From a virus, in IMG/VR virus record IMGVR_UViG_3300030616_000016, positions 1-64,000 of that record: DNA of 64,000 nt; one strand, written 5' to 3'. Position numbers and translations under genes: made by a program. This document shows positions 1 to 64,000 of this stretch, piece by piece. The number at the start of each line of letters is the position of its first letter. Positions within the stretch are counted from its first letter, which is position 1. The notes beneath the pieces were generated by a model. The model was given only the letters and a program-made list of their open reading frames with translations, was not told where the DNA came from and searched no databases.

Positions 1-120
1 AAGTAGTAGTTCATCTAATTCTTCAAGTAGTAGTTCATCTAATTCTTCAAGTAGTAGTTCATCTAATTCTTCAAGTAGTAGTTCATCTAATTCTTCAAGT
101 AGTAGTTCATCTAATTCTTC
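1..120 (+). repeat. five tandem 24-bp repeats in a serine-rich coding region
   Basis: Five perfect consecutive copies of a 24-bp unit, each encoding five Ser, one Asn and two Ser. The unit length is a multiple of three, so copy-number changes would lengthen or shorten the serine stretch in frame. The array runs off the left edge, so the true copy number is unknown. Confidence 0.95.
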
Positions 121-775
121 AAGTAGCTCTAGAAGTAGTAGTATGAGCTCGTCTTCAAATTCGTCAGCTAGCTCAGCGTCATCTGCTAGTTCGGCGTCTC
201 CAGAGTATCCTAAAGTTGACATCACAGTATCTTGGGATGAAGATGTTCTTGTAGATACCGATGAGCTTGATTTTATGGGTAAGACATTCACCAATGGACA
301 AACCCATACCTATGACTCCAATAAATATATTCATTATGATTTTTCTGGTCGCCATGAGGAGTTTTGGAGTGCTTACACATCTGCAATTGGCAGTCACGAT
401 AGACTGATGCTTCAGAATTCTTGGAGAAACTACCCTTGGACAACCTATTACACTTTTACGCATGATTTTTATAATGCTGACGTTTATCTCTTTCAAGAAT
501 GGTCTCCTGACAAAAAATTAGACATGGAAAGGTATGATATATTCTGGTACACTCTTACACCTTCACTTTCTTATACATTGACGTTTGGAACAACTTATAA
601 TACAGTGTCAGCTGGTGTTTCTACTAAAAACCAGGACGCAAGCTCATTGCCATTTTCTAAGAATATTGCAGACGGGTTATTTGGTTATGTTACTTTCACA
701 AACGGTGTTACAATCACTTGGTCAAGAAATAATTCTGTCAACTGGGGAACACAAACTGTTACACCTTATATGTAA
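2..775 (+). CDS. serine-rich virion surface protein, C-terminal part (5' end outside window)
   Basis: The frame is open from the left edge; an internal Met codon at 143 is in the same frame as the upstream Ser repeats, so this is the end of a longer gene. The first ~60 residues are a Ser/Asn/Ala low-complexity linker. The last ~190 residues form an aromatic-rich, beta-strand-like domain (many Trp, Tyr, Thr) with no cysteine and no recognised catalytic motif. The linker-plus-domain pattern recurs in the gene at 4443, and a fibre-like gene lies at 2207, so a tail or capsid-surface adhesin is the best inference. I do not recognise the family. Confidence 0.7.
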   Translation, partial: SSSSSNSSSSSSSNSSSSSSSNSSSSSSSNSSSSSSSNSSSSSRSSSMSSSSNSSASSASSASSASPEYPKVDITVSWDEDVLVDTDELDFMGKTFTNGQTHTYDSNKYIHYDFSGRHEEFWSAYTSAIGSHDRLMLQNSWRNYPWTTYYTFTHDFYNADVYLFQEWSPDKKLDMERYDIFWYTLTPSLSYTLTFGTTYNTVSAGVSTKNQDASSLPFSKNIADGLFGYVTFTNGVTITWSRNNSVNWGTQTVTPYM

Positions 776-796
776 ATATTAAATGGAGAATTAATT

Positions 797-1807
797 ATGA
801 TTATTGTAAGCGGATGTCCTAGAAGTGGAACAAGTCTTATGATGGACACCTTAAGAACCGCCCTCGGAGATGATCGAATACTTGGTGCTAAATTCCCACA
901 AGAACACACTCCCAAAAAAGGACCAAACGAATCCAGCTCCCGCTTTGCGGCTAGAAAATATGTTCTTGATAAACACAAAAAATCCAGGAACAAACAACAA
1001 GAAAAAACTAAGGACATGAATCCAAATGGCTTCTTTGAGTGTCGTTATTCAGTTGGCGGTGTATTGTGGCATCTTGGAATCGAAGATATATGCACTCCTG
1101 AGAAGGTTTGCAAGGTTGTTTCTCAAGGCTTGATACATACTGATCCTAAATGGGTTGATAAGATTATATATATGATACGTCATCCAAAAGCTGTAGCTAC
1201 GTCCCAAGAGCAACTAAAACGCTCCAATCTTCCATTGGATGATCTCGGTGTAGTCCATACTCCAAAGATGTTTGTTGATACAACATATAAAGCAGCGGTT
1301 TGGCTTAAAAAATACTCTAATATTCCTATTATTATTATTGATTTTGATGATCTTATCTCTGATCCAGACAATGTCTTATCAAACGTTCAAGAATTTGTTG
1401 GAGAAGGAGATTTCTCAAGTCATCCTGTCGATAAAACCCTGAGACGCAGTAAATACAAGGATATTCCTTCTCTTCTATGGGATATGGCAGAATCTATGTA
1501 TGAAGCCATGTCAAAGCAAGACTACGACTCTGTTATTAAGACGTTTGAGTCTAACAACGGCAGTATTATAAGAGATTCTGGTCGCCATGCGTGCGCTAGG
1601 CTAGGGCGTAGAGTGTCTTATAGAGAATGCCTTAACTGTTATAATAACAAAAAAGTAGCTGCCAATTTTAGATTAAATGCTGAGAAAAGAGGAATTGTTT
1701 GGAGAGAAGAGCCATGCTTGTTTGAGTGTGGTTTTTCTTGTGAAGAAGGCTTTGATCACAAAACAATTGAAGAAAGTATATCAGAGAATCACTGGGAGGA
1801 TTTTTAA
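797..1807 (+). CDS. P-loop sulfotransferase-like protein
   Basis: 336 residues starting at an ATG shortly after the preceding stop, with a GGAG ribosome site. The N-terminus reads IIVSGCPRSGTSLMMDTL, the 5'-phosphosulfate-binding P-loop of the sulfotransferase superfamily (G-x-P-R-S-G-T-S). A second matching region is MIRHPKAVATSQ near residue 130, like the 3'-phosphate-binding R-x-P...S motif. The C-terminal third is cysteine-rich (several Cys between residues 265 and 315), which is unusual for the family and may bind metal. It lies among tail-type genes, so it may sulfate a virion or host glycan; the substrate is unknown. Two other sulfotransferase-like genes lie at 11338 and 38913. Confidence 0.75.
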   Translation: MIIVSGCPRSGTSLMMDTLRTALGDDRILGAKFPQEHTPKKGPNESSSRFAARKYVLDKHKKSRNKQQEKTKDMNPNGFFECRYSVGGVLWHLGIEDICTPEKVCKVVSQGLIHTDPKWVDKIIYMIRHPKAVATSQEQLKRSNLPLDDLGVVHTPKMFVDTTYKAAVWLKKYSNIPIIIIDFDDLISDPDNVLSNVQEFVGEGDFSSHPVDKTLRRSKYKDIPSLLWDMAESMYEAMSKQDYDSVIKTFESNNGSIIRDSGRHACARLGRRVSYRECLNCYNNKKVAANFRLNAEKRGIVWREEPCLFECGFSCEEGFDHKTIEESISENHWEDF

Positions 1808-1811
1808 TTGC

Positions 1812-2120
1812 ATGGGATTATTCAAAACTGTAAATGTTGCTAAGTTCGATATTCCTGTTAATAGCAATATTAATAACATAAATGACTTTTTTGCTTCGCG
1901 CAATATTACCGCTGGAAGGATTTTGAAGGTTAAGACCGTCCCTCGTGATGATAAAATGCAAAGCATATATGTTTTCTATATAAACGGCAAACTTGATAAT
2001 CTGCCTATACCTCCCGGCCTTGAAGGAGAACCTGGAGTTGATGGACAACAAGGCCCTGTTGGAGACACGGGAGTCAATGCATATACTGTAGAAGCTGTAT
2101 GTGTTTATTTCTATAGATAA
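1812..2120 (+). CDS. small protein with a short collagen-like Gly-X-Y tract
   Basis: About 102 residues beginning MGLFKTVN at 1812, chosen because a GGGAGG site overlaps the end of the upstream gene and the longer frame only re-reads that gene. Residues ~68-86 contain consecutive Gly-X-Y triplets (GLEGEPGVDGQQGPVGDTG). Such tracts trimerise and are common in phage tail-fibre proteins. The rest is unrecognised. A promoter begins 4 bp after the stop, so this gene probably ends the upstream transcription unit. Role in the virion is inferred from position. Confidence 0.7.
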   Translation: MGLFKTVNVAKFDIPVNSNINNINDFFASRNITAGRILKVKTVPRDDKMQSIYVFYINGKLDNLPIPPGLEGEPGVDGQQGPVGDTGVNAYTVEAVCVYFYR

Positions 2121-2123
2121 TCA

Positions 2124-2151
2124 TTGAAAATAACTCATAAGGCGTTATAAT
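2124..2151 (+). promoter_or_regulatory. sigma70-like promoter for the fibre gene
   Basis: TTGAAA (2124-2129), 16-bp spacer, TATAAT (2146-2151), upstream of the gene starting at 2207. Between it and the start codon an AT-rich inverted repeat (TTATAATTA / TAATTATAA arms) could fold in the leader. Confidence 0.65.
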
Positions 2152-2206
2152 TATTATAGTAACATGAATTATTTTATTCACTAGTAATTATAATGAGGTC
2201 AGATAA

Positions 2207-3769
2207 ATGGCAATAATCAATCCAGTACCAGACACTCCGCTAGGCCCAGATCACCTCAAGGTCCATGATGTTATTAGATCAGATGACGCTGCTCCAAATC
2301 AGTCACTTTGGGTAGATGCATCTGGTAGAATCAATACTCAGGCTAATGGTATTTATATAGGTGAAAGCTATATCGCACGTGATTCTGTTTCTAATGAATT
2401 GAATATTGCCAATATTGACGCTTCTAATGAAATAAATTATGGCGATGAAGATTATGATGTTAATATCGATGCTTCTAATGAAATAAATATGCACGCGGAT
2501 GTTGATATGAATGGCAATTCATTGACAAATGCCGCCGGTTTAATTTCTCAATGGACCAATGATTCTTCTTATGAGCTTCAATCCAATAAAGGATCCGCGC
2601 TTGGCTATGCTTCATTGGATGGCGGTGGTAAAGTTCTTGTGTCAGAACTTCCTTCTGCTGTTATGATATACAAGGGCACATGGGATGCTTCAACTAATAC
2701 TCCGACGCTCGCAGATGGTTCAGGGGACGCTGGAGATGTTTATAGAGTATCAGTAGCGGGAACTCAGGATCTTGGCTCAGGAAGCATAACATTTGGCGTA
2801 GGAGACTATTGTATTTATAATGGTTCAACCTGGGAGAAATCTGATACGACTGATGCTGTCGCTTCTGTCAACGGATATACAGGGGTGGTTGCTCTTGCTC
2901 ATTCAGACATCAATACAATCCTTGGTGATGGTGAGTATCATTTGGACTCAGCCACGGAATCAGCCTTGACGGATGCTAATGCTCAATTATCAGCACTACA
3001 TACGGATGGGACGCCGACTTTTACATCTGTAACTACCGACACAGTTCGGGCGATTGATGGTGACGGACTTCAATTATTTGATGATGGGGGGAATGGAATA
3101 TTTGTTAAAGATGGTGGAAATGTTGGTTTCAACACAACTGATATTGAAAGCGCTGGCTCAACATATAAAGCTATTGAGGCGTATGCTTCAACGCTGGTTT
3201 TTGGTGCGTCAACTGCTGGACTTGGCCTTGCTTCAAATGCTTACAATGATGGAGCTTGGAAAAGAAAAATAGCAGATGAGGCCGCAATGATTTATATGTC
3301 TACAAGTGGAGGTATATATTTGCGAACCGCTGGTTCTGATTCCGCTGATTCTACTATCAGTTGGACTGAGGCAATTAGGGTTCATAATAGTGGTAATGTT
3401 TCAGTTGGTACAGCAGACTTTCCAACCCCAGCCAGTTATAAATTTTTTGTCAAAGCATCAGATACTGGATTGGCTGATGCTGATTTTTATGCTTCAGCAG
3501 TTGCTGCGTTTGAATGTAATGGGGCTTGTTATTTAAATTTTGTAACACCTAATGATCAACCAGGCGGTATAGCAATGCAGGATGAAGATGGGCATACAGC
3601 TACTCTTGATTATGATCATAACACAAATAGTTTTAGAATGTCTGGCGTAGGATGGACTGATACATTACATATTACTAATGCTGTTGATACAGGTGGAACT
3701 GATTCTGGATATATAACATTATCTGTTGGTGGTACAACTAGGTATATTAGACTTAATAGTACGAGTTAG
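2207..3769 (+). CDS. tail-fibre-like structural protein
   Basis: 520 residues, ATG start with GAGGTC upstream and its own promoter at 2124. The N-terminal ~100 residues contain a small repeat, DASNEIN, occurring three times. The middle (about residues 150-230) resembles phage fibre modules with WDASTNTPTLADG and YTGVVAL phrases typical of repeat-rich tail fibres. The C-terminal half is Gly/Ser/Asp-rich and predicted all-beta. No C-terminal chaperone-like peptidase domain is recognised. Likely a tail or head fibre; the receptor is unknown. Confidence 0.65.
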   Translation: MAIINPVPDTPLGPDHLKVHDVIRSDDAAPNQSLWVDASGRINTQANGIYIGESYIARDSVSNELNIANIDASNEINYGDEDYDVNIDASNEINMHADVDMNGNSLTNAAGLISQWTNDSSYELQSNKGSALGYASLDGGGKVLVSELPSAVMIYKGTWDASTNTPTLADGSGDAGDVYRVSVAGTQDLGSGSITFGVGDYCIYNGSTWEKSDTTDAVASVNGYTGVVALAHSDINTILGDGEYHLDSATESALTDANAQLSALHTDGTPTFTSVTTDTVRAIDGDGLQLFDDGGNGIFVKDGGNVGFNTTDIESAGSTYKAIEAYASTLVFGASTAGLGLASNAYNDGAWKRKIADEAAMIYMSTSGGIYLRTAGSDSADSTISWTEAIRVHNSGNVSVGTADFPTPASYKFFVKASDTGLADADFYASAVAAFECNGACYLNFVTPNDQPGGIAMQDEDGHTATLDYDHNTNSFRMSGVGWTDTLHITNAVDTGGTDSGYITLSVGGTTRYIRLNSTS

Positions 3770-3806
3770 AATATGAAAATCAAACGAACCATATTTAGTA
3801 GACCAT

Positions 3807-4010
3807 ATGCATTTAATAACAAAGTTTCGTCGCGATGTCGAAACACAGGCGTTTATCAAGGAAATGCTTATTAGAGATATGAATGCACAGTTATATAATA
3901 ACTATTTGAATGATATGTTTAATGATTATTGGGGCGCGTTTTCTTTTCTAGATGCGCTTAATGATATATCGCATGTTAGGAATATTAAGGAGAATGTAAA
4001 TGAAGGTTAA
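3807..4010 (+). CDS. small hypothetical protein, possibly frameshifted at its 5' end
   Basis: 67 residues (MHLITKFRRDVETQAFIKE...). It has no convincing ribosome site. Another frame starting at 3773 reads MKIKRTIFSRPYAF and stops at 3874, overlapping this one. The two could be parts of one gene joined by a +1 frameshift, or the upstream frame may be spurious. The C-terminal ~45 residues look well coded (acidic and aromatic mix). It overlaps the next gene's start by 11 bp. Confidence 0.45.
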   Translation: MHLITKFRRDVETQAFIKEMLIRDMNAQLYNNYLNDMFNDYWGAFSFLDALNDISHVRNIKENVNEG

Positions 4011-4422
4011 AGAAATAGTTTCTACTGTTGAAGGAATCGAGATATCACTTAAAGCAGATTGGACTCCTAAACAAGCTAATTGCTTATCAAAAATAAAGCG
4101 TGCTCTTGTTGGAGAATATGAAGACTATATGGAATCTGTTAAAGCTTACGATAATGCTAGAATTAAGCTTGTAAAAGAATTTGCTGAGAAAGATAAAGAC
4201 GGCAATCCTGTTTTTACAGATGATAATTCTAGTTATAAAATAGTAGACACAGCTGGTTTTAGAAACAAATATGAAGAGAAAATAAAGCCACTTGTTGATG
4301 AACTTGAAGAAATATCGAATAAGGAAATTGATATAAAGTTTGATAAATTTAATATTGATGATTTCCCTAAAAACTGTCCCGCTGAAGCTGTTTATAAAAT
4401 GTATGCTTTGATAGAAGACTAG
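4000..4422 (+). CDS. hypothetical phage protein, helical
   Basis: 140 residues, ATG start with AAGGAG upstream. Rich in Lys and Glu with a predicted coiled-coil-like stretch around residues 30-110 (EYEDYMESVKAYDNARIKLV...). No cysteine cluster, no signal peptide and no recognised domain. It sits between fibre-type genes on the same strand, so a structural or assembly role is plausible but not shown. Confidence 0.65.
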   Translation: MKVKEIVSTVEGIEISLKADWTPKQANCLSKIKRALVGEYEDYMESVKAYDNARIKLVKEFAEKDKDGNPVFTDDNSSYKIVDTAGFRNKYEEKIKPLVDELEEISNKEIDIKFDKFNIDDFPKNCPAEAVYKMYALIED

Positions 4423-4442
4423 ATTAGATGGAGTAACGAAGT

Positions 4443-6401
4443 GTGGCGAAGAGTTATTGGAATGATCCTTATGCGAGTTGGAATGACCCATGTTATACAT
4501 GGCAGGGAGATAATTTTTGCTCGTCTTCCAGTAGTGCTTCATCTGATTCTAGTTCATCAGTGTCAAGCTCAAGTTCTGTTTCTAGCTCAAGTGTATCGAG
4601 TAGTTCAAGGTCATCTGATTCAAGTTCTAGTATCAGCTCTTCGAGCAGATCTTCATCAAGTATAAGTTCAGATAGTTCATCATCTATTTCAAGTTCTAGT
4701 AGCTCAATATCAAGTCTATCGTCGTCTAGCATTAGCTCTGATTCTAGCAGTAGTATTTCAAGCGACAGTTCTTCTTCTGTATCATCTGATTCATCTTCCA
4801 GTAATTCATCATCGTCTTATGCATCTTATTTAAAATACTATGAAGACTGGACTAATCTTGATGACTGGACGACTACAGACGGAACTCCAACTGTAGGTTC
4901 TGCTCTTAGCTCACCTCCGTTTTCTGGTAATGTGTTAAAACTGGATGATGGAGATCCTGATTGTGGAGTATCGCAAGATTTCTCTCCAGTGTTAGGTATT
5001 AATCCTCATATAACTTGGTATTTTTACGCACATAATAGCGACGATCTTGAAATCCAGCTTTATGATAATAATAATGATTTAATTGTAAAAGCGGGGTTTT
5101 TAAGTGTTCAGAATGTATTATACACTGAAAATGGAGCTCAACAAACAGAGTTAGGTGGATGGAGCACAAAGACATGGTACAAGTTAGAGCTAAAGGATTG
5201 GGATTGGCAAAATGAGACTGTTGGATTTTATCTAAACGGTGTTAAGAAGTGGGACGCAAATATCTATGCCGGAACAAAGAGTATCAGATATATTAAGTTT
5301 TTATCTGGCGGTACTTTTGGTACTCAGGTTGGTCCTTTAAATATAAACGAAACTCAGCCTTCAAGCAAGTCTTCGAAGAGCAGTAGGTCAGGATCATCAA
5401 AAAGTTCCAAGAGTAGTAAATCTAGTTTAAGTTCTAGCTCTTCTGACAGTAGTGCATCGTCAGACAGCAGCCGCAGTAGCAGTTCTATCAGTTCAGATTC
5501 ATCGAGTTCCATTAGCAGCAGTTCAATTTCTAGCGATTCGTCGTCTAGTACTTCCTCTTCAAGTATAAGCTCTGATAGCTCAAGTAGTGTTAGTTCTGAT
5601 AGTTCTTCTAGTGTTAGTTCTACATCTAGTGATAGCTCATCTTCTGTCTCAAGCGATAGCAGCTCGTCTATATCTTCTTCAAGTATATCTTCTTCAAGTA
5701 CTTCCTCTTCGAGTGTGTCTTCTTCAAGTACTTCCTCTGATAGTAGTTCTTCATTAAGCTCAGACAGCTCTAGTTCAGTCAGCTCTGACAGTAGTTCATC
5801 GATAAGCAGTAGCTTGTCTTCTTCAAGTTCTGTTAGTTCTTCTAGTATATCTTCATCCAGTAGTGTATCTGATAGCAGCGTATCTTCTAGTAGCTCGAAG
5901 AGCAGCTCTTCAGTAAGTAGCAGCTCTACTAGCTCCTCTTCAGTAAGTAGTTTGTCTTCGACGAGTAGCTCATCTATTAGCTCTGAATCCAGTTCTTCAA
6001 GATCTTCATATAGCTCTAGTAGTATTTCTTCCGATAGCTCAGATAGTTCTAGTAGTACATCAAGCTCTTCTTCTTTATCTAGATCTTCTTTTAGTTCCAG
6101 TTCTGTATCGTCTTATAGCAGTCAATCAAGCTTAAGCAGTTTCTCTAGTTCTAGCGCTCAAAAAACACTACAGGCTGTTTGTTGTGTGAGACTTGAAGAT
6201 CCTATTGTTACCAAAGATGGCTATACTGTTGATGATTGGGCGCCAGGTAATTACTATTATATTGGTCCTTGGACTATATATGTAAGCAAATCCCAGTGTG
6301 ATCCGAATGCTCCATTTGATACTCCTTGCTGTCCTCCATGTGCATCTTGTTTTTCATCAAGCAGTTCTAGCACTAGTTCTTCTAGTAGCTCTGGCGCATG
6401 A
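4443..6401 (+). CDS. large serine-rich surface protein with a central beta-sandwich-like domain
   Basis: 652 residues with a GTG start behind a GGAG site. Order: short Trp/Tyr-rich head (1-25), Ser-rich arm 1 (~26-122), a globular domain (~125-305) resembling concanavalin/laminin-G type binding domains (repeated Trp, a DDLEIQLYDNNND strand pattern, a WYKLELKDWDW stretch), Ser-rich arm 2 (~307-572), a Cys-rich knob (~575-640, with CDPNAPFDTPCCPPCASC) and a short Ser tail. Serine is encoded by a mixture of TCN and AGY codons, so the arms are protein-level low complexity and not simple DNA repeats. It probably projects from the virion; the arms may be glycosylated or phosphorylated, which is inference. 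Confidence 0.7.
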   Translation: MAKSYWNDPYASWNDPCYTWQGDNFCSSSSSASSDSSSSVSSSSSVSSSSVSSSSRSSDSSSSISSSSRSSSSISSDSSSSISSSSSSISSLSSSSISSDSSSSISSDSSSSVSSDSSSSNSSSSYASYLKYYEDWTNLDDWTTTDGTPTVGSALSSPPFSGNVLKLDDGDPDCGVSQDFSPVLGINPHITWYFYAHNSDDLEIQLYDNNNDLIVKAGFLSVQNVLYTENGAQQTELGGWSTKTWYKLELKDWDWQNETVGFYLNGVKKWDANIYAGTKSIRYIKFLSGGTFGTQVGPLNINETQPSSKSSKSSRSGSSKSSKSSKSSLSSSSSDSSASSDSSRSSSSISSDSSSSISSSSISSDSSSSTSSSSISSDSSSSVSSDSSSSVSSTSSDSSSSVSSDSSSSISSSSISSSSTSSSSVSSSSTSSDSSSSLSSDSSSSVSSDSSSSISSSLSSSSSVSSSSISSSSSVSDSSVSSSSSKSSSSVSSSSTSSSSVSSLSSTSSSSISSESSSSRSSYSSSSISSDSSDSSSSTSSSSSLSRSSFSSSSVSSYSSQSSLSSFSSSSAQKTLQAVCCVRLEDPIVTKDGYTVDDWAPGNYYYIGPWTIYVSKSQCDPNAPFDTPCCPPCASCFSSSSSSTSSSSSSGA

Positions 6402-6417
6402 CATCATACATTACCTA

Positions 6418-6445
6418 TTGACATTTAATCATTAATGTGTATAAT
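6418..6445 (+). promoter_or_regulatory. consensus sigma70 promoter
   Basis: TTGACA (6418-6423), 16-bp spacer, TATAAT (6440-6445), upstream of the small membrane-protein gene at 6489. Perfect consensus in both hexamers. Confidence 0.85.
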
Positions 6446-6488
6446 TATACCCTTTTAGTTTCTGCAACTTATTTAATGGAGGTTAAAT

Positions 6489-6680
6489 ATGCAGAGTATT
6501 AAGAATTGGTTTAAGAATGTTATTGGTGAAGCAGTTAGCAGTAAGAAAACTCTTGCAACAGCAGGCGTTGTTGGAACACTTGGGCTTACCAATCCTAAGT
6601 ATGTTCTTATTGCTTTCGGTATCTGGTGTGTATGTCAGGCAGCAGTTGATGTTGCTAAGGTAATGAAGGGTAGTAAATAG
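6489..6680 (+). CDS. small membrane protein, holin-like
   Basis: 63 residues with a strong GGAGG site. The N-terminal ~20 residues are amphipathic and positively charged, followed by two hydrophobic stretches (about 22-35 and 40-55) and a basic C-terminus. It has its own consensus promoter and a terminator immediately after, so it is a monocistronic unit expected to be strongly expressed. Size and topology fit a small holin or another membrane-active phage protein, but nothing proves lysis function. Confidence 0.6.
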   Translation: MQSIKNWFKNVIGEAVSSKKTLATAGVVGTLGLTNPKYVLIAFGIWCVCQAAVDVAKVMKGSK

Positions 6681-6704
6681 TTATTATTGTGCCCTAATAA
6701 AAAT

Positions 6705-6735
6705 AAAGCCCGTCATTAAGGCGGGCTTTTTATTT
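6705..6735. terminator. bidirectional intrinsic terminator
   Basis: Stem AAAGCCCG / CGGGCTTT followed by a T-run on the + strand and preceded by an A-rich run that acts as a T-run for the - strand. It separates the + strand unit ending at 6680 from the convergent - strand unit ending at 6740. Confidence 0.85.
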
Positions 6736-6739
6736 GTAC

Positions 6740-7048
6740 TTAGGTTACTGTGATGTTCCATTGATAGTCGCCATCTATTTCACATCCACAAAATGAACAT
6801 AGTTTCTTTGAATCGTTTTTACTATAACTAATATTATATGTTCTTACTATATCGCCCTCTAATACTACATCAAAGTGCGGTGAAACTCCTATGATCCTTA
6901 TCATGTTTCTTTCCCAGTTATTTTCTGTTGTCAAAATTGTTAGCTTCATTGCTCTGAATACTTCACACAACTCATCAAAATTATTGTTATAAAACTCAGC
7001 TGCGATATATATTATGCCTCTTCTTTCTAATAGTCCTGGCTTACTCAT
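6740..7048 (-). CDS. hypothetical protein with one CxxC pair near the C-terminus
   Basis: 102 residues; its start overlaps the end of the oxidoreductase gene by 4 bp (coupled translation). A CSFCG motif near residue 84 could be half of a zinc site. No domain recognised. It is the last gene of the leftward glycan operon before the terminator. Confidence 0.6.
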   Translation of the reverse strand: MSKPGLLERRGIIYIAAEFYNNNFDELCEVFRAMKLTILTTENNWERNMIRIIGVSPHFDVVLEGDIVRTYNISYSKNDSKKLCSFCGCEIDGDYQWNITVT

Positions 7049-7851
7049 CTGTTGTCTCCTAGTTCTATTGCTCTGTCTACCATATTTCCTATCTTTAATA
7101 TAGACTGCTTGTTGTCATATCCTTTCAGTAATGCGTCCACCATTCTATTGATTCCGTTTGGCTCTGCGAAGTTAAAATGCATTCCCTGGTTTACCCTGTA
7201 CATAAATATATGCCTTATTTTTTCTTCAAACCCACTGTCAAGTGAAACCATTACTTGGACCTTAATATCCTTGACTTGTCTTGTGTTAAATGTCATTTTT
7301 ACTTTTGATGTTGTAGGAAACCCACATGCATTTTTACTTGTAGTTTGTACCACTCCATCTACACTAAAGCTGTAATCTTCACCCATTATTTTGTCTAGCA
7401 GACTAAAAGCATGAGTACCTAGAATAGATAGTACGTGTTCTTGTCTGAATCTTCCTTGTTGCTCTATGTATATTTTAATCTCTTTATTATATATATCGAA
7501 TGCCGATAATATATCGCTTTCCAATGTTTCAGTCATGAATGTATATGTATAGTCGCAGGCTAAAAGCGTTCCTTGATCTATTGACATATCACATAAAGCC
7601 TTTGCATCTCTTAGATTACAAGTGAATGCCTTTTCACACATAACATCTTTACCATGTCTAATGCAATCGCTTACTATTTTGTAGTGAGTATTAACCGGCG
7701 TGGCTACTATGACTCTATTTATTCTTGGATCTGTTAATATATGTTTGTAGTCTCTCGTGGCAGTGACTACTTCCATGTCTTTAATTGATTTCAATGCTTG
7801 CTTGATCTTACTACCCCAATACCCTACGCCTATTAGTCCTATTTTAGCCAT
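7045..7851 (-). CDS. Gfo/Idh/MocA-family sugar oxidoreductase
   Basis: 268 residues. The N-terminal Rossmann motif GVGYWGSKIKQAL (residues ~8-20) binds NAD(P); VIVATPVNTHYKIV and the CEKAF segment correspond to the family's A-T-P and E-K-P motifs, with the catalytic Lys in CEK. The C-terminal substrate domain is shorter than in typical 320-370-residue members. It overlaps the adjoining acyltransferase gene (7844) by 8 bp. Oxidoreductase plus hexapeptide acyltransferase is the WlbA/WlbB-type pairing used to make N-acetylated amino sugars in surface polysaccharides, which supports a glycan-precursor role. Confidence 0.8.
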   Translation of the reverse strand: MAKIGLIGVGYWGSKIKQALKSIKDMEVVTATRDYKHILTDPRINRVIVATPVNTHYKIVSDCIRHGKDVMCEKAFTCNLRDAKALCDMSIDQGTLLACDYTYTFMTETLESDILSAFDIYNKEIKIYIEQQGRFRQEHVLSILGTHAFSLLDKIMGEDYSFSVDGVVQTTSKNACGFPTTSKVKMTFNTRQVKDIKVQVMVSLDSGFEEKIRHIFMYRVNQGMHFNFAEPNGINRMVDALLKGYDNKQSILKIGNMVDRAIELGDNR

Positions 7852-8377
7852 TTTTATGCCCTGAGTATAGTTCTGCCGCTATTTTCTTTTCTTCTTCAGT
7901 AACTGCACCTAAAATGTCTTCTACAAGCTCTATTGTTATATTGCTGTAGTCTGGATCTTGGTATGTGGTAGATAGATTTTGCATTGTGAGCAATGATGTT
8001 CTAAGCAGTTCTTCATTTGATCTGTTTTTGATGATTTTGGCTGGGTTTCCTACTGCTATAGTTTTATCTGGTATGTTTTTTGTGACAACGCTGCCGGCTC
8101 CAACTAGACTTCTGCTCCCTATTGTCACCCCTGGTAATATAATGGATCCATATCCAATGTATGCATAGTCTCCTATGCGTATTTTAAGTCCGCCTGGCCT
8201 CATACTATTACTTGGACAATGAGTCGCTACAAATACATTCCCTGCTACAATTGCATATTTACCAATGATAACATCTCTTGTATGTAGATCTATTGTGCCC
8301 CATATTCTAGTTCCTTCGCCTATCTGTATTCCATTCTTTATCAGGTGGGTATTTTTATCATGTGTCAGGCTCTTCAT
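7844..8377 (-). CDS. left-handed beta-helix (hexapeptide repeat) acyltransferase
   Basis: 177 residues dominated by hexapeptide repeats (IGEGTRIWG, IGKYAIVAG, IGDYAYIGYG, VTIGSRSLVGAGSVV), the coil of the acetyl-CoA-dependent sugar acetyltransferase family. VGNPAKIIKN is the family's terminal motif; the His in ATHCP is a candidate catalytic base. The C-terminal ~40 residues are helical. Adjacent to the oxidoreductase at 7045; together they resemble a sugar-nucleotide amino-acetylation module. Confidence 0.85.
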   Translation of the reverse strand: MKSLTHDKNTHLIKNGIQIGEGTRIWGTIDLHTRDVIIGKYAIVAGNVFVATHCPSNSMRPGGLKIRIGDYAYIGYGSIILPGVTIGSRSLVGAGSVVTKNIPDKTIAVGNPAKIIKNRSNEELLRTSLLTMQNLSTTYQDPDYSNITIELVEDILGAVTEEEKKIAAELYSGHKNG

Positions 8378-8380
8378 ACT

Positions 8381-10546
8381 CTACTCCAATGGGTCTTTGA
8401 CCTTGCCTTGGTTTACTAGTTTGCAGTATTCGGTATTGCATTCGAGTGCCATTCGATTACCCCTAAATCCATGAGCAAAACACTTCTCTCTTGGATTAAA
8501 TGTTGGGTCTTGTGCGCGTAATAGTACTTGCTCAAATTCTTCTATGTCGCTAGTAATTTTAGCAATTCTTAAATGTTCTGCTGTAGGAGTGCTTACTGTT
8601 GAGCATGGATAGAAGTAGCCGTCCGCTCCAAGAGTTATCTGGAAGTAGCCATATACACAATGATCAAAGTCAAATCTTTCTATATCTGTAAACCATGGAT
8701 AATTCCAGAATATATATGGTTTCTCATCTTTGCTTTCTGAAACAAGTGGCGCCAGCCACGCTTCATATTGTTTATCTCCCGGCACTTCAACCATTTCTTT
8801 ATACTTCTTTACATCGTCAAATGATTGATTGTACATAGCGAATGGTATAGAAAACCTTACAGAGTCTACTCCAATGTCTTTTGCTATATTCACAAGCGTG
8901 GAGAACTTCTCAGGGCTTGCTGTGTGCTCTGATATTAGGTATCCTAGCCTTATAGCATGTCCTTTGCCTGCTTTCTCTCTGATGTCCACAGCGCGCTTAA
9001 GAGCGTCTATAACCTCCCAGAACCTTTCTGTGTGTCTATGTCGCTTAACCTTTCCCCATCCCCATGGAGTAGCTGCGTCTAATGAAACCTGAAGATATGA
9101 TATAGTATCACCGTCGGCTAGTCTGTTGAGTTCAGTAAGAAAGCCGGTTTCTTGGTCTAGGCGTTTGAGAGCATATCCGTTGGTATGTATACCAAAGTGA
9201 TTTCCATATTCTCTCGTTTTAGCCATGAATGTCATAAAGTATGGATTCATAAGAGGTTCTGTATATGCACCTCCATATATATGCTGTGGAATTCGTCCTG
9301 CTATATTATCCAGAAGATGAAGACCCGTTATTTCCCAATCACCAAGTGCCTTTATGAACTTTTCGCCCGCACAATTTTTTGATACAAAACCGTTGGCTAC
9401 ATAGTTACCAGTTCCAGTTTCTATGCTATATACATCTTGCATACTTCCCTGCTCAATAGCAATAATTTTTGCATTTCCATGTATGGTACCGTCAAAAATT
9501 GCCTTTCTTTTCCTGGTTATTGATGGATTAGTTATACTAAAAAATTTGATGATGTCAGATGTTTTTGAAACTCGTATTTGAGTTTGTGCTTTGTTAACGC
9601 CCTCTCTTGTGGAAATTCCATATCTAACTTCTATAATATCTAATGCTTTTTTGATACGGTCTATTATATTATTATCTGTATTAGATATGGCAATTGTAGT
9701 TGTGGAATATGATCCTTCTGCATCGAAAATGCCACTTAGGAATCCTATCATAAAATCATATGATTTTTTGTGTGATTCCATAATGTTTTGTATTTCATCA
9801 ACTTGTGATTGAATATTTACCTGTATATAATGCAATTCTTTATTTGTACCTTGCATCTTTCCGCTACAAAATTTTAGATGTGGCATATATGATTTAAATC
9901 TTTGTATTGCTTCATAGTCTGTAAGGGCTAGTCTAAAGTTTCTGCATTTTTCATCATATGCTTTGCCGTACCTCTTCCTTTTATACATATGATTTCTCAG
10001 GCACCCATCGCCATTTGCGATACCACATATCCACCCTTCCTTAAAATCTTTACTTTCTGTACATGTTTTGCTTGGATATGATATCCATCTGATGTTTCTT
10101 GAGTGTCTTTTAGTTGCCTCTGTATATCTTTGATCTATTCTTAGCCATTTATGGTCTGGTGTGCATTCTGTAACACCTTTATTTGTTATAAGTTTGATTG
10201 TTTCTGCTTGCCTAATGCCAATCCATTTGACTTTTGTTTTGGTATTTTTCCAGTGAGTTCCGGATATGCCTTTCTTGAATCCGATCAGCTCGTCTCCTAC
10301 CCGTAAATCCTGTATCGGCTTATATTTTAGTTCGCTTGTTAAAACCATTGTATCTGCAGCATGACAATATTCACAAGACAATTGACAAGGCTTGATATGA
10401 TCTGCCGGCAGGTGTATTTCAAACTGTTTTGGATATACTGGTTTGCCATTGAAGAACTGAGACGGATCATCTTTCATATGGTTCATCAACTGATCCCAGT
10501 ATAAGTATTCCTTTATCCTTGGGTCTTCTCTTTCATTCTCAATCAT
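8381..10546 (-). CDS. radical SAM enzyme interrupted by a LAGLIDADG intein
   Basis: 721 residues as encoded. Residues 1-60 and 392-721 form the host protein; 61-391 are an intein. After splicing the [4Fe-4S]-binding motif CQLSCEYC is restored: the third Cys is supplied by the residue following the intein. C-terminal cysteines (CVYGYF, FYPCST, EKCFAHGF, ECNTEYC) resemble SPASM/twitch-type auxiliary cluster sites. The enzyme therefore cannot be active before splicing. Its 4-bp overlap with the glycosyltransferase gene upstream and its position in the glycan operon suggest a role in sugar or peptide modification; substrate unknown. Confidence 0.85.
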   Translation of the reverse strand: MIENEREDPRIKEYLYWDQLMNHMKDDPSQFFNGKPVYPKQFEIHLPADHIKPCQLSCEYCHAADTMVLTSELKYKPIQDLRVGDELIGFKKGISGTHWKNTKTKVKWIGIRQAETIKLITNKGVTECTPDHKWLRIDQRYTEATKRHSRNIRWISYPSKTCTESKDFKEGWICGIANGDGCLRNHMYKRKRYGKAYDEKCRNFRLALTDYEAIQRFKSYMPHLKFCSGKMQGTNKELHYIQVNIQSQVDEIQNIMESHKKSYDFMIGFLSGIFDAEGSYSTTTIAISNTDNNIIDRIKKALDIIEVRYGISTREGVNKAQTQIRVSKTSDIIKFFSITNPSITRKRKAIFDGTIHGNAKIIAIEQGSMQDVYSIETGTGNYVANGFVSKNCAGEKFIKALGDWEITGLHLLDNIAGRIPQHIYGGAYTEPLMNPYFMTFMAKTREYGNHFGIHTNGYALKRLDQETGFLTELNRLADGDTISYLQVSLDAATPWGWGKVKRHRHTERFWEVIDALKRAVDIREKAGKGHAIRLGYLISEHTASPEKFSTLVNIAKDIGVDSVRFSIPFAMYNQSFDDVKKYKEMVEVPGDKQYEAWLAPLVSESKDEKPYIFWNYPWFTDIERFDFDHCVYGYFQITLGADGYFYPCSTVSTPTAEHLRIAKITSDIEEFEQVLLRAQDPTFNPREKCFAHGFRGNRMALECNTEYCKLVNQGKVKDPLE
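9374..10366 (-). mobile_element. intein with LAGLIDADG homing endonuclease in the radical SAM gene
   Basis: Residues 61-391 of the precursor. It starts with Cys and block-A pattern CHAADTMVLTS followed by LRVGDELIGF, and ends FVSKN before a +1 Cys. Endonuclease motifs are GWICGIANGDG and GFLSGIFDAEGS (two LAGLIDADG helices). The insertion point is immediately before the third Cys of the radical SAM CxxxCxxC motif, a highly conserved site, as expected for intein homing. Confidence 0.9.
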
Positions 10547-11322
10547 ACTATCTCCTTGATTTCTTTGTCTGTAGTCTCTAGCACGCCTATTCTCTCTTCT
10601 AATTCGCCTATGATTCTGTCATAGTCTTCTTTCTTCTCTCTGAAGTGGTTGTACCACCATTTATTCACAAGTCTTTTCTTATGGTATCCATCTCTAAGAA
10701 GCTTGAAATAGAGTCGATTCTTTCTATCTATGAAATATTGGCTATCGTTGCTCTCATGATGATATCCATGGAATATTATTATGTCTGACAAGGCTGGGCT
10801 CGTATTTGCTTCTATTGGTCCGCCATGTATACATCCACTAATCGTAATAGGAGCTTTTGTCCTAAACAATCTATTATAATTAAATTGCTTAAGCTTTCCA
10901 CCTTTCTTTTTATCAAATATTAATAACGTTCTATAGTAATCTTTATCATGCATTCTTGCATCATCTGGAACATACAGGAACTCACCTGTATCCAGCTGCA
11001 GATGATATTCCGACTCACAAATCCGCTGCTGATACTTCAAAAGACCATCAAATCCATGTGTATATATCCATCCCTCAGGAATACCAAAAACCCTACATCC
11101 ATTATTCTTTGCCAATTCTACTGTATTGTCCTGAGAGCAGTCGTCTAATATGATTATCTTATCTGTTATTCTTCTTGCTGAATCAATGAGCTTTTGCAGA
11201 AAATGCGCTTGGTTTGATGTATGACATACAACTGTAATATCGCCTATATCAATTCTTTCTGCCTTAATGTCATCTACAAGAGCGCGCATTTCACCATCAC
11301 TAAGTTTCCATATCTCACTCAT
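10543..11322 (-). CDS. family 2 glycosyltransferase
   Basis: 259 residues. GT-A fold signatures: ITVVCHTSNQAHFLQKLID near residue 30, then KIIILDDCSQDNTVELA (the nucleotide-sugar-binding D-D-x-S-x-D-x-T pattern) and a QLDTGEFLY acceptor/metal region. Length fits the soluble GT2 core; no membrane segment. It overlaps the radical SAM gene by 4 bp. Donor and acceptor sugars cannot be told. Confidence 0.8.
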   Translation of the reverse strand: MSEIWKLSDGEMRALVDDIKAERIDIGDITVVCHTSNQAHFLQKLIDSARRITDKIIILDDCSQDNTVELAKNNGCRVFGIPEGWIYTHGFDGLLKYQQRICESEYHLQLDTGEFLYVPDDARMHDKDYYRTLLIFDKKKGGKLKQFNYNRLFRTKAPITISGCIHGGPIEANTSPALSDIIIFHGYHHESNDSQYFIDRKNRLYFKLLRDGYHKKRLVNKWWYNHFREKKEDYDRIIGELEERIGVLETTDKEIKEIV

Positions 11323-11337
11323 GAAGCTGTCTCCGTT

Positions 11338-11973
11338 CTATTCGTCATAGAACCCCTGATCAAATGTCCACTTGAACATTTCTCTTATTAATTCTTTAGT
11401 CTTATTAGTGTGCTTCCAGTTTTGATATTTATCTTTTGGTGTTTTATTAACTACCGGAATTGTTATAGAGTCGTCTATTGGCACGCCCAGCTCTTTCAAT
11501 TTAACAGGGAATTGATCCATATCTTCCATCTTTACTATGGTAAGATTATCTGGTATCTTACCATCTATATTAAAGTAATCCCAGAAGCTTAGAGCGGATC
11601 CGCCATTCTTATGTTTCATTTCATCCCTAAACCACTCCACAAACTCTCCAAACTCCCTATCATTAGCCGCAAATGATTGCCTATTCCTTCTTCTATGCTC
11701 ATTGTTTAAGTTGTGAAGCCTTCTCCAGAATCTCCAGAAAGAAGGTAGCAAGTCATAAGGATTACGTATGAGAGTAATAATCTTGTTTTCTTCTAGGTTA
11801 AATGTCGGAACCTGGATCTTTCTGCTGAGGGGTTCATGGTAATTTCTTAATACAACTCTTCCATGAGGTCTATGAAAGGAATCATCTTGTCTTTCTAGAT
11901 ATACTTTAATTGAAGTACCACCACATTTCATGCAGTGTAAGAAACCTACTTTGAACTTTGGACTGTATATCAT
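11338..11973 (-). CDS. sulfotransferase
   Basis: About 211 residues starting MIYSPKFKVGFLHCMKCGGTS at 11973. This start is chosen because the promoter at 12007-12034 puts the transcript start near 12000 and an AGAGAG ribosome site precedes this ATG; the longer frame begins upstream of the transcript start. The PAPS-binding loop is CMKCGGTSIKVYL and the second motif IRNPYDLLPSFW matches the 3'-phosphate-binding region. The family transfers sulfate from PAPS to carbohydrate or tyrosine. First gene of the leftward glycan operon. Confidence 0.8.
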   Translation of the reverse strand: MIYSPKFKVGFLHCMKCGGTSIKVYLERQDDSFHRPHGRVVLRNYHEPLSRKIQVPTFNLEENKIITLIRNPYDLLPSFWRFWRRLHNLNNEHRRRNRQSFAANDREFGEFVEWFRDEMKHKNGGSALSFWDYFNIDGKIPDNLTIVKMEDMDQFPVKLKELGVPIDDSITIPVVNKTPKDKYQNWKHTNKTKELIREMFKWTFDQGFYDE

Positions 11974-12006
11974 AGTTAAATCTCTCTTGTGTTTTGTATA
12001 TATATA

Positions 12007-12034
12007 ATTATAACACAGACACAAGACGAGTCAA
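12007..12034 (-). promoter_or_regulatory. sigma70-like promoter of the leftward glycan operon
   Basis: Minus-strand TTGACT (12029-12034), 16-bp spacer, TATAAT (12007-12012). It fires into the sulfotransferase gene. Confidence 0.8.
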
Positions 12035-12061
12035 TAACTTAATCATATACAAGAAACCCAC

Positions 12062-12103
12062 CACCCAAAAGCGGTTTATCCACAAACAAACCGCTTTTGG
12101 GTG
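12062..12103. other. 16-bp perfect inverted repeat
   Basis: Perfect 16-bp arms (CACCCAAAAGCGGTTT and its complement) around a 10-nt loop, between the end of the gene at 12122 and the promoter at 12007. No T-run follows on either strand, so it is not a standard intrinsic terminator. It could be an RNA-stabilising 3' end, a Rho-associated terminator or a protein-binding site. Confidence 0.8.
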
Positions 12104-12121
12104 TTACAAGCACAGGCACAG

Positions 12122-12460
12122 CTAGCGCAAATAGTTGTATCGTCTATCGAAAAGCGCAGCTACATCTGCGTGGGTATTAATATCTTTGATGTTACCTAGA
12201 TCTGCTTTCTGTTTCTTGTTCTTATCTATTTGACCATAAGCTTTTATGTTGAATATCTCGCCCGTACTATTTTCAATCATAAAGTATCCGGTTGACCCAC
12301 AATCCAGATAGGTATATTTTCTTTTCTCACGTATTACCCATGTATATGATTCTGTCAAGTTGCCCATGTCATCAAAAAATGCACCGTTTGTATAACCATT
12401 TTTTATAAGGTCGTCACGCTGCCACATGTTTAAATGATTAGCTATCTCTTCTACTGTCAT
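12122..12460 (-). CDS. hypothetical protein
   Basis: 112 residues with a clear ribosome site (AAGGAGAA). Starts MTVEEIANHLNMW; the middle is Tyr/Gly-rich. No signal, membrane segment or known motif seen. It ends the dUTPase-HAD group of small leftward genes just before the inverted repeat at 12062. Confidence 0.6.
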   Translation of the reverse strand: MTVEEIANHLNMWQRDDLIKNGYTNGAFFDDMGNLTESYTWVIREKRKYTYLDCGSTGYFMIENSTGEIFNIKAYGQIDKNKKQKADLGNIKDINTHADVAALFDRRYNYLR

Positions 12461-12480
12461 TTAGTTCTCCTTATATTGCC

Positions 12481-12573
12481 TTACAGTAGTGTTCCTGGTG
12501 CAAATACACCGCCAACAGCGCCGCGTCTATGACACTTCTCACATGGATGTGTAAGGTGATGTTTACAGCACAT
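12481..12573 (-). CDS. 30-residue Cys/His-rich miniprotein
   Basis: MCCKHHLTHPCEKCHRRGAV..., 30 residues. Preceded by GGAAAG at a good distance and overlapping the end of the zinc-ribbon gene at 12563 by 11 bp, as expected for coupled operon genes. CC...HH...C..CH could bind one zinc ion. Small size makes it uncertain, but the ribosome site and spacing support translation. Confidence 0.5.
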   Translation of the reverse strand: MCCKHHLTHPCEKCHRRGAVGGVFAPGTLL

Positions 12574-12769
12574 CTTTCCTACAGAATGTTATTGTAGCTT
12601 TTGGTGCATATATCCCATGCATACCTTTATGATATGTATAAGCACAGCCCGGCGTTTCTTCTGGCTTCTTATATATCCAGTTTCTTCCGCAGTGACAACA
12701 CACATAAATAATTTCTTGTGGGGTTTCTTGTAGTATATGATCGCAATGATCGCAATCTTTATTGCTCAT
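12563..12769 (-). CDS. small zinc-ribbon protein
   Basis: 68 residues with two CxxC pairs (CDHCDH and CCHCGRNW), a typical four-cysteine zinc ribbon, followed by a Tyr/His-rich tail. Small phage zinc ribbons of this kind are common between nucleotide-metabolism genes and have no assigned function. Confidence 0.65.
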   Translation of the reverse strand: MSNKDCDHCDHILQETPQEIIYVCCHCGRNWIYKKPEETPGCAYTYHKGMHGIYAPKATITFCRKDVL

Positions 12770-12783
12770 TGTTAATTCCTTTC

Positions 12784-13260
12784 CTATTCTGCTTCAAGAT
12801 CAAACTTACACCATGGACACTTTCCGTTCTCTGGTCGCATAAACGTGAATAGACTTTTGCATTTTGGACAGCTTTCATAATCTGATGCTTGTGTTTTATC
12901 AAGCAACGCCTCTCTTATGACATCCCAATTAACATAAGGTTTACCACCAGTACGTGGGTTTTCCTTTAATGGACAGCCAAACGCCGCATCATCAATATAC
13001 AGAGGACAATACATCTTCCGACTTTGATTCCAATCTATCTGTTGCGGGTTTTCGTTTATCCCGTGCAGAAAAATCCCCTTTTCGCAAAACCAATTTACTG
13101 CGTCCTCAAGGGTCTGACCTGAGCGTACAGTCCATAAATAAATCCAATTATCTTCCTTTACTAAGTCTTTAAGAGTTTCAACTGCTCCAGGTACATCTTC
13201 ACCTATATCTGGGAAACAATGGTCAACACATGTTCCATCAAAATCTACAGCGATATTCAT
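12784..13260 (-). CDS. HAD-like phosphatase with a C-terminal zinc ribbon
   Basis: About 158 residues from MNIAVDFDGTCVDH at 13260; this ATG lies just past the dUTPase stop, whereas the longer frame would re-read the dUTPase. DFDGT is HAD motif I with the nucleophilic Asp; WTVRSG is motif II-like; PLYIDDAAFG carries motif IV acidic residues. The last ~30 residues form a CPKC...CPWC zinc ribbon. The core resembles small phage HAD hydrolases annotated as hypothetical phosphatases or 5'-nucleotidases. Next to dut, it may act on nucleotides. Confidence 0.75.
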   Translation of the reverse strand: MNIAVDFDGTCVDHCFPDIGEDVPGAVETLKDLVKEDNWIYLWTVRSGQTLEDAVNWFCEKGIFLHGINENPQQIDWNQSRKMYCPLYIDDAAFGCPLKENPRTGGKPYVNWDVIREALLDKTQASDYESCPKCKSLFTFMRPENGKCPWCKFDLEAE

Positions 13261-13261
13261 A

Positions 13262-13717
13262 TTATTTAACTCCTGTACTCCCAAATCCGCCCTCACCTCT
13301 TTCAGTATCACTCAGCTCTTTGGCTTCGATAAACTGAGCTATTTCTACTTTGGATAAAACAGCCTGCGCTATTCTATCGCCTTTGGATATTTTGAAGTAT
13401 TCATCACCATGATTGATAAGGATAACGCCAATTGTATTTCTGTAATCAGAGTCAATAGTACCTGGAGAGTTAAGCACAGTTACATGATTTTTGTATGCAA
13501 GCCCGCTTCGAGGACGTATTTGTAGTTCATAACCTTGTGGTATTTCTACAATTACGTTGGTATTAATGAGTGCTGTTTCGCGTGGATTCAATATATAATC
13601 TTCAGCCGCGCATAAATCAGCACCAGCAGAACCAGGCGTTTTATACTCAGGTACCTTGCCATCTTCTTTGACAATAGTTTTAACGATTACAGTCTTGATT
13701 GTGTCATGTCCGTCCAT
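13262..13717 (-). CDS. dut: dUTP diphosphatase
   Basis: 151 residues, the usual length of the trimeric dUTPase. The conserved motifs occur in order: PGSAGADLCA (I), RPRSGLAYK (II, with SGLA), NSPGTIDSDYRNTIGVILIN (III, uracil-binding hairpin and catalytic Asp), GDRIAQAVL (IV) and C-terminal RGEGGFGSTG (V, the P-loop-like lid). Hydrolyses dUTP to dUMP and pyrophosphate, keeping uracil out of DNA and feeding dTMP synthesis; it works with the dCMP deaminase at 45649. A 41-bp gap separates it from cas5e upstream, so both may share a transcript. Confidence 0.97.
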   Translation of the reverse strand: MDGHDTIKTVIVKTIVKEDGKVPEYKTPGSAGADLCAAEDYILNPRETALINTNVIVEIPQGYELQIRPRSGLAYKNHVTVLNSPGTIDSDYRNTIGVILINHGDEYFKISKGDRIAQAVLSKVEIAQFIEAKELSDTERGEGGFGSTGVK

Positions 13718-13758
13718 ACTCTTGGCTCCTTACCTAGTTCATATATAAATTATTTATA

Positions 13759-14415
13759 CTACGCTACATCGTAGCTGATTGTTACAAATCTTGGTGCAAA
13801 CTCACGACTGCCTATTATTTCATCATACAAAACAAAATCCATCTCGCTTATATTTGTTGCATTATGTATGGAATATTTACATTCATTATATCCTAGAATA
13901 CTCATTGTTTCAATCATATTATTTTTAGCATCCTGATGTGAATCACATAAGCCGCCGAATACTTCTTCAGAAGGAGAAAATTGCTTTCTTCCTAATGATA
14001 TATCGAATATAGGATCCATTAAAGCGTTCATAAATAGTTCTGCATGATTTTCATCTGATGTTATAATTACAGAAAATGCGGCGCCTATTAATACACTCTT
14101 AGTAATAATAATTGTATTGTTTGGCGTCCCGTTCTGATTCATTCTATCAGTATAATTTTTATATCCATTAGTGAGTGTGTTTCGTTGGTCTTCTATATGT
14201 CCTTCACTAAACACATAGGTATCCATACTGATACTGTTATTAACTTCAAGAATTTTGTCGGTATCTTCTCTTTCTATTCCAAGTGATGCACATAGCATCC
14301 CAACAACACCGCTTTTGGTTGGAAATCTGAGCGTCTTCTTAAACCTGTTTGGGCTTCTATCTCCCCATGACTGCTCTGGTCCAATTAAATTCATGATAAT
14401 ATATTTACTGTTCAT
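13759..14415 (-). CDS. cas5e: Cascade subunit Cas5e (CasD)
   Basis: 218 residues, family length. Hallmarks: N-terminal LIGPEQSWGDRS, then RFPTKSGVVGMLCASLGIERE, the Cas5e P-T-K-S-G-V-x-G motif. In type I-E it caps the crRNA 5' handle and contacts Cas7 and Cas8e. GGAG lies before the ATG. Unusually, it is separated from cas7e by array 1: the last (degenerate) repeat ends 25 bp before this start codon, so its mRNA 5' end may be produced by Cas6e cleavage of a common transcript. Confidence 0.93.
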   Translation of the reverse strand: MNSKYIIMNLIGPEQSWGDRSPNRFKKTLRFPTKSGVVGMLCASLGIEREDTDKILEVNNSISMDTYVFSEGHIEDQRNTLTNGYKNYTDRMNQNGTPNNTIIITKSVLIGAAFSVIITSDENHAELFMNALMDPIFDISLGRKQFSPSEEVFGGLCDSHQDAKNNMIETMSILGYNECKYSIHNATNISEMDFVLYDEIIGSREFAPRFVTISYDVA

Positions 14416-14439
14416 AGCTTCTCCAATTATATGTTAACA

Positions 14440-14894
14440 ACTTATTCCCCACGCATGTGGGGCAAACGTGCAAGCAGGGACTGACGCCCCTCGGAATTGA
14501 GATTCATCCCCACGCATGTGGGGTACACTGTTCTTGGTGTAACTCTTTTAAAGGCATCTGCGATTCATCCCCACGCATGTGGGGCAAACATTCCGTATAT
14601 TTCTGCTTCACGGCTTAACATGGATTCATCCCCACGTATGTGGGGCAAACGCATCCTCGCACTGCCGGTAAAGATACGCCAGCGATTCATCCCCACGCAT
14701 GTGGGGCAAACATTTGTTTGATGCCATGCTCTCGTGCAAGGCGCGATTCATCCCCACGCATGTGGGGCAAACAATGGGTTTCGGCGGCGGTCATGGCATT
14801 TTCTCGATTCATCCCCACGCATGTGGGGCAAACAATGGGTTTCGGCGGCGGTCATGGCATTTTCTCGATTCATCCCCACGCATGTGGGGCAAAC
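14440..14894 (-). CRISPR. CRISPR array 1, 8 repeats and 7 spacers
   Basis: 28-bp repeats at 61-bp period: 14440, 14501, 14562, 14623, 14684, 14745, 14806 and 14867. Minus-strand repeat reads GTTTGCCCCACATGCG then TGGGGATGAATC, a type I-E hairpin repeat; the next base is usually G, giving a 29-nt repeat with handle ATGAATCG and 32-nt spacers. The repeat at 14440 is degenerate in its last 7 nt, marking the trailer; so the array is read leftwards like the cas genes. Spacers at 14773-14805 and 14834-14866 are identical. Located between cas7e and cas5e. Confidence 0.98.
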
Positions 14895-14941
14895 ACCTAC
14901 ATCTTGTAGATGTAGGTGTTGGTTTTGCTACATATTGTATA
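14895..14941 (-). promoter_or_regulatory. leader side of array 1: 33-nt hairpin plus 14-bp leader motif
   Basis: 14895-14927 is exactly spacer length (33 nt) and contains a perfect 13-bp inverted repeat (AACACCTACATCT arms) with a 3-nt loop, overlapping the first repeat by 3 bp. 14928-14941 is CTACATATTGTATA, identical to the 14 bp abutting array 3 at 22893. The motif touches the cas7e stop codon. Reads as a leader from which one repeat has been lost. Confidence 0.6.
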
Positions 14942-16081
14942 CTAGATTCCCTCTAATATACCTGCTACCGCTGCATCAATTTTAGTATCACCTTTCATAC
15001 CAGTTGTACACTCGAACTTAGGATTGATACAAAACTTTTCTTTAGCTTCGTTCCACTTGTCAGATACTCTTTTGATAGATTCTTCCAAGCAGTTTTTACC
15101 CAGTTCAACAGGGGTTAAGAACTGATCACCGAACGTTTTTGGATAGCCGTTCTTTCTGATCATAAGAATATATGCAGGATAAGTTGATGCAAAGTAAGAT
15201 GTGCTCATTCCTGATGGAGCGGCCATGATTGAACAGACAAGCGCGCATTTAAGTACACCTCTGAACTCTTCATCGTCAAGAACACCGCCAATATTATTCT
15301 CACTTCTGAGCTGATCAAGATTGATAGACTTGAACATATAATAGCAACCGGTATTTGTTTCTTGATAATCCATATGAGCTGCGCCGGCATCATCTTTCTC
15401 ATGCATTTCTTCAGCAGCAATGAACGCATTGATACTTGGAACAGTTCTATGGGTTGTGAATGCAGAGGAGCTTTTTACAGCAGACTCTATATTATCTCTG
15501 CCGGCAATCATTCTTCCAAACAAATAGATATCTGACATATCCTTACATATAGTATCAGTAGCTTGAGTGATTGCTTTTATCGCTTCACTTCTCTTATCAG
15601 GATCAGTCTTGTATGTCAGCTTTTTGTATTTTTCTTTAGTAAATTCTTGAGAAGTTTTGATATCACATGCTTGGACCTTGCCTATATCCTCTTTGTGAGC
15701 TCTTAGAATATCAGCAATGTTTGCCATTTCCTGATTTGAAACAAATACAATAGTAGACAACTTATTAATATCATCTTTATGTGATCCTTTAATGCCATCA
15801 GTACAAATACGCTGAAAGTATGGCATTTCTTCTTCTGGAACCACGTCTGCTATCGCCTTAGCAACTTCTCTGGTGATGTATTTAGTACGATTGCCGCCGA
15901 AGTATTCCGGCATCTCTTCCTTACATACGGTTCTCCAAGCTCTCTTCAATGCTTGAGAAGAAATCATTCCTCTAAGCGAGTCATTAATGTTGACGCTCTT
16001 AGGTGTTCCATCCATGTCTCTATTCATACAGTGAATAGGAAATTCCTGAATTGTGTGTATCTCGATGTGATCCATTTCCAA
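14942..16081 (-). CDS. cas7e: Cascade backbone subunit Cas7e (CasC)
   Basis: 379 residues, full family length. N-terminal IHTIQEFPIHCMNRDMDGTPKS and ISSQALKRAWR (residues ~40-50) are the Cas7e RNA-binding core signatures; LFGRMIAG lies in the central domain. Six copies normally form the crRNA backbone of Cascade. Starts 10 bp after cas6e. Its stop codon is followed immediately by the array 1 leader motif. Confidence 0.95.
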   Translation of the reverse strand: MEMDHIEIHTIQEFPIHCMNRDMDGTPKSVNINDSLRGMISSQALKRAWRTVCKEEMPEYFGGNRTKYITREVAKAIADVVPEEEMPYFQRICTDGIKGSHKDDINKLSTIVFVSNQEMANIADILRAHKEDIGKVQACDIKTSQEFTKEKYKKLTYKTDPDKRSEAIKAITQATDTICKDMSDIYLFGRMIAGRDNIESAVKSSSAFTTHRTVPSINAFIAAEEMHEKDDAGAAHMDYQETNTGCYYMFKSINLDQLRSENNIGGVLDDEEFRGVLKCALVCSIMAAPSGMSTSYFASTYPAYILMIRKNGYPKTFGDQFLTPVELGKNCLEESIKRVSDKWNEAKEKFCINPKFECTTGMKGDTKIDAAVAGILEGI

Positions 16082-16091
16082 CTCCTAATAG

Positions 16092-16667
16092 TTACTTTAT
16101 TGCTTTAAGTGTGATCATTCCATAACCAAATGATTTATATGGCCCAATGCCATTTCTAAATACATTGATAAGACTCTCTCTATCTTTTACTTCCAATACA
16201 CCTACAAATACAGCAGTGCTTATGATGCCGTTCTCGACTTCATTCTTCATGAATACAGAATCAGTATTCTTTGTAATGCTGGTAATTGTAACTTCTTGTG
16301 GCTTAAGCTTCCTGAGTATCCAATCTTTTTTATCTTCTTCTTTGATTATAGGAATTCTGGTAGGTTTGCCATCGTTGTATTTTTTGATGCATGGCGCGGC
16401 TTCAACATTAAACAAATACTTTGACCAATTAAACATCTTTTCTGGTATGCTTATGGTCTCAACATTGAAGTCATCAATCTTAGAGGGAGTTATATCCGAC
16501 AATATGATAAACATATGTCCTTCTCTTTCCTCAGTATATTTGAATAAAAACTGCCTACTATCCAATTGACTGAAAGCTTTCCATATAAACTGATGTCTAT
16601 GATATGGATCATTTAGACAATTCATATAGAAGTTTTCATCATCTAATATTAATCTTGATGCATACAT
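16092..16667 (-). CDS. cas6e: CRISPR RNA endonuclease Cas6e (CasE)
   Basis: 191 residues. DPYHRHQFIWKAF (residues 20-32) is the N-terminal Cas6e motif containing the candidate catalytic His25; the C-terminal Gly-rich loop is GIGPYKSFGYGMITL. Cleaves pre-crRNA at the base of the repeat hairpin and stays bound to the 3' hairpin. Its ATG directly follows the cse2 stop. Gene order cse2-cas6e-cas7e-cas5e differs from the common I-E order, in which cas6e is last. Confidence 0.92.
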   Translation of the reverse strand: MYASRLILDDENFYMNCLNDPYHRHQFIWKAFSQLDSRQFLFKYTEEREGHMFIILSDITPSKIDDFNVETISIPEKMFNWSKYLFNVEAAPCIKKYNDGKPTRIPIIKEEDKKDWILRKLKPQEVTITSITKNTDSVFMKNEVENGIISTAVFVGVLEVKDRESLINVFRNGIGPYKSFGYGMITLKAIK

Positions 16668-17204
16668 CTATTCATCACCTCCCATACACAACTGTTCTTC
16701 TGTGAGGAGGGAGTTTTTATTTCCCCAATATTGAATAGCCCAGTTTTCTCGTACTTGACAGTTCCATTCAAGAATGTTGTGACAAAGCTCATCAAGATCA
16801 TAATACAATGATTTGAAATCAATTGCAATATTCTTGTCTATCATATGCGTTACAGATCTTTTAATAAGTTCAAGCATAGATGACGTGGTATTTGTTTTCA
16901 TGATGCAGTGGAAAATCGTTTCTGTAGAGCTAGATGATCTATTTACAAGTAGTTTCATACACTTACCAAATTTATTTCTGCCACTGGTCTCAGCCTTTTG
17001 ATATAAATATGCAATTGTAGCAGCTACATCTACTCTAACTTTATCAGATAGATTAAATCCAGCTTCAATTAGAACTGGATATATTTTGCATCTAGTATTC
17101 CTATTAATCCCATATTTAATTAGGCCTCTTAATGCACCATCATACTTACTTCTTGCTACAATCTTCAGTAGCCTGTCTATAGGATATTCTTGTGTTTCTG
17201 ACAT
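16668..17204 (-). CDS. cse2: Cascade small subunit Cse2 (CasB, Cas11)
   Basis: 178 residues, typical length. All-helical, with conserved basic patches (GALRGLIKYGIN near residue 20; ATIAYLYQKAETSGRNKFGKCM around 70). Two copies stabilise the displaced DNA strand in Cascade. Identification rests on these weak signatures plus position between cse1 and cas6e; sequence identity in this family is always low. Confidence 0.85.
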   Translation of the reverse strand: MSETQEYPIDRLLKIVARSKYDGALRGLIKYGINRNTRCKIYPVLIEAGFNLSDKVRVDVAATIAYLYQKAETSGRNKFGKCMKLLVNRSSSSTETIFHCIMKTNTTSSMLELIKRSVTHMIDKNIAIDFKSLYYDLDELCHNILEWNCQVRENWAIQYWGNKNSLLTEEQLCMGGDE

Positions 17205-17216
17205 TATGTATTTCTC

Positions 17217-18731
17217 CTAGGATTGTATAAACTTGTCTCTTAAATTAACAATATCTCTGTTTAGACTATTCTTAGCTTGAACATAAGCACGAATGTCTCT
17301 AGCTGATGACTTTCCACAGATACTATCAAATATTTGCAAAGCAGTGCGGATAACTGGAGATACCCACTTTATCTTCAGGTTTTCTATAGCATTTTCACTA
17401 TTGTCCTCAATAAGCTCTATTAGTATCTTATATTTATTATCCATCTTTGACCAAAACTCTGTCAAAGGATTATATCCCTGACTAGTATCTCTATTAGACT
17501 TAATCCTTTTAAAATATAAATTTATTTTCTCTAATAAAATACGTCCGATTTCATCCATGAATTTACAACTCTTAATATACTTATCAATAGATGATCTTTC
17601 TCTGATGTTCTTTGGCATTACCCCAATCCACTCATCTATATCAAATAGCTTTGTTTTTCTGTTCATGAAATTTGCTTGTACAGACCAAAGGACTATATAA
17701 GGACTACTAATTTCATTGGCCATTTCTCGTAATTGTCTGATATGTAGATTGGTTTTTGCTTGATCATCATATGTATTAATTACGGCTCCTAGATCTTTCC
17801 ATGCATAACTTCCTTTACGTAATGCAAAGTAGCGCTCTTCGCCCTTATAGTTTTTGCGCACTACAGTTTCAGGCTCTTTAACTAATATATTCCCATTAAC
17901 TTGTTTACGTAATTCAGGACAAATTGTTGTTCCGCTAACGAACCTTTTTGTTTCTCTGTCAATCTTTAATATACATGACCAGCTACACATTCTACCAAGA
18001 TATGTTTTATAAGCGTTTTTAGCAAATTCTTCGTCATTGACAGAACTAGGTTGCGTTTCCCACACTGGTTTACCCCATGATTCTTCTGGATTTGAGTAGC
18101 CAAGAAATGGTAGATTTTCTTTAAATATCATATTCATATGAATAGTTTCTTTAAGTGTATTACCAATAAGCTTAGTCATATTTCTATCGGTTCCAACACC
18201 TCTTACCTGGTAGTTGCCAAGTTTTTCTCCCCATGTGATTGGCTGTGCTGTGCCACCAGATGTAAACGTATGGAATGTAATAAGATTTTTGGCTATATTT
18301 GCGTCGCTAATATCTTCTGGTTTATAAGGCCTTGAATTAATACAATCATCAGATCTTGATGCGGTTTGTGATTGTATATTTAACTGAGATACGCATATGC
18401 CCTTTTCCCAGTCTGTGTTTTCTATTGATGGCACCTGCATAAAAGCCCGGTCTCCATATAGGTCAAACAGGTCTACTTTATTATTAATATATTCAATAGC
18501 AGAATCTTTAAACGTATCTTTAATTCTGGTCCACTCTTCCATGTTATCGGGGCCATCAATAGCTGCTTGGGATATACAAACCAACATTCTAATTAATGAC
18601 ATTCTAACAATAGCAGACTCATTGATAAACATAATATTATCTAAGTTCTGGAATAGATCTTTAAGTCCATATGTAGTGAATCGGTTATCTTGAAGCCTAA
18701 CTCGGATCCATGCATCATTTACTAAGTTCAT
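17217..18731 (-). CDS. cse1: Cascade large subunit Cas8e (Cse1, CasA)
   Basis: 504 residues, normal for the family. Starts MNLVNDAWIRVR, the usual Cse1 opening; contains the central FHTFTSGGTAQPITWG region of the PAM-sensing domain and a C-terminal four-helix bundle. Recognises the PAM and recruits Cas3. Start codon overlaps the cas3 stop by 4 bp, a sign of translational coupling. Confidence 0.93.
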   Translation of the reverse strand: MNLVNDAWIRVRLQDNRFTTYGLKDLFQNLDNIMFINESAIVRMSLIRMLVCISQAAIDGPDNMEEWTRIKDTFKDSAIEYINNKVDLFDLYGDRAFMQVPSIENTDWEKGICVSQLNIQSQTASRSDDCINSRPYKPEDISDANIAKNLITFHTFTSGGTAQPITWGEKLGNYQVRGVGTDRNMTKLIGNTLKETIHMNMIFKENLPFLGYSNPEESWGKPVWETQPSSVNDEEFAKNAYKTYLGRMCSWSCILKIDRETKRFVSGTTICPELRKQVNGNILVKEPETVVRKNYKGEERYFALRKGSYAWKDLGAVINTYDDQAKTNLHIRQLREMANEISSPYIVLWSVQANFMNRKTKLFDIDEWIGVMPKNIRERSSIDKYIKSCKFMDEIGRILLEKINLYFKRIKSNRDTSQGYNPLTEFWSKMDNKYKILIELIEDNSENAIENLKIKWVSPVIRTALQIFDSICGKSSARDIRAYVQAKNSLNRDIVNLRDKFIQS

Positions 18732-21250
18732 TCATCTTCTCCTAGTTTATATTTTTCTAGGCCAATAACATCATTATATTTGTAGCCTATATATTTACCA
18801 TAGAATGAGATTCTGCCGTCAAAACCAATTTTAAGGATTGGTGTTCTAGTGTTAAAGTACTTTTGCAGAAATTCTTCTGTTCTCAAATCGAACTTGTCAA
18901 ATACATATGATGGAAGTGATACAAGATTTCTATGTATTTGTATATCTGTCTCCCTATCCTTTAATCCTGGTATAATGGTAACTTCTATGTCATTAGATAG
19001 AGTAATGGTATTGTGCTTCTTATAATTGGATTGTTTGATAAGCAAACAACCAATCTTTCTTATGTTGCTGTGACGAGTTTCGACTTCTGCATCATCATAG
19101 AGTTCATTATAATTTTCATTTGTGATTGTGGCAGCTAGATTTTCTAGACTGTCCTTCTTTATCATATCTTTCTCAAACAGTTCCTGTATGTTCTTGTTCT
19201 TATGTTCTGTCTCTTTATATACAGCCTCTAAAAGAGTTTTTACATCTTCTGGTGTGTTAATCACTTCTGTATTCTTAATTACTTCATATGTTCTAAAAAG
19301 AATATATGTGGAATAGACGAAGTGATCATTAAATCCAAATATTTTGCTAAGATCAGATTCTTTACATAGCTTATCTATATTATCATGCATGATGAGCACT
19401 TCAGGACATACAGCTATTCTTTCTCGTATGTGTCTCCATAGCCTACCAAGTCTTTGGATTAGCATATCTATTGGACATAGTTTTGTAATGAGAAAATCAA
19501 AGTCGATGTCAACACTTTGTTCTAGTACTTGTGTAGATACAAGGATACATCCTTCAGCGTCTCCATCTTTACCTAAGGCATCTAACCACTCCTTTTCTAT
19601 CTCTATTCTTTTCCACTCTGGATAGTTAGAATGCAAGATGCCTATCTTAATATCATCACTGGTTTTTGATTTAATGAGTTTGTATAGATGCTGACACTCT
19701 TTTACTGTGTTCATTATGCATCCTACTCTTTGACCTGCTCTAGCTCTATTAATGGCTATTTCTGCAGATTTGCAATAGTCCGTTTCTTGCATTGTAACTT
19801 TTATATTTTTGTTTACTCCCTGACTACGTACCTTAATGTTCTTAATCTTAGTGCTTTGCTTAATAGTAATAAGGGGATAATCGTGCTTATTTATATCATC
19901 AGATTCTAGAATTTGAGTGCGCATTTTATTTGTCAGTGTAGCAGATAGAATGATAACTGTGCAATCAATCTTGGATAGTAAATTTATGAGCCTGTGAATA
20001 AGTGTGTTGGTAAACACATCGTATGAATGGATCTCATCTAGAATTACAACCTTTCCAGCCAGTCCGGCTTTTCTCAATGTATTATATCTAACAGGTAGAA
20101 CACCAAGTAAAGATTGATCTATTGTACCAACAGCAAACTGACTAAGCAAAGCATAGTTTTTATAATCAAACCAGTTTTTACCTTCTATCTTAATAGAGCT
20201 ATCTGATACAGGGCTTTGTATATTATTCTCATACATCCATGCCTTACCATGAGCTAATTTTACGTAGTCTTTATTATTAGATATAGTTTTTATGAAAGGC
20301 TGAATTCTTTCATAGATCTTATTACTTGTGGTTCTCGTGGGTAATGCGAAATATATCCCGCTGGCTTCTTTCCTATCAAGCAATTTATATGCTGCATAAA
20401 GAGCCGCTTCAGTTTTGCCTAATCCAGTAGGCGCTTCTACAATGGAAATAGCATTTTTAGTTATATTATTTGACAGTTCATATTGAACGTCATAAGGTGA
20501 ATAACCAAAAATGTCTTTAAAGGATAGATTGGGCAAAATATCCAGCTGTTTCCATCCGCATAGCTGTAATGCTTTGCTTGCATCATTATTATTTATATCT
20601 TCGAATAAGCTATTGTTAGATGCTATATGATCTGATATAGATACAAATCCTGTAATGGTATCTATTATATCTATATCTATTATCTCAGACAGCGCTCTCT
20701 TTTCATCTGCAGTTAGATCAGCTAACTGATGTTCTATAAATAGCTTTCGTTGTTCTGACCACGTACTTGATCCATATCTTTCACTTTCATCATTGTCTGC
20801 TATATCATACTTAGTAGCTCCATGATGCTTATATGCAATAATGCTCAGAATGTTGGCAATAGATGCCTCAGCATATGTTCGTAAAGATGTGTTACCTATT
20901 TTAGCATGGTTATCTTCGAATGACATTCCAAATAGTTTACATAGATACATAAAGATAGGATCATTTCTTAATTCTTCTTGTGCCTCAGCTGGTAGATTGT
21001 TAAACATCTTTTTATCAAACCCTGGACTTATTTTACCAGTATCATGTGTTCTGGATCCGCATATAACTGGTAAACTATATTTATCAATCATAAAATCAGG
21101 CATGATATTGATAAGTTCTCTTGCAACATCTTCTACCTTTTTAGAATGTTGCAACACTGTCTCGCCAAAACCACCATCTTTTGTTTTTGCTGGACAGTCG
21201 AGCCATGGTATAGCAGGAATATCCACGACATTAGATTCTATTCTTGGCAT
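18728..21250 (-). CDS. cas3: CRISPR nuclease-helicase Cas3
   Basis: 840 residues. HD nuclease domain first: His35, H69-D70 in SRTHDTGK, KHHG at ~141-144 and DH at 207-208. Then the SF2 helicase: Walker A EAPTGLGKT (272-280), DEIH (405-408) and SATLT motif III, and a C-terminal QRLGRLWRH motif VI. All catalytic residues are present, so it should degrade Cascade-marked DNA. AGGA precedes the ATG. The trailer repeat of array 2 ends only 19 bp upstream, so array 2 and cas3 are probably on one transcript. Confidence 0.97.
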   Translation of the reverse strand: MPRIESNVVDIPAIPWLDCPAKTKDGGFGETVLQHSKKVEDVARELINIMPDFMIDKYSLPVICGSRTHDTGKISPGFDKKMFNNLPAEAQEELRNDPIFMYLCKLFGMSFEDNHAKIGNTSLRTYAEASIANILSIIAYKHHGATKYDIADNDESERYGSSTWSEQRKLFIEHQLADLTADEKRALSEIIDIDIIDTITGFVSISDHIASNNSLFEDINNNDASKALQLCGWKQLDILPNLSFKDIFGYSPYDVQYELSNNITKNAISIVEAPTGLGKTEAALYAAYKLLDRKEASGIYFALPTRTTSNKIYERIQPFIKTISNNKDYVKLAHGKAWMYENNIQSPVSDSSIKIEGKNWFDYKNYALLSQFAVGTIDQSLLGVLPVRYNTLRKAGLAGKVVILDEIHSYDVFTNTLIHRLINLLSKIDCTVIILSATLTNKMRTQILESDDINKHDYPLITIKQSTKIKNIKVRSQGVNKNIKVTMQETDYCKSAEIAINRARAGQRVGCIMNTVKECQHLYKLIKSKTSDDIKIGILHSNYPEWKRIEIEKEWLDALGKDGDAEGCILVSTQVLEQSVDIDFDFLITKLCPIDMLIQRLGRLWRHIRERIAVCPEVLIMHDNIDKLCKESDLSKIFGFNDHFVYSTYILFRTYEVIKNTEVINTPEDVKTLLEAVYKETEHKNKNIQELFEKDMIKKDSLENLAATITNENYNELYDDAEVETRHSNIRKIGCLLIKQSNYKKHNTITLSNDIEVTIIPGLKDRETDIQIHRNLVSLPSYVFDKFDLRTEEFLQKYFNTRTPILKIGFDGRISFYGKYIGYKYNDVIGLEKYKLGEDE

Positions 21251-21269
21251 TAGTCATAATCCTATTATA

Positions 21270-21968
21270 AATAAATCCCCACGTATGTGGGGCAAACAAT
21301 ATTCCTGAGTACAAATTCAGAAAAGATTTCGATTCATCCCCACTTATGTGGGGCAAACTTTGGGGTGGGTTAAAGTGTTGCGACGCTGATCGATTCATCC
21401 CCACGCGTGTGGGGTACACATGTTGACATGATCCGGCAGGACGGCACGCTGAGATTCATCCCCACGCGTGTGGGGTACACATGCAAAGCAAGAAGATGGT
21501 GCAGTCGAGGAGCGATTCATCCCCACGCGTGTGGGGTACACATGATATGCCATGGATTATCCCTGATTACCCTCGATTCATCCCCACGCACGTGGGGTAC
21601 ACTTCAGAGTCGCTATTGGATTTGAACCTGACACCGATTCATCCCCACGCACGTGGGGTACACGCATAACGGGAGATCGGACGCGAAGCGTAGAGCGATT
21701 CATCCCCACGCACGTGGGGTACACCAGTTTTTTGCCAATCAGGATGGAGCAGTTTGCGATTCATCCCCACGCACGTGGGGTACACATAACAAGGCAGCAG
21801 GCCATCAATGCCCAGTGCGATTCATCCCCACGCGTGTGGGGTACACATGTTGACATGATCCGGCAGGACGGCACGCTGAGATTCATCCCCACGCGTGTGG
21901 GGTACACATGATATCGCTTTTGCGAAGCTTCCAGTCCGGAGATTCATCCCCACGCGTGTGGGGTACAC
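21270..21968 (-). CRISPR. CRISPR array 2, 12 repeats and 11 spacers
   Basis: 28-bp repeats every 61 bp from 21270 to 21941. Repeat variants change only in the hairpin loop (GCGT, GCAC, TATG-type) and in the distal dinucleotide (CAAAC versus TACAC on the + strand); the CCCCAC/GTGGGG stem is kept. The repeat at 21270 is degenerate (trailer), so reading is leftward into cas3. The spacer at 21420-21452 recurs exactly at 21847-21879, seven units away. Confidence 0.98.
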
Positions 21969-21998
21969 GCCAAGATTTGGTGCCATGTGAATACATCA

Positions 21999-22018
21999 AC
22001 CACAATGTATTGTGGTTA
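21999..22018 (-). promoter_or_regulatory. palindromic site in the array 2 leader
   Basis: AACCACAAT / ATTGTGGTT arms (9 bp) around a 2-bp centre, 30 bp upstream of the first repeat. Candidate operator or leader-binding site. No clear -35/-10 pair with this phage's usual 16-bp spacer was found in the leader. Confidence 0.5.
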
Positions 22019-22052
22019 AATCATGCTAAGAGGTTAACGGATTGTCTTATGT

Positions 22053-22223
22053 TTAGAACAATTTGGACTTGCTTATAAATGCCGCCATATTGTCAACATA
22101 AGTCTCAATCATTTCAAGCTCAGCCAAGGACATAGCTATAAGCTTGTCCTTGGTGATCTTTTTGATAATCGATTCCGCGATTTCTTCTTTCTTTACTTCT
22201 TCAGGTGTACTTGCTGAATCCAT
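22053..22223 (-). CDS. 56-residue helical protein between CRISPR arrays
   Basis: MDSASTPEEVKKEEIAESII... to SKSKLF, 56 residues, strongly charged and helical, with a MSLAELEMIETYVDNM heptad-like segment. No recognised domain. Same strand as the cas operon and upstream of array 2. A short acidic/helical protein between CRISPR arrays could be a regulator or inhibitor, but only position supports that. Confidence 0.55.
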   Translation of the reverse strand: MDSASTPEEVKKEEIAESIIKKITKDKLIAMSLAELEMIETYVDNMAAFISKSKLF

Positions 22224-22253
22224 ATTATATACCTAGAATAATTGTTGGTTGTA

Positions 22254-22505
22254 TTAAAAGCGCTTTTTAGCAATTCTGTCTTCGATATCAAGGAACAGTC
22301 TTTTGGTTACTTGGAATCCGCATACATAGTATGTGAAATCCGTAGGAATGAACTCTTCCCTAATTGGCTGGCCACATAGAACACAGTTCTCAGTAATAAT
22401 CTCTATTTGACGCCTATGATTTAAGCTTATAGGCAAATCGCTATCAATAAGGCTATAAATATCGAACGGCAAACTTGACATAGTTGAATAAACTTTCTCT
22501 TGCAT
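22254..22505 (-). CDS. 83-residue protein with a CxxC pair, downstream of array 3
   Basis: 83 residues with a strong AAGGAG site. Contains CVLCGQPIREEF around residue 40 and a Tyr-Val-Cys-Gly segment ~25 residues later, possibly one zinc site. C-terminus is basic (DIEDRIAKKRF). Lies 54 bp after the trailer of array 3 and before the 56-residue gene, so all may share a transcript. Function unknown. Confidence 0.6.
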   Translation of the reverse strand: MQEKVYSTMSSLPFDIYSLIDSDLPISLNHRRQIEIITENCVLCGQPIREEFIPTDFTYYVCGFQVTKRLFLDIEDRIAKKRF

Positions 22506-22559
22506 ATTCTAACTCCTTACAATAAGTGTTGTGATAAATAGTACGATCAAAACAGTACG

Positions 22560-22892
22560 ACTTTTCCCCACACATTGTGGGGCTAACTTACTCTGGGCAA
22601 TAATTCATAGTCCAGTTAGTGATTCATCCCCACATACGTGGGGTAAACGGAGGAGACCTGGATGGCGATATGTGTATGTTAGATTCATCCCCACGCATGT
22701 GGGGAAAACGCAATTTGTTTACGCTCGCCATCTTTATAAGCAGATTCATCCCCACATACGTGGGGCAAACTTGACGAAGAAAGATCCGTCAATTCAAACG
22801 CTCGATTCATCCCCACGCACGTGGGGTAAACGATTTTGCTCTTTGTGTCGCCTGCTCAACAAAAGATTCATCCCCACATACGTGGGGTACAC
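22560..22892 (-). CRISPR. CRISPR array 3, 6 repeats and 5 spacers
   Basis: 28-bp repeats at 22560 (degenerate trailer), 22621, 22682, 22743, 22804 and 22865, 61-bp period. Loops read ATAC or GCAT/GCAC; several repeats have TAAAC or AAAAC ends instead of CAAAC. All five spacers are different from each other and from those of arrays 1 and 2. It lies directly downstream of the tRNA cluster on the same strand. Confidence 0.97.
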
Positions 22893-22906
22893 CTACATAT
22901 TGTATA
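22893..22906 (-). promoter_or_regulatory. 14-bp leader motif shared with array 1
   Basis: CTACATATTGTATA abuts the first repeat of array 3; identical to 14928-14941 at array 1. On the transcribed strand it is TATACAATATGTAG, containing a TATACA/TACAAT -10-like core, but no good -35 lies 16-17 bp upstream. Confidence 0.6.
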
Positions 22907-22913
22907 ATAAAAA

Positions 22914-22962
22914 TACCCCTGACAGGAGTCGAACCTGCACGCCCGAAGGCACTAGATTCTAA
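22914..22962 (-). pseudogene. 3' half of a split tRNA-Leu(UAG)
   Basis: Contains anticodon TAG, the 3' anticodon-stem strand TCTAG, a GCC-TTCG-GGC variable arm, a T-arm with TTCGACT loop and acceptor strand CAGGGGT plus A73. Its stems pair with the 5' half at 23512-23545 (GCCCCTG and CTAGA). The anticodon TAG doubles as the stop codon of the HNH gene inserted before it. Confidence 0.8.
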
Positions 22963-23363
22963 GTCTTACGGCTAAGTTGTAATCTTCTACACCATTTACC
23001 GACGCACGATTTACCGCAGAATGGACCGTTCATTTTATCTTTCTGTCTGCGGCGTTCATCCTTTGCCATTACCTTTTTTGTATTACCACATTCAACGCAT
23101 ACTATGGTTGTCCATTCTATCTGCTTGCGATGATGATTTATATGTTCCGCTTTTGATTTAATTTCTAAGTTATATATACTATTATTCTGTTTGTTTCCAT
23201 CCTTGTGATGTACAAGTTCAGATGAGTCCAATTTTCTTCCAAGACTCTTCTCCATAACTTCTCGGTGCATCAACACAGTTGCTTTGCTGTCATCGCTGTA
23301 TTTTACTGTACACGCAAGATATCCTTCTAGGTTGAACCAATTAGATCGGTAAACTTCTTTCAT
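22959..23363 (-). CDS. HNH homing endonuclease inserted in a tRNA-Leu gene
   Basis: About 134 residues from MKEVYRSNWF at 23363 (GGAG site; the longer frame runs back into a tRNA). The HNH core is SSELVHHKDGNKQNNSIYNLE...HINHH; a zinc-binding tail follows (CVECG ... FCGKSC). The stop codon is the anticodon of the interrupted tRNA. Typical phage HNH homing enzymes of this form cut conserved sequences and are copied into them, which would explain insertion at an anticodon loop. Confidence 0.85.
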   Translation of the reverse strand: MKEVYRSNWFNLEGYLACTVKYSDDSKATVLMHREVMEKSLGRKLDSSELVHHKDGNKQNNSIYNLEIKSKAEHINHHRKQIEWTTIVCVECGNTKKVMAKDERRRQKDKMNGPFCGKSCVGKWCRRLQLSRKT

Positions 23364-23384
23364 CTTGATCTCCAAATATAATAA

Positions 23385-23466
23385 TGGGAGTAGAGGGACT
23401 CGAACCCTCACGCCTTGCGGCAACGGTTTCTAAGACCGTCCTGTCTGCCATTTCCAGCATACTCCC
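23385..23466 (-). tRNA. tRNA-Leu(UAG)
   Basis: Type II cloverleaf: acceptor GGGAGTA/TACTCCC, anticodon loop CTTAGAA, variable arm GCC-GCAA-GGC, T-loop TTCGAGT. No encoded CCA. Lies inside the insert that splits the neighbouring tRNA-Leu and reads the same codon (CUA). Confidence 0.92.
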
Positions 23467-23468
23467 AA

Positions 23469-23501
23469 AGTATAATATATATCCTAAGAAAGTCAAGTAA
23501 A
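23469..23501 (-). promoter_or_regulatory. promoter for tRNA-Leu(UAG) and the HNH gene
   Basis: Two overlapping minus-strand options with 16-bp spacers: TTTACT...TATATT, which places the start at tRNA G1, or TTGACT...TATACT two bp from G1. The promoter lies within the insert. Confidence 0.55.
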
Positions 23502-23511
23502 GTGTTTGCCT

Positions 23512-23545
23512 AATCTAGCGTGTATGCCAGTTTCACCACAGGGGC
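23512..23545 (-). pseudogene. 5' half of a split tRNA-Leu
   Basis: GCCCCTG acceptor strand, TG, D-arm GTG...CAC with loop AAACTGGCATA, then anticodon-stem strand CTAGA and TT of the loop. These pair with the 3' half at 22914-22962; about 550 bp separate the two halves. Confidence 0.8.
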
Positions 23546-23552
23546 ATAATAA

Positions 23553-23639
23553 TGGTAGCCAGGGAGGGAGTCGAACCCACACACCGCAATGGATATCCGG
23601 GCTTAAACCGGATGCGTCTGCCAGTTCCGCCACCTGGCC
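23553..23639 (-). tRNA. tRNA-Leu(UAA)
   Basis: Acceptor GGCCAGG/CCTGGCT, anticodon loop TTTAAGC, long variable arm, encoded CCA. One T-stem mismatch (T-T) is visible. Confidence 0.9.
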
Positions 23640-23641
23640 AT

Positions 23642-24136
23642 TTATTCTTGATGTTTATGCTTCATCTTTTCTAGTGCAGTTTGTATGATATGATTAATTT
23701 CTACTTCAGATCCACAGAATGGACAGTTCGTTTTATCATGAATACTGCGAATAAAAATGCTTTGTGTTGGTATTTCATCTCTATCTACTTCTCTAAAGCT
23801 GTCATGTTCTAGTATAATAATAATTGCTTTATCACTGTAGTCTACTTCAATGCTCATGATTCGAGACTCGTTAATCTTTACATCTGGATAGTCTTCTATC
23901 ATATAGCAATAGCAGCTATTGTCCATCATACGAAGCAAGGATATAAAATCACAATCAACTTGTATAAATTTACCTGTTTGTGGTAATATAACATTTCTAT
24001 TCATAGTCGAATAAGGTATCCATCCAGATTCACTAGTAGAAGTAGTAGTATGGGTGCTATTATAAGTAAGACCATTCACGAGATTTACTAGTGAATCCAT
24101 ATTAAAACTATTGCTGGTTGAATCATCCGTTGACAT
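23642..24136 (-). CDS. hypothetical protein with a C-terminal CxxC
   Basis: About 164 residues from MSTDDSTSN at 24136 (GGAG 8 nt upstream; overlaps the preceding gene's end by 14 bp). Ser/Thr/Asn-rich N-terminus, a beta-rich middle and a CPFCGSEV motif near the C-terminus. Family not recognised. Ends 2 bp from tRNA-Leu(UAA). Confidence 0.65.
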   Translation of the reverse strand: MSTDDSTSNSFNMDSLVNLVNGLTYNSTHTTTSTSESGWIPYSTMNRNVILPQTGKFIQVDCDFISLLRMMDNSCYCYMIEDYPDVKINESRIMSIEVDYSDKAIIIILEHDSFREVDRDEIPTQSIFIRSIHDKTNCPFCGSEVEINHIIQTALEKMKHKHQE

Positions 24137-24419
24137 GTATCTCACTCCATATTAAAAAGAATAAACCAGTTGCGGCGTGTGAAAGATGGCTTAGGCCTGA
24201 TTCTTCATCTAGTTTCTCACCCTTACGATATGCTAAAAGATGACGCAAAACGGCGGCATAATATCTATCATTCATGTTTTCTACATGCTTCCAGTTATCG
24301 TCGTCGTATTTCTTTGCGCCGAATGTAAGTACCTTTCCTACTTCTTCTATACATTCAGGTGGAATAAGATCCATGCGGATTTTATCGCCGTCAAACTTCA
24401 TACCATTAGTATCTGACAT
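24123..24419 (-). CDS. dATP/dGTP diphosphohydrolase-like (DUF5664-type) protein
   Basis: About 98 residues. MKFDGDKIRMDLIPPECIEEVGKVLTFGAKKYDDDNW... and RYYAAVLRHLLAYRKGEKLDEESGLSHLSHA match the phage family annotated as dATP/dGTP diphosphohydrolase N-terminal (DUF5664), with conserved G-A-K-K-Y, R-H and D-E-x-S-G-L-x-H-L-x-H positions. The start is the third codon of the longest frame because AGGAG sits too close to the first ATG. Likely adjusts nucleotide pools. Confidence 0.75.
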   Translation of the reverse strand: MSDTNGMKFDGDKIRMDLIPPECIEEVGKVLTFGAKKYDDDNWKHVENMNDRYYAAVLRHLLAYRKGEKLDEESGLSHLSHAATGLFFLIWSEIHVNG

Positions 24420-24446
24420 TCTCATTCTCCTATTGCTTACAATACA

Positions 24447-24464
24447 CGCGCCAGCGAGGGCGCG
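24447..24464. other. GC-rich hairpin
   Basis: CGCGCC / GGCGCG arms with a 6-nt loop between tRNA-Cys and the gene at 24419. No T-run. Possibly an mRNA-end or processing hairpin. Confidence 0.5.
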
Positions 24465-24479
24465 ATTCTAAATATTAAA

Positions 24480-24551
24480 AGCATGCGACTGGATTTGAAC
24501 CAGCGTATATGGAATTTGCAATCCCACGCCTAACCACTTGGCTACGCATGC
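24480..24551 (-). tRNA. tRNA-Cys(GCA)
   Basis: Acceptor GCATGCG/CGCATGC, anticodon loop TTGCAAA, discriminator U73 as expected for Cys. No encoded CCA. Confidence 0.93.
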
Positions 24552-24590
24552 ATTATAAATAAACTTCAAAGCCGTTGTCTTGATCAGACA

Positions 24591-24752
24591 TTACTTTGCT
24601 CCCATAAGATATATTACTGATAGATTGAGAGTACCGGCGGCAAACCAGTATAATGAACAGCCCCAGTTTTTGTAATAAAGATATACAAAGCTGGCCACAA
24701 ATGATTCAATCATTATCAGCGTAGGTAGTATTCTAGATATTATACTCTCCAT
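24591..24752 (-). CDS. 53-residue membrane protein
   Basis: MESIISRILPTLIMIESF... to SVIYLMGAK. AAAGGT precedes the ATG. Two hydrophobic segments (about 8-25 and 33-50) with Tyr/Lys/Trp between them. Lies between tRNA-Cys and a truncated tRNA. Function unknown. Confidence 0.6.
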   Translation of the reverse strand: MESIISRILPTLIMIESFVASFVYLYYKNWGCSLYWFAAGTLNLSVIYLMGAK

Positions 24753-24782
24753 GAAGTTACCTTTCAAGTTAAAAATGGAAGG

Positions 24783-24816
24783 TTGACTGTAGCTCTACCG
24801 ACTGAGCTACCCAAGC
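24783..24816 (-). pseudogene. truncated tRNA, 5' half only
   Basis: Reads GCTTGGG TA GCTC...GAGC, a good acceptor and D-arm, but the anticodon stem and T-arm do not follow; the next sequence is the leader of the 53-residue gene. Isotype cannot be assigned. The 200 bp between here and tRNA-Gly contain no gene I would defend. Confidence 0.6.
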
Positions 24817-25030
24817 ATAAAAATCACCTGATATATAGATACATTTTTCGAAGGAAATATCTCCTGGTGCAGGCGCCTTCCGGATTAAGATCACTCCTCT
24901 ACCGCCCATATGTATTTCTAGGTGTTGAGGGGGATCGGTATCCGGAAGGCGGTTATCATTTATGCGATGAATACACCGCACTATTCTTTTTACATTCAAA
25001 AGAATAAAACTCTATATACCAGGCTTATTT

Positions 25031-25105
25031 TGGAGCGCCATGTGGGAATCAAACCCACTCCTTCAGGTTGGAGGCCTGACATGCGATCATTAACACCTAT
25101 GGCGC
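25031..25105 (-). tRNA. tRNA-Gly(UCC)
   Basis: Acceptor GCGCCAT/ATGGCGC, anticodon loop CCTCCAA (position 33 is C instead of T), discriminator U73 as in Gly, encoded CCA. Confidence 0.88.
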
Positions 25106-25114
25106 GTTATATTA

Positions 25115-25406
25115 TTACAATTCAATTGAACATGTTATTGCATCCACACGCATTATCATACTAGACAATCTATTGTTGCATACCCTAATATTATCTGCTA
25201 AAGGAACCAATTCTTGTTCTTTTTCTGCATTTATTGTGTCTGTATTTTTGGTACTAAGAATTGGTATAAGACGATCTTGTAATGCACTTAGTTTTCCATT
25301 TAGTAGATCAATATTTTGTTCTAATGACTCTATTTGTGTATAAACTTGGGGGTTCTTTTGCTGGTACTGCTTTTTTATCAGCCTCGCTATCATATCTTTC
25401 TGCCAT
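25115..25406 (-). CDS. coiled-coil protein with an apparent +1 frameshift
   Basis: The ribosome site AAGGAAAA and ATG at 25406 open a frame reading MAERYDSEADKKAVPAKEPP, which stops soon after. The downstream frame reads QVYTQIESLEQNIDLLNGKLSALQDRL and on to 25115, a clear coiled coil. The frames join if one base of the CCCCC run (CCC-C-CAA) is skipped. Either a programmed +1 shift, a mutation or a homopolymer sequencing error. The joined protein would have about 95 residues. Confidence 0.55.
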
Positions 25407-25432
25407 TGTTATTTTCCTTAAAAAGGGTTTAA

Positions 25433-25457
25433 GTATAAAAAGCCCGTGCTGCCACGG
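25433..25457 (-). terminator. intrinsic terminator
   Basis: On the minus strand a CCGTG/CACGG stem with GCAG loop is followed by GCTTTTTAT. Lies just after tRNA-Gly(GCC) in the direction of transcription. Confidence 0.55.
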
Positions 25458-25473
25458 ATTATAAATTAAATAG

Positions 25474-25545
25474 AGCGCCTAGCGGGGCTCGAACCCGCAG
25501 CATCAACCTCGGCAAGGTTGCACTCTACCATTGAGTTATAGGCGC
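25474..25545 (-). tRNA. tRNA-Gly(GCC)
   Basis: Acceptor GCGCCTA/TAGGCGC, anticodon loop TTGCCGA, U73. CTA follows instead of CCA. Confidence 0.93.
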
Positions 25546-25554
25546 TTTGTTTAT

Positions 25555-25630
25555 TGGTACTCCTGCGAGGACTCGAACCCCGAGAGCCAGATTAGAAATC
25601 TGGTGCTTTGTCCAGTTAAGCAACAGGAGC
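25555..25630 (-). tRNA. tRNA-Arg(UCU)
   Basis: Acceptor GCTCCTG/CAGGAGT, anticodon loop TTTCTAA, T-loop TTCGAGT, encoded CCA. Confidence 0.93.
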
Positions 25631-25631
25631 T

Positions 25632-26234
25632 CTAGTCTTCATCAAGTTCAACATCCCAATAAGCATCAGAAACAAACTTCTGCCATGACACTTTTCTCTT
25701 AAATATAGGTATTTTAAGAGCAGTCATGCCATGAGGCTCAATTGGTTTCTTTCTTAGCTTCATACCAGATTCTGCAGGAGTTCTATTGCCCTTATTGTTG
25801 TTACATTTAACACAGGCAATAACACAGTTCTTCCAGGTAGTTTTACCACCCTGTGCTTTAGGGATGATATGATCAATTGTGGCGTCTGAAGTTTGTAGCT
25901 GAACACCGCAGTATTGACATGAACAGCTATCACGTTTAAATAGATTGCGGCGTGACAGCTTCAACCGATGTGTAGGCATCTTGCCATAGCTAATCAGACG
26001 TATTACTTCAGGCACCTTTACTTCTAGTCTAACAGTTTTTATAAACTGTTCTCCTTCAACGACTTTCAAATCGGCCCATTCCTCAAAATTATATATAGAA
26101 TAGTCATCTGGTAGTATGGCTTGTGCACGGTCTTTAGCCATTAATTCAATGGCATGACGTACAGATGCAAATCCGATTGGCGTCCAGTTTTTGTTTAGTA
26201 CAAGCGTTGGTTCCTGAAGTACCACATTAATCAC
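25632..26234 (-). CDS. HNH endonuclease
   Basis: 200 residues. N-terminal beta domain (VLNKNWTPIGFASVRHAIELM) followed by the HNH/zinc module CQYCGVQLQ...TIDHIIPKAQGG..TWKNCVIACVKCNNNKGNRTP. This domain order is that of a widespread bacterial and phage HNH family, usually free-standing. It lies between two tRNA-Arg genes, 1 bp from tRNA-Arg(UCU), consistent with a homing nuclease travelling with tRNA genes. Confidence 0.88.
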   Translation of the reverse strand: MINVVLQEPTLVLNKNWTPIGFASVRHAIELMAKDRAQAILPDDYSIYNFEEWADLKVVEGEQFIKTVRLEVKVPEVIRLISYGKMPTHRLKLSRRNLFKRDSCSCQYCGVQLQTSDATIDHIIPKAQGGKTTWKNCVIACVKCNNNKGNRTPAESGMKLRKKPIEPHGMTALKIPIFKRKVSWQKFVSDAYWDVELDED

Positions 26235-26253
26235 CTCCTAATTGTGGTATAAA

Positions 26254-26328
26254 TGGCACCCCTGCAAGGATTTAAACCTTGATTAATAGGTCCGTAACCT
26301 ATCGTGTTATTCGTTACACTACAGGAGC
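26254..26328 (-). tRNA. tRNA-Arg(ACG)
   Basis: Acceptor GCTCCTG/CAGGGGT, anticodon loop TTACGGA, encoded CCA. The A34 would need deamination to inosine by the host TadA to read all CGN codons it serves. Confidence 0.93.
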
Positions 26329-26348
26329 ATTATTAAATAATGGAATAA

Positions 26349-26425
26349 TGGTGGGCTGACTAGGACTTGAACCTAGGACCCGCTGATTATGAGTCAGCTG
26401 CTCTGACCAACTGAGCTACCAGCCC
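26349..26425 (-). tRNA. tRNA-Met(CAU), elongator or Ile2-type
   Basis: Acceptor GGGCTGG/TCAGCCC, anticodon loop CTCATAA, encoded CCA. Lacks initiator features (position 1-72 is paired). Could be lysidine-modified tRNA-Ile(CAU). Confidence 0.9.
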
Positions 26426-26427
26426 AA

Positions 26428-26498
26428 ATAGGGTCGTAGGTGGTTACGACTCCGCCAGGCGCCCCTGACTTCTTAGCCGAGTTAACCTCGTGCCCTAT
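26428..26498 (-). ncRNA. 71-nt multi-hairpin element between two tRNAs
   Basis: Closed by ATAGGG/CCCTAT. Inside are CGAG-GTTAA-CTCG, CAGG-GGCG-CCTG and GTCGTA-ACCACC-TACGAC hairpins on the minus strand. It is tRNA-sized and cloverleaf-like but has no TTCRANY T-loop and no anticodon loop, so it is not a normal tRNA. Starts 3 bp from tRNA-Met and ends 9 bp from the next tRNA. Confidence 0.5.
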
Positions 26499-26507
26499 AT
26501 ATATATT

Positions 26508-26583
26508 TGGTAGCGGGGCCGGGACTCGAACCCGACTTGGCGGATTATGGGGCCACCCAGACCACCTGGCCTTGCCCCCCGCG
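26508..26583 (-). tRNA. tRNA with CAU anticodon, initiator-like
   Basis: Acceptor CGCGGGG/CCCCGCT with an unpaired C1-T72, matching the initiator hallmark; encoded CCA. The anticodon loop reads CCCATAA (C33) with a C-T mismatch closing the stem, and the D-stem has a mismatch, so function is less certain than for the one at 28903. Confidence 0.7.
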
Positions 26584-26591
26584 ATATGTCT

Positions 26592-26668
26592 TGGTACACC
26601 CGAGAGGGCTTGAACCTCCATGACCCCTGATTAAAAGTCAGGTGCTTAGCCATTTAAGCTACGGGTGC
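26592..26668 (-). tRNA. tRNA-Lys(UUU)
   Basis: Acceptor GCACCCG/CGGGTGT, anticodon loop CTTTTAA, encoded CCA. Confidence 0.94.
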
Positions 26669-26853
26669 TCTATAATTTCTTTTATGTTAGTTATGCTCTC
26701 ACGTGCATCTATAAAATTCTCATGCTCCCATTCTATGTCCACGCTGACATAATCAATCATTTTTCTTTTAGCATCTTCTATTGAGTCAGCCTCTATTACT
26801 TTTGTGCTTTCCATGATTTCTTCTCTTCTCATTGTAATTGCATATTTAGGCAT
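26659..26853 (-). CDS. small hypothetical protein
   Basis: About 64 residues (MPKYAITMRREEIMESTKVIEADSIEDAKRKM...). AAAGGG precedes the chosen ATG. Beta-alpha pattern similar to small phage proteins with an 'EADSxEDA' helix. Its last codons overlap the first 10 bp of tRNA-Lys. Confidence 0.65.
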   Translation of the reverse strand: MPKYAITMRREEIMESTKVIEADSIEDAKRKMIDYVSVDIEWEHENFIDARESITNIKEIIEHP

Positions 26854-26872
26854 TCTATTCCCTTTCAAATAT

Positions 26873-26949
26873 TGGTGCTACTGGTAGGAGTTGAACCTAC
26901 TACCTCTTCGTTATCAGCGAAGCGCTCTGACCAAATGAGCTACAGTAGC
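26873..26949 (-). tRNA. tRNA-Ile(GAU)
   Basis: Acceptor GCTACTG/CAGTAGC, anticodon loop CTGATAA, encoded CCA. Confidence 0.94.
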
Positions 26950-26956
26950 ATGATAA

Positions 26957-27032
26957 TGGGGTGTCCGACTGGGTTCGAACCAGCAATTACTTGGGCCACA
27001 ACCAAGCGGCTTACCAGTTAGCCTACGGACAC
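26957..27032 (-). tRNA. tRNA-His(GUG)
   Basis: Acceptor GTGTCCG/CGGACAC, anticodon loop TTGTGGC, discriminator C73 as in tRNA-His, encoded CCA. Confidence 0.93.
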
Positions 27033-27041
27033 AAAATATTT

Positions 27042-27446
27042 TCATTCAAATATGACTACTATATCATATTTGAATAGCTGTTTGTTTAGTTCTTTTAGAC
27101 ATGGCAACGGTCCCATGTCCTTAAATACTTCATTTGCAATACGTGTTGTAAGTTCGTTTGCTTTTTCTAAGGACATTGCTTCTGACCAGCCGCCCATGTC
27201 TCCATCATCAATAGTATTTATACGTATTCTTGTGTGGTATACATCGCCCGGCATCATTCGAGTTGTCTCAATAACTACGCAAAGCATACCTACGTTATAG
27301 TCACAAAGTTCTATATTGCCAGTAGGACACATCTTTGTATAACAAAGCTTGTCTGAATAACAAAACTCTTTCATGGGTTTTGTAATTTTCTTGATCTTTT
27401 CAAAGTCATTATACATGGTTGTTGTATGGTCTTTATGATTATTCAT
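27042..27446 (-). CDS. hypothetical protein
   Basis: 134 residues with a GGGGA site. Several Cys in the first half (FCYSD, LCYTKMCP, LCDY) but no standard zinc ribbon. The C-terminal region is a mixed alpha/beta segment ending KYDIVVIFE. Unrecognised. Confidence 0.6.
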   Translation of the reverse strand: MNNHKDHTTTMYNDFEKIKKITKPMKEFCYSDKLCYTKMCPTGNIELCDYNVGMLCVVIETTRMMPGDVYHTRIRINTIDDGDMGGWSEAMSLEKANELTTRIANEVFKDMGPLPCLKELNKQLFKYDIVVIFE

Positions 27447-27451
27447 TATGT

Positions 27452-27583
27452 CTATTCCCCATCAGGATTATTATTATTACAGTAAGTACAACAAAACCCT
27501 AGTGCATAAGGGTTGCCACATTCACAGCAAGAATATATAGAAGGACAGTGATCTTTTGCAACACTGTTGCTCGTCTTTCCCAC
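27452..27583 (-). CDS. 43-residue Cys-rich frame overlapping the next gene
   Basis: From a GTG at 27583: MGKTSNSVAKDHCPSIYSCC..., ending CCTYCNNNNPDGE. CCECG...CCTYC looks like a real zinc ribbon. It overlaps the gene at 27499 in a different frame; the two may be one frameshifted gene or two genes. Confidence 0.4.
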   Translation of the reverse strand: MGKTSNSVAKDHCPSIYSCCECGNPYALGFCCTYCNNNNPDGE

Positions 27584-27690
27584 TCATCTTCAGTAGTATC
27601 GTCACCTTCCTCATATGTTCTTTCTCTATCCATAGCAAGATAGATAGCCTCGACTGAGGTCATTTCATCATTCAGGCATTTTAATATCAT
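27499..27690 (-). CDS. small hypothetical protein
   Basis: 63 residues. The first ~38 are acidic and helical (DRERTYEEGDDTTEDEWERR). The last ~24 are hydrophobic, in a region where the overlapping frame (27452-27583) looks better coded, so the true C-terminus may differ. Start overlaps the preceding gene by 4 bp. Confidence 0.5.
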   Translation of the reverse strand: MILKCLNDEMTSVEAIYLAMDRERTYEEGDDTTEDEWERRATVLQKITVLLYILAVNVATLMH

Positions 27691-27935
27691 CCAGAATGGA
27701 CTATGTAATACATTTTACAATTGTTGCATTGAGCGCTAGTTTCATAACTGCCAGTTATAAGTATTTCAAAGCTCAATCCACCACAATTACGACATTGTAG
27801 TCTTGTGAATGTATCTTCGTCTGTAAATTTATGACTCAAATTTGTGTCTGACCAGGTTAAATTTGCTCTTTTTACTAGGTCAGCGCTTTCATTGAAACAA
27901 CCGTCTAATTTTTCTACTCTTTCACTTGTTCCCAT
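27687..27935 (-). CDS. zinc-ribbon protein
   Basis: 82 residues with CRNCGGLSFEI and, 22 residues later, CNNCKMYY: a four-Cys zinc ribbon. Overlaps the preceding gene by 22 bp and the following one by 4 bp, so it is part of a tightly packed unit. Confidence 0.65.
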   Translation of the reverse strand: MGTSERVEKLDGCFNESADLVKRANLTWSDTNLSHKFTDEDTFTRLQCRNCGGLSFEILITGSYETSAQCNNCKMYYIVHSG

Positions 27936-28438
27936 ACTTGTGACTCCTTTACCTCAGCATTTTGAACCTCGGATGTTTCTAGCATAATATCATCAAATTT
28001 ACATGTTACTTGTATTTTATTTACAAGATATGTAGTTTTGAATTTGCCGTTTTTTATTCTCACATCTGTGTTCCCATCTACAGATGTGAATATAATATCT
28101 GTTCTATAGTTATTTTCATTCTGCATACGAAGCTTAAGTTGTTTGCAAGTAAGACTATCTATCTCTATTTTCGTTTGATCGTCCATTATAATTAGTTTCA
28201 TCTTGATGTAATATTTATTATCATCGTCGTTGTAATCAAAGGATATGCTTTCAACACAATTCAGTTCCTTATCATCGGCAAATACTTGCATATCTAATCC
28301 ACTATAAGACTCTGGATAAGTAGTATGCTTTCGTGTAGCAATCTCTTGACATACAATATCATGTAATTTTTGAAGCTCTTCTAAACGACTTTTAGAAGAC
28401 TTTACAATGTGTAGTTTTTCTAATATCTTCATAAACAT
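27914..28438 (-). CDS. hypothetical protein, beta-rich
   Basis: 174 residues with AGGAGAA upstream. N-terminal ~40 residues helical (LEKLHIVKSSKSRLEELQKLHDIV), the rest a beta-rich domain with many Asp/Asn/Lys (SFDYNDDDNKYYIKMKLIIMDDQTKIEI). Unrecognised. Confidence 0.65.
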   Translation of the reverse strand: MFMKILEKLHIVKSSKSRLEELQKLHDIVCQEIATRKHTTYPESYSGLDMQVFADDKELNCVESISFDYNDDDNKYYIKMKLIIMDDQTKIEIDSLTCKQLKLRMQNENNYRTDIIFTSVDGNTDVRIKNGKFKTTYLVNKIQVTCKFDDIMLETSEVQNAEVKESQVWEQVKE

Positions 28439-28462
28439 TTAAGTTCTCCTTAGTTGCAATAT

Positions 28463-28555
28463 TTATTTTGATTTATCTTTCTTTTCAGAATCTTTCTTTG
28501 CCATTTCATAATGAGCCATTGAAGGAAATGAGGTAACAAGTTTTCCATTTACCAT
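28463..28555 (-). CDS. 30-residue C-terminal remnant or miniprotein
   Basis: MVNGKLVTSFPSMAHYEMAK ending in a Lys-rich tail. The frame stays open upstream through a coding-like stretch (PLFIYNICLFEALL) directly into tRNA-Thr, suggesting a gene whose 5' end was replaced by the tRNA. No ribosome site seen at the ATG. Confidence 0.35.
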   Translation of the reverse strand: MVNGKLVTSFPSMAHYEMAKKDSEKKDKSK

Positions 28556-28594
28556 TAGAAGAGCTTCAAATAGACATATATTATAGATGAATAA

Positions 28595-28671
28595 TGGAGC
28601 CTCTGGCGTGGAATTGCACCCGCAACATCTGCTTTACAAGAGCAGCGCTCTACTATTGGAGCTACAGAGGC
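28595..28671 (-). tRNA. tRNA-Thr(UGU)
   Basis: Acceptor GCCTCTG/CAGAGGC, anticodon loop CTTGTAA, encoded CCA; T-loop is TGCAATT, with G55 replacing the normal T. Confidence 0.88.
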
Positions 28672-28675
28672 ATTT

Positions 28676-28882
28676 TTATGATTTTTTGTTGTTGTGGATA
28701 GTGACTCCGATATTCAAATCAGCATGACCTTTAATTCCGTGGCAGGATGGCGACTGCGAATATCCGGTGGTTTTCTTGAAGTCCAATCGGGGGTCAGTCA
28801 GAAGCTCAATTGCTTTTGCTCTCGCCTTTCGTACTTGTTCAAGATTATCTCCATCGATTTCTACTTTAAGATGATATTTCAT
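28676..28882 (-). CDS. small hypothetical protein
   Basis: 68 residues, AGAGGAAC site. Starts MKYHLKVEIDGDNLEQVRKARAKAIELL, a beta strand then a basic helix. Ends 5 bp from tRNA-Thr. Confidence 0.65.
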   Translation of the reverse strand: MKYHLKVEIDGDNLEQVRKARAKAIELLTDPRLDFKKTTGYSQSPSCHGIKGHADLNIGVTIHNNKKS

Positions 28883-28902
28883 ATTGTTCCTCTAAAAAAT
28901 AA

Positions 28903-28980
28903 TGGTGGCGGGGGTGGGATTCGAACCCACGACTTTCAGCGTATGAAACTGACGAGCTGACCGGACTGCTCTACCCCGCT
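28903..28980 (-). tRNA. initiator tRNA-fMet(CAU)
   Basis: Strongly initiator-like: A1-C72 mismatch, GAGCAG...AGCTCGTC D-arm as in bacterial fMet tRNA, anticodon loop TTCATAC, encoded CCA. Anticodon stem is TCAGT/GCTGA and lacks the usual three G-C pairs. Confidence 0.85.
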
Positions 28981-28989
28981 ATGGTTATA

Positions 28990-29781
28990 CTATGTATATT
29001 TAGTTTCTGGTGATGCCCATCCAGCAAAATCAGAAATATCTTGCTTATCAAAATCATCTGAATAATGTATCAAGTACATCTTGTCTTTGATTGATTTATC
29101 AAGCATTTTCAAGTCTGCTAATGGAGCATGAACAGCACCAGGAAAGAACTGCACGTCGTGAAACATTATTTTTGACTTATGAGCATACATTTCAATAAGT
29201 TCTGGATCAAATCTTGTGTCACCAGATACAAATATTTTCTCATCAGGAAGATATATACCAAATGATATAAAGGAGCTTTCCCAGTCTGCAGATTGTTCAG
29301 GGATATGTTTGGTTCTGAATATCTCTATATTTATTCCTTGATATTCAACTTCGAATATCTCTCTAGGTTCATGTTGTTTCCATTTAGGTCTAATAACATC
29401 AAAGAAATCTTCAAAATTAAGTTTCTTCATCTGATCGTTTTCTTCATTGTATTCAAGACCACCGCGTAATGTATAATCCCAGAGAATTCTTTGGTAGTTT
29501 TGTTCAATAATCATCTTGAGTTTTGGTTTACCTAGAAACTCTTGGCCGACATATCTATTCATAAGAGCTAGCATTTCTATTCCACCAACATGATCTGCAT
29601 GAGAATGTGTTGGGAGAATACATTCTATATCTATCGGTTGGATTCCTTTATCGGCGATAGCTCTTGGGCCGGTCATGCCAAAATCTACAAAGACATCGCT
29701 TTTTGTACCATGAATGATAAAGTTAGTTTGGTGATTTTTTGCCGCGAAGGCTGATCCAACACCAAGGAATTCGATGCTCAT
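28990..29781 (-). CDS. metallo-beta-lactamase-fold hydrolase, RNase Z-like
   Basis: 263 residues. Metal ligands: THSHADHVGG (HxHxDH), a His near HIPEQ, the Asp of SGDTRFD and the late His of LIHYSDD. Fold and length match the RNase Z/phosphodiesterase branch. In a tRNA cluster a tRNA 3'-endonuclease is attractive, since four of the intact tRNAs here lack encoded CCA; but phage proteins of this fold can also degrade cyclic nucleotide signals used in host defence (Apyc1-type). Sequence alone does not separate these. Confidence 0.78.
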   Translation of the reverse strand: MSIEFLGVGSAFAAKNHQTNFIIHGTKSDVFVDFGMTGPRAIADKGIQPIDIECILPTHSHADHVGGIEMLALMNRYVGQEFLGKPKLKMIIEQNYQRILWDYTLRGGLEYNEENDQMKKLNFEDFFDVIRPKWKQHEPREIFEVEYQGINIEIFRTKHIPEQSADWESSFISFGIYLPDEKIFVSGDTRFDPELIEMYAHKSKIMFHDVQFFPGAVHAPLADLKMLDKSIKDKMYLIHYSDDFDKQDISDFAGWASPETKYT

Positions 29782-29800
29782 ATATTGCTCCTTCGAATAA

Positions 29801-29887
29801 TGGTGGGGATAGGTAGAATCGAACTACCCTAAGTCAACGACTAACGGATTTACAATCCGCCGCACATCCATAGTGCAATATATCCCC
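29801..29887 (-). tRNA. tRNA-Tyr(GUA)
   Basis: Type II: acceptor GGGGATA/TATCCCC, anticodon loop TTGTAAA, long variable arm, encoded CCA. Confidence 0.93.
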
Positions 29888-29893
29888 ATTAAA

Positions 29894-30283
29894 TTACCAA
29901 TCTATATCAATTGCGTATTTGCCGGCCTCTATAAGACCTTTCTTATATAAATCGTTTGCAATTACATAAGTATCAGGATAGAAGTTTCTTTCCCAGAACA
30001 TATGTAATTCCCAGTCATATTTCTGGCCCTCAATAGGTTGTTCTGGATCGCGTTCAAGCCATGTTTTTAGCTTTACGCCCATGATTTCGCCATTGACTTT
30101 TTCTGGTATAGAATCATTCATTGCTTTATCATTTGCTTCATTGGATGGAATATCTAAATAAAATATGCTGCGTTCTCTACAACCTGCTTGTTGCTGGAAT
30201 GAATATACACGTTTATATGTATCCATAACCAGTTTGTCCCAGTCATTAACATCAATGATTTGTATAGATTTGGTCTTAATCAT
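29894..30283 (-). CDS. hypothetical protein
   Basis: About 129 residues from the ATG preceded by GGAGAAAGAA; an upstream TTG is less likely. Contains FYLDIPSNEANDKAM and a Trp/Tyr-rich second half (KYDWELHMFWERNFYPDTYVI). Unrecognised. Confidence 0.6.
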   Translation of the reverse strand: MIKTKSIQIIDVNDWDKLVMDTYKRVYSFQQQAGCRERSIFYLDIPSNEANDKAMNDSIPEKVNGEIMGVKLKTWLERDPEQPIEGQKYDWELHMFWERNFYPDTYVIANDLYKKGLIEAGKYAIDIDW

Positions 30284-30311
30284 TTCTTTCTCCAATCGAT
30301 TTTCAGAATAT

Positions 30312-30387
30312 TGGCTACCCGAGAAGGACTTGAACCTTCAACATGCAGTTCCAGAGACTGCCGCTCTACCAATTGAGCTATCGGGTA
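30312..30387 (-). tRNA. tRNA-Gln(CUG)
   Basis: Acceptor TACCCGA/TCGGGTA, anticodon loop CTCTGGA, G73, encoded CCA. Confidence 0.93.
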
Positions 30388-30394
30388 AAAATAA

Positions 30395-30469
30395 TGGCTC
30401 CGGCGGTTGGGATCGAACCAACGACAAACTGGTTAACAGCCAGCCACTCTACCGCTGAGCTACACCGGA
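30395..30469 (-). tRNA. tRNA-Asn(GUU)
   Basis: Acceptor TCCGGTG/CGCCGGA, anticodon loop CTGTTAA, G73, encoded CCA. Confidence 0.93.
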
Positions 30470-30475
30470 ATGATT

Positions 30476-30895
30476 TTATAATGGTTTTTTGGGACAGTCA
30501 TGCAAATTGTCTTCATCAAACAATCTCCATTTATCATTGATCTGTTTCCATGTAAGATTCTTTTTACCACAACATCTACAGGTCACAGCTGCGCTTTCTT
30601 TTGGATTGCTTCTGCGTCTTGGTTTACGCGACGTATTTCCAACACAATTATGTAGTATCCCCTGATCGAATAGCCTCCATCCATTTTCGGTTTCTCCCCA
30701 TTCGAGGCCGCCTTTACCACAATATCTACATTTGTGGGTTGAAGGGGCTTTAGCACTAAACTCGTACCCTTGGTAATCTATAATGCCTTTTTCGATAGCT
30801 GTTTCAATACCCATATGTCCCATTCTATAGTCTAGAACACTTTCTTCGAAATCCATTACAGTGTCTAGTGTAAAATCTGCCATGTCTCCCATCAT
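30476..30895 (-). CDS. protein with duplicated zinc-binding motif
   Basis: 139 residues, AGGAG site. Two copies of a ~30-residue module: CRYCGKGGLEWGETENGWRL...HNC and CRCCGKKNLTWKQINDKWRL...HDC, each with C-x2-C...H-x-C ligands and a Trp-Arg-Leu-Phe-Asp core. The linker is basic (KPRRRSNPK), so it may bind nucleic acid. Confidence 0.7.
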   Translation of the reverse strand: MMGDMADFTLDTVMDFEESVLDYRMGHMGIETAIEKGIIDYQGYEFSAKAPSTHKCRYCGKGGLEWGETENGWRLFDQGILHNCVGNTSRKPRRRSNPKESAAVTCRCCGKKNLTWKQINDKWRLFDEDNLHDCPKKPL

Positions 30896-30917
30896 TTTAC
30901 TCCTAAAATATTATAAA

Positions 30918-30999
30918 ACTTGCGAGTGGGAATTGAACCTGCTTGTCATTTGACAGAGAAACTCCGGAGTCGCTCCAGCCCACCAGGGCTAACCGCAAG
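30918..30999 (-). pseudogene. degenerate tRNA
   Basis: Acceptor CTTGCGG/TCGCAAG, D-arm AGCC/GGCT and a variable arm TGTC-AAAT-GACA are present, but the T-stem has two mismatches and no 7-nt anticodon loop with a paired stem can be drawn. Isotype unassignable. Confidence 0.6.
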
Positions 31000-31006
31000 A
31001 TTTATT

Positions 31007-31192
31007 TTAATCGATACTCTCTTCATAGATTTCAGGTATAATGGTTATGCTATCCCTCTCCCAATCTACACGTGGCTCTACTCTCTCGATATACTTTGCA
31101 ATTCTATCGAGAGTTATTGGTGATTTACTCTTGTATTTCATCACATGTGGTTCTGTATTATTAAACTGGACTAATATTATACATGAATGCAT
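31007..31192 (-). CDS. small hypothetical protein
   Basis: About 61 residues from MHSCIILVQFNNTEP at 31192; the longer frame begins inside the neighbouring tRNA-Gln. Beta-alpha-beta pattern with IAKYIERVEPRVDWERDSITII. Unrecognised. Confidence 0.6.
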   Translation of the reverse strand: MHSCIILVQFNNTEPHVMKYKSKSPITLDRIAKYIERVEPRVDWERDSITIIPEIYEESID

Positions 31193-31211
31193 GTTTCGCT
31201 CCTTGGTATAT

Positions 31212-31286
31212 TGGCTACCCTGCATGGACTCGAACCATGGTACTCAGCTCCAAAGGCTGATGTCCTACCAACTGGACGACAGGGTA
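31212..31286 (-). tRNA. tRNA-Gln(UUG)
   Basis: Acceptor TACCCTG/CAGGGTA, anticodon loop CTTTGGA, G73, encoded CCA. Confidence 0.93.
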
Positions 31287-31289
31287 ATA

Positions 31290-31383
31290 TGGCAGTGGGT
31301 GTGGGATTCGAACCCACGGAACCTCTTCCAAGGCCCGCTTGTTTTCAAGACAAGTGCGATCAACCGGACTCTGCCAACCCACT
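31290..31383 (-). tRNA. tRNA-Ser(UGA)
   Basis: Type II: acceptor AGTGGGT/ACCCACT, anticodon loop CTTGAAA, long variable arm, G73, encoded CCA. Confidence 0.93.
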
Positions 31384-31398
31384 AATAATTTAGAATAT

Positions 31399-31490
31399 TG
31401 GCGGAACGGAGAGGATTTGAACCTCTGGTGCGACGGATGCCGCACGATGATTTAGCAAACCATTGCTTTAAGCCACTCAGCCACCGTTCC
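31399..31490 (-). tRNA. tRNA-Ser(GCU)
   Basis: Type II: acceptor GGAACGG/CCGTTCC, anticodon loop TTGCTAA, long variable arm, G73, encoded CCA. Confidence 0.93.
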
Positions 31491-31492
31491 TT

Positions 31493-31915
31493 TTATCCAA
31501 CTAAAAGATATACTTTACTGGGTCCAAATGTATTGTATATATCATCTAGTTTTTGTTTTGATATCATAGAAGATATGTCAATTATTACAACATTAATTGA
31601 ACATCCAGCTCTTTCTTTATATGTATCCCATGTTTCTACAAATTTACCATATTTAATGCTAATTTTACTAGATATATTGGGAACTATTGTAATTGTATTT
31701 AGCCAACCTCTTCTTCCTAGTTCATTAGCGATAGTAGAATTACCACATCTTCTAGGTAATCTAACAGAAACAGTGCAAAGCTCTTTACAAGCTGCAAGTG
31801 GTGAAAATTTCTCAATCAATTCAGCTACTTCTTTGCTTGCGTTTCTTTCTAGAGTTTCTTCAACTAAAGTTACTGCAAATTCTTTAGCAGCATTTGATAA
31901 TTTATAATTATCCAT
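31493..31915 (-). CDS. hypothetical protein with a Walker-A-like segment
   Basis: 140 residues. Helical N-terminus, then VSVRLPRRCGNSTIANELGRRG, which resembles a P-loop (GK[ST]) but with Asn in place of the catalytic Lys, and two hydrophobic strands (NTITIVPNI, NVVIIDISS) placed like Walker-fold strands. It may be a degenerate NTPase fragment or a nucleotide-binding fold without hydrolysis. Confidence 0.55.
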   Translation of the reverse strand: MDNYKLSNAAKEFAVTLVEETLERNASKEVAELIEKFSPLAACKELCTVSVRLPRRCGNSTIANELGRRGWLNTITIVPNISSKISIKYGKFVETWDTYKERAGCSINVVIIDISSMISKQKLDDIYNTFGPSKVYLLVG

Positions 31916-31948
31916 GAGACGTCCTCCTAGGCTTACTAGCCTTAAAAA

Positions 31949-32248
31949 TTAAAGTGGAATAATGGTGGAGGTGATCGGGATCGAACCGACGACCTCTTGC
32001 TTGCAAAGCAGGCGCTCTCCCAGCTGAGCTACACCCCCACACTGAATATAATTAGTTCCTTTTCCATCTTTTGGCCACTCAGGGCTTGTCTTGTTAATAA
32101 ACTTATGAAAGTCGAGAATCTTACCATTATCGATAACTAATAGTTTATTACAAGATGGACAGTCTACCGTAGCGCCTTCGGCCTCTTTGATGGAATTACA
32201 GTTGACATCAAATTCAGAATTGCATTCTACACAAACCAACTTAATCAT
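31949..32248 (-). CDS. zinc-ribbon protein whose frame runs through tRNA-Ala
   Basis: From MIKLVCVECNSEFDVNCNS at 32248; CVEC...CPSC zinc ribbon in the first 45 residues. The C-terminal ~25 residues are translated from the tRNA-Ala gene on the same strand and look non-native, so the tRNA probably replaced the original 3' end. Confidence 0.55.
   Translation of the reverse strand: MIKLVCVECNSEFDVNCNSIKEAEGATVDCPSCNKLLVIDNGKILDFHKFINKTSPEWPKDGKGTNYIQCGGVAQLGERLLCKQEVVGSIPITSTIIPL
31963..32038 (-). tRNA. tRNA-Ala(UGC)
   Basis: Acceptor GGGGGTG/CACCTCC, anticodon loop TTTGCAA, T-loop TTCGATC, A73, encoded CCA. One C-A mismatch in the anticodon stem. Confidence 0.9.
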
Positions 32249-32289
32249 GGTATTACTCCTGAATAATGGTCTCATTATTGAATAATAAA

Positions 32290-32343
32290 TCGGGACGGGA
32301 GGATTTGAACCTCCGAGGGCATTAATGCCACCTGGTCCCAAAC
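32290..32343 (-). pseudogene. 3' half of a type II tRNA next to an HNH gene
   Basis: Has variable arm GGCAT-TA-ATGCC, T-arm GGAGG/CCTCC with loop TTCAAAT, acceptor strand CGTCCCG and A73, but no matching CGGGACG 5' strand was found upstream. An HNH gene ends about 20 bp before it. Confidence 0.65.
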
Positions 32344-32364
32344 ATAGCGTTATAGCAGATTTAG

Positions 32365-32874
32365 CTATAGACCAATATTTTTAATTTGTCCATTATGAAA
32401 TGCGGCATGACAATTTTTACACAATACAGTGCATTTTTTAAGCTCAGACTCTAATCTCTTCCATGACCAATATCTCATTGTTTTAAATGATTGGTCCTTA
32501 ACATTAGGGTCTATATGGTGAATATCCAAAGAGCAAATGAATTTATTGAATCCACAATGCATGCACTTCCCGCCTAAAAACTCCACTGCCTTTTGTCTTG
32601 TTTCTTTTGCCTTTTTGTTATTATACGCATTCTGACATTTGCCGCAAATACTCTTTTTATGTCCATAAAACTTTTTGGGATCCGTCTCTCCACAAGAACA
32701 TTTCCTTATAGTGGCCATATCTTTTGGGAGTTTTCCTTTTGGTCCACGCCTAGTTTTCAATCCAAATTTTTTCAACCAATATCTAACACAGTCCTGAGAT
32801 ACTGACAATTTGTCTGATATCTGGCGTAAGCTCAAACCTTCTTCTATTAATTTATTTAAAATATTCTGTTCCAT
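32365..32874 (-). CDS. HNH endonuclease with N-terminal helix-turn-helix
   Basis: 169 residues. Residues 1-45 form a helix-turn-helix (IEEGLSLRQISDKLSVSQDCVRYWL). Then CSCGE...ICGKC and CMHCGF...LDIHHIDPNVKDQSF...CTVLCKNCHAAFHNG, the zinc-stabilised HNH core. A consensus promoter ends 7 bp before its ATG, so the message is probably leaderless. Located just before an orphan tRNA 3' half, suggesting past insertion into a tRNA gene. Confidence 0.88.
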   Translation of the reverse strand: MEQNILNKLIEEGLSLRQISDKLSVSQDCVRYWLKKFGLKTRRGPKGKLPKDMATIRKCSCGETDPKKFYGHKKSICGKCQNAYNNKKAKETRQKAVEFLGGKCMHCGFNKFICSLDIHHIDPNVKDQSFKTMRYWSWKRLESELKKCTVLCKNCHAAFHNGQIKNIGL

Positions 32875-32881
32875 GTAGAGT

Positions 32882-32909
32882 ATTATAACACAGGTTTAAA
32901 AAATGTCAA
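32882..32909 (-). promoter_or_regulatory. consensus promoter of the HNH gene
   Basis: Minus-strand TTGACA (32904-32909), 16-bp spacer, TATAAT (32882-32887). Only 7 bp to the ATG. Confidence 0.85.
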
Positions 32910-33044
32910 TTTAAGATATCTGCATCTCTATTATTATTTCAAATTACGGTGCGAATCAATGGGCTTTAACCATCGGTCTTTGGCGCTAGTCATAAAGTAT
33001 GCACCAATATTCTTCTAGGTAGGACTAATTCCATACTGAATAAA

Positions 33045-33122
33045 TGGTCCGGGTAGCTGGATTCGGACCAGCGGTTTCCACGCCCCAAACGTGGCGGGAT
33101 GACCAAGCTTCCCCATACCCGG
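33045..33122 (-). tRNA. tRNA-Pro(UGG)
   Basis: Acceptor CCGGGTA/TACCCGG, anticodon loop TTTGGGG, A73, encoded CCA; T-loop is TCCGAAT. Confidence 0.92.
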
Positions 33123-33133
33123 ACAGAATTTAA

Positions 33134-33211
33134 TGGCGGGACCAACGAGAGTCGCACTCGCTTCACTCCACCTTGACAGGGTGGCGGCTCCACTACTTTG
33201 CCCTTGGCCCC
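33134..33211 (-). tRNA. tRNA-Asp(GUC)
   Basis: Acceptor GGGGCCA/TGGTCCC, anticodon loop CTGTCAA, G73, encoded CCA. Confidence 0.92.
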
Positions 33212-33238
33212 ATGGATATTGGTAGTTCTTATCTAACA

Positions 33239-33652
33239 TTACGATTTTATTGCCATAAATATTATTGCTATGATAGTCACTATTTGGACTATTCCAAATA
33301 CAGGCCAAAATCTTTTTGTATGTTTATCTAATACTTCTTTATGTTTACTATAATAATTTTTATCGCAACATAGCTGGACACTTTTTATATAGCTTGCAGG
33401 ATATTTGGTGTTTGTACTATAATCACTAAATCCTTCTCTTGCTATTTCAGCAGTATCTAGTTGTGATATAAATGAATTTTCGGCAGGGGTATCAATCTTT
33501 TTGCCATCTATCAGTGTAACTCTAATAAAAGATTCATCTTCACGTTCGATCTCATCTTGTGCTTTAGTATATAGAATTGCAGCTGTTACAGCGGCACAGA
33601 AACCAAAGTCAAATAACAAAAATATAAATGTTACTGCGATATTATAAGTCAT
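33239..33652 (-). CDS. membrane protein with two transmembrane segments
   Basis: About 137 residues from MTYNIAVTFIF (GGAAGG site). Hydrophobic segments at about 3-25 and 115-135 flank a soluble loop of ~90 residues containing IKSVQLCCDKNYYSKHKEVLDKHTKR. Probably both ends anchored in the inner membrane. Function unknown. Confidence 0.65.
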   Translation of the reverse strand: MTYNIAVTFIFLLFDFGFCAAVTAAILYTKAQDEIEREDESFIRVTLIDGKKIDTPAENSFISQLDTAEIAREGFSDYSTNTKYPASYIKSVQLCCDKNYYSKHKEVLDKHTKRFWPVFGIVQIVTIIAIIFMAIKS

Positions 33653-33685
33653 TTTACTTCCTTCCAATACATGAACAAATAAAGA

Positions 33686-33937
33686 TCATTCTACGAAACT
33701 ACCTATTATCATACATGCAATCCACATAACCTGTATTCCACAGAACAATCCATTAATTACAATACCCGCAATGGATAATCCGTGCTGTTTCCAATTTGTT
33801 TGTATTAGACCAAGTATTAAGCCTAAAACAGGTAAAGGCGCTCCTAGTAATGGGATCCATCCAAAAAATATACACATACATCCAAGAACAAATGATGCTA
33901 TACCTAAACCAAAATTTCCTGTGCGCTTTGCTTCCAT
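33686..33937 (-). CDS. DUF4190-like membrane protein
   Basis: About 83 residues from MEAKRTGNFG (GGAG site; an upstream TTG is not preferred). Pattern FGLGIASFVLGCMCIFF...LGLILGLIQTNWKQHGLSIAGIVINGLF...VMWIACMII resembles the DUF4190 two- to three-helix membrane proteins. Function of that family is not known. Confidence 0.7.
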   Translation of the reverse strand: MEAKRTGNFGLGIASFVLGCMCIFFGWIPLLGAPLPVLGLILGLIQTNWKQHGLSIAGIVINGLFCGIQVMWIACMIIGSFVE

Positions 33938-33997
33938 GATTTTCTCCAAATTAAGTTTGTTTATGACAACCTGTTTAATTATATTTTGAATTTCAAT

Positions 33998-34675
33998 TCA
34001 AAAACGTATAGAAGATTTACTATTTACACTTTGATGATTCTTAAATGTTCTATAAGTTATAATTATCTGTAATCCATAATCTCCTTGATAGAGATATGTA
34101 TCTTCATCTTCTATAGATATATAATGATAGCCCCATTCGCCTAATATATTAGCTACCTGTTTTCTGGACATGCCTCTCGTAATTTTGTTATATCCTATCA
34201 TAGTGACGCCAACATTATTAGGATATAGTCGTTGTTTCATTTCATATCTTTTTTGATACCATGATTTGTTTCTTTCTTTCTCTTTCTCTTTTCTTCTTTC
34301 TTCAGCTTTTCTAGCTGCTTCTTCTTTTTCTAATAGCAAGGCTATCTTTTTACTTTGAATTTCTTGAATCTTATCTTTATATTTTTTACCTAATCCAGTT
34401 TTATAAAATGTATTTTTTGTTTCTGTAAATAATGATTTCCATGCTGGTGCTAATGTATCAGAATTTATTAATCTGTCTATTCTTAATATAATCAGATGTG
34501 CTTGATTTATGTCGTCGGCAGATTCAAGACTGTCTGATAGTGATTGTAAGGCTACTGGAGAAAGTGCAGTTTCGGGACCATCATTAGTATGAGCACATAG
34601 TATTAATAATATTACAAAACCAGTTATTGCAATTAATGATACAGTTATAAGCAGTTTTTTATATCTTTCTTCCAT
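33998..34675 (-). CDS. membrane-anchored coiled-coil protein with BamE-like C-terminus
   Basis: 225 residues. One transmembrane helix (about 8-28), an acidic region, a highly charged helix (LLLEKEEAARKAEERRKEKEKERNK) and a C-terminal segment TRGMSRKQVANILGEWGYHY...YLYQGDYGLQIIITY resembling the SmpA/BamE 'G-M-x-x-x-V-x-x-x-L-G' fold. Type II membrane topology is likely. Confidence 0.6.
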   Translation of the reverse strand: MEERYKKLLITVSLIAITGFVILLILCAHTNDGPETALSPVALQSLSDSLESADDINQAHLIILRIDRLINSDTLAPAWKSLFTETKNTFYKTGLGKKYKDKIQEIQSKKIALLLEKEEAARKAEERRKEKEKERNKSWYQKRYEMKQRLYPNNVGVTMIGYNKITRGMSRKQVANILGEWGYHYISIEDEDTYLYQGDYGLQIIITYRTFKNHQSVNSKSSIRF

Positions 34676-34755
34676 AACGATAAAAATTCTCCTTCATATT
34701 TATCGAACTTATAAAGTATTGTTTTGTTAACAAATAGACGTTAGTTTGATATAAA

Positions 34756-34826
34756 TACCCCTTGATGGAATCGAACCACCGCTCAGTGGATGTAAGCCAC
34801 CAGCCCTGCCATTAGGCTAAAGGGGT
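34756..34826 (-). tRNA. tRNA-Val(UAC)
   Basis: Acceptor ACCCCTT/AAGGGGT, anticodon loop CTTACAT, A73. No encoded CCA. Confidence 0.92.
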
Positions 34827-34984
34827 CTTGGATTATATTCTGTTAATTTTGTCATATGGTCAAATGTAAAAGTAAAATGTAGGTCTTCTACCTTGAAAAT
34901 TGATTTCACTCCGTATATAATCCTTTTATATAACTGACTTAAACCGTCTGCACAAAATATTTCTATTTTGTATATAGAATCCAT
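34817..34984 (-). CDS. small hypothetical protein
   Basis: About 55 residues from MDSIYKIEIFCADGLSQLYK; an ATG three codons upstream is an alternative. Beta strand and basic helix; the last codons overlap tRNA-Val by 10 bp. Confidence 0.5.
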   Translation of the reverse strand: MDSIYKIEIFCADGLSQLYKRIIYGVKSIFKVEDLHFTFTFDHMTKLTEYNPRPL

Positions 34985-34997
34985 ATTTATCATTTCT

Positions 34998-35168
34998 TCA
35001 TTTAGAAATAACAATAGAAACATTCCTGTTTTTTGTTTCAGGGTAAGCTGATAAGGCTTGTAATTCTTGCATTTGATTGACGCCTGATTGTGTTATTTCT
35101 GAGGATATTGCAAACATATCGCAGCCGCCAAACTCGTTTATATGTACCGCTTCTGTCTCAATTTCCAT
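34998..35168 (-). CDS. 56-residue acidic protein
   Basis: MEIETEAVHINEFGGCDMFA... to NVSIVISK, 56 residues, with an AGGAAAG site. Glu/Gln-rich; no known domain. Confidence 0.6.
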   Translation of the reverse strand: MEIETEAVHINEFGGCDMFAISSEITQSGVNQMQELQALSAYPETKNRNVSIVISK

Positions 35169-35177
35169 TATACTTTC

Positions 35178-35528
35178 CTACAAATTAAATGATATATTGT
35201 TTGTTACAGCATCAAAGATAAATTCACAGACAGTTCCAGTTTCTTTAGTTTCAATATCAGTTATTTTGACACCGATAATATATCTTATATGAGCTAAAGG
35301 ATAGCTATTTGTTACTACTCTAAATAGACATATCATATACATTTTCTTTATATCTTCTATGTCTTCGTTATAACTAGATAATATAAATCTGCCTGTTTTT
35401 GTTTTGGTATTTGCATTAATAGCATATATCATTTGTGTCTTAGGATATCCACCTGCATAATCTTCATGTGTAATACCAAATATATCTGTGTTTTGATAAC
35501 CTGTTACTTTTAGTTCTTCTTTGTCCAT
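35178..35528 (-). CDS. hypothetical protein, beta-rich
   Basis: About 116 residues from MDKEELKVTGYQN. Alternating hydrophobic strands (GRFILSSYN, MYMICLFRVV, HIRYIIGVKI, TVCEFIFDAV). No recognised family. First protein gene after tRNA-Glu. Confidence 0.6.
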   Translation of the reverse strand: MDKEELKVTGYQNTDIFGITHEDYAGGYPKTQMIYAINANTKTKTGRFILSSYNEDIEDIKKMYMICLFRVVTNSYPLAHIRYIIGVKITDIETKETGTVCEFIFDAVTNNISFNL

Positions 35529-35549
35529 GATTATCCTTAAGTAAATAAA

Positions 35550-35625
35550 TGGTGACCCCACGGGGAATCGAACCCCGATCCACAGACTGAAAATCTGTTA
35601 TGCTCAACCGTTACACCATGGGGCC
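35550..35625 (-). tRNA. tRNA-Glu(UUC)
   Basis: Acceptor GGCCCCA/TGGGGTC, anticodon loop TTTTCAG, encoded CCA. First tRNA of the cluster in transcription order. Confidence 0.94.
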
Positions 35626-35640
35626 ACATTGAATAAGATA

Positions 35641-35670
35641 CACTGCCTGACTATTGCTGGCCAGGCAGTG
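35641..35670. other. inverted repeat upstream of tRNA-Glu
   Basis: CACTGCCTG / CAGGCAGTG arms with a 12-nt loop, without a T-run. Lies at the 5' edge of the tRNA cluster transcript; possible processing or regulatory hairpin. Confidence 0.5.
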
Positions 35671-35785
35671 TTTGGTTGCCATTATTCTAGATATATAATT
35701 TTCAAAGATCTACATTACCCATATTCTACAGAGTAATGATTGCTACAATAATTGCAATATACGTGTTCTCACGGGCACGATATTC

Positions 35786-35821
35786 AAATAAAAAACCCGC
35801 AGGTTTTTAGGTCTGCGGGTT
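35786..35821 (-). terminator. intrinsic terminator ending the candidate ncRNA
   Basis: Stem AACCCGCAG / CTGCGGGTT with 10-nt loop; on the minus strand followed by TTTTTTATT. The + strand side also has a weaker T-run. Confidence 0.85.
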
Positions 35822-36000
35822 AGATGTTTTTTATTTCTGTGTTGCTTACCCTAACCCGCTCCGCTCCAATCGACCATTGTTCGATATGATCCACTAATGG
35901 ATATACCGGTGGCCGGCAGGCAATCTGCCTGTTCGAACGTATTAATGGGTTGTTTATGTAAGCTAAGCATTTGAATTCTATAACTCCATAATTAGGTTAT
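35790..36000 (-). ncRNA. candidate stand-alone structured ncRNA
   Basis: This gene-free stretch has a complete transcription unit: promoter at 36007-36034, a ~210-nt transcribed region and the terminator above. Folding elements on the minus strand: CTATAAC/GTTATAG hairpin, outer stem GCTTAC + AACCC pairing with GGGTT + GTAAGC (35846-35965), and inner hairpins CAGGC-AGATT-GCCTG, TCCA-TTAG-TGGA and TCGA-ACAATGG-TCGA. No ORF of useful size. No match to tRNA, tmRNA, 6S or RNase P that I can see. It sits directly upstream of the tRNA cluster. Confidence 0.65.
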
Positions 36001-36006
36001 AGCATA

Positions 36007-36034
36007 ATAATAGCACTGAAACGTATTAAGTCAA
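36007..36034 (-). promoter_or_regulatory. promoter of the candidate ncRNA
   Basis: Minus-strand TTGACT (36029-36034), 16-bp spacer, TATTAT (36007-36012). Confidence 0.75.
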
Positions 36035-36054
36035 GAACAAAATTAGTTTTTTGT

Positions 36055-36480
36055 TTAGGACCCGCAGTTCTTACATGTTTCATCTTTGGTTTCTTTCTTC
36101 CAACCACAATACTCACACTTTACATCTAATGGTTTTATCGCATCAAGAAATTCTTCATCATTGCTTTGTAGCAATGAAGCGTATAAGAGATAGTCAGGCT
36201 TATGAGTGTCATATGGCAATTCTTCTAAATAAGTAGCAGTTATTTCTACATCACAATAACCTTTGTTTGCAATCCATATTTCTCTGGCTGCTCTTTCAGA
36301 GAATTCATCTTCACTTTCACCTCCGCATAGATGTCCTTCTCCAGACATCCATATATGATAATCATTTCCAGGGCCTACACTATCTATGCTCCATATTTCT
36401 TCTATAGCTTCGACTATTTCATCACGTCTGTTTTTGTCGAACTCTTTTATACTGAATTCCATTTGGTAATATCTACTCAT
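36055..36480 (-). CDS. hypothetical protein with C-terminal zinc ribbon
   Basis: 141 residues; N-terminal alpha/beta domain (YQMEFSIKEFDKNRRDEIVEAIEEIW) and a C-terminal CEYCGWKKETKDETCKNCG zinc ribbon. Unrecognised family. Starts 2 bp after the methyltransferase fusion gene ends. Confidence 0.65.
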   Translation of the reverse strand: MSRYYQMEFSIKEFDKNRRDEIVEAIEEIWSIDSVGPGNDYHIWMSGEGHLCGGESEDEFSERAAREIWIANKGYCDVEITATYLEELPYDTHKPDYLLYASLLQSNDEEFLDAIKPLDVKCEYCGWKKETKDETCKNCGS

Positions 36481-36482
36481 TT

Positions 36483-37910
36483 TTATCTATCCAGTGCAAG
36501 TATATTATTTTTGAAGTATTTGAACGTACTGTGATTTCTAAGAAAATCTGTAATCTTTTCATTAACTTCAAGACCATATGCCTTCATCTTGCATGCTATG
36601 TATTTGACGGGCTGTTCATTTACATGACCACGCCCACCTTGGCCTGGAGTTGCCCAGCTAAGTACCATATGCTTTGAACATACACTGGCAATATTTCTTA
36701 GAAATGCATCTTCCTTTTCTCTTGGAATGTGTTCTCCTACCTCAAGACACATAACAAAATCTGCTTTCTCTTTCCATTCTTGTGGTTCGCTTAGGTCTAT
36801 CTGTGTTATGTCGTCGATCTTGGATACTTCTTCAATATCTCCTGTTCCTTCAAAGCCCTTGATCTTCCATCCACATGATCTTAATATTGACACATATGTG
36901 CCATCACCACAACCAAGATCGAAAGCTAGTTCTGGTGAATATGTATGTGCGATTGCTCCAGCAAGAAGATAGTCGTGTTTATGTTTCTTGGCTTCTTTAA
37001 CAGGCCATATACCACTACTCTTGTCAATCTTTTCTTGCTTCTTATCTTTCTTTGGTTTTGGTTTAATAATTACTTTCTCTATATTATCAGAAATCTTAGG
37101 ATTAGTTGTTTGTTCAAAGTTGGGGCGCTCCCATCCACCTTTATGTCCACGATCTTTATCATAGTTATAATCTTTGATGAATGGATAGAATCTTTCTTTA
37201 AGAATGCTATATAGCCTGTTATCAACTGGTGAGTATCCTAACAGTTCTCTGTCACGAACAAAGGTGTCCCATGCTGTCCTGTTAGTAGGATGAAAGTGGC
37301 AAACCTTGATTGGTTTTTCGGCGTTCTGATACCTCTTTTTGAAGCCGGAACAACCGAGGTTATATGAAGTATCTAACAATGTAACTCGGTCTGCATACTT
37401 TGCATTATTCTTAGGATTCAGCAGTTCATTCAGAACAGGCTCTTCCTTATCCTCATTGCGTTCAATAATGATATCGCGCAGCTCTTTTACAATATCTTTC
37501 GCGCTTGGTCTATAGAATACACTGCCGCCATTTAGCTTAGGTTTGCTGTATGTGGAGATTCCTACATCTTTCATGTCTCCGACTTTGAATTTGCTTATTT
37601 GCCATGCATCAAGGTCATGGACCCATGCAAGTTCATCTATAATACCAGTATCAAATAGCTCAAACATAGACATGGTTTTACTACCAGTAAGACAAGTCTC
37701 ATTCATTTCCATCTTTATGGTAGAAACACCCTTATGCTCAAAATCAATATTAGATGCGATGATGATCTGGCTTGGTTTCCAACCGATAGATAGTGCATTG
37801 TCGATCTGTGCAAGCATATATGCAATGAGCTTTCCTGATTCTGCTTGTTTATGCTTGTCATTTCCAGACTTTGCTCCTTCCTGAAGATTGGCTATCATAA
37901 CATTCTTCAT
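36483..37910 (-). CDS. glycosyltransferase-like domain fused to a SAM methyltransferase
   Basis: 475 residues. N-terminal ~280 residues resemble nucleotide-sugar transferase-type folds (SQIIIASNIDFEH, WVHDLDAWQ with a possible DxD, GGSVFYRPSA). A Lys-rich linker (KPKPKKDKKQEKIDK) leads to a class I methyltransferase: FDLGCGDGTYVSILRSCGWKIKGFEG (motif I) and FVMCLEVGEHIPREKE. The two activities on one chain suggest that a sugar is added and then methylated. It overlaps the next gene by 4 bp. Confidence 0.72.
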   Translation of the reverse strand: MKNVMIANLQEGAKSGNDKHKQAESGKLIAYMLAQIDNALSIGWKPSQIIIASNIDFEHKGVSTIKMEMNETCLTGSKTMSMFELFDTGIIDELAWVHDLDAWQISKFKVGDMKDVGISTYSKPKLNGGSVFYRPSAKDIVKELRDIIIERNEDKEEPVLNELLNPKNNAKYADRVTLLDTSYNLGCSGFKKRYQNAEKPIKVCHFHPTNRTAWDTFVRDRELLGYSPVDNRLYSILKERFYPFIKDYNYDKDRGHKGGWERPNFEQTTNPKISDNIEKVIIKPKPKKDKKQEKIDKSSGIWPVKEAKKHKHDYLLAGAIAHTYSPELAFDLGCGDGTYVSILRSCGWKIKGFEGTGDIEEVSKIDDITQIDLSEPQEWKEKADFVMCLEVGEHIPREKEDAFLRNIASVCSKHMVLSWATPGQGGRGHVNEQPVKYIACKMKAYGLEVNEKITDFLRNHSTFKYFKNNILALDR

Positions 37911-38740
37911 ACTTCTATCTCCTGTTCGAAATTTACAACCAGTTTTGCTTTACCCCATGGCTTATTTTTGTTAACAGTTAGATTGCCTTGAGATAGATTA
38001 TCTGCAGCAATCTTTTTATTGGCTTCTTCAGTTTCTTTCCACTTGCCTTCCATATATTTGTCTACTTCTGATCTGGGTGTTCTAATTCTGTTCATAAAGT
38101 CGCCTAATTTATTCCACCACATTAGTTTATAGCCACTAGCTAAAGCCCTGTGCATTAAGTCTTTATCATCGGCTCCATAGCCTATCATAGACTCATCGTA
38201 TCCACCAAGCTCCATAAACTCATCTTTATATAAACCTAATCTACCATGAATCAACTTCTTACCTTTAGAGAATACTGCTTTAGCAGGACATATGTTGGCA
38301 AGATCATTTATTGCATGTACAAAATGGTGGCCTATGTAATTATCTGCGTCTACATTGTTTACTATGTCAGCATCTGCTGCCTTAAATGCTATGTTTCTTG
38401 AATGCCCCATCTTATATTTTTCTGGTTCAGTAGTATGTATATATTTCACAATGCCTGATTTTATGTATGGAAGCATATGTGTCTGCATCCATTTATCTAG
38501 ATGGTCTGCACTATTATAATCGAGAATGACAAACTGTACGCCTGGATAATCGATGTTATTCAATATATTTACAGGCAACGTCCTCTCAAGATCATGAGTT
38601 CTGTTCATGCATGTAGTACATATTGCAATGTTATAGTATTTCTTTGGAGCAGTAATAGGTTCTTTATCTGGATCCCAATACTGCCATTTATCTTCTGGTA
38701 CCAATGTATATTCTCCTGTAAAAAGATAGCTAGTATGCAT
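37907..38740 (-). CDS. family 2-type glycosyltransferase (galactosyltransferase C-domain)
   Basis: 277 residues. NIAICTTCMNRTHDLERTL, VQFVILDYNSADHLDKW, NNVDADNYIGHHF (DxD metal site) and GGYDESMIGYGADDKDLMHRA (W/G-G-E/D-D-D-x-D acceptor motif of the chondroitin-polymerase/galactosyltransferase type). No Shine-Dalgarno is seen; the ATG lies inside the outer stem of the foldback element at 38726-38920, so start access may depend on that structure. Confidence 0.8.
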   Translation of the reverse strand: MHTSYLFTGEYTLVPEDKWQYWDPDKEPITAPKKYYNIAICTTCMNRTHDLERTLPVNILNNIDYPGVQFVILDYNSADHLDKWMQTHMLPYIKSGIVKYIHTTEPEKYKMGHSRNIAFKAADADIVNNVDADNYIGHHFVHAINDLANICPAKAVFSKGKKLIHGRLGLYKDEFMELGGYDESMIGYGADDKDLMHRALASGYKLMWWNKLGDFMNRIRTPRSEVDKYMEGKWKETEEANKKIAADNLSQGNLTVNKNKPWGKAKLVVNFEQEIEV

Positions 38741-38920
38741 TTAATTTTATGTTTTGAAGACATAGTCGTCGTCGTCTTCGCAAACCGTTTGATTTAATAT
38801 GTATTTCTGAAAATCAACTTTGCGAGACGCAGACGACATTGTCTTCAAAAGTTTTGTGAACATAAAGCATTCTTTATGCAATTCTATAATGAGGTAGAAA
38901 TAAAACTGCATACTAGCTAT
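38726..38920. repeat. cloverleaf-like foldback element E1
   Basis: Outer stem ATAGCTAGTATGCA (38726-38739) pairs perfectly with 38907-38920. Long arm: TTTTGAAGACA (38752-38762) with 38840-38850, then GTCGTC, CGTC-TCGCAAA and TTGATTT helices, ending in loop AATATGTATTTCTGA (38796-38810). Small hairpin CATAAAG-CATT-CTTTATG (38861-38878). Same layout as E2-E4 with unrelated stem sequences. Confidence 0.8.
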
Positions 38921-39476
38921 TATTAATTGGAAACTGTTGATGAGCTACAGGAAATTGCTCATCTGGTATTTCTTTACCAAGGAATGGGCACAGTTTCTCC
39001 CATCCTTCACCTGCACAAATATTTATTTCCATATACTTGTCTTGTTTGTCAGCAAAAAATTCTCTAACGCCTGCATAGTAACTCCTATAAGCAATGTCAA
39101 ATTTCTCAAACTCATATGTAAAACATCCATATAAATTGAATCTATTTTCCTTTGCTCTAATACTACCAAGACCGCGTCTCCTAGACCATCTTTCATTTGA
39201 TCTATGCCAGCTTTCTCTTTCTCTTATACAGCATATGAACTTAGCATTAGGTAACAGGTACTCTAGGAATCGATACTTAGGAGCTACATAGATATCATTT
39301 ATAAAATCATATTTTTGTACATCTGCAATCTCTTTTGGAGAATGATGTGCTGTGTATCCAAGGATACGCATTGCATGTGTAAGACTCAGTGTTCCTGTCT
39401 TTCCTAAACCTAACCCAAAAATCTTAAAGGCTGGATGTTGGCCTGGCTTGTAATCCTCTGGGATTTCTACGCTCAT
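38913..39476 (-). CDS. sulfotransferase (Sulfotransfer_4-like)
   Basis: 187 residues. FKIFGLGLGKTGTLSLTHAMRILGY (residues ~17-41) is the PAPS-binding start of the Sulfotransfer_4 group; FICCIRERESWHRSNERW is the second motif region. Shorter than many family members. The stop codon lies inside the outer stem of E1. Its 5' end overlaps the next gene by 53 bp. Confidence 0.75.
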   Translation of the reverse strand: MSVEIPEDYKPGQHPAFKIFGLGLGKTGTLSLTHAMRILGYTAHHSPKEIADVQKYDFINDIYVAPKYRFLEYLLPNAKFICCIRERESWHRSNERWSRRRGLGSIRAKENRFNLYGCFTYEFEKFDIAYRSYYAGVREFFADKQDKYMEINICAGEGWEKLCPFLGKEIPDEQFPVAHQQFPINNS

Positions 39477-40185
39477 TGTTTAAATACCTCAAGATAAAAA
39501 TTATGCCTATACCAATGGATCCTACAAATCTGTCGTCAGTATTTATAAGTTCTGTGTGAGTATATTTTCTTTTAATCTCATCCCAGAATCTGTGTACTTG
39601 CACCTTAGGTATATGTGTCAGCTTAATATCATGAAAACCAATATACTTTGGTTGCGTATGTTGTATAATAAGTTCGTAATCTGCTTTTACGTTCTCATAT
39701 GTATGTTTTGCATCTATAAAACAAAAATCTGCTTTGTTATTATAGATGATTGTTGCAGCCTTGTCTGATCTCATATCGACTTGTATAAATTTGGAAGATG
39801 GAAACTTCTTTGAATATGATTTGAATTTATTGGCCGCCATATTAGTGATATCAATAGCTGTGCTTTTAAACCAATGATCTTTAAGAGCTTTCATGTAGCT
39901 ATCTACAATGAAGAAAGTGCCTGCTCTTTCACAACCTATTTCAAGATAGCTATTTATATTGCCTCTATTCTTACCCATGAATATTAATAGTTTTGCTAAC
40001 TCTTGTGGATATTGTTTTGACTTTAGTCCGCCCATGTTAGAGACTATTTCTTCTGATATATCCATACTCTTTGCATTAAGATATATGCCACAATCAAGAA
40101 TAAAATCAGTAAGATAATGCATATCAAATATCTTTTCTTTTGAAATTATTGCTCGAAAGTTGTCATATAACTCTAAATGTTTCAT
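39424..40185 (-). CDS. class I SAM-dependent methyltransferase
   Basis: 253 residues. NSYLEIGCERAGTFFIVDSY (motif I), STAIDI (end of strand 2), FIQVDMRSD and KADFCFIDAKHTYENVKADYELI match the Methyltransf_24/cephalosporin hydroxylase-like group used in sugar O-methylation. The last ~15 residues (NNERRNPRGLQARPTSSL) are out of character and come from the overlap with the sulfotransferase gene. Confidence 0.75.
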   Translation of the reverse strand: MKHLELYDNFRAIISKEKIFDMHYLTDFILDCGIYLNAKSMDISEEIVSNMGGLKSKQYPQELAKLLIFMGKNRGNINSYLEIGCERAGTFFIVDSYMKALKDHWFKSTAIDITNMAANKFKSYSKKFPSSKFIQVDMRSDKAATIIYNNKADFCFIDAKHTYENVKADYELIIQHTQPKYIGFHDIKLTHIPKVQVHRFWDEIKRKYTHTELINTDDRFVGSIGIGIIFILRYLNNERRNPRGLQARPTSSL

Positions 40186-40193
40186 TTATGCCT

Positions 40194-41249
40194 CTAATCA
40201 GATATAAATCTAAGTAGCTTGTTTATAATGTTTTCAGTCTCAAATTCTTTTGAATATATCATAGAATTTTTACGCATTTGTTTTCGTAGTTCTTGATCTT
40301 TAACTAGCTTATATATACAAGTTGCAAAGTCATTGACATTCTTACACAAGAATCCATTGTTGTTGTGTATGACTTGCATTCTGTTGCCTCCGTCAACATC
40401 AGTAGCAACAATTGGGCATCCACTCATCATAGCCTCAGCTACACATCTTGACCAAGGTTCTTGTCTGGAATAGTCTATAAAGAATAAGTATATGTCTATA
40501 CCAAATAGGAAATTAGGTACTGATATAGAGAATTCTTTTCTAGTAATGACATTATCGAATTCTGATAACTCATATGCAACTTGCTGATTTACACCAAGTA
40601 GATCCCACATGATTTTATCATGTATATCTGATCTATTAAGAGTATTAACAAGCTCATAGTAATCACTGTTCCATTTACTTCCCATACCTTTGGAATGTTG
40701 TCCAATCACTATACATGGTCCATTATGCTTGTCTTGATAAACACTTGCTTTGTCAATTGGGCTTTCTAATACCATCTTTGGGAGATGTTTGACAGCATCT
40801 AGTTTCTCCTTGTAGCTGAGCTCATTGTAGAATCTCAGGTTGGTAGTTATGAGGCGGATGTCTTTACATTTACTACATAGACTATCTTTGTCTTGATTTA
40901 GAAACCTAGATGGACTGACAATGAAATTAAATAGAAATATCATTCGCTTGATTTTACATGGATCACAAAACTCTTCCCAGAACTCGCTAGTAGTGAAGCT
41001 TTTACTATCTGTATTTATGGTAAGCAATGCATCAAGATCATATAGAGTCTCTGGTTCATTTCTAAAGTTTAGAACTGTGACTCTATCATCTAGTTTATTT
41101 TTTAGTTCTCTAGATAATGTTTGTTCAGAGTATAGTCTCACGTGATGTCCGGCTCTAGCCATGCCTGACGCCAACTCCATACATCTGAACTCCGAGCCGC
41201 CGTTTATTTTAAACTTAGAAAGAATTCCTACTTCCATAGTCTTTCCCAT
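40194..41249 (-). CDS. family 4 (GT-B) glycosyltransferase
   Basis: 351 residues. N-terminal GILSKFKINGGSEFRCMELASGMARAGHHV and C-terminal VAEAMMSGCPIVATDVDGGNRMQVIHNNNGFLC are the glycosyl-transferase group 1 signatures (E-A-M-x-x-G-x-P-V/I). Start could be the fifth codon (41237); both overlap the preceding gene. Retaining glycosyl transfer, sugar unknown. Confidence 0.82.
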   Translation of the reverse strand: MGKTMEVGILSKFKINGGSEFRCMELASGMARAGHHVRLYSEQTLSRELKNKLDDRVTVLNFRNEPETLYDLDALLTINTDSKSFTTSEFWEEFCDPCKIKRMIFLFNFIVSPSRFLNQDKDSLCSKCKDIRLITTNLRFYNELSYKEKLDAVKHLPKMVLESPIDKASVYQDKHNGPCIVIGQHSKGMGSKWNSDYYELVNTLNRSDIHDKIMWDLLGVNQQVAYELSEFDNVITRKEFSISVPNFLFGIDIYLFFIDYSRQEPWSRCVAEAMMSGCPIVATDVDGGNRMQVIHNNNGFLCKNVNDFATCIYKLVKDQELRKQMRKNSMIYSKEFETENIINKLLRFISD

Positions 41250-42301
41250 TCCATATATTCTCTCAGATGTCTTGAAACATCATCTGCGGTTATCATTTCT
41301 AGACATTTAGGTATAGTATATCCATACTCAGATTCTACTGGAAACTCGCATAAACTTTCATCTTGTAATACTGGTGTACCATCAGCATGCATGCCTTCTG
41401 TTATGGCTCCATCTCCTAATGGTACTGTTCTGGATTTCCAACAACCACCGTTGTCACAACAAGGTAGTTTACCACATGTATGAAGATATGCATGATTGGT
41501 ATATGCTTCCCAATGTGACGGTTCTCTACCGCCAGCAAGAACTATACAAGGCCTGGTTCGTCTGCCATAGTCAAGTTTAGGTTCAATTGCTGCAGCAAGA
41601 TGCATAGGCAAGCTTACGGGAGAGATAACTCCATATGAATGATATACTAGGCGTATAAGCTTTCTTAGATCATCAGTTTGACCAACGAGATTAATTAAAT
41701 TATCTCCAATAAGACTTGGATGATAATGATCAGCCTCATCTTTGCCAATCTGTACAAAAGTAATTTGTGGATTATCATCCACTACTTGCTGGAATCTTCC
41801 TGGACACCAGTGCTTGGCAGTATAGTCTGACTTGCATCCAGCATCTATAATCCAGTAAGGAATATTGATATTCATTATTTCTTTTACTTGACTTATCCAC
41901 GATTTTTCTTCGTTACTAATGTGGATATCGCCTTTGAGATGTTTCACATGAATCTTAACGCCTAGTCTATTCTCCATGTCTTTTGCATAGCCATGAACGA
42001 AATGATATGCACCTTCATTGCATTCATGTACAATGGGGTACTGAATTTTTATCTTCTCAGCTTCAGGATCTTTTGATAGATCTGTAATATATGGGCTATG
42101 CTCAAATATTTCTCTGCATCCTGTACTGACATCTGTTATGAATAGCCCTGGATTGCTCTCATGCAGATCTCTTATGGATCCAGATAGCATTACAAGATCT
42201 CCTGGAGACAACCAGCAGTCAAAGATAATCTTTCTAACCTTCCTGCTTGTCCTGAGATTCAGATTGGCCTTCTGGTACTCTAGAACTTTGATGTTCTTCA
42301 T
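41228..42301 (-). CDS. family 9-like (heptosyltransferase-type) glycosyltransferase
   Basis: About 357 residues from MKNIKVLEYQKAN. IIFDCWLSPGDLVMLSGSIRDL at the N-terminus and INLVGQTDDLRKLIRLVYHSYGVISPVSLPMHLAAAIE in the second half match the GT9 family (L-G-x-T-x-L-x-x-L...S-x-x-x-H-x-A). It may use ADP-heptose-like donors. A Cys-rich insertion (CGKLPCCDNGGCWK) is unusual. It overlaps its upstream neighbour by 68 bp. Confidence 0.72.
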   Translation of the reverse strand: MKNIKVLEYQKANLNLRTSRKVRKIIFDCWLSPGDLVMLSGSIRDLHESNPGLFITDVSTGCREIFEHSPYITDLSKDPEAEKIKIQYPIVHECNEGAYHFVHGYAKDMENRLGVKIHVKHLKGDIHISNEEKSWISQVKEIMNINIPYWIIDAGCKSDYTAKHWCPGRFQQVVDDNPQITFVQIGKDEADHYHPSLIGDNLINLVGQTDDLRKLIRLVYHSYGVISPVSLPMHLAAAIEPKLDYGRRTRPCIVLAGGREPSHWEAYTNHAYLHTCGKLPCCDNGGCWKSRTVPLGDGAITEGMHADGTPVLQDESLCEFPVESEYGYTIPKCLEMITADDVSRHLREYMEWERLWK

Positions 42302-42761
42302 TCTCTCTCTCCTCTTCCGCTTCTGTGTTTTCTGTGCTCTCTTCTGGCTCATCAACAGACTCCATAGTATATATTATGCAAAGATTGTTCTTGTCTATTG
42401 GATCATTGTATACAGATATTAATGCATCGGCACCTTCTTCATAAGATATTTCACTTAGTGCTGAGTCAACAGAATCTGCTGGCACAGTCATTTTTACTAA
42501 AGTCTTTCTCTTCTTAGGAATTATAGAGTGAAATGGCGCGAGGTAAAGATTTTTGCCCTTATATATATCAATTTCATTGAGCTTTTCTGCACCAAGCCTT
42601 GCAATATCATAAATAACTCTTCTGTTAATAGCTGAGTTATAGTTTTCTGCAAAGGCCTTAATCCTATCTTGAAGATTTGGGTATGCCGCTGCAAATTTGT
42701 CAGGATACTTTCTGACATGATGAAACAGCGACTCGTAAGTAATTACGAGATTATCTAACAT
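42234..42761 (-). CDS. hypothetical protein with acidic tail
   Basis: About 175 residues from MLDNLVITYESLFHHVRKYP (AAGGAG site). Globular helical-beta domain to residue ~135, then a Glu-rich low-complexity tail (EPEESTENTEAEEERENEE). First gene of the leftward glycosyltransferase operon; unrecognised. Confidence 0.6.
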   Translation of the reverse strand: MLDNLVITYESLFHHVRKYPDKFAAAYPNLQDRIKAFAENYNSAINRRVIYDIARLGAEKLNEIDIYKGKNLYLAPFHSIIPKKRKTLVKMTVPADSVDSALSEISYEEGADALISVYNDPIDKNNLCIIYTMESVDEPEESTENTEAEEERENEEHQSSRVPEGQSESQDKQEG

Positions 42762-42832
42762 TGATTTCTCCTTGAATATAATAATGATTATGGCAATAAT
42801 ACCTCTTGTGACACCAAAAATCAAGTTTAATC

Positions 42833-42860
42833 TTGACTAAATATCTTGATGAGTTATAAT
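42833..42860 (+). promoter_or_regulatory. promoter of the actin-like operon
   Basis: TTGACT (42833-42838), 16-bp spacer, TATAAT (42855-42860), 36 bp before the ATG at 42896. Sits in the divergent gap between two operons. Confidence 0.8.
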
Positions 42861-42895
42861 AATAATAGTAAATCCCTTAATATGAGGAGCTAACT

Positions 42896-43318
42896 ATGAC
42901 ATGGCCTTATAACCCAATGAGAAAAGTTGATGGAACCTTGAATATATCTTGGGATCAGTTCAGAAAAGACGTATTATCTAATGACAAATTTTTAGAAGTA
43001 TTTAGCGACTTATCTAAAGAGATTATTAAGTTTAGAAAGGCTCCAGGTTGTTCTCCTTGTGCTAGAGTTCTGAATAAGATTGCTAATCAGAAGAACAAGC
43101 TGATAGAAATTTACAATGATACTGTTAACATCCTGCCACCTACTGGGCAGAAGCCTGAATTCAAAAGATCCGACGTTATAGAACAAGTTCATGAAGAAGA
43201 GCTATATGATTCTATTGATAGGATAGGCAAAGCCGGCGGTAGAATTATTACAATTGTACCGTCACATGATGGCGAGAGTTATTATATATTATATAGGAAA
43301 ACTATAAGGAATAAATAG
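42896..43318 (+). CDS. hypothetical protein in the actin-like operon
   Basis: 140 residues, GAGGAG site. Contains FRKAPGCSPCARVLNKI (a CxxC) and a beta-rich C-terminus (GRIITIVPSHDGESYYILYRK). First gene of a three-gene unit leading to the actin-like ATPase, so it may be an adaptor or regulator. Unrecognised. Confidence 0.6.
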   Translation: MTWPYNPMRKVDGTLNISWDQFRKDVLSNDKFLEVFSDLSKEIIKFRKAPGCSPCARVLNKIANQKNKLIEIYNDTVNILPPTGQKPEFKRSDVIEQVHEEELYDSIDRIGKAGGRIITIVPSHDGESYYILYRKTIRNK

Positions 43319-43581
43319 TGTACGTTTTAATTTTAGTTTTATCTATACTTGCCTTGTTGATATCACTAGTTTCTTTAGTAGTAAGCATCACAATATTTGT
43401 TATGGTATACAATGGTCTTGGTCAATCCGATAAACTATGTTCAGCGTCTGATATGAATTCTTTCAAAAAGAATACTAACTATGAAGAAAGTAGTTGTGGA
43501 GTTGATTCAAGCGATATTATAAATGAGGATATGTTTAAAGACATACCTACTTCAAACTTTGGCCAGAATGCGTCTGACTAG
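43318..43581 (+). CDS. single-pass membrane protein
   Basis: 87 residues, GTG start overlapping the previous stop by one base. An N-terminal hydrophobic segment of ~30 residues (YVLILVLSILALLISLVSLVVSITIFVMVYN) then a soluble acidic tail. Could tether the actin-like filament protein downstream to the membrane, which is inference from operon order. Confidence 0.6.
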   Translation: MYVLILVLSILALLISLVSLVVSITIFVMVYNGLGQSDKLCSASDMNSFKKNTNYEESSCGVDSSDIINEDMFKDIPTSNFGQNASD

Positions 43582-43592
43582 GAGGCATATAA

Positions 43593-45647
43593 ATGAAAGC
43601 ATTAGGATTTGATTGTGGAACGTACAACTTAGTAATGGCGTCTCCTGGCAAGGAAGAGGGAAAGCCAAGTATCAAGCGTGAGATTAATGTATTCCTTAAG
43701 ATTGAGAACCCACAAAAGTTTACTTTAGGTATGTTACGCAAACAAGGTGTTCCAATGATGGAAGAAGATGGCTCAGTATATATTCTTGGACAAGCTGCAA
43801 TTGACCTTGCAGTAGATCTAGGTACTACATATCGCAGACCTATGAAAGCAGGGTGCTTGTCTCCTGAAGAGAAAGATGCATTTAAGATCCTTGGTTATAT
43901 GCTCAAAGGAATGGTTGGAAGTCTTAAGGAAGAGACTGTATTGTTCTATAGTGTACCTGCAGAACCTATTGATGCACAAGGCGATACAAAATACCATGAG
44001 AAGGTTATTGGATCCATTCTTGGAACAATTGATAACCTAACGGCTAAACCTCTAAATGAAGCTTCAGCAATCATTTATGCATGTACTAATAATCAAACAG
44101 GCATTGGCATTTCATGTGTTACACCTGATACTTCTATCATAACAGATAAAGGTATTATAGAAATAGCAAAATTACATGAAGGTGATAGAGTTTTAACAAG
44201 ACTTGGTACTTATGAACAAGTATCTAAAGTAACAGTAAGTGAAAGGGATGAAGAGATACAAGAGATAAATTTTTTCTGTTCTAATCGAAACCTTAGAATA
44301 ACGTCGGAACACAAAATTTATACAAAAAGTAATGGCATTGAACAATGGAAGCGTTCTGATCAAGTAACTAATGAAGATTATGTTATGATGCCCAGTGTAT
44401 CTTATAAAGATAAAACGTGTTATATAGCTATAGACAAACGTGTTACATGCTCTAAAGACACAAAACGAGAATTCTATGAAGTACATGAAAATGTAGCAAA
44501 GTTCATAGGCCTTTTTCTAGGAGATGGACATATAGAACTATCTAAAGGTGGAATATTCTTTGATTTTGGTAAGCATGAAACAAATTTGCACCAATTTGTA
44601 ATGGATATAGCAAAAGAAAAATTTGGTAATTCTATGTCTTTTATCGAAAAGGGAGAAGAATGTATAAGATGTCAAATGAATAATAAGGCACTTGCAAGGT
44701 GGTTAAAAGAAAATTGTTACGATAGTAGTGGTAAAAAGAAATTGCCTTGGTTAGTAGACGAGTTAAATAGACCGGCAAGAATCGGTTTGTTGTCAGGATT
44801 ATTAGAGAGCGATGGGCATATTGGAGATAATGAAGTATCATTTGAGAATACTAGCTCAGCTCTTACTATGTTAGTTCAACAATTATGTTTATCTGAGGGA
44901 TATACTGGTAGTTATTGGTTCAGAGATTCTAGGTCTGGTGGAACAATAGAAAATAGAACAATAACAGGAAACGATAGCTGCTGTTTCACATTGCATGAGC
45001 AATATATACAATCGCTCAAGTTTCTGATTAGTGGCAATAGACATAGGACAACATCTTTCCAAGATAGTAAACAATGGAACAAAGTGCGCAGTAATCAAAA
45101 AGTTAAATATACAGGCAAAGTGTATGATTTAACAGTTGAAAATGAACATTCTTTTTGCGTACCAGGATGCTGTATACACAATTGTGGTGCTGGTATGATT
45201 AACGTAGCTTTTGTAAAGATGGGTGTCAATATATTTGAGTTTAGTCTTACAAGCTCTGGTGATTGGATTGATAGGGAAAGTGCTAGGGTTACAGGAGAAT
45301 CAGAAGCTTTTATTAATCAGGCTAAACATAATATTGACTTGTCTAAAGAACCACAAAATATGACTGAGATGGCTATTTCTAAGAATTATGAGATACTTAT
45401 TGAGCGTAGCATTCTTAAGATCAAAGATGGCATTATCAATTCTAAAGGCAAGGCTAAGACACAGAATCCTATACCTATTGTTATAGCAGGTGGTACTAGT
45501 TCTGTGAATGGTTTTATGGCAGTGTTTAAGAAAACACTAGAAAGGATTGAAATGCCTATTCCTATATCAGAATGCATACAGCCTCTGAAGCCATTACATT
45601 CAGTAGCTAAAGGATGTCTTGTTGCTGCAGAGCTTGAAGCTGGATAG
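43593..45647 (+). CDS. actin-like (ParM/MreB-fold) ATPase containing an intein
   Basis: 684 residues as encoded. Residues 1-174 and 531-684 are the host protein. Phosphate-1 motif FDCGTYNLV (6-14), phosphate-2 region GIGIS|CGAGMINVAF split by the intein, and adenosine motif VIAGGTSSVNGF near the C-terminus. The spliced protein is ~328 residues, as expected for bacterial and phage actins. Phage actin-like proteins segregate DNA or position the genome in the cell. GGAGG site upstream. Confidence 0.85.
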   Translation: MKALGFDCGTYNLVMASPGKEEGKPSIKREINVFLKIENPQKFTLGMLRKQGVPMMEEDGSVYILGQAAIDLAVDLGTTYRRPMKAGCLSPEEKDAFKILGYMLKGMVGSLKEETVLFYSVPAEPIDAQGDTKYHEKVIGSILGTIDNLTAKPLNEASAIIYACTNNQTGIGISCVTPDTSIITDKGIIEIAKLHEGDRVLTRLGTYEQVSKVTVSERDEEIQEINFFCSNRNLRITSEHKIYTKSNGIEQWKRSDQVTNEDYVMMPSVSYKDKTCYIAIDKRVTCSKDTKREFYEVHENVAKFIGLFLGDGHIELSKGGIFFDFGKHETNLHQFVMDIAKEKFGNSMSFIEKGEECIRCQMNNKALARWLKENCYDSSGKKKLPWLVDELNRPARIGLLSGLLESDGHIGDNEVSFENTSSALTMLVQQLCLSEGYTGSYWFRDSRSGGTIENRTITGNDSCCFTLHEQYIQSLKFLISGNRHRTTSFQDSKQWNKVRSNQKVKYTGKVYDLTVENEHSFCVPGCCIHNCGAGMINVAFVKMGVNIFEFSLTSSGDWIDRESARVTGESEAFINQAKHNIDLSKEPQNMTEMAISKNYEILIERSILKIKDGIINSKGKAKTQNPIPIVIAGGTSSVNGFMAVFKKTLERIEMPIPISECIQPLKPLHSVAKGCLVAAELEAG
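44115..45182 (+). mobile_element. intein with LAGLIDADG endonuclease in the actin-like gene
   Basis: Residues 175-530. Starts CVTPDTSIITDKG...HEGDRVLTR, ends CCIHN before a +1 Cys. LAGLIDADG helices FIGLFLGDGHIEL and IGLLSGLLESDGHIG. Inserted inside the phosphate-2 loop, an ATP-contacting site. Confidence 0.9.
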
Positions 45648-45648
45648 A

Positions 45649-46080
45649 TTATATTATAAAATATTGGTGCTCAATACTTTCAGACAGCATTTCCATGGCT
45701 TGCTCAAAATCTTCACCATATTTATGATGCTTAGTATCTGGTGGTGGACATACTAATCTACTTATCCCAGCATTTATTATACCACCCATACATTGTGAGC
45801 AAGGATGTAATGTAACATATATTGAACATCCATCAAGATTTCTGTCTGCATTATATATTGCATTAACCTCTGCGTGTTGAGTCCAGTAGTATTTCAAAGG
45901 ACGCTCGTATCTTTCTTCTACTTCATCATCAACACCCCTAGGAAACCCATTATATCCTAGTGATACAATGGTCTTTCTATTGTCAACTATAACTGCGCCA
46001 ACCTTTCTTGATTTATCTTTACTCCATTCAGCTATATAAAATGCTAAGTCAACAAATCTTTTGTCCCATTTGTTAAGCAT
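45649..46080 (-). CDS. deoxycytidylate (dCMP) deaminase
   Basis: 143 residues. Zinc-deaminase motifs HAEVNAI (His and catalytic Glu) and PCSQCMGGI (two Cys), plus the N-terminal KWDKRFVDLAFYIAEWSKDKSRKVGAVIV. Converts dCMP to dUMP, supplying thymidylate synthesis with dut at 13262. Its start overlaps the neighbouring gene by one base. Confidence 0.9.
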   Translation of the reverse strand: MLNKWDKRFVDLAFYIAEWSKDKSRKVGAVIVDNRKTIVSLGYNGFPRGVDDEVEERYERPLKYYWTQHAEVNAIYNADRNLDGCSIYVTLHPCSQCMGGIINAGISRLVCPPPDTKHHKYGEDFEQAMEMLSESIEHQYFII

Positions 46081-46415
46081 TAACTATCCTTTCTATATTG
46101 ATCTATTTTTGATAGAAGTTCTTCACACTGTTGTTTGTTAAACATAGCTATATGGGCTTTCTTGCTATCCATATTCATAGCTTCACGAAGCCATTTATAC
46201 CTTTTATTTCTGTCACCAATAAACATCTTATCAAACTTAGAATGAGCTTCCATTCTTGCTAATTTAGTCTCTTTGTCTCCAGGTATACCAAGAGGACTTC
46301 CATCAGGATGGGCTCCATGTGTTGCTTTACATCTAGGAAAATGCGAACACCCATAAAATTTTCCATACTTAGATTCTCTTAGAATCATGATACCATCACA
46401 TTCTGGACATTTCAT
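46080..46415 (-). CDS. topoisomerase-type zinc-finger protein
   Basis: 111 residues. MKCPECDGIMILRESKYGKFYGCSHFPRCKAT is the C4 zinc finger found at the C-terminus of type IA topoisomerases and in short free-standing forms. The rest is basic and helical. Probably binds single-stranded nucleic acid. Confidence 0.75.
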   Translation of the reverse strand: MKCPECDGIMILRESKYGKFYGCSHFPRCKATHGAHPDGSPLGIPGDKETKLARMEAHSKFDKMFIGDRNKRYKWLREAMNMDSKKAHIAMFNKQQCEELLSKIDQYRKDS

Positions 46416-46419
46416 TTTA

Positions 46420-46650
46420 TTACTTACCTTTTAATTTGCATTGATATTCATTGAATTTTGCATAGAAGTCCTCTATTCTTCGTTTAGCTCTATTTAGCAT
46501 AGTTTTAAGATGTTGTCCCTGCCTACCAGAAAATTCTACCTGGAGAAGTTCAAATGCCATATCCAGTCTTCCTTGAGCTTTATCTATACATTGATCGATG
46601 CCATCTTTAATAGCAATTGATACATGCTTAGATTTGTTTCTCTTAGCCAT
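46420..46650 (-). CDS. small basic helical protein
   Basis: About 76 residues from MAKRNKSKHVSIAIKDG at 46650 (overlapping its upstream gene by 8 bp). Helical and rich in Lys/Arg (QHLKTMLNRAKRRIEDFYAKF). Possible nucleic-acid-binding protein; unrecognised. Confidence 0.55.
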   Translation of the reverse strand: MAKRNKSKHVSIAIKDGIDQCIDKAQGRLDMAFELLQVEFSGRQGQHLKTMLNRAKRRIEDFYAKFNEYQCKLKGK

Positions 46651-47080
46651 TGTTACCTCTACATTTATCACAAAGTGTTTGAATCCAGCCATCACTGCTT
46701 ATATCACCAGGAGCTCCACACTGCTCACAGATAGTATACGACATCTTTTCAGCAAAACATATTACAGCCTCAATATTACCCATAGTTGTAGCATTTTCTG
46801 ATGGTAAGCCTTTGTTTTCATTATCATTTGACACCCATTGATAATAGAATCTAAGACCGCCCATCTTTTCTTTAACCTGAACTGCTATTAACTGAAAAGA
46901 ATTGGTGCTTCCTTGGTCTAGCTCAGTTTGGATAAATGAGCACAACATATCAATAAGATTGTACCAACCGTCACCGGTTTCAATCCCAAATGCCATACAT
47001 GATTGCTCAGGTCTTGTACCACAATCAGTAAATATTTTTGGATATTTATTGATTAACTTTTGTTCAAGTTCCAGTCTCAT
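46643..47080 (-). CDS. phage protein with KEKMGGLRFY motif and zinc ribbon
   Basis: 145 residues. IAVQVKEKMGGLRFYYQW is a motif I recognise from a recurring phage/bacterial hypothetical family; the C-terminus CEQCGAPGDISSDGWIQTLCDKC is a four-Cys zinc site. Function unknown. Confidence 0.65.
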   Translation of the reverse strand: MRLELEQKLINKYPKIFTDCGTRPEQSCMAFGIETGDGWYNLIDMLCSFIQTELDQGSTNSFQLIAVQVKEKMGGLRFYYQWVSNDNENKGLPSENATTMGNIEAVICFAEKMSYTICEQCGAPGDISSDGWIQTLCDKCRGNNG

Positions 47081-47354
47081 TTTGTAGCTCCAATACTTGT
47101 TTCATTACTGAATCCAACATCTCTTGGACTGTATCTATATCAGAAATGATATTTTGTTTTAATCGGTGAAAGTCATTCTCTTTTGTATCTGTATTGTTTA
47201 CTTGTTCACAACTACTATTTTCTTCCCATTCAATTAATACGCCTGAAAATGAGCCTTTATGGTTTCCTTCATGTCCTTTTTCTAATGTGCATACAACCAT
47301 ACATCCATTAGGACCTGGCTTTGATGCGCCACATATATTTTTATATTCTGGCAT
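47064..47354 (-). CDS. small Cys-containing hypothetical protein
   Basis: 96 residues. MPEYKNICGASKPGPNGCMVVCTLEKGHEGNHKG contains C-x10-C-x3-C...H-x3-H, a zinc-knuckle-like pattern seen in small phage proteins; the C-terminal ~40 residues form a helix. Overlaps the following gene by 17 bp. Confidence 0.6.
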   Translation of the reverse strand: MPEYKNICGASKPGPNGCMVVCTLEKGHEGNHKGSFSGVLIEWEENSSCEQVNNTDTKENDFHRLKQNIISDIDTVQEMLDSVMKQVLELQNETGT

Positions 47355-47369
47355 ATATTGTACTCCCTA

Positions 47370-47858
47370 CTATGTAGATGGATTATTGTTTGTAGGAATA
47401 AACTTACTAACAATGTCTTTCAAAACGATATGTGAATAACAATTATCACATTCTTCCATATGCGCAGTATCACTCAAATCTTTCCCGCAATATGGGCAAT
47501 TACATAAACTGATATTTTCTATAGGCCAAAAGTTTGAAACTGGAAAGCCTCTAGTATGCGTACTATAAATATTAGATGATGTAGAAGATGAAGATATTGA
47601 TGATGATGAATAAGATATTGATGAAGAATAAGGCCTTGTTAAGTATTCTTGTTGTATTCTACTAGCTGTAGCAGACGTGTTTCTGGTATGTTCAGTAGCA
47701 TTTGGACAACTTATACAAAGTAATTGAACTAGTATTGCACCTTGTGAGGTATATGTGTCTATGATTTCATGGGGATAGTTTATGCAATCGAACATAGAAG
47801 CCACAAATACAATTTGTGGATTATCTGCAAATGATTCTATTGGTTTGGCTAATAACAT
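47370..47858 (-). CDS. hypothetical protein with serine tract and zinc ribbon
   Basis: 162 residues. Middle section YSSSISYSSSSISSSSTSSN resembles the Ser-rich linkers of the virion proteins at the left end; C-terminus CNCPYCGKDLSDTAHMEECDNC is a zinc site. Unrecognised. Confidence 0.55.
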   Translation of the reverse strand: MLLAKPIESFADNPQIVFVASMFDCINYPHEIIDTYTSQGAILVQLLCISCPNATEHTRNTSATASRIQQEYLTRPYSSSISYSSSSISSSSTSSNIYSTHTRGFPVSNFWPIENISLCNCPYCGKDLSDTAHMEECDNCYSHIVLKDIVSKFIPTNNNPST

Positions 47859-47895
47859 TTGTCGCCTCTTTTAGCTTAATATTATAGACAATTAT

Positions 47896-48369
47896 TTATC
47901 TAACCCTCTTTCTCAATTCTTCTATATAGGGTTTTAATATAATAGATCGTGTTAGTCTTCTTACTATTCTTTCATTTGCAATACCTACGCTCTCTTCTGT
48001 AGTAAATCTTTGCATGGCGAAGTACTCTATCTCTGCATTCATGAGATGTATGGCTTCATGTACGCCAAATAGAACTGGGTCAAATGGATCATCTTCAGCA
48101 TACTCATTTAGCAAAGTCGCTGTAGCCACCATGCCAGTGTGATCAATTTCTATAGTCGCATAAGCATCAATTCTTTCTAAGGTAAAGAGAACGTCATACT
48201 CTTCGAGACTAAGATCTTTTTGAGTTATGCAAAAACTATTTTTGAATAGTTCGAATTGTTTTTTGGTAGTTCTCTTCAAATGTTTTGACGATATCTTTCT
48301 GTCACGAAGTTTTTCAGCCCTGTATAGGGTATCTTTAGGAGATATAGAAGATCTCTTGGTGATTCGCAT
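47896..48369 (-). CDS. HExxH-containing protein overlapping the amidoligase gene
   Basis: About 157 residues from MRITKRSSISPKD at 48369, which has AAGGA 7 nt upstream. Contains LFGVHEAIHLMNAEIE, an HExxH zincin-type motif. Basic N-terminus and basic C-terminus. It overlaps the amidoligase 3' end by 94 bp in another frame, an unusually long same-strand overlap. May be a peptidase; activity unproven. Confidence 0.6.
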   Translation of the reverse strand: MRITKRSSISPKDTLYRAEKLRDRKISSKHLKRTTKKQFELFKNSFCITQKDLSLEEYDVLFTLERIDAYATIEIDHTGMVATATLLNEYAEDDPFDPVLFGVHEAIHLMNAEIEYFAMQRFTTEESVGIANERIVRRLTRSIILKPYIEELRKRVR

Positions 48370-49034
48370 ATCAAGTCCTTTGAACATACCACTTCAATTG
48401 GATCAATATTAGAAGCGTAGTTGCAAAATAGCATGTATAATTTAACAAAGTTTTCCACTATAGATTTATCTATAGTGCCCTCTCCCAATCTAAACTCAAC
48501 AGTTTTTCTTGAATTATAGTGATATAATGACATAGATGCATGATGGTCTTTAGCTATTTCTTCAGCATCCTTGAAGAAATTAGCTATTCTTCCATATGCT
48601 GGTTTTTTATCTGCAAGTCTCTCACAATAGTATCTGTTTCTTTGTCTACTTTTAGGATAGCAATGCAATATAACAGGTTCTATTTGTAGCCATGCAGCTA
48701 TCATATTATGCGGATTAACATCCTCAATGCATATATGAATATGAACTGAATCTCTATTAGTAATTTCTATGTCATATTTACTCAGCTTAGTTAATACACT
48801 TTGAATTTTCTTAAGGTCTTTAATTGTTGAAACTGGTGTAGCTAGCTCACATCCAGTAGATGGGTCTTGCTTAAGGTGCCATTTCCTATTATTATGAGAG
48901 TCTTTCATCTTGCGATATACTTTAAAGGAATCAGGACCGTAAACACTTGGTATAACTATCTTTATAATATCATGAAGTTCATCTATGTCGCTTGAAAACT
49001 CGAATTCAATACCAAATTTGCGGTAGTATCTCAT
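48276..49034 (-). CDS. putative amidoligase
   Basis: 252 residues. FGIEFEFSSDIDEL at the start, WHLKQDPSTGCELATPVSTIKDLKKIQ, VHIHICIED and KTVEFRLGEGTID match the amidoligase family (PF12224-type, a COOH-NH2 ligase of the glutamine synthetase-like fold): Glu pairs for Mg-ATP and the D-x-S-x-G-x-E-x-x-x-P segment. These enzymes join amino groups to carboxylates, for example on peptides. Promoter at 49063. Confidence 0.78.
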   Translation of the reverse strand: MRYYRKFGIEFEFSSDIDELHDIIKIVIPSVYGPDSFKVYRKMKDSHNNRKWHLKQDPSTGCELATPVSTIKDLKKIQSVLTKLSKYDIEITNRDSVHIHICIEDVNPHNMIAAWLQIEPVILHCYPKSRQRNRYYCERLADKKPAYGRIANFFKDAEEIAKDHHASMSLYHYNSRKTVEFRLGEGTIDKSIVENFVKLYMLFCNYASNIDPIEVVCSKDLICESPRDLLYLLKIPYTGLKNFVTERYRQNI

Positions 49035-49062
49035 GACGTTTACCTCATCAGGTTATATTTTC

Positions 49063-49090
49063 ATTATAACCAAATTGCCTGTTATGTCAA
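49063..49090 (-). promoter_or_regulatory. consensus promoter of the amidoligase unit
   Basis: Minus-strand TTGACA (49085-49090), 16-bp spacer, TATAAT (49063-49068). Confidence 0.85.
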
Positions 49091-49124
49091 TGAAATACTA
49101 TTCAACTATTCACTTATTATTAAA

Positions 49125-49322
49125 TCAATCGTCATCGTCTTTTTGCTTGTAATCAGTTGAATAAAAACCGGATCCTTTAAAGTGGATTGCCGGAGCAAAT
49201 ATGATGCGCTCAAGAGTATCTGTATTGCATTTGGGACATGTCTTATTAGGTTCGGCTTTTATGCTATGCACAACCTTAATTTTCTTAGAACAATTTTTGC
49301 ATTGATATACATACGTTGGCAT
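49125..49322 (-). CDS. FmdB-type zinc-ribbon protein
   Basis: 65 residues. MPTYVYQCKNCSKKIKVVHSI...KTCPKCNTDTLERIIFAPAIHFKGSGFYSTDY is the FmdB/CxxC_CXXC_SSSS family, complete including the G-S-G-F-Y-x-T-D-Y tail. Function as regulator is only presumed. Adjacent (1-bp overlap) to the HD gene. Confidence 0.85.
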   Translation of the reverse strand: MPTYVYQCKNCSKKIKVVHSIKAEPNKTCPKCNTDTLERIIFAPAIHFKGSGFYSTDYKQKDDDD

Positions 49323-49918
49323 TATCGTTTCTCCTTCGCCATCATATTTTTTAGTCTCTCAAATTGATGTATAAACATTGCTTCTGCTTCTTTGCACTCC
49401 CAGCAATTTATTTTAATATGATCACTCATCTTTTTATACCATTCTTCATCCTGAATAAGCACTATGCTTGGTGTATCAAATAGAGATCTTTCTTCTAATA
49501 CTGTCATATGTATGTCGGTTTTCTTAACGCAATCACTAAGATTTGTATCTACATTAAAGTGCTTGAGTATTTCGTGCAAACCATCATCTTCGATATCACT
49601 TGGCAATAGTAATTCATCATATTCTTTGATGAGAATATGTCTTTTAATCGGCTGAATTATATCACTCATGTAGGCTTCGAAAGAATCGTGAAGAAGGAAT
49701 TGCATTGCGTGTTCTGTTTTACCACATAGCATAGACTTTTCTAAGAATATGCTGCCAAGAACACAGTGTTCTGCTACAGACATAAATTTGTTGCAATGAC
49801 CATTCCATCTACATTGTAGTGCCAAAGAATGGGCTATGCCTTTTATATCTATATCTTTGGCCTGCAGATCTGTAATATCAATTGGATCATTTCTGCTAAA
49901 TACTTTAAGGACGTTCAT
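49322..49918 (-). CDS. HD-domain phosphohydrolase, YfbR-like
   Basis: 198 residues. WNGHCNKFMSVAEHCVLGS, FLLHDSFEAYMSDIIQPIKR carry the HD metal ligands (H...HD...D) in the spacing of YfbR-like 5'-deoxynucleotidases. Likely dephosphorylates deoxynucleoside monophosphates, fitting the neighbouring nucleotide genes. Confidence 0.8.
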   Translation of the reverse strand: MNVLKVFSRNDPIDITDLQAKDIDIKGIAHSLALQCRWNGHCNKFMSVAEHCVLGSIFLEKSMLCGKTEHAMQFLLHDSFEAYMSDIIQPIKRHILIKEYDELLLPSDIEDDGLHEILKHFNVDTNLSDCVKKTDIHMTVLEERSLFDTPSIVLIQDEEWYKKMSDHIKINCWECKEAEAMFIHQFERLKNMMAKEKR

Positions 49919-50846
49919 TATATTTCCTTAGTTCTCTAAAGTAATTTCGTATGCTGATATCTCCTGCGCTCTTTGCGAAGGTTTTATGATAGCTATCTCT
50001 ATAATATGTCTCACTAACAGCATCATAGTACATAGTGAAATCGCCATCGTCACCCATATAAAACTTATCCCAGAACTCTTGACTAAGACTAGATTTAACA
50101 TCAAGTTGTTCCAAGGCTAGATTGTCAAAAGATATGATAGCATCATTAAGATTAAGTAGCTTCTCCATATTATTATATATAGAAAGCTGTTTCTCTCTTA
50201 TGATTTTATGATTTCTATTATCAAACATCCTGCCTCTGCCAGTGCCTTTATATCCTAATATTAGGCATCGACACATACCAGTGGCTTCAGATACCCTAGC
50301 AATAGTATTATATATATATTCGAACGAGTGAATACCAGATATAAAATGGAATACTACATGAGGAGAAATCTGTGCTATTGATACCAAATGATTATTACAT
50401 TCTTTGACAGATATACCTAACCCATGTATCATTTTCTTAGATACTATTAGCTTAATTGTGTTCATATATTTTTGGACGTGGGCTTGGTTCACAGTTAAAT
50501 TTGCGATATGTCCTTGTTGTCCTACTATTGTTAGTATCTGAAGTAACCTAGGATGTGCTAAAGGATTTCCACCACCAATAGCAAGCTCACATGGATGTGG
50601 AATATCTGCGAGTGATAGTGTGGTATATATATTGCAATGGTTTCCAACTTCACAAGAAGACTCATAACAGTATGGACAACCAAGATCACAAAAACTAGTT
50701 ATCTTGACGTCCATGCTTTCTGGATATATGGGTTTTGGTTTACCTTCATATCTTCTAATTTTTGTACCATCTTTCAATATTGTTACATGAACATTACCAT
50801 TTGTATATGATGTAAGAATATCATCGGCTATTTCTAGTGTTGCCAT
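49905..50846 (-). CDS. radical SAM protein
   Basis: 313 residues. DVKITSFCDLGCPYCYESSCEVGNHC contains CxxxCxxC for the [4Fe-4S] cluster; LAIGGGNPLAHP is the SAM-binding G-G-G-N-P motif. The tail has Tyr/Asp-rich stretches and no obvious second cluster. Reaction unknown; overlaps the HD gene by 14 bp. Confidence 0.8.
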   Translation of the reverse strand: MATLEIADDILTSYTNGNVHVTILKDGTKIRRYEGKPKPIYPESMDVKITSFCDLGCPYCYESSCEVGNHCNIYTTLSLADIPHPCELAIGGGNPLAHPRLLQILTIVGQQGHIANLTVNQAHVQKYMNTIKLIVSKKMIHGLGISVKECNNHLVSIAQISPHVVFHFISGIHSFEYIYNTIARVSEATGMCRCLILGYKGTGRGRMFDNRNHKIIREKQLSIYNNMEKLLNLNDAIISFDNLALEQLDVKSSLSQEFWDKFYMGDDGDFTMYYDAVSETYYRDSYHKTFAKSAGDISIRNYFRELRKYNERP

Positions 50847-50859
50847 TAACTATCCATTC

Positions 50860-51312
50860 TCAATGATTATCATTGTCAATATAGAGTATAGAGTTTGGAC
50901 TAAATATGAAATTTATGAGTGTAGTCTTGCTGCGAAATGCAATAGCAGATGTACCTAGAGAGTTATGATCGATGTAAGCGTATTCCTTTCCAGTGCTATT
51001 AATGTCCCAGTCAGTTGTAAAATTAAACTCAATCTCTTGGGCTCCCGTCATTTCTTTAATGACATCTACTAGCATTTCCATTCTTTCTTCGTTATGTTTG
51101 TTGTCTATTGCACAATAAGCTGCTTTTGCATAGCAGTCATTATAAGTCTCATAACCCCAGCCAAATTCATATGCATCAATTACCACACGGCCATTAGAAT
51201 CTGGTTTCATAATGTCTAAAGAAGATTTTAGATTATTGTTGACTGGAGCTATAGATATTGAATGACAACTGGATGAGTTTGTCTCAAACAATCCATTTCT
51301 TATATTAATCAT
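50860..51312 (-). CDS. phage hypothetical protein ('FETNSSSxHS' family)
   Basis: 150 residues. The opening INIRNGLFETNSSSCHSISI is a motif seen in many jumbo-phage hypothetical proteins. The rest is alpha/beta with an acidic C-terminus. Function unknown. Followed upstream by the terminator at 51332. Confidence 0.65.
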   Translation of the reverse strand: MINIRNGLFETNSSSCHSISIAPVNNNLKSSLDIMKPDSNGRVVIDAYEFGWGYETYNDCYAKAAYCAIDNKHNEERMEMLVDVIKEMTGAQEIEFNFTTDWDINSTGKEYAYIDHNSLGTSAIAFRSKTTLINFIFSPNSILYIDNDNH

Positions 51313-51331
51313 TGGTTTCTCCTATAATGTC

Positions 51332-51360
51332 AAAAAGCTACTTATAATAAGTAGCTTTTT
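51332..51360. terminator. bidirectional intrinsic terminator
   Basis: AAAAAGCTACTTA / TAAGTAGCTTTTT, 13-bp perfect stem with 3-nt loop, T-runs on both strands. Ends the unit that starts near 54 kb. The ~95 bp between it and the phosphoesterase stop hold nothing else I can support. Confidence 0.9.
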
Positions 51361-51456
51361 GATAGGTATATACGTAATTATATTGTTTAATACATAGCAA
51401 TTTTAAACATAGTTTCAACTAAACAAATGATTGCAAATGTAAAACAATATGTAACT

Positions 51457-52632
51457 TTATTGATTAGCCAGTTCATAGTCATAGACTTCAGTCTCATTAA
51501 AAAGGTTAACTTTGTATCTTTGAGGTTCTTCTAACTCTTTGGTTTCCCAATCTTTACAACGAATATTAAAATAGTTTCTCCATGTTACCCCATCTTCTGG
51601 ACTCACACCAAATGCCATTTGTGTGGGTTGCAAGAATGCGGCTTTTTCTTCAAAGAGATATTCTGTTGTCCCAAGAAAGGAACCATTAATTAGTACTTCG
51701 CCAGTGTTATGAGGCAATCCTGTTGGTTGATGAAAGTGACCAAGTAGGAAGTAATTATAGGTTATGTCTTTTACGGCGCCTAGAGCTACCATATTGCCCA
51801 CATTTCTTCTTATACCATAGTGAGGTATACCTAAACTGTTTCCGCCTCTTATTTGGTGTCCATGAGAGACTACAAAGTTCCAATTGTGTATACCAAGAGA
51901 TACAGACCATGCATCTGGTATTACAAAATCTACCTTGCCGGCACTCACCATTTCTTTACATCTTGTATATGCATACATTGATGATAGGTAGTCCCAGTTC
52001 GTCTGAGGTTCCTTCCAGTTAACTTTCTTACCAAATCTTCCATGATTACCTGACACACATACAACTGTAATTCCCTGTTCTGGAAACTTAGCTGCTAAGT
52101 CTTGAATCATCATGCCATATACTTCACCAGATGCCATAGATGATTTGATACAATTCTTCCATTCAGAATGTTTTGATAGACCGTGAATGTCACCATCAGA
52201 CCCATGGTCTCCCATAAGCAGAAAGTATATATGATCAAATCGTCTGTTGTTTAAACTGGAACAGTATGTGAACAATGAATCCATATATCGTTCTGCTCTA
52301 TGACAGAAAGGTGTAAAACCATAGTGCTCATAGAACCTGACTCTTTCCTGTTTCAAAATGTGATCTGGATGAGAGTCAGATACCATTAGTACTAATGATT
52401 CTACAATATCTGTATCTGGTCTTGATTTCTTTTGAGTAGGCTTGTATGGCATTGGATCCACAGTATGAATCACATCTACCAAGTCTGAGAATAGTCTGTT
52501 GTAGTCTCCAGCCTGTCTTTTCAAGGAAGCATTTCTAGTCCTAAGACCCTCGGCTTCTTTTATTAAAGATTGCATCTCCGGAGAATACTTATCCTTTGCC
52601 TGCTCTAAGGTGATTCCTTTACTCTTAGCCAT
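51457..52632 (-). CDS. calcineurin-like metallophosphoesterase
   Basis: 391 residues. Motif series LMVSDSHPDH (D-x-H), LMGDHGSDGD (G-D), CVSGNHGRFG (G-N-H), VSHGHQI (G-H) and LGHFHQP (G-H-x-H) in order. N-terminal ~60 residues helical. Similar phage proteins act as nucleases or phosphodiesterases of the Mre11/SbcD type, but the DNA-binding capping domain is not evident. Confidence 0.82.
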   Translation of the reverse strand: MAKSKGITLEQAKDKYSPEMQSLIKEAEGLRTRNASLKRQAGDYNRLFSDLVDVIHTVDPMPYKPTQKKSRPDTDIVESLVLMVSDSHPDHILKQERVRFYEHYGFTPFCHRAERYMDSLFTYCSSLNNRRFDHIYFLLMGDHGSDGDIHGLSKHSEWKNCIKSSMASGEVYGMMIQDLAAKFPEQGITVVCVSGNHGRFGKKVNWKEPQTNWDYLSSMYAYTRCKEMVSAGKVDFVIPDAWSVSLGIHNWNFVVSHGHQIRGGNSLGIPHYGIRRNVGNMVALGAVKDITYNYFLLGHFHQPTGLPHNTGEVLINGSFLGTTEYLFEEKAAFLQPTQMAFGVSPEDGVTWRNYFNIRCKDWETKELEEPQRYKVNLFNETEVYDYELANQ

Positions 52633-52636
52633 TGTT

Positions 52637-53161
52637 CTACTCCTTGCGTAGCAACCTAGAATCAGGCAATTCTTTCTTGAATTTCAATACCTCACTTCTA
52701 GGACCATACGCTATGTCTTTGTTTTCAAACTGAATGGCATACCAACGAACTTCCTCAGACTTAATAGCAGCGAACCACTTAGGGTTACGTCTACAGCCTG
52801 TTTCTTCAAGCAAGACACTTTCAGGATATAGTATGCCTTTTGGCATGTTATTAATAACCTTCTTGATTTTGTACACAACATCAAATTTGTTCTTCAAATC
52901 CTCAATTGTATATCCTTTACCAGATTTATTCTTAGGTTGCTTTTTGCTGATTTCGTCTTCCTCCTTTTTGGGTTTATTTTTCTTGAACTTGACAGAATGT
53001 CCTGGTCCAGGTAAACTGTATCCGAGAGATCTAACTATGCTACCTACTTCGTCTACTGAGAGCCCAGTACTTCTTGAGATTTTATACTCATCCCAGCAAT
53101 CTTTCCTCTGGTTGATATAGTTTTGGATCCTTTTCTGCATATGTGCATTTGCACGACTCAT
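52637..53161 (-). CDS. hypothetical DNA-binding-like protein
   Basis: 174 residues. N-terminal helix-turn-helix-like region (CWDEYKISRSTGLSVDEVGSIVRSLGY), a very basic linker (KFKKNKPKKEEDEISKKQPKNK) and a C-terminal domain with RWYAIQF. Overlaps its upstream neighbour by 4 bp. Possible regulator. Confidence 0.6.
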   Translation of the reverse strand: MSRANAHMQKRIQNYINQRKDCWDEYKISRSTGLSVDEVGSIVRSLGYSLPGPGHSVKFKKNKPKKEEDEISKKQPKNKSGKGYTIEDLKNKFDVVYKIKKVINNMPKGILYPESVLLEETGCRRNPKWFAAIKSEEVRWYAIQFENKDIAYGPRSEVLKFKKELPDSRLLRKE

Positions 53162-53727
53162 ATCTTTATGCCTCCTGCAACTGGTTCAGATACTGCACCT
53201 AGGAGACCCTCACAATCTTTTACAAGCTTGTCTGCATCTTCGTCACTGTATACCATTGCTTTTAATGCAATTCTGCACAGACTACCTGTATATGGAAGAA
53301 TTGTTCTAAAAATTACCATTGGTAGCACTGGAATAGAATCATGAAGCATTAGCGTATCACCAGGATTAGGAGCTGTATTTGAAATCCATGATGGTAAGTT
53401 TAGTGAATACTTAGGAGTCATTTCTTTAGGAATTGATGCAGCATCTCTTGGTACCACACATATCATAAGCTTGGCAACAATTACATTTGCCATATAAGGA
53501 AGCCCGAAAGACTCTGCAGCAAGTTTACAAATTTCTTGTGATACTGCGGTGAGTTTTTCTTCTGGTATATTGTTTTCACTCAAAGAAGTTGAAAGCATAT
53601 TTTTAATAACAGGAGAACTGCCGGCAATCCACTTACTGAGAAGATTGTTTTCTCTCATCTGAGTTTTTGAATTCGTTTCTGGTTTAACTTGGTTGATATC
53701 TACTATGTTGTCTTTTTCTTCAGTCAT
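53158..53727 (-). CDS. hypothetical protein
   Basis: About 189 residues from MTEEKDNIVDINQ at 53727; the longer frame re-reads its neighbour. Helical first half, then a segment rich in Pro and hydrophobics (PSWISNTAPNPGDTLMLHDSIPVLPMVIFRTILPYTG). Unrecognised. Confidence 0.6.
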   Translation of the reverse strand: MTEEKDNIVDINQVKPETNSKTQMRENNLLSKWIAGSSPVIKNMLSTSLSENNIPEEKLTAVSQEICKLAAESFGLPYMANVIVAKLMICVVPRDAASIPKEMTPKYSLNLPSWISNTAPNPGDTLMLHDSIPVLPMVIFRTILPYTGSLCRIALKAMVYSDEDADKLVKDCEGLLGAVSEPVAGGIKI

Positions 53728-53737
53728 TATTATCTCC

Positions 53738-54049
53738 CTAGATACAAACTTCTGGTTTGGAGTCGATGATTTCGTCTTCGGTAGGTGTTTCAAGAACAAA
53801 CTCTCTCGTAATTCGGAAGCCTTCGGATCTGTCTACTACGTCTTTGATCTTGTAAATAGTTCCTTTTATCTTGATAATACAAGGACTCTTCTTAGAGTAC
53901 TTTGAAAGCTCTTTGCCATTAATTGCAGACTCTATTTTGCCCTTGATTTCCTTGACAACAAGACCACCTGAGGTGATAAATTTTGTTGAACATACAACTC
54001 CACCACAGAATTCTGGTTTGTCTTTTACCCTAATATCTTCTTTCGCCAT
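53738..54049 (-). CDS. hypothetical protein, promoter-proximal
   Basis: About 103 residues from MAKEDIRVKDK (GGAG 8 nt upstream). Beta-rich with KGKIESAINGKEL. First gene of the leftward unit driven by the promoter at 54088. Confidence 0.6.
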   Translation of the reverse strand: MAKEDIRVKDKPEFCGGVVCSTKFITSGGLVVKEIKGKIESAINGKELSKYSKKSPCIIKIKGTIYKIKDVVDRSEGFRITREFVLETPTEDEIIDSKPEVCI

Positions 54050-54087
54050 ATTCATATCTCCGAAAAATTAATATACTTAATATAATA

Positions 54088-54115
54088 TTGTAATGCATAA
54101 GCCCGAAATGTCAAC
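54088..54115 (-). promoter_or_regulatory. promoter of the 54-51 kb unit
   Basis: Minus-strand TTGACA (54110-54115), 16-bp spacer, TACAAT (54088-54093). The -35 element lies in the loop of a CCGAAAT/ATTTCGG hairpin followed by TTTTT on the + strand. Confidence 0.75.
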
Positions 54116-54167
54116 AATCAATTTCGGTTTTTCGGCAGTTAAATTGCCGGATACATTGATTGTAAAA

Positions 54168-54314
54168 GGAATAGGATATGTAGTAGCTTTAAGTCCACAA
54201 CATAAAGTCGTTCAGGTATTGCACTTTTTGGTACGGGGAGGAGAAAGTGCACTCTCACCTTAGGAGAGGAAAGGTATATACCACAGACCCCTAGGTAACT
54301 ACTACTCCTATTCC
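54168..54314. other. structured intergenic element E0
   Basis: Outer stem GGAATAGG + GTAGTAG (54168-54186) pairs with CTACTAC + CCTATTCC (54299-54314). Inside: CTTTA/TAAAG, TGCACTTT/AAAGTGCA and CTCTC/GAGAG hairpins and a GGTATATACC palindrome. Lacks the E-family loop. Part of a 450-bp gene-free stretch. Confidence 0.65.
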
Positions 54315-54326
54315 AAGAATAAAAAC

Positions 54327-54497
54327 GGCTTCTCAGAGTTAATTTGCAATTGAAGCTGCAGTTATAAGCTTAGCATGCATTAAAAATCTAATATGTGTTC
54401 CTCGTTTTTAATGCATGCTAAGCTTTACTCTTATACATTGTGTATTCACAATGCTTTATCACCTATATTAAAGATGATTAAAAACCTCTGAGAAGCC
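54327..54497. repeat. cloverleaf-like foldback element E2
   Basis: Outer stem GGCTTCTCAGAG (54327-54338) / CTCTGAGAAGCC (54486-54497). Long arm: perfect 21-bp stem 54366-54386 with 54405-54425, loop TCTAATATGTGTTCCTCG. Small hairpin CATTGTG-TATT-CACAATG (54436-54453). Begins 6 bp after the gmd stop codon on the minus strand. Confidence 0.85.
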
Positions 54498-54503
54498 TTT
54501 TAT

Positions 54504-55505
54504 TTATGCCATCATTTCATTAATCAAAGCGTCTAGGTCGTACATAGGACTCCATCCTAGTTCAGACCGCGCTTTTCTTGAATCTCCAAGGAGAGTATAT
54601 ACCTCTGTAGGTCTATAATATGCTGGATTGACCTTAATCATTGGCTTATCTTCAATCATTCCAACTTCGTCCTCAGGCTTATCTCCCTTAACCCATGTGA
54701 ATTTCTTGCCCGCTAATTTAATAGCGGATTCTATGAACTCTCTTACACTAGTTGTCCTATTGCTTGAAAGTACATAGTCTTGCATAGGCTTATTGTCTTT
54801 TCTGATTTCTCTCTGATTGAGGATTCGCCACATTCCTTCCACCATGTCTTTAGCATGACTCCAATCTCTTCTAGCCTCCATGTTTCCAATCTCTAATGGA
54901 GTATTATCACCAGTGCTTAGTCTTTTTGCCCACTCAGTTATCTTACTTGTGACAAATATTTTGGGCCTGCGTTGTGACTCATGATTAAATAAGATACCAG
55001 AGCACGCCATTAAATCATAAGATTCTCTGTAGTTGATAACAGACCAGTGGGCGGCTAATTTTGCAACTCCATAAGGACTTCTGGGATAGAATGCACTATT
55101 TTCATTATACTTGTCACTCTTTAGTCCACCAAACATTTCTGAAGTTGATGCCTGATAAAACTTAGTGTATGGAGACAATGATTTTATTGCGTCTAGAAAT
55201 ATAATCACAGCTTGAGCATTGATTTTAAAAGTTGCAGCAGGAATATTAAAGCTTTCTTTTACAAAAGACATTGCTCCAAGATTGTATATTTCATCAAACT
55301 TATCTTGCACAAGTCTTTTAATAGAAGTTTCGTCTGTCAGATCGCCTTTTCTGATAATAATATCATTTTTGATATGTTCTATATTACAAAGATTTTCTCT
55401 GGATTGGTGACGAACCATACCATGTACTTCATAACCTTTTTCTAGCATCAGTTCTGCTAGATAAGACCCATCTTGGCCATTTACACCTGTGATCAGGCAC
55501 TTCAT
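54504..55505 (-). CDS. gmd: GDP-mannose 4,6-dehydratase
   Basis: 333 residues from the ATG 8 nt after GGAG. SDR-extended Rossmann motif GVNGQDGSYLAELMLEKGYEVHGMVR, catalytic S-E in QASTSEMFGG, Y-x-x-x-K in YGVAKLAAH, NHESQRRPKIFVT substrate loop; full family length. Makes GDP-4-keto-6-deoxymannose from GDP-mannose, a precursor for fucose, rhamnose or perosamine sugars used by the glycosyltransferases nearby. It is bracketed by foldback elements E2/E0 and E3/E4. Confidence 0.95.
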   Translation of the reverse strand: MKCLITGVNGQDGSYLAELMLEKGYEVHGMVRHQSRENLCNIEHIKNDIIIRKGDLTDETSIKRLVQDKFDEIYNLGAMSFVKESFNIPAATFKINAQAVIIFLDAIKSLSPYTKFYQASTSEMFGGLKSDKYNENSAFYPRSPYGVAKLAAHWSVINYRESYDLMACSGILFNHESQRRPKIFVTSKITEWAKRLSTGDNTPLEIGNMEARRDWSHAKDMVEGMWRILNQREIRKDNKPMQDYVLSSNRTTSVREFIESAIKLAGKKFTWVKGDKPEDEVGMIEDKPMIKVNPAYYRPTEVYTLLGDSRKARSELGWSPMYDLDALINEMMA

Positions 55506-55538
55506 ACTCATAGCTCCTTTAGTAAAAGAATAAAAAGG

Positions 55539-55711
55539 TGAAAGCTAGTACGTATGCCAGCCGGCCGATTCCGGGCCCACCAGGCAGAGCTCAGCGTAAG
55601 ATTATATGTATTTCTCTTCGTCGCTGAGCTCAGCCTGGTGGAATTTAGTCACACTAAGTATGCTTAGCGCTATTTACTTATTAAGTAAATATAACTACGT
55701 ACTAGCTTTCA
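55539..55711. repeat. cloverleaf-like foldback element E3
   Basis: Outer stem TGAAAGCTAGTACGTA (55539-55554) pairs perfectly with 55696-55711 (16 bp). Long arm CCACCAGGC + GAGCTCAGCG (55577-55596) with 55622-55641, one A-A mismatch, loop containing TTATATGTATTTC. Small hairpins CTAAG-TATG-CTTAG and a TTTACTTA/TAAGTAAA palindrome. Confidence 0.85.
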
Positions 55712-55715
55712 TAAG

Positions 55716-55908
55716 ATAAAGCGACTGGTACACATTACTTCAGGATCCAAGATCCTGAAGCCTAGCGCAGGACCAGGGTGCTCTGGGTAATTTAATATGT
55801 ATTTCAAAAATTACTCTAATGCACCCAGGTCCTGCGATTATTTAATATTGAGCATACTCAATACCTCTAATACATTTGGTATTAAATGCGCTGTGTACCA
55901 GTCTTTAT
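55716..55908. repeat. cloverleaf-like foldback element E4
   Basis: Outer stem GACTGGTACACA (55723-55734) / TGTGTACCAGTC (55892-55903), extended by ATAAA/TTTAT. Hairpin CTTCAGGATC-CAA-GATCCTGAAG. Long arm CGCAGGACC, GGGTGC and GTAATTT helices (55766-55793 with 55808-55836), one A-A mismatch, loop AATATGTATTTCAA. Small hairpins ATTGAG/CTCAAT and TAATAC/GTATTA. Only 4 bp separate it from E3. Confidence 0.85.
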
Positions 55909-56708
55909 TAAAGTTTCTTAGAAGCTTTTAGCTTCTTAATATGCGCGACTTCTTCTGGTGTCTGTAACTTCTCTAGCTTGCTGTGTAGTAGATCTAGATG
56001 TCGTTTAGCGTTTTCATCATGTTCTTTCTCCACCTTTTCTTTCAGTTCCGTTCTCATTTCTTGCACCGCCTTCATAGTATTTTTGCCGGCGCTTATTGTT
56101 AATCCAATAGTTGCACCCCATATTCTTCTTGCCAAAGGAATACCTAGTGATGGAACGAATATTATAAGTACTACTACTCCGATTATGATGATCCAAAAAA
56201 TAAGCATAATCCAAGCCCATAAAGATCCAAGTTTTGTCTTCAGAGTTGAGTTCTCTTTGGACTTCATCTCAAGTTCTTTTGCTTTATCTCTTATGATCTT
56301 TGCTTTCTCGTTGTTTACTTGCTTGATCTGTTCCATGAGCACTGCATTTTGCTCACGAATCTTTGCGTTTGCCTCATCGATTCCACTAAATACTTTCTCA
56401 ACAGACTTAGGGTCACTAGGATCGAAATCAGTATTAATGCCAAGTGTAGATATAAATTTCTTGGCAAGCTTAAGTATGATTTCTGCAGACTTTTCTTTTG
56501 GCTCTGCTCCTTCATAGTAAACCTTCTCTGCTTTGTCAAGATTTAAAGCAGTTGCTCTACTTAGTTGCTCCTTATTCTTGAACGGAAGCTCAGGTCTTTG
56601 AGGTACATTCTTTTCTGCGCGAAAAGCATGATCTTCTCTCGTTATTTCTACAAAACTGCAACCTGTTGCAAATAAAGAAAATATACTTATAATAAGTAGT
56701 TTTCTCAT
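55908..56708 (-). CDS. membrane lipoprotein with coiled coil
   Basis: About 266 residues from MRKLLIISIFSLFATGCSF: a lipobox (L-F-A-T-G-C), so Cys17 is probably acylated. Then an acidic helical region, a coiled coil (~100-160, REQNAVLMEQIKQVNNEKAKIIRDKAKELEMKSK), one transmembrane segment (~165-195) and a charged cytoplasmic-type tail. Spanin-like topology is conceivable but length argues against it. Confidence 0.65.
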   Translation of the reverse strand: MRKLLIISIFSLFATGCSFVEITREDHAFRAEKNVPQRPELPFKNKEQLSRATALNLDKAEKVYYEGAEPKEKSAEIILKLAKKFISTLGINTDFDPSDPKSVEKVFSGIDEANAKIREQNAVLMEQIKQVNNEKAKIIRDKAKELEMKSKENSTLKTKLGSLWAWIMLIFWIIIIGVVVLIIFVPSLGIPLARRIWGATIGLTISAGKNTMKAVQEMRTELKEKVEKEHDENAKRHLDLLHSKLEKLQTPEEVAHIKKLKASKKL

Positions 56709-56710
56709 GC

Positions 56711-57610
56711 TTACTGCTCCTCGCCACTCCACAACTTCTGGCCATCATATCCATCCCAGCATTTGCTAGAATATTTGCAGTAGCGGCATCGCCAATCGCC
56801 CTTGTCAACAAACCTTCCTTCTTTGGCTTTGGCTGTATCATCTTTGCTTAAATCACCAGCCTCTGCCAGTGCCAATAGTTTCTCTTTATTATATTGTATC
56901 ACATAATCGCGCGGAGGCAACTCATTTGCATTAACATATCCCCAAAATTTGCTAAATCTATCTTTAATTCCTTGAATCTTGAGATCGGGATAGTGTATAT
57001 AAGTGCCGCCTATACCAGATTTTATACATGCATGTTTGTCTTCGCCTTCGAACTTTATTGTATGTTCATTATATTCACCATTATCTCTTGCTATATAAAA
57101 CAGCTTCCATAATTCCATACCAAATTGACTAAAGAAGTCTAGATATATTAATGACTGTAACACATGGTCTTGTTTAGGTTCTAACACACCTCTCTGCGGT
57201 ATGATTACAAGTTTCTTACCATGATAGCCCCATACACTCTTAATTTCTACTCCGATTTTATTATCGGTTTCATCATCAGCTACTATCGCATCAATGCGAC
57301 CGTGGATTCTATATTCTGGAATCCATATATCTGTCTCAATTGCATCTATAATCCTTGCTTCTGTAAGGACTTCTGTTACCAGCTCATGCATTTTATCGCC
57401 CATGCGAAACTTCATTTGTTGCATTGGTGTGGTGCGCTCTGTTGGCTCTTCGCCTGTAATCCGGTAGTATTCTGATCTTAAACATCCACCTACAATACTT
57501 CCGTCACTTAACTCTATTGAAGCAGCTGAAGGATGAGCCGTAAGCCTGGGCCTGATACTTGGAATTGTTGGGTTACATAGCTGTTCGTCCATTATGTCAG
57601 TCAAATTCAT
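56711..57610 (-). CDS. Cas4/RecB-like PD-(D/E)XK nuclease
   Basis: 299 residues. One N-terminal Cys (GGCLRSEYYRITG), the nuclease core HGRIDAIVADDETDNKIGVEIKSVWG (G-x-x-D...E-x-K), HVLQSLIYLDFF (Q-x-x-x-Y motif) and C-terminal CRYCKYSSKCW, giving four Cys for an iron-sulfur cluster as in Cas4/AddB. Neighbouring genes are primase-helicase and coiled-coil proteins, so a replication or recombination exonuclease is more likely than CRISPR adaptation, which is absent here. Confidence 0.82.
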   Translation of the reverse strand: MNLTDIMDEQLCNPTIPSIRPRLTAHPSAASIELSDGSIVGGCLRSEYYRITGEEPTERTTPMQQMKFRMGDKMHELVTEVLTEARIIDAIETDIWIPEYRIHGRIDAIVADDETDNKIGVEIKSVWGYHGKKLVIIPQRGVLEPKQDHVLQSLIYLDFFSQFGMELWKLFYIARDNGEYNEHTIKFEGEDKHACIKSGIGGTYIHYPDLKIQGIKDRFSKFWGYVNANELPPRDYVIQYNKEKLLALAEAGDLSKDDTAKAKEGRFVDKGDWRCRYCKYSSKCWDGYDGQKLWSGEEQ

Positions 57611-57893
57611 CGTCTAACTCCATTTCATCATCTAATTGTTCATTGTTTATTTCATCTGCCTGCAGCTCTGCTTCTGCTTCATAACTCATCACTTCTTCCA
57701 ATTCACTGATCTTTCTATTTGCTTTTCTTAACTCGTTGGTAAGCTTAATGTTAAGTATGTTTGCTTTCTTTAGATCAGCTTTTAAACGGTTAATTTCATT
57801 GCTGTTAGAAGATATAGGATTCTTTTTCTTCTTTACAATCTCTATGTCCTTAACCAAGTTTGGAAATAGTTCTTCTATCGGAACGTTTTGCAT
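57597..57893 (-). CDS. acidic coiled-coil protein
   Basis: 98 residues. Heptad-rich NEINRLKADLKKANILNIKLTNELRKANRKISELEEVM followed by a strongly acidic tail (DEINNEQLDDEMELDDEFD). Overlaps the primase-helicase gene by 44 bp and the nuclease by 14 bp. Possible replication accessory or scaffold. Confidence 0.6.
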   Translation of the reverse strand: MQNVPIEELFPNLVKDIEIVKKKKNPISSNSNEINRLKADLKKANILNIKLTNELRKANRKISELEEVMSYEAEAELQADEINNEQLDDEMELDDEFD

Positions 57894-60258
57894 GTCTCCT
57901 CGCTTTTGCCTCTGTTGTCTCGAACATTTCGCCAGTATATGGATTCATCTCTAGATAGATAGTTGTTTCATCGCCGGTATGTTTGTTCTTGGCAATATTT
58001 GCTTCAAAAACAGGCATCTTCATTATTGAAGATTTTTCTTGTAGCCAATATACACTAGATCTATCTCTTAATTCATGTACTTCATTGTAACCAAGAATAA
58101 TTGATGTACAATCATACTCAATTGCACCTGTCTCAAGAATGTCTCTTAACACAGGACGCATTCCATCTAGTGTTTTACACAGCTCAAGAGTACAAATCAT
58201 TGTGAAATCTTCAGATACAACATCATTCTTAATCCTTCCAGACAGTTCTTTATACTTAGTTCTTTCACTATCTCCAACAGAGTCTGAGAGTTTATGTAAA
58301 TTGTCTAAGAATGCTACGATATGTCGTGAAGGATCTAATGTTTTAATGTATCTGATTGTCTCAACCATTTGACTATATAATGAACAAGTACTTGCATCAA
58401 ATATATATAGCCGGCGTTTGCTTGTTAAATCAACGAACTTGTTTTGTGCATTAACCACTCTATTAAAATCATTAATATCAGTAAGGTATTTTCTGGGGAA
58501 TTTAATATGTTTAGATGGAATACCAGAATCAATTCCTAAAAGCCTAGGTATAAATTGCATCTTTGAATCATCAATAGTGAATACTACTATTGTAAGATTC
58601 TCATTTTCTTCTATGGTTGCCATCTTCCATACAAGATTTGCAAAGAAAGTAGTTTTACCCATAGATGGAGATGCTGCCAAGCCTATATAGCCATGTCTTT
58701 TAGGGATTCCGTCATATGTTTCATTGATAAGATCGAATCCGGTGTCCCAACCATCCAGTTTCTTTTCTGGATCTTTGCTTTCCCACTCTCTAAATATTTG
58801 TCCTGCTTCTTCAAGATGAGATTCTATGTTGACAATATCTTCGCTATTCTGTTTGTCGACATTTCTAATCTGGTCCATAGCAGAAGCAAGTGTGATATTT
58901 GGATCTTGTTTATGATGTATAATATCACGATATGCTTCTTGGACAATGTTGGTCTTCTTTGCTGTAAGGGCCGCCTCTTTCTTATCGGCATAATTTATTA
59001 CCTCTCTCAGAATTAAGCCTTCCATTATACCTGTAGCTTTTGACAAGATTTTTATATCATGATTCCATTTGCTAGGTCTAATGCTTCTAGCTATGTGAGG
59101 AATCATTTCCTCACATACTTCTTCTGGCTCTTTATTTTCTGAGAGATATCTTAGCAGCCAATCAAAGCTCTTTTCAACAGGCAACCCAAGAAACGCTTCT
59201 TTACCATTACATCTTATAAAAGCATCTGGGTCACTATTCTCTTTACTAGAACCTTCTGGTAAGTGTACAAGCTGTATAACGATATCACTTAATAAGGTAG
59301 AGATATCTTTTAACTTATCATATGTGGCTCGTTTGCCACCTTTGTCAGCATCAAAGCATAATCTAACGCATTTGAACCCCATGCCTTCAAGCTTAGTAAA
59401 CTGTTGTTTTGTTAAACTTACACCGCCTATAGCAACTGCATTATATATACCATGCTGGTATGCTGTAACCGCGTCTGCATATCCTTCAAATATATACAAG
59501 GGTTCTTCAATATGTTTTCTTGCTAAATGTAGTCCATATAGATAATTACTTTTATCATATATTTCTTTAGACAGATTATAATATTTGGGAAATGGATTTT
59601 TCTCTCCATCTTTGTATCGAAGATCCCTTGCTGCAAATGACACAGTAGATCCATTCTCATCTTTGAGAGAGAATGTAAGCTTGCGTCCGCCAAATATATT
59701 TTTGCCTAGATGTTTAGAATCTTGACTAGAAGGATAAAACTCTTTGTAAAAGTTATTTTTAAAGTCGTTATGAGATATAGTACCTATACCTAAGTCTTCA
59801 CAAAGCTGTGCTGACCAACCTCTTTCTTCACCATATCTGGTTGATCCAAATTCATTTAAGATTTTAGTAGCACCATTAAACAAAGTTTTGTGTTTTAAAT
59901 TTTTAATTTCTTGTTCGGTAAAGTTAACATCATTCTCAAAAGGTATGCCAAATTCTTTGGCTAGGAAGTATATATTTTCTGTTATAAATTCTTTACCATA
60001 CAGAGGTTTATTGTCTAAGAGATGCGCTGCTGTAAAGATATCCCCATGTGCATTACATAAATGACAATACCATCTGGTCTGTTCTTTATCAGCGAATCTG
60101 CAGTTGTAATTACCAGGAGTATCCTTGTGCTCAGGAACATTGATGCACTGAAACTTATTTTGTTCGGTCAGCCTTCTTCCAAATCTTTTGATATACTCAT
60201 ACAGCTTAGGTCGTATCTTTTCTTTTAGAGCTTCAATTTTATCTATTGCTGCTGACAT
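57850..60258 (-). CDS. primase-helicase fusion (DnaG-DnaB type)
   Basis: 802 residues, AGGAGAAAGG site. N-terminal CHC2-like zinc region (CINVPEH...CRFADK...WYCHLCNAHGDIFTAAHLL), TOPRIM centre with LYIFEGYADAVTAYQHG and LCFDADKGGKRA, then a RecA-like helicase with Walker A ASPSMGKTTFFANL, VVFTIDDSK and IVAFLDNLHKLS (Walker B region). Comparable with T7 gp4: primes and unwinds at the phage replication fork. Confidence 0.9.
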   Translation of the reverse strand: MSAAIDKIEALKEKIRPKLYEYIKRFGRRLTEQNKFQCINVPEHKDTPGNYNCRFADKEQTRWYCHLCNAHGDIFTAAHLLDNKPLYGKEFITENIYFLAKEFGIPFENDVNFTEQEIKNLKHKTLFNGATKILNEFGSTRYGEERGWSAQLCEDLGIGTISHNDFKNNFYKEFYPSSQDSKHLGKNIFGGRKLTFSLKDENGSTVSFAARDLRYKDGEKNPFPKYYNLSKEIYDKSNYLYGLHLARKHIEEPLYIFEGYADAVTAYQHGIYNAVAIGGVSLTKQQFTKLEGMGFKCVRLCFDADKGGKRATYDKLKDISTLLSDIVIQLVHLPEGSSKENSDPDAFIRCNGKEAFLGLPVEKSFDWLLRYLSENKEPEEVCEEMIPHIARSIRPSKWNHDIKILSKATGIMEGLILREVINYADKKEAALTAKKTNIVQEAYRDIIHHKQDPNITLASAMDQIRNVDKQNSEDIVNIESHLEEAGQIFREWESKDPEKKLDGWDTGFDLINETYDGIPKRHGYIGLAASPSMGKTTFFANLVWKMATIEENENLTIVVFTIDDSKMQFIPRLLGIDSGIPSKHIKFPRKYLTDINDFNRVVNAQNKFVDLTSKRRLYIFDASTCSLYSQMVETIRYIKTLDPSRHIVAFLDNLHKLSDSVGDSERTKYKELSGRIKNDVVSEDFTMICTLELCKTLDGMRPVLRDILETGAIEYDCTSIILGYNEVHELRDRSSVYWLQEKSSIMKMPVFEANIAKNKHTGDETTIYLEMNPYTGEMFETTEAKARRHAKRSDRRTISKLG

Positions 60259-60467
60259 TTACCTTTCTCCTGGTAGTATCTCATGTTGTATTGTCTTACC
60301 TTCTCTTTATTTGCACGCTTCCAAGCAGCTGAGGTTACATTCATCTTTGCTTTTACACCAGGCCTAGTTTTATAGTCTTCTTTCATATAGCAACTATCAC
60401 ACTTGCCATTTCTACGGCGAATATTCTTTAATTGGTTACAACTTGTACAAATTTTTACTGTTGCCAT
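60243..60467 (-). CDS. small zinc-finger protein
   Basis: 74 residues. CTSCNQLKNIRRRNGKCDSC is a four-Cys zinc module resembling the beginning of HNH-type phage proteins, followed by a basic helix (KAKMNVTSAAWKRANKEKVRQYNMRYYQEK). It overlaps the primase-helicase start by 16 bp. May bind nucleic acid. Confidence 0.65.
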   Translation of the reverse strand: MATVKICTSCNQLKNIRRRNGKCDSCYMKEDYKTRPGVKAKMNVTSAAWKRANKEKVRQYNMRYYQEKGKCQQQ

Positions 60468-60489
60468 ATTAGTATTTTGATGTTATAAT
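60461..60489 (+). promoter_or_regulatory. promoter of the plus-strand nuclease gene
   Basis: TTGCCA (60461-60466), 17-bp spacer, TATAAT (60484-60489). Only 9 bp to the ATG, so the message is probably leaderless. The -35 overlaps the start of the divergent gene at 60467. Confidence 0.65.
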
Positions 60490-60498
60490 AATATTATT

Positions 60499-61296
60499 AT
60501 GAAAACAAATATTAAACAGCTAGACCAAGCGATGCTATGCCCGTCTTATGTAGAACTCTCTAAACAATATTCTCCAATGAATCTTGAAAGTACTGGCTAT
60601 AATTCTAGAGCTGCAGAAATTATTGATATATATTACAGTCGATTTATAGGTGCTACTAATTTTAAGAAAACTAGAATCAGACAAATGTTTTCGGAGTTGG
60701 TTGATGAACATTACTTGAAGCATGGTGGAGATATAAATAAAATAGACGCCGAGAAACTTTTGTTTGACGAGTTTATCAATTGCTGTTTCAAACGAGTTGA
60801 TAACAACTCGGAAGTAATGACAAAAGTACCTATAGAAATGAGCGTTGACTATAATCATATTATTTATGGTACAATAGATGCAATTGTTGATAAAATAAAA
60901 AGACCGAGAACACTCAGCATAATATTATATGAACACAAGCCTTTATATCCAATAGGACGTGAGAGTACATCTAGTATGACTCTAAAATTTATTAAGTCAT
61001 GTCTTATGGATATATATAACTTCGAGTCTTTGTCTAGAAGCAATTTTGTCATTTATAGCTTCTCTCCGCCAAGTGTAAGAATTATTAAAATGTCTTCTGT
61101 GAGCCTCAGAAATTTTAGAAACATAGCAGGAAGAATTGCAACCTCTATTGAGATTGGGTTACTGTATCCTCATCCTGGTCATCATTGTTATACGTGTGAT
61201 ATGCGAAATCGTTGCATGTATCGGATCCACCGCTCAGCTTCTGAGTCAGATGGTCAGCAGGACGGAAACGAACTCTTAAAGTTTCTGGAAGCTTAA
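60499..61296 (+). CDS. second PD-(D/E)XK (Cas4-like) nuclease
   Basis: 265 residues. Early Cys (MLCPSYVE), IYGTIDAIVDKIKRPRTLSIILYEHK (G-x-x-D...E-x-K) and C-terminal CYTCDMRNRCMY: the same four-Cys layout as the nuclease at 56711, but on the opposite strand and of lower sequence similarity. Its last ~50 codons overlap the HU-like gene on the other strand by 152 bp. No Shine-Dalgarno. Confidence 0.7.
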   Translation: MKTNIKQLDQAMLCPSYVELSKQYSPMNLESTGYNSRAAEIIDIYYSRFIGATNFKKTRIRQMFSELVDEHYLKHGGDINKIDAEKLLFDEFINCCFKRVDNNSEVMTKVPIEMSVDYNHIIYGTIDAIVDKIKRPRTLSIILYEHKPLYPIGRESTSSMTLKFIKSCLMDIYNFESLSRSNFVIYSFSPPSVRIIKMSSVSLRNFRNIAGRIATSIEIGLLYPHPGHHCYTCDMRNRCMYRIHRSASESDGQQDGNELLKFLEA

Positions 61297-61504
61297 GTAT
61301 CCTACCTCTTTGCATATCATATCCTACTTTACCTGCTTGACTGGTAATATCAAACCTGCCAAACTTGTATAGCCGAAGCTCCATACCTGAGCCCAATACA
61401 TCAAGCATTGTATCTACCATAGTGTCTATCACTTCTTTCGTATCTTTTTGTGAGACACTACATTTTCTAGATACACGTTTAATTAGTTCTGATTGAGTTA
61501 TCAT
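61145..61504 (-). CDS. HU/IHF-family DNA-binding protein
   Basis: 119 residues. MITQSELIKRVSRKCSVSQKDTKEVIDTMVDTMLDVL...MELRLYKFGRFDITSQAGKVGYDMQRGRILKLPETLRVRFRPADHL follows the HU fold (helical base, then beta-arm with G-x-F), with an acidic tail beyond the usual ~90 residues. The tail is encoded within the overlap with the convergent nuclease gene. Bends and compacts DNA. Confidence 0.85.
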   Translation of the reverse strand: MITQSELIKRVSRKCSVSQKDTKEVIDTMVDTMLDVLGSGMELRLYKFGRFDITSQAGKVGYDMQRGRILKLPETLRVRFRPADHLTQKLSGGSDTCNDFAYHTYNNDDQDEDTVTQSQ

Positions 61505-61532
61505 GCTTGCTCCGAAATTGGGACGTAGAATA

Positions 61533-61560
61533 AGTATATACTGATAAATAGTATTGTCAA
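61533..61560 (-). promoter_or_regulatory. promoter of the HU-like gene
   Basis: Minus-strand TTGACA (61555-61560), 16-bp spacer, TATACT (61533-61538). The -35 overlaps the stop of the HNH gene upstream. Confidence 0.8.
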
Positions 61561-61952
61561 GTCATTAATGATTCTTTTAATTCATCTACTTCACTCATAG
61601 TAGAGTCATATAGATCCTTAAGTGCTTGACTGATATCACTATCTGTAAAAGTTCTTACATTATTTACAAGAGTAAAAATTGTTGTGGCTCTTGCAAGAAC
61701 GACCAGCTTGTGGATCTCGTCTTCCTCAAATCCGAATTCTTCAAGATCCTTTCGTTCCAGACTACGATCAATTATTGCTTGCAATACAGTGTGATGATTT
61801 GGACATAAGACAATTTGGTTGATTGTCATGTCTGAGCCACCATCTGACTTTGAATGTATATGGTGGACATTGACGATGCATTGGGCGCCGCCCCAACCAC
61901 AGATAGAACACTTATATCCACTTCTAATTAATACTTCTTCTTTTGTCTGCAT
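61557..61952 (-). CDS. HNH-domain protein
   Basis: 131 residues. CSICGWGGAQCIVNVHHIHSKSDGGSDMTINQIVLCPNHHTVL is a full HNH/zinc core; the C-terminal half is helical. Could be a homing nuclease or a packaging-associated HNH; it is not inside another gene here. Confidence 0.85.
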   Translation of the reverse strand: MQTKEEVLIRSGYKCSICGWGGAQCIVNVHHIHSKSDGGSDMTINQIVLCPNHHTVLQAIIDRSLERKDLEEFGFEEDEIHKLVVLARATTIFTLVNNVRTFTDSDISQALKDLYDSTMSEVDELKESLMT

Positions 61953-61953
61953 G

Positions 61954-62304
61954 TTACGACTTCCGTCCCAGTATTTCGTTAATCATATCAAACTCATCAT
62001 TTGTTATAGTCCGAGGATTTAGTTCAAATAATCCAACACTCCCACATCCAAGACATCTTGGACACTGGATAGGTTTTCTGCGAATCGATCCTTTTCCATT
62101 ACACAGATTACAAGTTTGCCTATATCTGAGATTTTGATTTAAGATATGAATCGACTCATTACGTGTCCGATTTTGTGGTTTAGGAGTTGCAGAATCCGTT
62201 TTAGATTCCTTTTTAGACTCTTCTTTGCATGAGACTATGATGCTCACAAACATAAACATTGCAAATACTATAGCGATAGCTATTAAAAAACAAATACAAA
62301 TCAT
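61954..62304 (-). CDS. membrane-anchored DnaJ-type zinc-finger protein
   Basis: About 116 residues. N-terminal transmembrane segment (ICICFLIAIAIVFAMFMFVSIIV), a Lys/Glu/Ser linker, then CNLCNGKGSI...CPRCLGCGSVG, two C-x2-C-x-G-x-G repeats as in the DnaJ cysteine-rich domain. AAAGGA precedes the chosen ATG. Possible chaperone-like or redox role; unproven. Confidence 0.65.
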   Translation of the reverse strand: MICICFLIAIAIVFAMFMFVSIIVSCKEESKKESKTDSATPKPQNRTRNESIHILNQNLRYRQTCNLCNGKGSIRRKPIQCPRCLGCGSVGLFELNPRTITNDEFDMINEILGRKS

Positions 62305-62326
62305 TGTCAAATCCTTTCATAATAAG

Positions 62327-63502
62327 TTATAATTTACCGGTCATAAATTTTATTGCTTTGCCAAATGAATCAACCTTATTAAGTTCAATTACATTGGCTA
62401 CTTGGAACTCATTCCTGCCTTGTTTAGTTTTATTAGTACGTATACGTCCTCTAACAAGACATGTCTTGTTTGCTTCGCCAAGTTCTTCAAGTGTTTTCTT
62501 CAAAGATTTCTCTGCTTTTTTATATGAAACAACTGGAGCTATGCTATGTCCATCTTCCATATAAAGAATACGCCTCTTTGATTCTTCAACTATGAATAAC
62601 TGGCAGGCAACGGTTACGAACATCCAATGTTGCAATCTGCTATCTTCGCCCATAGCTACTCTAGATGCATCAGATAAAGTTTTAATATCACAATCCTTTA
62701 TCCTCTCAAGTCTTTCTTTGTTGTCATCTAGAAATGGTGCGCTTTCAGATAGACTGAAACCAAGATGATAAAGCTCTTCTTTATGATACACATTTTTATC
62801 CATAGGTTCACAGTCTAACATTTCTATATTAAATACTTCGTTCTTCTTTTCTTCGTCATTCAGAGTCTTGCGTTTCATTATCTTGTTAGACTCTTTTTTT
62901 ATGTTCTCAATATTAATGACAATCCAATTTCTATTTGGCTTACCATCTTCTGTAGTTTCAGCTATTGGATCAAAGAATCCAATCTTTGCCAAAGCATATA
63001 AGGCTGATGTATATATGGTTTTATAATTATTAATATAAGCCCATATAAACTCTGTTAGACTGTCGAATGGTCCATACTTTTTAACCAGTTCTTCAATAGC
63101 TGAGGCAGCATTGCTATTCACATAGCGTATACCATCCATGCCTACTCTTATGCCGTACCCATTCTCTAATGGCTGGCATATTTGTGAGCATCCTTCTATA
63201 CTTGGCGGTCTAACTTCAAGCCCAGCAGATGTCGCTTCTTCAATATATTTACTGACAGTAGATTTGTTGTTGGACCTGGCATTAATCATTGCGCTTATGT
63301 ATTCTTCAAGATATAAGCATTTTAGGTATGCAGTCTTATAGGTAAGATAGGCATAGCTTACACTATGTGAGTTTTTTGATATAAGACCACTAGATAAGAT
63401 ATAATTATGGGGCTCGTTTTCCATTCTAATATTATATAGTCTACGCTTACCTAGTTTTCTTATCTTATTTATCTTTACTTTCTTCAATTGCAAGTTTTGC
63501 AC
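62327..63502 (-). CDS. dnaE: DNA polymerase III alpha C-terminal part with intein C-terminal fragment
   Basis: 391 residues from a GTG at 63502. Residues 1-44 (QLKKVKINKIRKLGKRRLYNIR...NYILSSGLISKN) align well with the C-fragments of DnaE split inteins and end N before a +1 Ser. From Ser45 the polymerase continues: SHSVSYAYLTYKTAYLKCLYLEEYISAMIN (DnaE 'F-N-K-S-H-x-x-x-Y' region), then helix-hairpin-helix and C-terminal domains. An AGGAGA sequence lies ~10 nt before the GTG. The rest of the polymerase lies beyond the right edge. Confidence 0.8.
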   Translation of the reverse strand: MQNLQLKKVKINKIRKLGKRRLYNIRMENEPHNYILSSGLISKNSHSVSYAYLTYKTAYLKCLYLEEYISAMINARSNNKSTVSKYIEEATSAGLEVRPPSIEGCSQICQPLENGYGIRVGMDGIRYVNSNAASAIEELVKKYGPFDSLTEFIWAYINNYKTIYTSALYALAKIGFFDPIAETTEDGKPNRNWIVINIENIKKESNKIMKRKTLNDEEKKNEVFNIEMLDCEPMDKNVYHKEELYHLGFSLSESAPFLDDNKERLERIKDCDIKTLSDASRVAMGEDSRLQHWMFVTVACQLFIVEESKRRILYMEDGHSIAPVVSYKKAEKSLKKTLEELGEANKTCLVRGRIRTNKTKQGRNEFQVANVIELNKVDSFGKAIKFMTGKL

Positions 63503-64000
63503 GATTGAATTTTCTCCTCATACAAAATTCAGCATTATTATACATGAGTCTTAGCACTTTTGTTAAATCCCTTTCTATATACCACTCTATATAATATAAA
63601 ATACCTCTTTGCTGTGAGGGTATTTTATAATCTATATCTAGTATATGGAATAGCATATATGATATTTGTGATACAACAGATTTCGTTCCTAGAAATCTTA
63701 TGCACCATTTTTTATTAACGCTATTTCTATATAGAGTTCCATCACCATCAAAAAATCCTCTTAGCATATGTCCAAATAAATCTATTTTTATAGGAGGTAA
63801 TACTGCATCATTTGTTTTATCACTTGTAAAACCAAATCTGTAAAGATCTTCAACCATTTTTGGAGATGCTACTGTAATTCTGGACATTGGTTTTACATTG
63901 ACTTCTCTGCCTGCTATTATCTTTTTACCTCCAGGTATTTCTATTATCTTGTTATCAGTTTTCCATTGTTTTTTAACATAGTTGATTATATATCTGTCGC
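63465..64000 (-). mobile_element. LAGLIDADG part of the dnaE intein (5' end outside window)
   Basis: Frame is open from the right edge (…VKKQWKTDNKII…) and ends KLAIEESKDK at 63465. Contains GHMLRGFFDGDGTLY, a LAGLIDADG helix, and RFLGTKSVVSQISYML. It overlaps the C-terminal frame (62327-63502) by 38 bp in a different reading frame, so intein and polymerase are not one continuous ORF. Confidence 0.8.

Follow-up and report, generated by a model that had tools for sequence, protein, structure and literature searches.

Why would a virus carry a tRNA-Leu(UAG) gene that is broken at its anticodon loop by an insert which itself contains an intact tRNA-Leu(UAG) gene and a gene for an HNH endonuclease? 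The usual view is that self-splicing introns, inteins or an intergenic location make homing endonucleases tolerable, and the question is how such an insert could be tolerated inside a tRNA gene. The locus lies in a window (the whole stretch of DNA that was analysed, 64,000 nucleotides, GC content 37%) from the 231,647-base record of a large bacterial virus, within a dense tRNA array on the minus strand at 22.9-35.6 kb, detected with ARAGORN and Rfam, and the remaining 168 kb of this genome are free of ARAGORN tRNA calls. The features of the locus are:

23514-23545, minus strand: 5' half of the split tRNA-Leu(UAG), with acceptor strand, D arm and 5' anticodon-stem strand (ending in CTAGA), from the sequence
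23510-23513, minus strand: TTAG 3' of the 5' half, repeated as AGACTTAG at the 3' junction, from the sequence
23469-23501, minus strand: promoter-like sites directly upstream of the inner tRNA, TTGACT-16-TATACT and TTTACT-16-TATATT, from a consensus scan
23384-23467, minus strand: intact inner tRNA-Leu(UAG), the proposed replacement, from ARAGORN and Rfam (RF00005, 54.4 bits)
22959-23363, minus strand: HNH endonuclease gene, 134 amino acids, ATG to TAG (Pfam PF13392, E=8e-10)
22959-22961, minus strand: TAG, both HNH stop codon and anticodon of the split tRNA, from the sequence
22914-22963, minus strand: 3' half of the split tRNA-Leu(UAG), with anticodon loop, 3' anticodon strand, variable arm, T arm, acceptor strand and A73, from the sequence and a T-arm scan

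A first-pass annotation of this DNA had proposed that a tRNA-Leu(UAG) is split here at the anticodon loop, and stem pairing as well as the match of the joined halves to continuous tRNA-Leu genes confirm this. The 5' half has the layout GCCCCTG-TG-GTG-AAACTGGCATA-CAC-G-CTAGA (as a whole GCCCCTGTGGTGAAACTGGCATACACGCTAGA), and the 3' half, starting at 22963, the layout C-TTAGAA-TCTAG-TGCCTTCGGGCGT-GCAGG-TTCGACT-CCTGT-CAGGGGT-A (as a whole CTTAGAATCTAGTGCCTTCGGGCGTGCAGGTTCGACTCCTGTCAGGGGTA). While the annotated layout of the halves stands, their ends shift slightly, the 5' half reaching to 23514 instead of 23512 and the 3' half beginning at 22963 instead of 22962. The acceptor stem and the anticodon stem pair across the halves as had been claimed, with 7/7 pairs including one wobble (G1:U72) and with 5/5 pairs, respectively. 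Joined with one extra loop base for the comparison, the halves are up to 84% identical to continuous phage tRNA-Leu genes over the full 82 nt, and of 517 phage tRNAs the nearest ones are all tRNA-Leu(UAG). The 3' half shares a 51-nt match with the tRNA-Leu(UAG) of a 735-kb phage. In IMG/VR, genuine tRNA-Leu 3' halves with TTAGAATCTAG are each preceded by their own 5' half, the window excepted; beyond the window only two TTAGAATCTAG matches stand without a 5' half, and both are non-tRNA chance matches. Other phage tRNA-Leu(UAG) genes that share this 3' half are continuous and have CTAGA or a variant of it immediately 5' of the loop. Since the joined halves match continuous tRNA-Leu(UAG) genes and the same 3' half is continuous elsewhere, the halves in the window were once one gene. 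The concern, voiced in the annotation, that the halves might never be found joined in other genomes is met by these continuous tRNAs of the same kind in other phages. When the junctions were compared, AGATTAG was found on the 5' side and AGACTTAG on the 3' side; with TTAG at both junctions, a short target-site duplication is possible.

The locus is organised, on the minus strand, in the order 5' half, promoter-like sites, intact tRNA-Leu(UAG), HNH gene and 3' half. The 5' half is followed by TTAGGC and ~40 nt with the promoter-like sites, after which the inner tRNA begins. A promoter had been annotated here, and of this claim a promoter-like site stands: one at 23496-23469 matches the consensus at 10/12 positions, and the region contains nine such sites against 2.5 expected, a consensus match alone being no proof of function. 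The intact tRNA-Leu with the same anticodon is likewise present as annotated, both ARAGORN and Rfam calling it at 23467-23384 and missing the split one, and is predicted to fold into a cloverleaf (z = -2.8). The split and the inner tRNA-Leu(UAG) have the anticodon and the loop CTTAGAA in common, whereas the stems flanking this loop differ (CTAGA/TCTAG in the split tRNA, CGGT/ACCG in the inner one). A ribosome-binding-site-like GGAG is located between the inner tRNA and the HNH gene, and the stop codon of the latter, TAG at 22961-22959, is indeed the anticodon of the broken tRNA. Thus, the insert carries an intact same-anticodon copy of the gene that it breaks, a putative rescue copy; a second copy of the insert is absent from the 231,647-base record.

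The HNH protein consists of an HNH_3 domain and a C-terminal zinc finger with four cysteines. Homologues in annotated phages, which are 19-29% identical to the window protein, have the same zinc finger, and the family alignment is invariant at H53 and N65, as expected for catalytic residues of an HNH nuclease domain, and at C89, C92, C116 and C120. In the Pfam and PHROG searches with the window protein only HNH families scored clearly, the PHROG matches being HNH families and no GIY-YIG family occurring among the matches listed. AlphaFold2, with an input alignment of the window protein and IMG/VR rows only, gave a pLDDT of 92.5 across the whole length; with a model that is confident throughout, the gene does not look decayed. 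A fold search of the PDB with this model returned no significant match to a solved structure.

These data bear on the reading that the insert is a relic, produced by a one-off illegitimate recombination of a tRNA-HNH piece into a decaying dense array and having neither mobility nor function. The array does hold other fragments (for instance an orphan 5' half at 24817-24780), and the joined split tRNA, with its G1:U72 pair, has an unusual D loop and a predicted minimum-energy fold that is not a cloverleaf. A relic is nevertheless improbable in our view, given that the HNH reading frame is intact and confidently folded in the model, that the inner tRNA and the promoter-like site are intact and that this layout is also present in unrelated phages.

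The surroundings of the locus contain further features, recorded here in their own right. The orphan tRNA 5' half (24780-24817, minus strand) reads GCTTGGGTAGCTCAGTCGGTAGAGCTACAGTC, and no matching 3' half was seen in the genome. Abnormal tRNA-like sequences at 26510-26590 and 32290-32340 (both minus strand) have good T arms and acceptor stems and no ARAGORN call, and the tRNAs at 25034-25105 and 28598-28671 (minus strand) are called by Rfam and not by ARAGORN. A metal-dependent hydrolase gene (PHROG 392) lies within the array at 28990-29781 (minus strand); it is possibly a tRNase Z-like enzyme, because several tRNAs of the array have no encoded CCA. Two more HNH genes, with best matches in other PHROG families, are located between tRNAs of the array (25635-26234 and 32368-32874, minus strand). 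A phage-borne type I-E CRISPR-Cas system occupies 13759-22890, with cas3, cse1, cse2, CRISPR_assoc (PF08798, Cas6-type), cas7-type and cas5 genes by Pfam and CRISPR arrays at 14446-14895, 21329-21970 and 22560-22890; cas1 and cas2 were not noticed among the open reading frames of this stretch.

It might also be possible that the insert is a self-splicing intron beyond the reach of Rfam, in which case the split tRNA would be restored in the RNA. In its favour, 12 loci have this HNH family encoded within an intron of tRNA-Leu, as judged by the group I intron exon pattern (..GACTTT / AAAATC..), and Rfam confirms a group I core in seven of them (L083, L093, L099, L120, L123, L136 and L137). The Rfam library that detects RF00028 in these seven relatives, which serve as a positive control, reported no intron in the insert region (22880-23560) at E<=10, and a group I catalytic core was not found between the halves. 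The first-pass annotation had argued that there is no room for such a core and had named an intron structure over the insert as the finding that would speak against its reading; the empty Rfam search and the nearly filled insert, in which ~46 nt precede the tRNA and 20 nt separate it from the HNH gene, agree with it on both points. Furthermore, the distance from the HNH stop to the T arm of the 3' half is 20 nt in the window as compared with 114-255 nt in the intron forms. The intron mode of ARAGORN, generally a poor detector, reported nothing for the window. An intron that has diverged this far is therefore highly unlikely, the least probable of the readings considered here.

To what extent the locus is typical was addressed with a survey that covered 99 distinct loci, each having a complete HNH frame. 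In 88 better-scoring family loci, the window being left out, an intact tRNA was located at most 60 nt from the HNH gene in 49, compared to an expectation of 13.1 under random placement (no more than 21 in any of 500 trials), and tRNA-Leu made up 28 of the 59 HNH-adjacent tRNAs against 45 of 231 overall. The HNH stop falls within an intact tRNA at 18 loci, in five of which (L058, L065, L126, L144 and L152) it lies in the anticodon loop. The homologues found first, in a single-protein search (L001-L015), represent the wider HNH_3 set, and a tRNA was present in none of these loci. We searched for splits with intact tRNAs masked, asking whether the HNH gene has a tRNA 5' half on its upstream side and a 3' half on its downstream side whose acceptor stems match. 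Such halves flank the HNH gene in 19/99 loci with relaxed settings (swapped-pair null 0.27, maximum 2 in 300 shuffles); the first settings had given 18 loci with a null mean of 0.11 at threshold 6. The splitting of tRNA genes is thus a trait of this HNH family.

The 19 split loci comprise the 12 with the intron pattern and seven without it, namely the window, L077 (Xanthomonas phage LucasX), L106, L126, L127, L149 and L196, and none of these seven has a group I match. In all seven the insert includes a tRNA, which may precede or follow the HNH gene: Leu(UAG) in the window, L126 and L127, Leu(UAA) in L106, Thr(UGU) in L077, Ile(UAU) in L196 and, by eye, an odd Arg(UCU)-like form in L149 that ARAGORN does not call. 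L106 has the order of the window, with the 5' half GCGCTGGTATTCCAATCGGCAGAGAAATGGG followed by the intact tRNA-Leu(UAA), the HNH gene and the 3' half, and its HNH stop TAA is again the anticodon of the broken tRNA. L149 shows the window-like order with Arg; in L077, L126, L127 and L196 the HNH gene comes first and the tRNA second. The spare tRNA is absent from the insert in some members that split or abut a tRNA, such as Vibrio 1.026.O and Aeromonas phage P19 (L074), where a tRNA-Met is split at the loop and the HNH stop lies in that loop. In the family tree, intron forms and spare-tRNA forms are partly intermixed at weak support, and the place of the window protein is not fixed.

Several unusual tRNA genes were encountered at family loci. 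In L110 the acceptor strands of the upstream tRNA-Leu(UAG) mismatch by eye and a 3' half past the HNH gene pairs with its 5' strand, as though a new 3' half had arrived with the insert. Also noticed by eye were odd tRNA-Arg(UCU)-like genes in L064, L066, L067, L069, L071, L149 and L157, which are unrelated phages; in these genes an extra stem seems to enclose the anticodon hairpin and to replace the normal D arm, and L072 and L160 have a comparable tRNA-Met(CAU)-like gene. In L050 (~9,830-10,140, minus strand; genome ~93,830-94,140) two tandem tRNA genes are permuted, with the 3' half before the 5' half and complementary acceptor stems (TCTTCCCA-CTATAT-GGGAAGA and AGGACAC-TCCATTTTATTCCTTAT-GTGTCCT). 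Both pass ARAGORN once they are rejoined in normal order with an arbitrary loop, and a TnpB-like open reading frame, identified by eye, is located 3' of them.

If the inner tRNA is a replacement, its isotype should be that of the broken gene. The joined halves are nearest to Leu for the window, L106, L126 and L127, to Arg for L149 and mostly to Thr for L077. In 26 curated cases, based on hand-picked 5' halves of ~30 nt that were chosen by eye and at some loci are the only half visible, which restricts the power of the test, the isotype of the insert tRNA was that of the best match of the 5' half in 14, with 5.1 expected, and none of 20,000 isotype permutations reached 14. The pairs Leu/Leu, Arg/Arg, Thr/Thr and Ser/Ser recur, so that the replacement reading the same codon, suggested earlier for the window, is a recurring pattern; agreement was not seen for L132, L196 and L232.

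The main rival explanation, co-conversion without selection, accounts for most of the same facts. A neighbouring tRNA would be copied along, without any rescue, as the HNH gene spreads by cut-and-repair, and isotypes would agree since the arrays of donor and recipient pair up where their tRNA genes are isoaccepting. Many family members lie against or overlap an intact tRNA and show no sign of a split, as one would expect from such a process; the same holds for the P19 insert, which splits a tRNA-Met and brings no tRNA, and the loop CTTAGAA common to the split and inner tRNAs could guide the recombination. The presence of a tRNA inside the insert at 7/7 intron-less split loci, upstream or downstream of the HNH gene, is harder to reconcile with it, and a random neighbour predicts neither the Thr-like 5' half with tRNA-Thr in L152 nor the Ser-like 5' half with tRNA-Ser(GCU) in L068. 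We regard co-conversion alone as rather unlikely, although it is the alternative to be taken most seriously.

Relatives with an uninterrupted tRNA, which the first-pass annotation had recommended as a check, were found for two other family members and not for the window phage. Shigella phage SGF2 (Kuravirus, L234) has an intact tRNA-Arg(UCU), GCACCCTTAGCTCAATGGACAGAGCAGCGACCTTCTAAGTCG..., at the site that is interrupted in Kuravirus O18, which has lost the target's 3' half and retains only the first part GCACCCTTAGCTCAATGGACAGAGCAG, followed by the HNH gene and a different intact tRNA-Arg(UCU). Bas91 and SGF2 have the upstream flank and the downstream gene in common. In P19 the split tRNA-Met lies between a tRNA-Gly and a second tRNA-Met in the order 5' half, HNH gene, 3' half, and avDM6 (L237) and AS-szw (L236) have an intact tRNA-Met exactly at the split position. 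These uninterrupted tRNAs opposite O18 and P19 point to entry into tRNA genes by members of the HNH family. For the window phage, searches via the primase/helicase and via the gene adjoining the tRNAs yielded no relative with an uninterrupted locus, DNA similarity to GenBank phages was confined to tRNA matches, and relatives in the genome collection were too few to contribute; insertion in the window lineage is thus inferred.

Taken together, the architecture, its recurrence, the isotype agreement, the lack of a detectable intron and the uninterrupted sites make it reasonably probable that an HNH homing endonuclease interrupts tRNA genes, that the interruption is tolerated via self-splicing or a spare isoacceptor and that the insert in the window is such a mobile element. 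The HNH enzyme, from a phage family that dwells at tRNAs, would recognise the anticodon region of the tRNA gene and cut or nick the uninterrupted gene near the anticodon, and repair off the donor would copy the HNH gene and the spare tRNA into the recipient. In the window, the HNH coding sequence would have entered the anticodon loop of tRNA-Leu(UAG) with the intact tRNA-Leu(UAG) alongside, so that the recipient virus would have lost the target tRNA and gained one with the same anticodon and a different surrounding sequence. Such a replacement would make the insertion cheap, and the new copy should escape cutting: the spare tRNA would take over, its differing stems would protect it from the HNH enzyme, and selection would presumably keep it as a rescue. 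In the related elements within tRNA-Leu group I introns, the target would be kept working by splicing, and spare copy and self-splicing might be two solutions to one problem. Since the break-and-replace layout recurs in unrelated phages, the insert looks like a natural selfish gene with its own repair copy. The wider claim that a widespread phage HNH family consists of natural home-and-rescue elements with a cleavage-resistant tRNA of the same isotype, repeatedly switching with group I introns, appears to us evenly balanced.

If this is true, there is a third route to the tolerance of homing endonucleases, in which the target is broken and a working substitute is brought along, and it would help to explain the broken and redundant tRNAs in phage tRNA arrays. 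Since the HNH family also uses introns, the move between the intron and the spare-copy solution can be studied, and Escherichia phages that differ in whether the element occupies the same tRNA-Arg, with the HNH gene present in Bas91 and the tRNA-Arg intact in Bas86/87/88, would be an easily tested laboratory pair. Our search of the open-licence literature brought up no description of an HNH gene that splits a tRNA and brings a spare isoacceptor, which is not proof of novelty.

Among the closest known systems is SegB of T4 and T6, a GIY-YIG homing endonuclease that is free-standing and belongs to phage tRNA regions (PMC13096335, PMC2988022). In T4 its gene sits between tRNA genes and it targets a tRNA intergenic region (PMC2988022), and it promotes the inheritance and amplification of tRNA segments (PMC2988022; PMC13096335). 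SegB and the window HNH gene are alike as phage endonucleases tied to tRNA genes, the former driving inheritance or amplification of the tRNA region, but belong to different nuclease families, and the available portions of these papers describe no broken target with a spare isoacceptor for SegB. By analogy with SegB and tRNA-Tyr, the extra tRNA-Leu could offset a host anticodon nuclease, with the HNH enzyme amplifying the segment; SegB-promoted tRNA amplification defeats Septu (PMC13096335). We consider this anti-defence role very unlikely, as the insert is single-copy in the window genome and SegB is a GIY-YIG enzyme that was not reported to split tRNAs.

Intron-encoded HNH homing endonucleases such as I-PfoP3I are well known (PMC3428280). 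They likewise occupy a fixed place in a conserved gene, and relatives of the window protein reside in tRNA-Leu introns; the window insert differs in having no intron core and in replacing the tRNA instead of splicing it. Cluster J mycobacteriophages are an example of elements that integrate at tRNA attB sites (PMC3706429). The window insert resembles them in its target, a tRNA-Leu gene, and in a site edge in the anticodon loop, but they depend on an integrase, and the same tRNA is usually restored by them, whereas the insert contains one tRNA and the HNH gene only, with no integrase and no restored target tRNA, and leaves the target split. Free-standing phage HNH proteins (PHROG 14913 / Pfam HNH_3) match the window protein in domain and size, while their family label is silent on tRNA targets and L001-L015 are loci without a tRNA.

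In engineered home-and-rescue gene drives an endonuclease interrupts a target gene and brings a working copy of it. Unlike these drives, the window element is natural, concerns an RNA gene and is known from sequence alone; like them, it has an endonuclease gene that interrupts its target and an insert with an intact copy, which may serve the same function. If so, the logic of engineered rescue gene drives occurs naturally in phage tRNA genes.

What the first reader, a model, noticed from the sequence alone, without database searches (positions are those of the whole stretch)
62327..64000. dnaE intein is broken in frame at the point where natural split inteins break
The endonuclease frame ends at 63465 while the frame holding the ~36-residue intein C-fragment and the polymerase starts at a GTG (63502) behind AGGAGA. 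The C-fragment (VKINKIRKLGKRRLYNIR...GLISKN) is close to the known C-fragments of cyanobacterial DnaE split inteins. So this is either a frameshift mutation or a new split intein in which overlapping genes make two polypeptides joined in trans.
Basis: partly seen in the sequence, partly recalled or inferred. Interest (0 to 1): 0.72.

Follow-up and report, generated by a model that had tools for sequence, protein, structure and literature searches.

The report
Phage polymerase gene fractured by split intein
In this phage the gene for its DNA-copying enzyme is cut into two genes with a selfish DNA-cutting gene sitting between them, and each half ends in half of a self-splicing protein segment that should weld the two enzyme pieces back together; relatives in other phages show that this layout is real and not a sequencing error.

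Summary
The window ends inside the element. In the full 231,647-bp phage record three minus-strand genes follow each other: dnaE-N ending in an intein N-half (64368-67049); a complete free-standing HTH-LAGLIDADG homing endonuclease (63465-64322); and an intein C-half plus dnaE-C (62327-63502), whose GTG start overlaps the endonuclease by 38 nt. The endonuclease is therefore not the N-part of one broken intein; the true N-half lies upstream. This is the 'fractured gene' arrangement (split intein with a free-standing endonuclease in the gap). Frameshift is rejected: the same layout recurs at the same dnaE site in eight other virus loci, and two residues away in two more, with LAGLIDADG and Vsr-like endonucleases swapping. 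The joined exteins align gap-free with an uninterrupted phage DnaE. A perfect sigma-70 promoter precedes the endonuclease. The intein resembles cyanobacterial DnaE split inteins and splits at the same point, but sits 4 residues downstream and belongs to a separate phage clade. Trans-splicing is inferred, not shown. New member of a known kind. In passing: other phage contigs carry split DnaE inteins at the cyanobacterial site itself.

The parts
62327..63370 (-). dnaE-C: C-extein of DNA polymerase III alpha, starting at Ser+1 (SHSVSYAY...)
   Evidence: NCBIfam DnaE models match residues 44/45 to about 376 of the ORF; the site aligns with the uninterrupted Moorella phage DnaE
63371..63502 (-). 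Intein C-half (IntC, 44 aa from GTG): block F RLYNIRMENEPHNY 63401-63442; block G SSGLISKN 63371-63394; terminal Asn, penultimate Lys
63513..63518 (-). Shine-Dalgarno AGGAGA for the IntC/dnaE-C gene
   Evidence: sequence
63537..63566 (-). Promoter-like site TTAACA-18-TATAAT (11/12) inside the endonuclease gene, upstream of IntC
   Evidence: a consensus match only, weaker than the endonuclease promoter
63465..63502 (-). 38-nt overlap between the end of the endonuclease ORF and the start of the IntC ORF (different frames)
   Evidence: equivalent overlaps at relatives
63465..64000 (-). Free-standing homing endonuclease gene (285 aa), window part; the full gene is 63465-64322 in record coordinates (G000). 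N-terminal HTH-like region (64152-64283), LAGLIDADG motif 1 at 64044-64076, motif 2 (LRGFFDGDG) at 63738-63764
   Evidence: PHROG 4645 E=2e-41, Pfam LAGLIDADG_3, positions, C-terminus collinear with relatives
64000..64000 (-). Beyond the window (G000 coordinates): HEG promoter TTGACA-17-TATAAT with TG, 64362-64390; IntN stop 64368; IntN (99 aa, Cys1 at 64667) 64371-64667; dnaE-N ORF 64368-67049 (893 aa)

Best explanation
This is a fractured dnaE gene. A split intein interrupts the phage's replicative DNA polymerase III alpha gene between GFNA and SHS, and a complete HTH-LAGLIDADG homing-endonuclease gene with its own promoter and ribosome-binding site sits between the two intein halves. Three proteins are made: DnaE-N fused to IntN (acidic, net -8), the endonuclease, and IntC (basic, net +7) fused to DnaE-C. 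The intein halves are inferred to bind through the opposite charges, fold into a HINT domain, and join DnaE-N to DnaE-C in trans by standard class-1 chemistry (Cys1, block-B His, terminal Asn, Ser+1). The endonuclease is inferred to cut intein-free dnaE alleles at the same spot during mixed infection and so spread the whole cassette. Shown: gene structure, homology, catalytic residues, recurrence, promoter match. Inferred: trans-splicing, homing, cleavage target.
For: Three ORFs with separate starts and stops. Pooled halves match the Npu DnaE split intein at E=9.5e-14 and Ssp at 1e-9, with the same split point. Joined exteins align with no gap across the junction to the uninterrupted Moorella phage DnaE (FNA|SHS against FNV|SHS; 32% identity over about 1000 aa, 6e-148). 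Pfam and NCBIfam recognise both polymerase halves. The endonuclease belongs to phrog_4645, as do the endonucleases of L109, L114, L118 and LC76P1, and its ends are collinear with free-standing relatives. The same IntN-stop / endonuclease / IntC-start layout occurs at the same site in L041, L042, L112, L115, L116, L118, L119, L120 and two residues downstream in L109, L114. A perfect 12/12 sigma-70 promoter with ideal spacer and TG lies at the IntN/HEG junction, one of only five in the genome on both strands against 0.3 per strand expected. Intein plus HEG are 29-31% G+C against 35-38% in dnaE and 38% genome-wide. No PolA or PolB found in the record, so this dnaE is the only replicative polymerase detected. 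In fractured relatives IntN and IntC are under purifying selection (dN/dS mostly 0.14-0.23; one pair 0.37).
Against: No expression or splicing data. The block-F Asp is Asn and the penultimate residue is Lys, both unusual, although the Asn is shared by five relatives (L112, L109, L114, L047, L055) and Lys/Arg by four of them, and an intact intein of the same phage also ends SKN. Block B reads SLEH rather than T..H. No close (>50%) relative of this exact locus was found, so selection on these particular halves could not be measured. The synonymous distances used for the relatives are near saturation.
Confidence: 0.9

Rival explanations
1. Genes in pieces without splicing: the intein halves are dead and the two DnaE pieces work as a non-covalent complex, as described for the Aeh1 phage NrdA broken by a homing endonuclease.
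For: Unusual block-F Asn and penultimate Lys. Genes in pieces that retain function are documented (Friedrich 2007, cited in PMC10448857). Some relatives also show dnaE breaks with no intein halves recognised (L047 ORFs 986-3625 and 4216-6660).
Against: Both halves keep Cys1, block-B His, terminal Asn and Ser+1, and are complementary at the canonical split point. The same Asn and K/R occur in continuous mini-inteins (L047, L055), where splicing in cis would be needed to give an intact polymerase. Halves in relatives are under purifying selection.
Confidence: 0.07
2. Frameshift or assembly error, or a decayed continuous intein: the endonuclease domain and the C-fragment were one frame and a single indel separated them.
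For: The IntC frame is shifted relative to the endonuclease frame, and the endonuclease ATG happens to be in the same frame as IntN (sequence). Continuous dnaE inteins with an in-frame LAGLIDADG domain exist (L036).
Against: Two TGA stops lie within five codons after IntN, and TGA is a normal stop in this genome (30 of 110 ORFs of 200 aa or more). The endonuclease has its own Shine-Dalgarno, start, promoter and a natural C-terminus. The same layout recurs at ten other loci with different endonucleases.
Confidence: 0.02
3. A self-splicing intron holding an endonuclease gene splits dnaE and RNA splicing restores one message.
For: Relatives of the endonuclease are annotated as intron-encoded in staphylococcal phages, and in Lysinibacillus phage LC76P1 a relative lies between two dnaE pieces with no intein halves.
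Against: No Rfam intron in the locus. The sequences next to the exons are translated intein halves ending in frame at GFNA and SHS.
Confidence: 0.01

Closest known systems
Fractured genes with split inteins and a free-standing homing endonuclease (Dassa et al. 2009, NAR 37:2560; gp41-1, NrdJ-1, IMPDH-1 types; full text not held, described from memory)
   Same: Conserved DNA-replication gene broken by a split intein, free-standing endonuclease gene in the gap, mainly phage, own control elements
   Different: Here the gene is dnaE, and the endonuclease is HTH-LAGLIDADG rather than Vsr-like; relatives at the same site do carry Vsr-like ones. Whether dnaE or LAGLIDADG cases are among the published 26 loci could not be checked
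Cyanobacterial DnaE split inteins (Npu, Ssp)
   Same: Host gene dnaE, same split point, about 33% (Npu) and 29% (Ssp) identity over the splicing domain, acidic IntN and basic IntC
   Different: Inserted 4 residues upstream (Y|CFN) with Cys+1, no endonuclease, different clade (UFBoot 97 for cyanobacterial-site inteins)
MIJ3 phage split PolB intein (PMC6892783)
   Same: Phage polymerase genes flank an endonuclease gene with split intein halves
   Different: PolB instead of DnaE; HNH endonuclease; different insertion
Weaselvirus (Rhodococcus phage Weasels2, Peregrin) dnaE intein
   Same: Same insertion site (FNK|C.../HN|SHS), Ser+1
   Different: Continuous mini-intein without endonuclease, only 17-19% identical over the splicing domain

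Membership tests
Natural split intein | IntN and IntC encoded by separate ORFs attached to the two halves of one host protein | tested here: met
Natural split intein | Splicing residues: Cys/Ser1, block-B His, C-terminal Asn, Cys/Ser/Thr+1 | tested here: met
   C1, SLEH, N, S+1; penultimate Lys and block-F Asn are atypical but shared with most of the clade
Natural split intein | Protein trans-splicing activity | not testable with these tools
   needs expression or mass spectrometry
Fractured gene (Dassa 2009) | Free-standing homing-endonuclease gene between the two intein halves | tested here: met
   63465-64322, own ATG, Shine-Dalgarno, promoter; phrog_4645
Fractured gene (Dassa 2009) | Vsr-like endonuclease (about half of the published loci, from memory; not obligatory) | tested here: not met
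   LAGLIDADG_3 instead; Vsr-like/REase-type at the same site in L112, L116, L120
LAGLIDADG homing endonuclease | Two LAGLIDADG motifs with acidic residues | tested here: met
   GLLLADGW and GFFDGDG, aligned with relatives
LAGLIDADG homing endonuclease | Site-specific cleavage of the intein-free allele | not testable with these tools
   biochemistry needed
Cyanobacterial DnaE split intein allele | Insertion before CFNKSHS with Cys+1 | tested here: not met
   inserted before SHS, 4 residues downstream, Ser+1
Cyanobacterial DnaE split intein allele | Groups with Npu/Ssp DnaE inteins in a tree | tested here: not met
   groups with L112, L109, L114, L047, L055 (UFBoot 97); Npu/Ssp group with phage L034/L038 (97)

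The most novel reading that the evidence does not exclude
Phage dnaE is a breeding ground for split inteins: endonuclease genes repeatedly invade dnaE inteins at the canonical point, split them, swap types and are lost, and phage lineages at the neighbouring Y|CFN site gave rise to the cyanobacterial split DnaE inteins used in biotechnology. The fractured locus here would be a sister case that still shows the endonuclease step.
Probability: 0.2. Interest if true: 0.75.

Novelty: new member of a known kind. Interest (0 to 1): 0.48.

Why it matters
It puts dnaE, the gene of the classic cyanobacterial split intein, among phage fractured genes, with about ten parallel loci at one spot in which the endonuclease type is exchanged. 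That makes the step from mobile intein to split intein directly comparable across relatives, and it offers a set of new natural split inteins (Ser+1, unusual block-F Asn and penultimate Lys/Arg) for testing as protein-ligation tools.

Tried and rejected
Single-protein scans of viral contigs with P0001 and P0002 found nothing, so alignments were needed. Rfam found no intron. RNA folding around both starts gave no unusual structure (z -1.1 and -0.2). A genome-contig scan with the IntN alignment found no relative. No tRNA in the rest of the record and only distant terminase relatives (Moorella phage MTATph1, 32%), so the host is unknown. Alternative code (TGA read as an amino acid) rejected: TGA is an ordinary stop here. 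Membership in the cyanobacterial DnaE intein clade considered and rejected by site and tree. Dassa 2009 full text is not held.

Full report
What is there. The window is bases 1-64000 of a 231,647-bp virus record. The flagged region is the 3' part of an element that runs past the window's end, so I fetched G000:61500-72000 as L002. On the minus strand there are three ORFs in a row. The first is dnaE-N, 893 aa, 67049-64368, with PHP, polymerase and finger domains. Its last 99 residues, from Cys795, are an intein N-half: CLSPSTKLR...SLEHKFMC...LDMLQVI. The second is a 285-aa endonuclease, 64322-63465, with an ATG behind GGAG. The third is a 391-aa ORF, 63502-62327, with a GTG behind AGGAGA; it starts with a 44-aa intein C-half ending GLISKN and continues as dnaE-C from SHSVSYAY. 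The first and second are separated by 45 nt containing a second in-frame TGA; the second and third overlap by 38 nt in different frames. TGA is an ordinary stop in this genome (30 of 110 ORFs of 200 aa or more).

Intein identity. The two halves pooled match the solved Npu DnaE split intein (2keq, E=9.5e-14) and the Ssp one (1zd7, 1e-9) with the same split point; gp41-1 is much weaker (0.0085). The insertion site differs: the cyanobacterial intein precedes CFNKSHS, this one precedes SHS, four residues later. Removing both halves gives a polymerase that aligns without a gap across the junction to the uninterrupted DnaE of Moorella phage MTATph1 (FNA|SHS against FNV|SHS). No PolA or PolB match occurs in the record, so this is the only replicative polymerase detected.

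Recurrence. Alignment-based scans of IMG/VR brought in other dnaE loci. Read by ORF, the same IntN-stop / free-standing endonuclease / IntC-start layout is present at the same site in L041, L042, L112, L115, L116, L118, L119 and L120 (L121 is a close copy), and two residues downstream in L109 and L114. The endonuclease is LAGLIDADG in L109, L114, L118, L119 and L115 (truncated) and REase/Vsr-like in L112, L116, L120 and, by inspection only, L041/L042. In most of these the IntC ORF starts inside the last 4-76 nt of the endonuclease ORF, as here. Continuous inteins at the site also exist: mini-inteins in L055, L031 and Weaselvirus, HNH in L029 and L032, LAGLIDADG in L036. A sequencing frameshift cannot produce this pattern.

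Relationships. In a tree of splicing domains the query groups with L112 and, at UFBoot 97, with L109, L114, L047 and L055; the next clade (97 for both together) holds L115, L116, L118, L119 and L120. Each of these two groups mixes LAGLIDADG and Vsr-like endonucleases, so the endonuclease has been exchanged independently of the intein. Npu and Ssp DnaE group (97) with phage contigs L034 and L038, whose split DnaE inteins lie at the cyanobacterial site. The query is therefore not an allele of the cyanobacterial intein. The Npu and Ssp sequences in the alignments were entered from memory; the Npu and Ssp matches are independent of that.

Endonuclease. It belongs to phrog_4645 (2e-41) and carries an N-terminal HTH-like region plus two LAGLIDADG motifs. 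A homologue lies between two dnaE pieces at a different site in Lysinibacillus phage LC76P1. Its C-terminus (RRKFNR...) is where homologues end, so it is not a truncated intein domain. The junction IntN/endonuclease holds TTGACA-17-TATAAT with an extended -10 TG, 12 of 12 matches, oriented towards the endonuclease; the whole genome has five such sites over both strands, and a Markov model expects 0.3 per strand. A weaker 11/12 site lies upstream of IntC. Intein and endonuclease are 29-31% G+C against 35-38% for the flanking dnaE, consistent with a mobile insert.

Function. Cys1, block-B His, terminal Asn and Ser+1 are present. Block-F Asn (for Asp) is shared by L112, L109, L114, L047 and L055; penultimate Lys/Arg by all of these except L112. 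The radical-SAM intein of the same phage also ends SKN. IntN is acidic (-8) and IntC basic (+7), the charge pattern of Npu and Ssp. In the related pairs L118/L119/L115 and L041/L042 the halves evolve under purifying selection where it could be measured (dN/dS 0.14-0.37; synonymous sites near saturation). I take trans-splicing as likely but unproven, and homing by the endonuclease as inference from family membership.

Novelty. Fractured genes were described in 2009 (Dassa et al.; not held, from memory; cited in PMC6892783 and PMC7090010), and phage MIJ3 has a comparable split PolB with an HNH endonuclease. Searches of the held library found no account of a fractured phage dnaE or of a LAGLIDADG endonuclease in a split intein, but most subscription papers are missing. 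I file it as a new member of a known kind.

Noticed in passing
window 8381-10546 (-), 43593-45647 (+); G000 155776-158877, 161320-164316, 177403-182841: Five further continuous inteins in the same phage: radical-SAM protein, actin/ParM-like protein, terminase large subunit, portal-like and a large structural-type protein. The phage is unusually intein-rich.
   Followed up: partly
L034, L035, L038 (IntC also in L037, L039, L040): Phage contigs with split DnaE inteins at the cyanobacterial site (N|CFN[KA][SA]HS). In L034, L035 and L038 the halves are about 2-3 kb apart with other, partly virion-like genes between; L034 and L038 group with Npu/Ssp DnaE (UFBoot 97). A lead on the origin of the cyanobacterial split intein.
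   Followed up: partly
L109 1629-4325: The dnaE of this phage is fractured a second time (IntN, endonuclease-like ORF with TnsA-like match, IntC before SAVGS), so the polymerase would need two trans-splicing events.
   Followed up: no
L055 2648-6654: dnaE fractured at a HAAG site with a REase-like ORF in the gap, together with a continuous mini-intein at the site of this finding.
   Followed up: no
L112 6269-7606: The free-standing endonuclease in the fractured dnaE is fused to a Mom-like DNA-modification domain (PF25680, 2e-26).
   Followed up: no
L027 2488-7034 (Lysinibacillus phage LC76P1): dnaE split near the polymerase active site by a relative of this endonuclease, with no intein halves and no Rfam intron; genes in pieces or an unrecognised intron.
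   Followed up: no
L115, L118, L119 just after the IntN stop: A conserved non-coding stretch (TTTACAGTGTAATTTATGTTAATTA or close to it) between IntN and the endonuclease, possibly a regulatory element carried with it.
   Followed up: no
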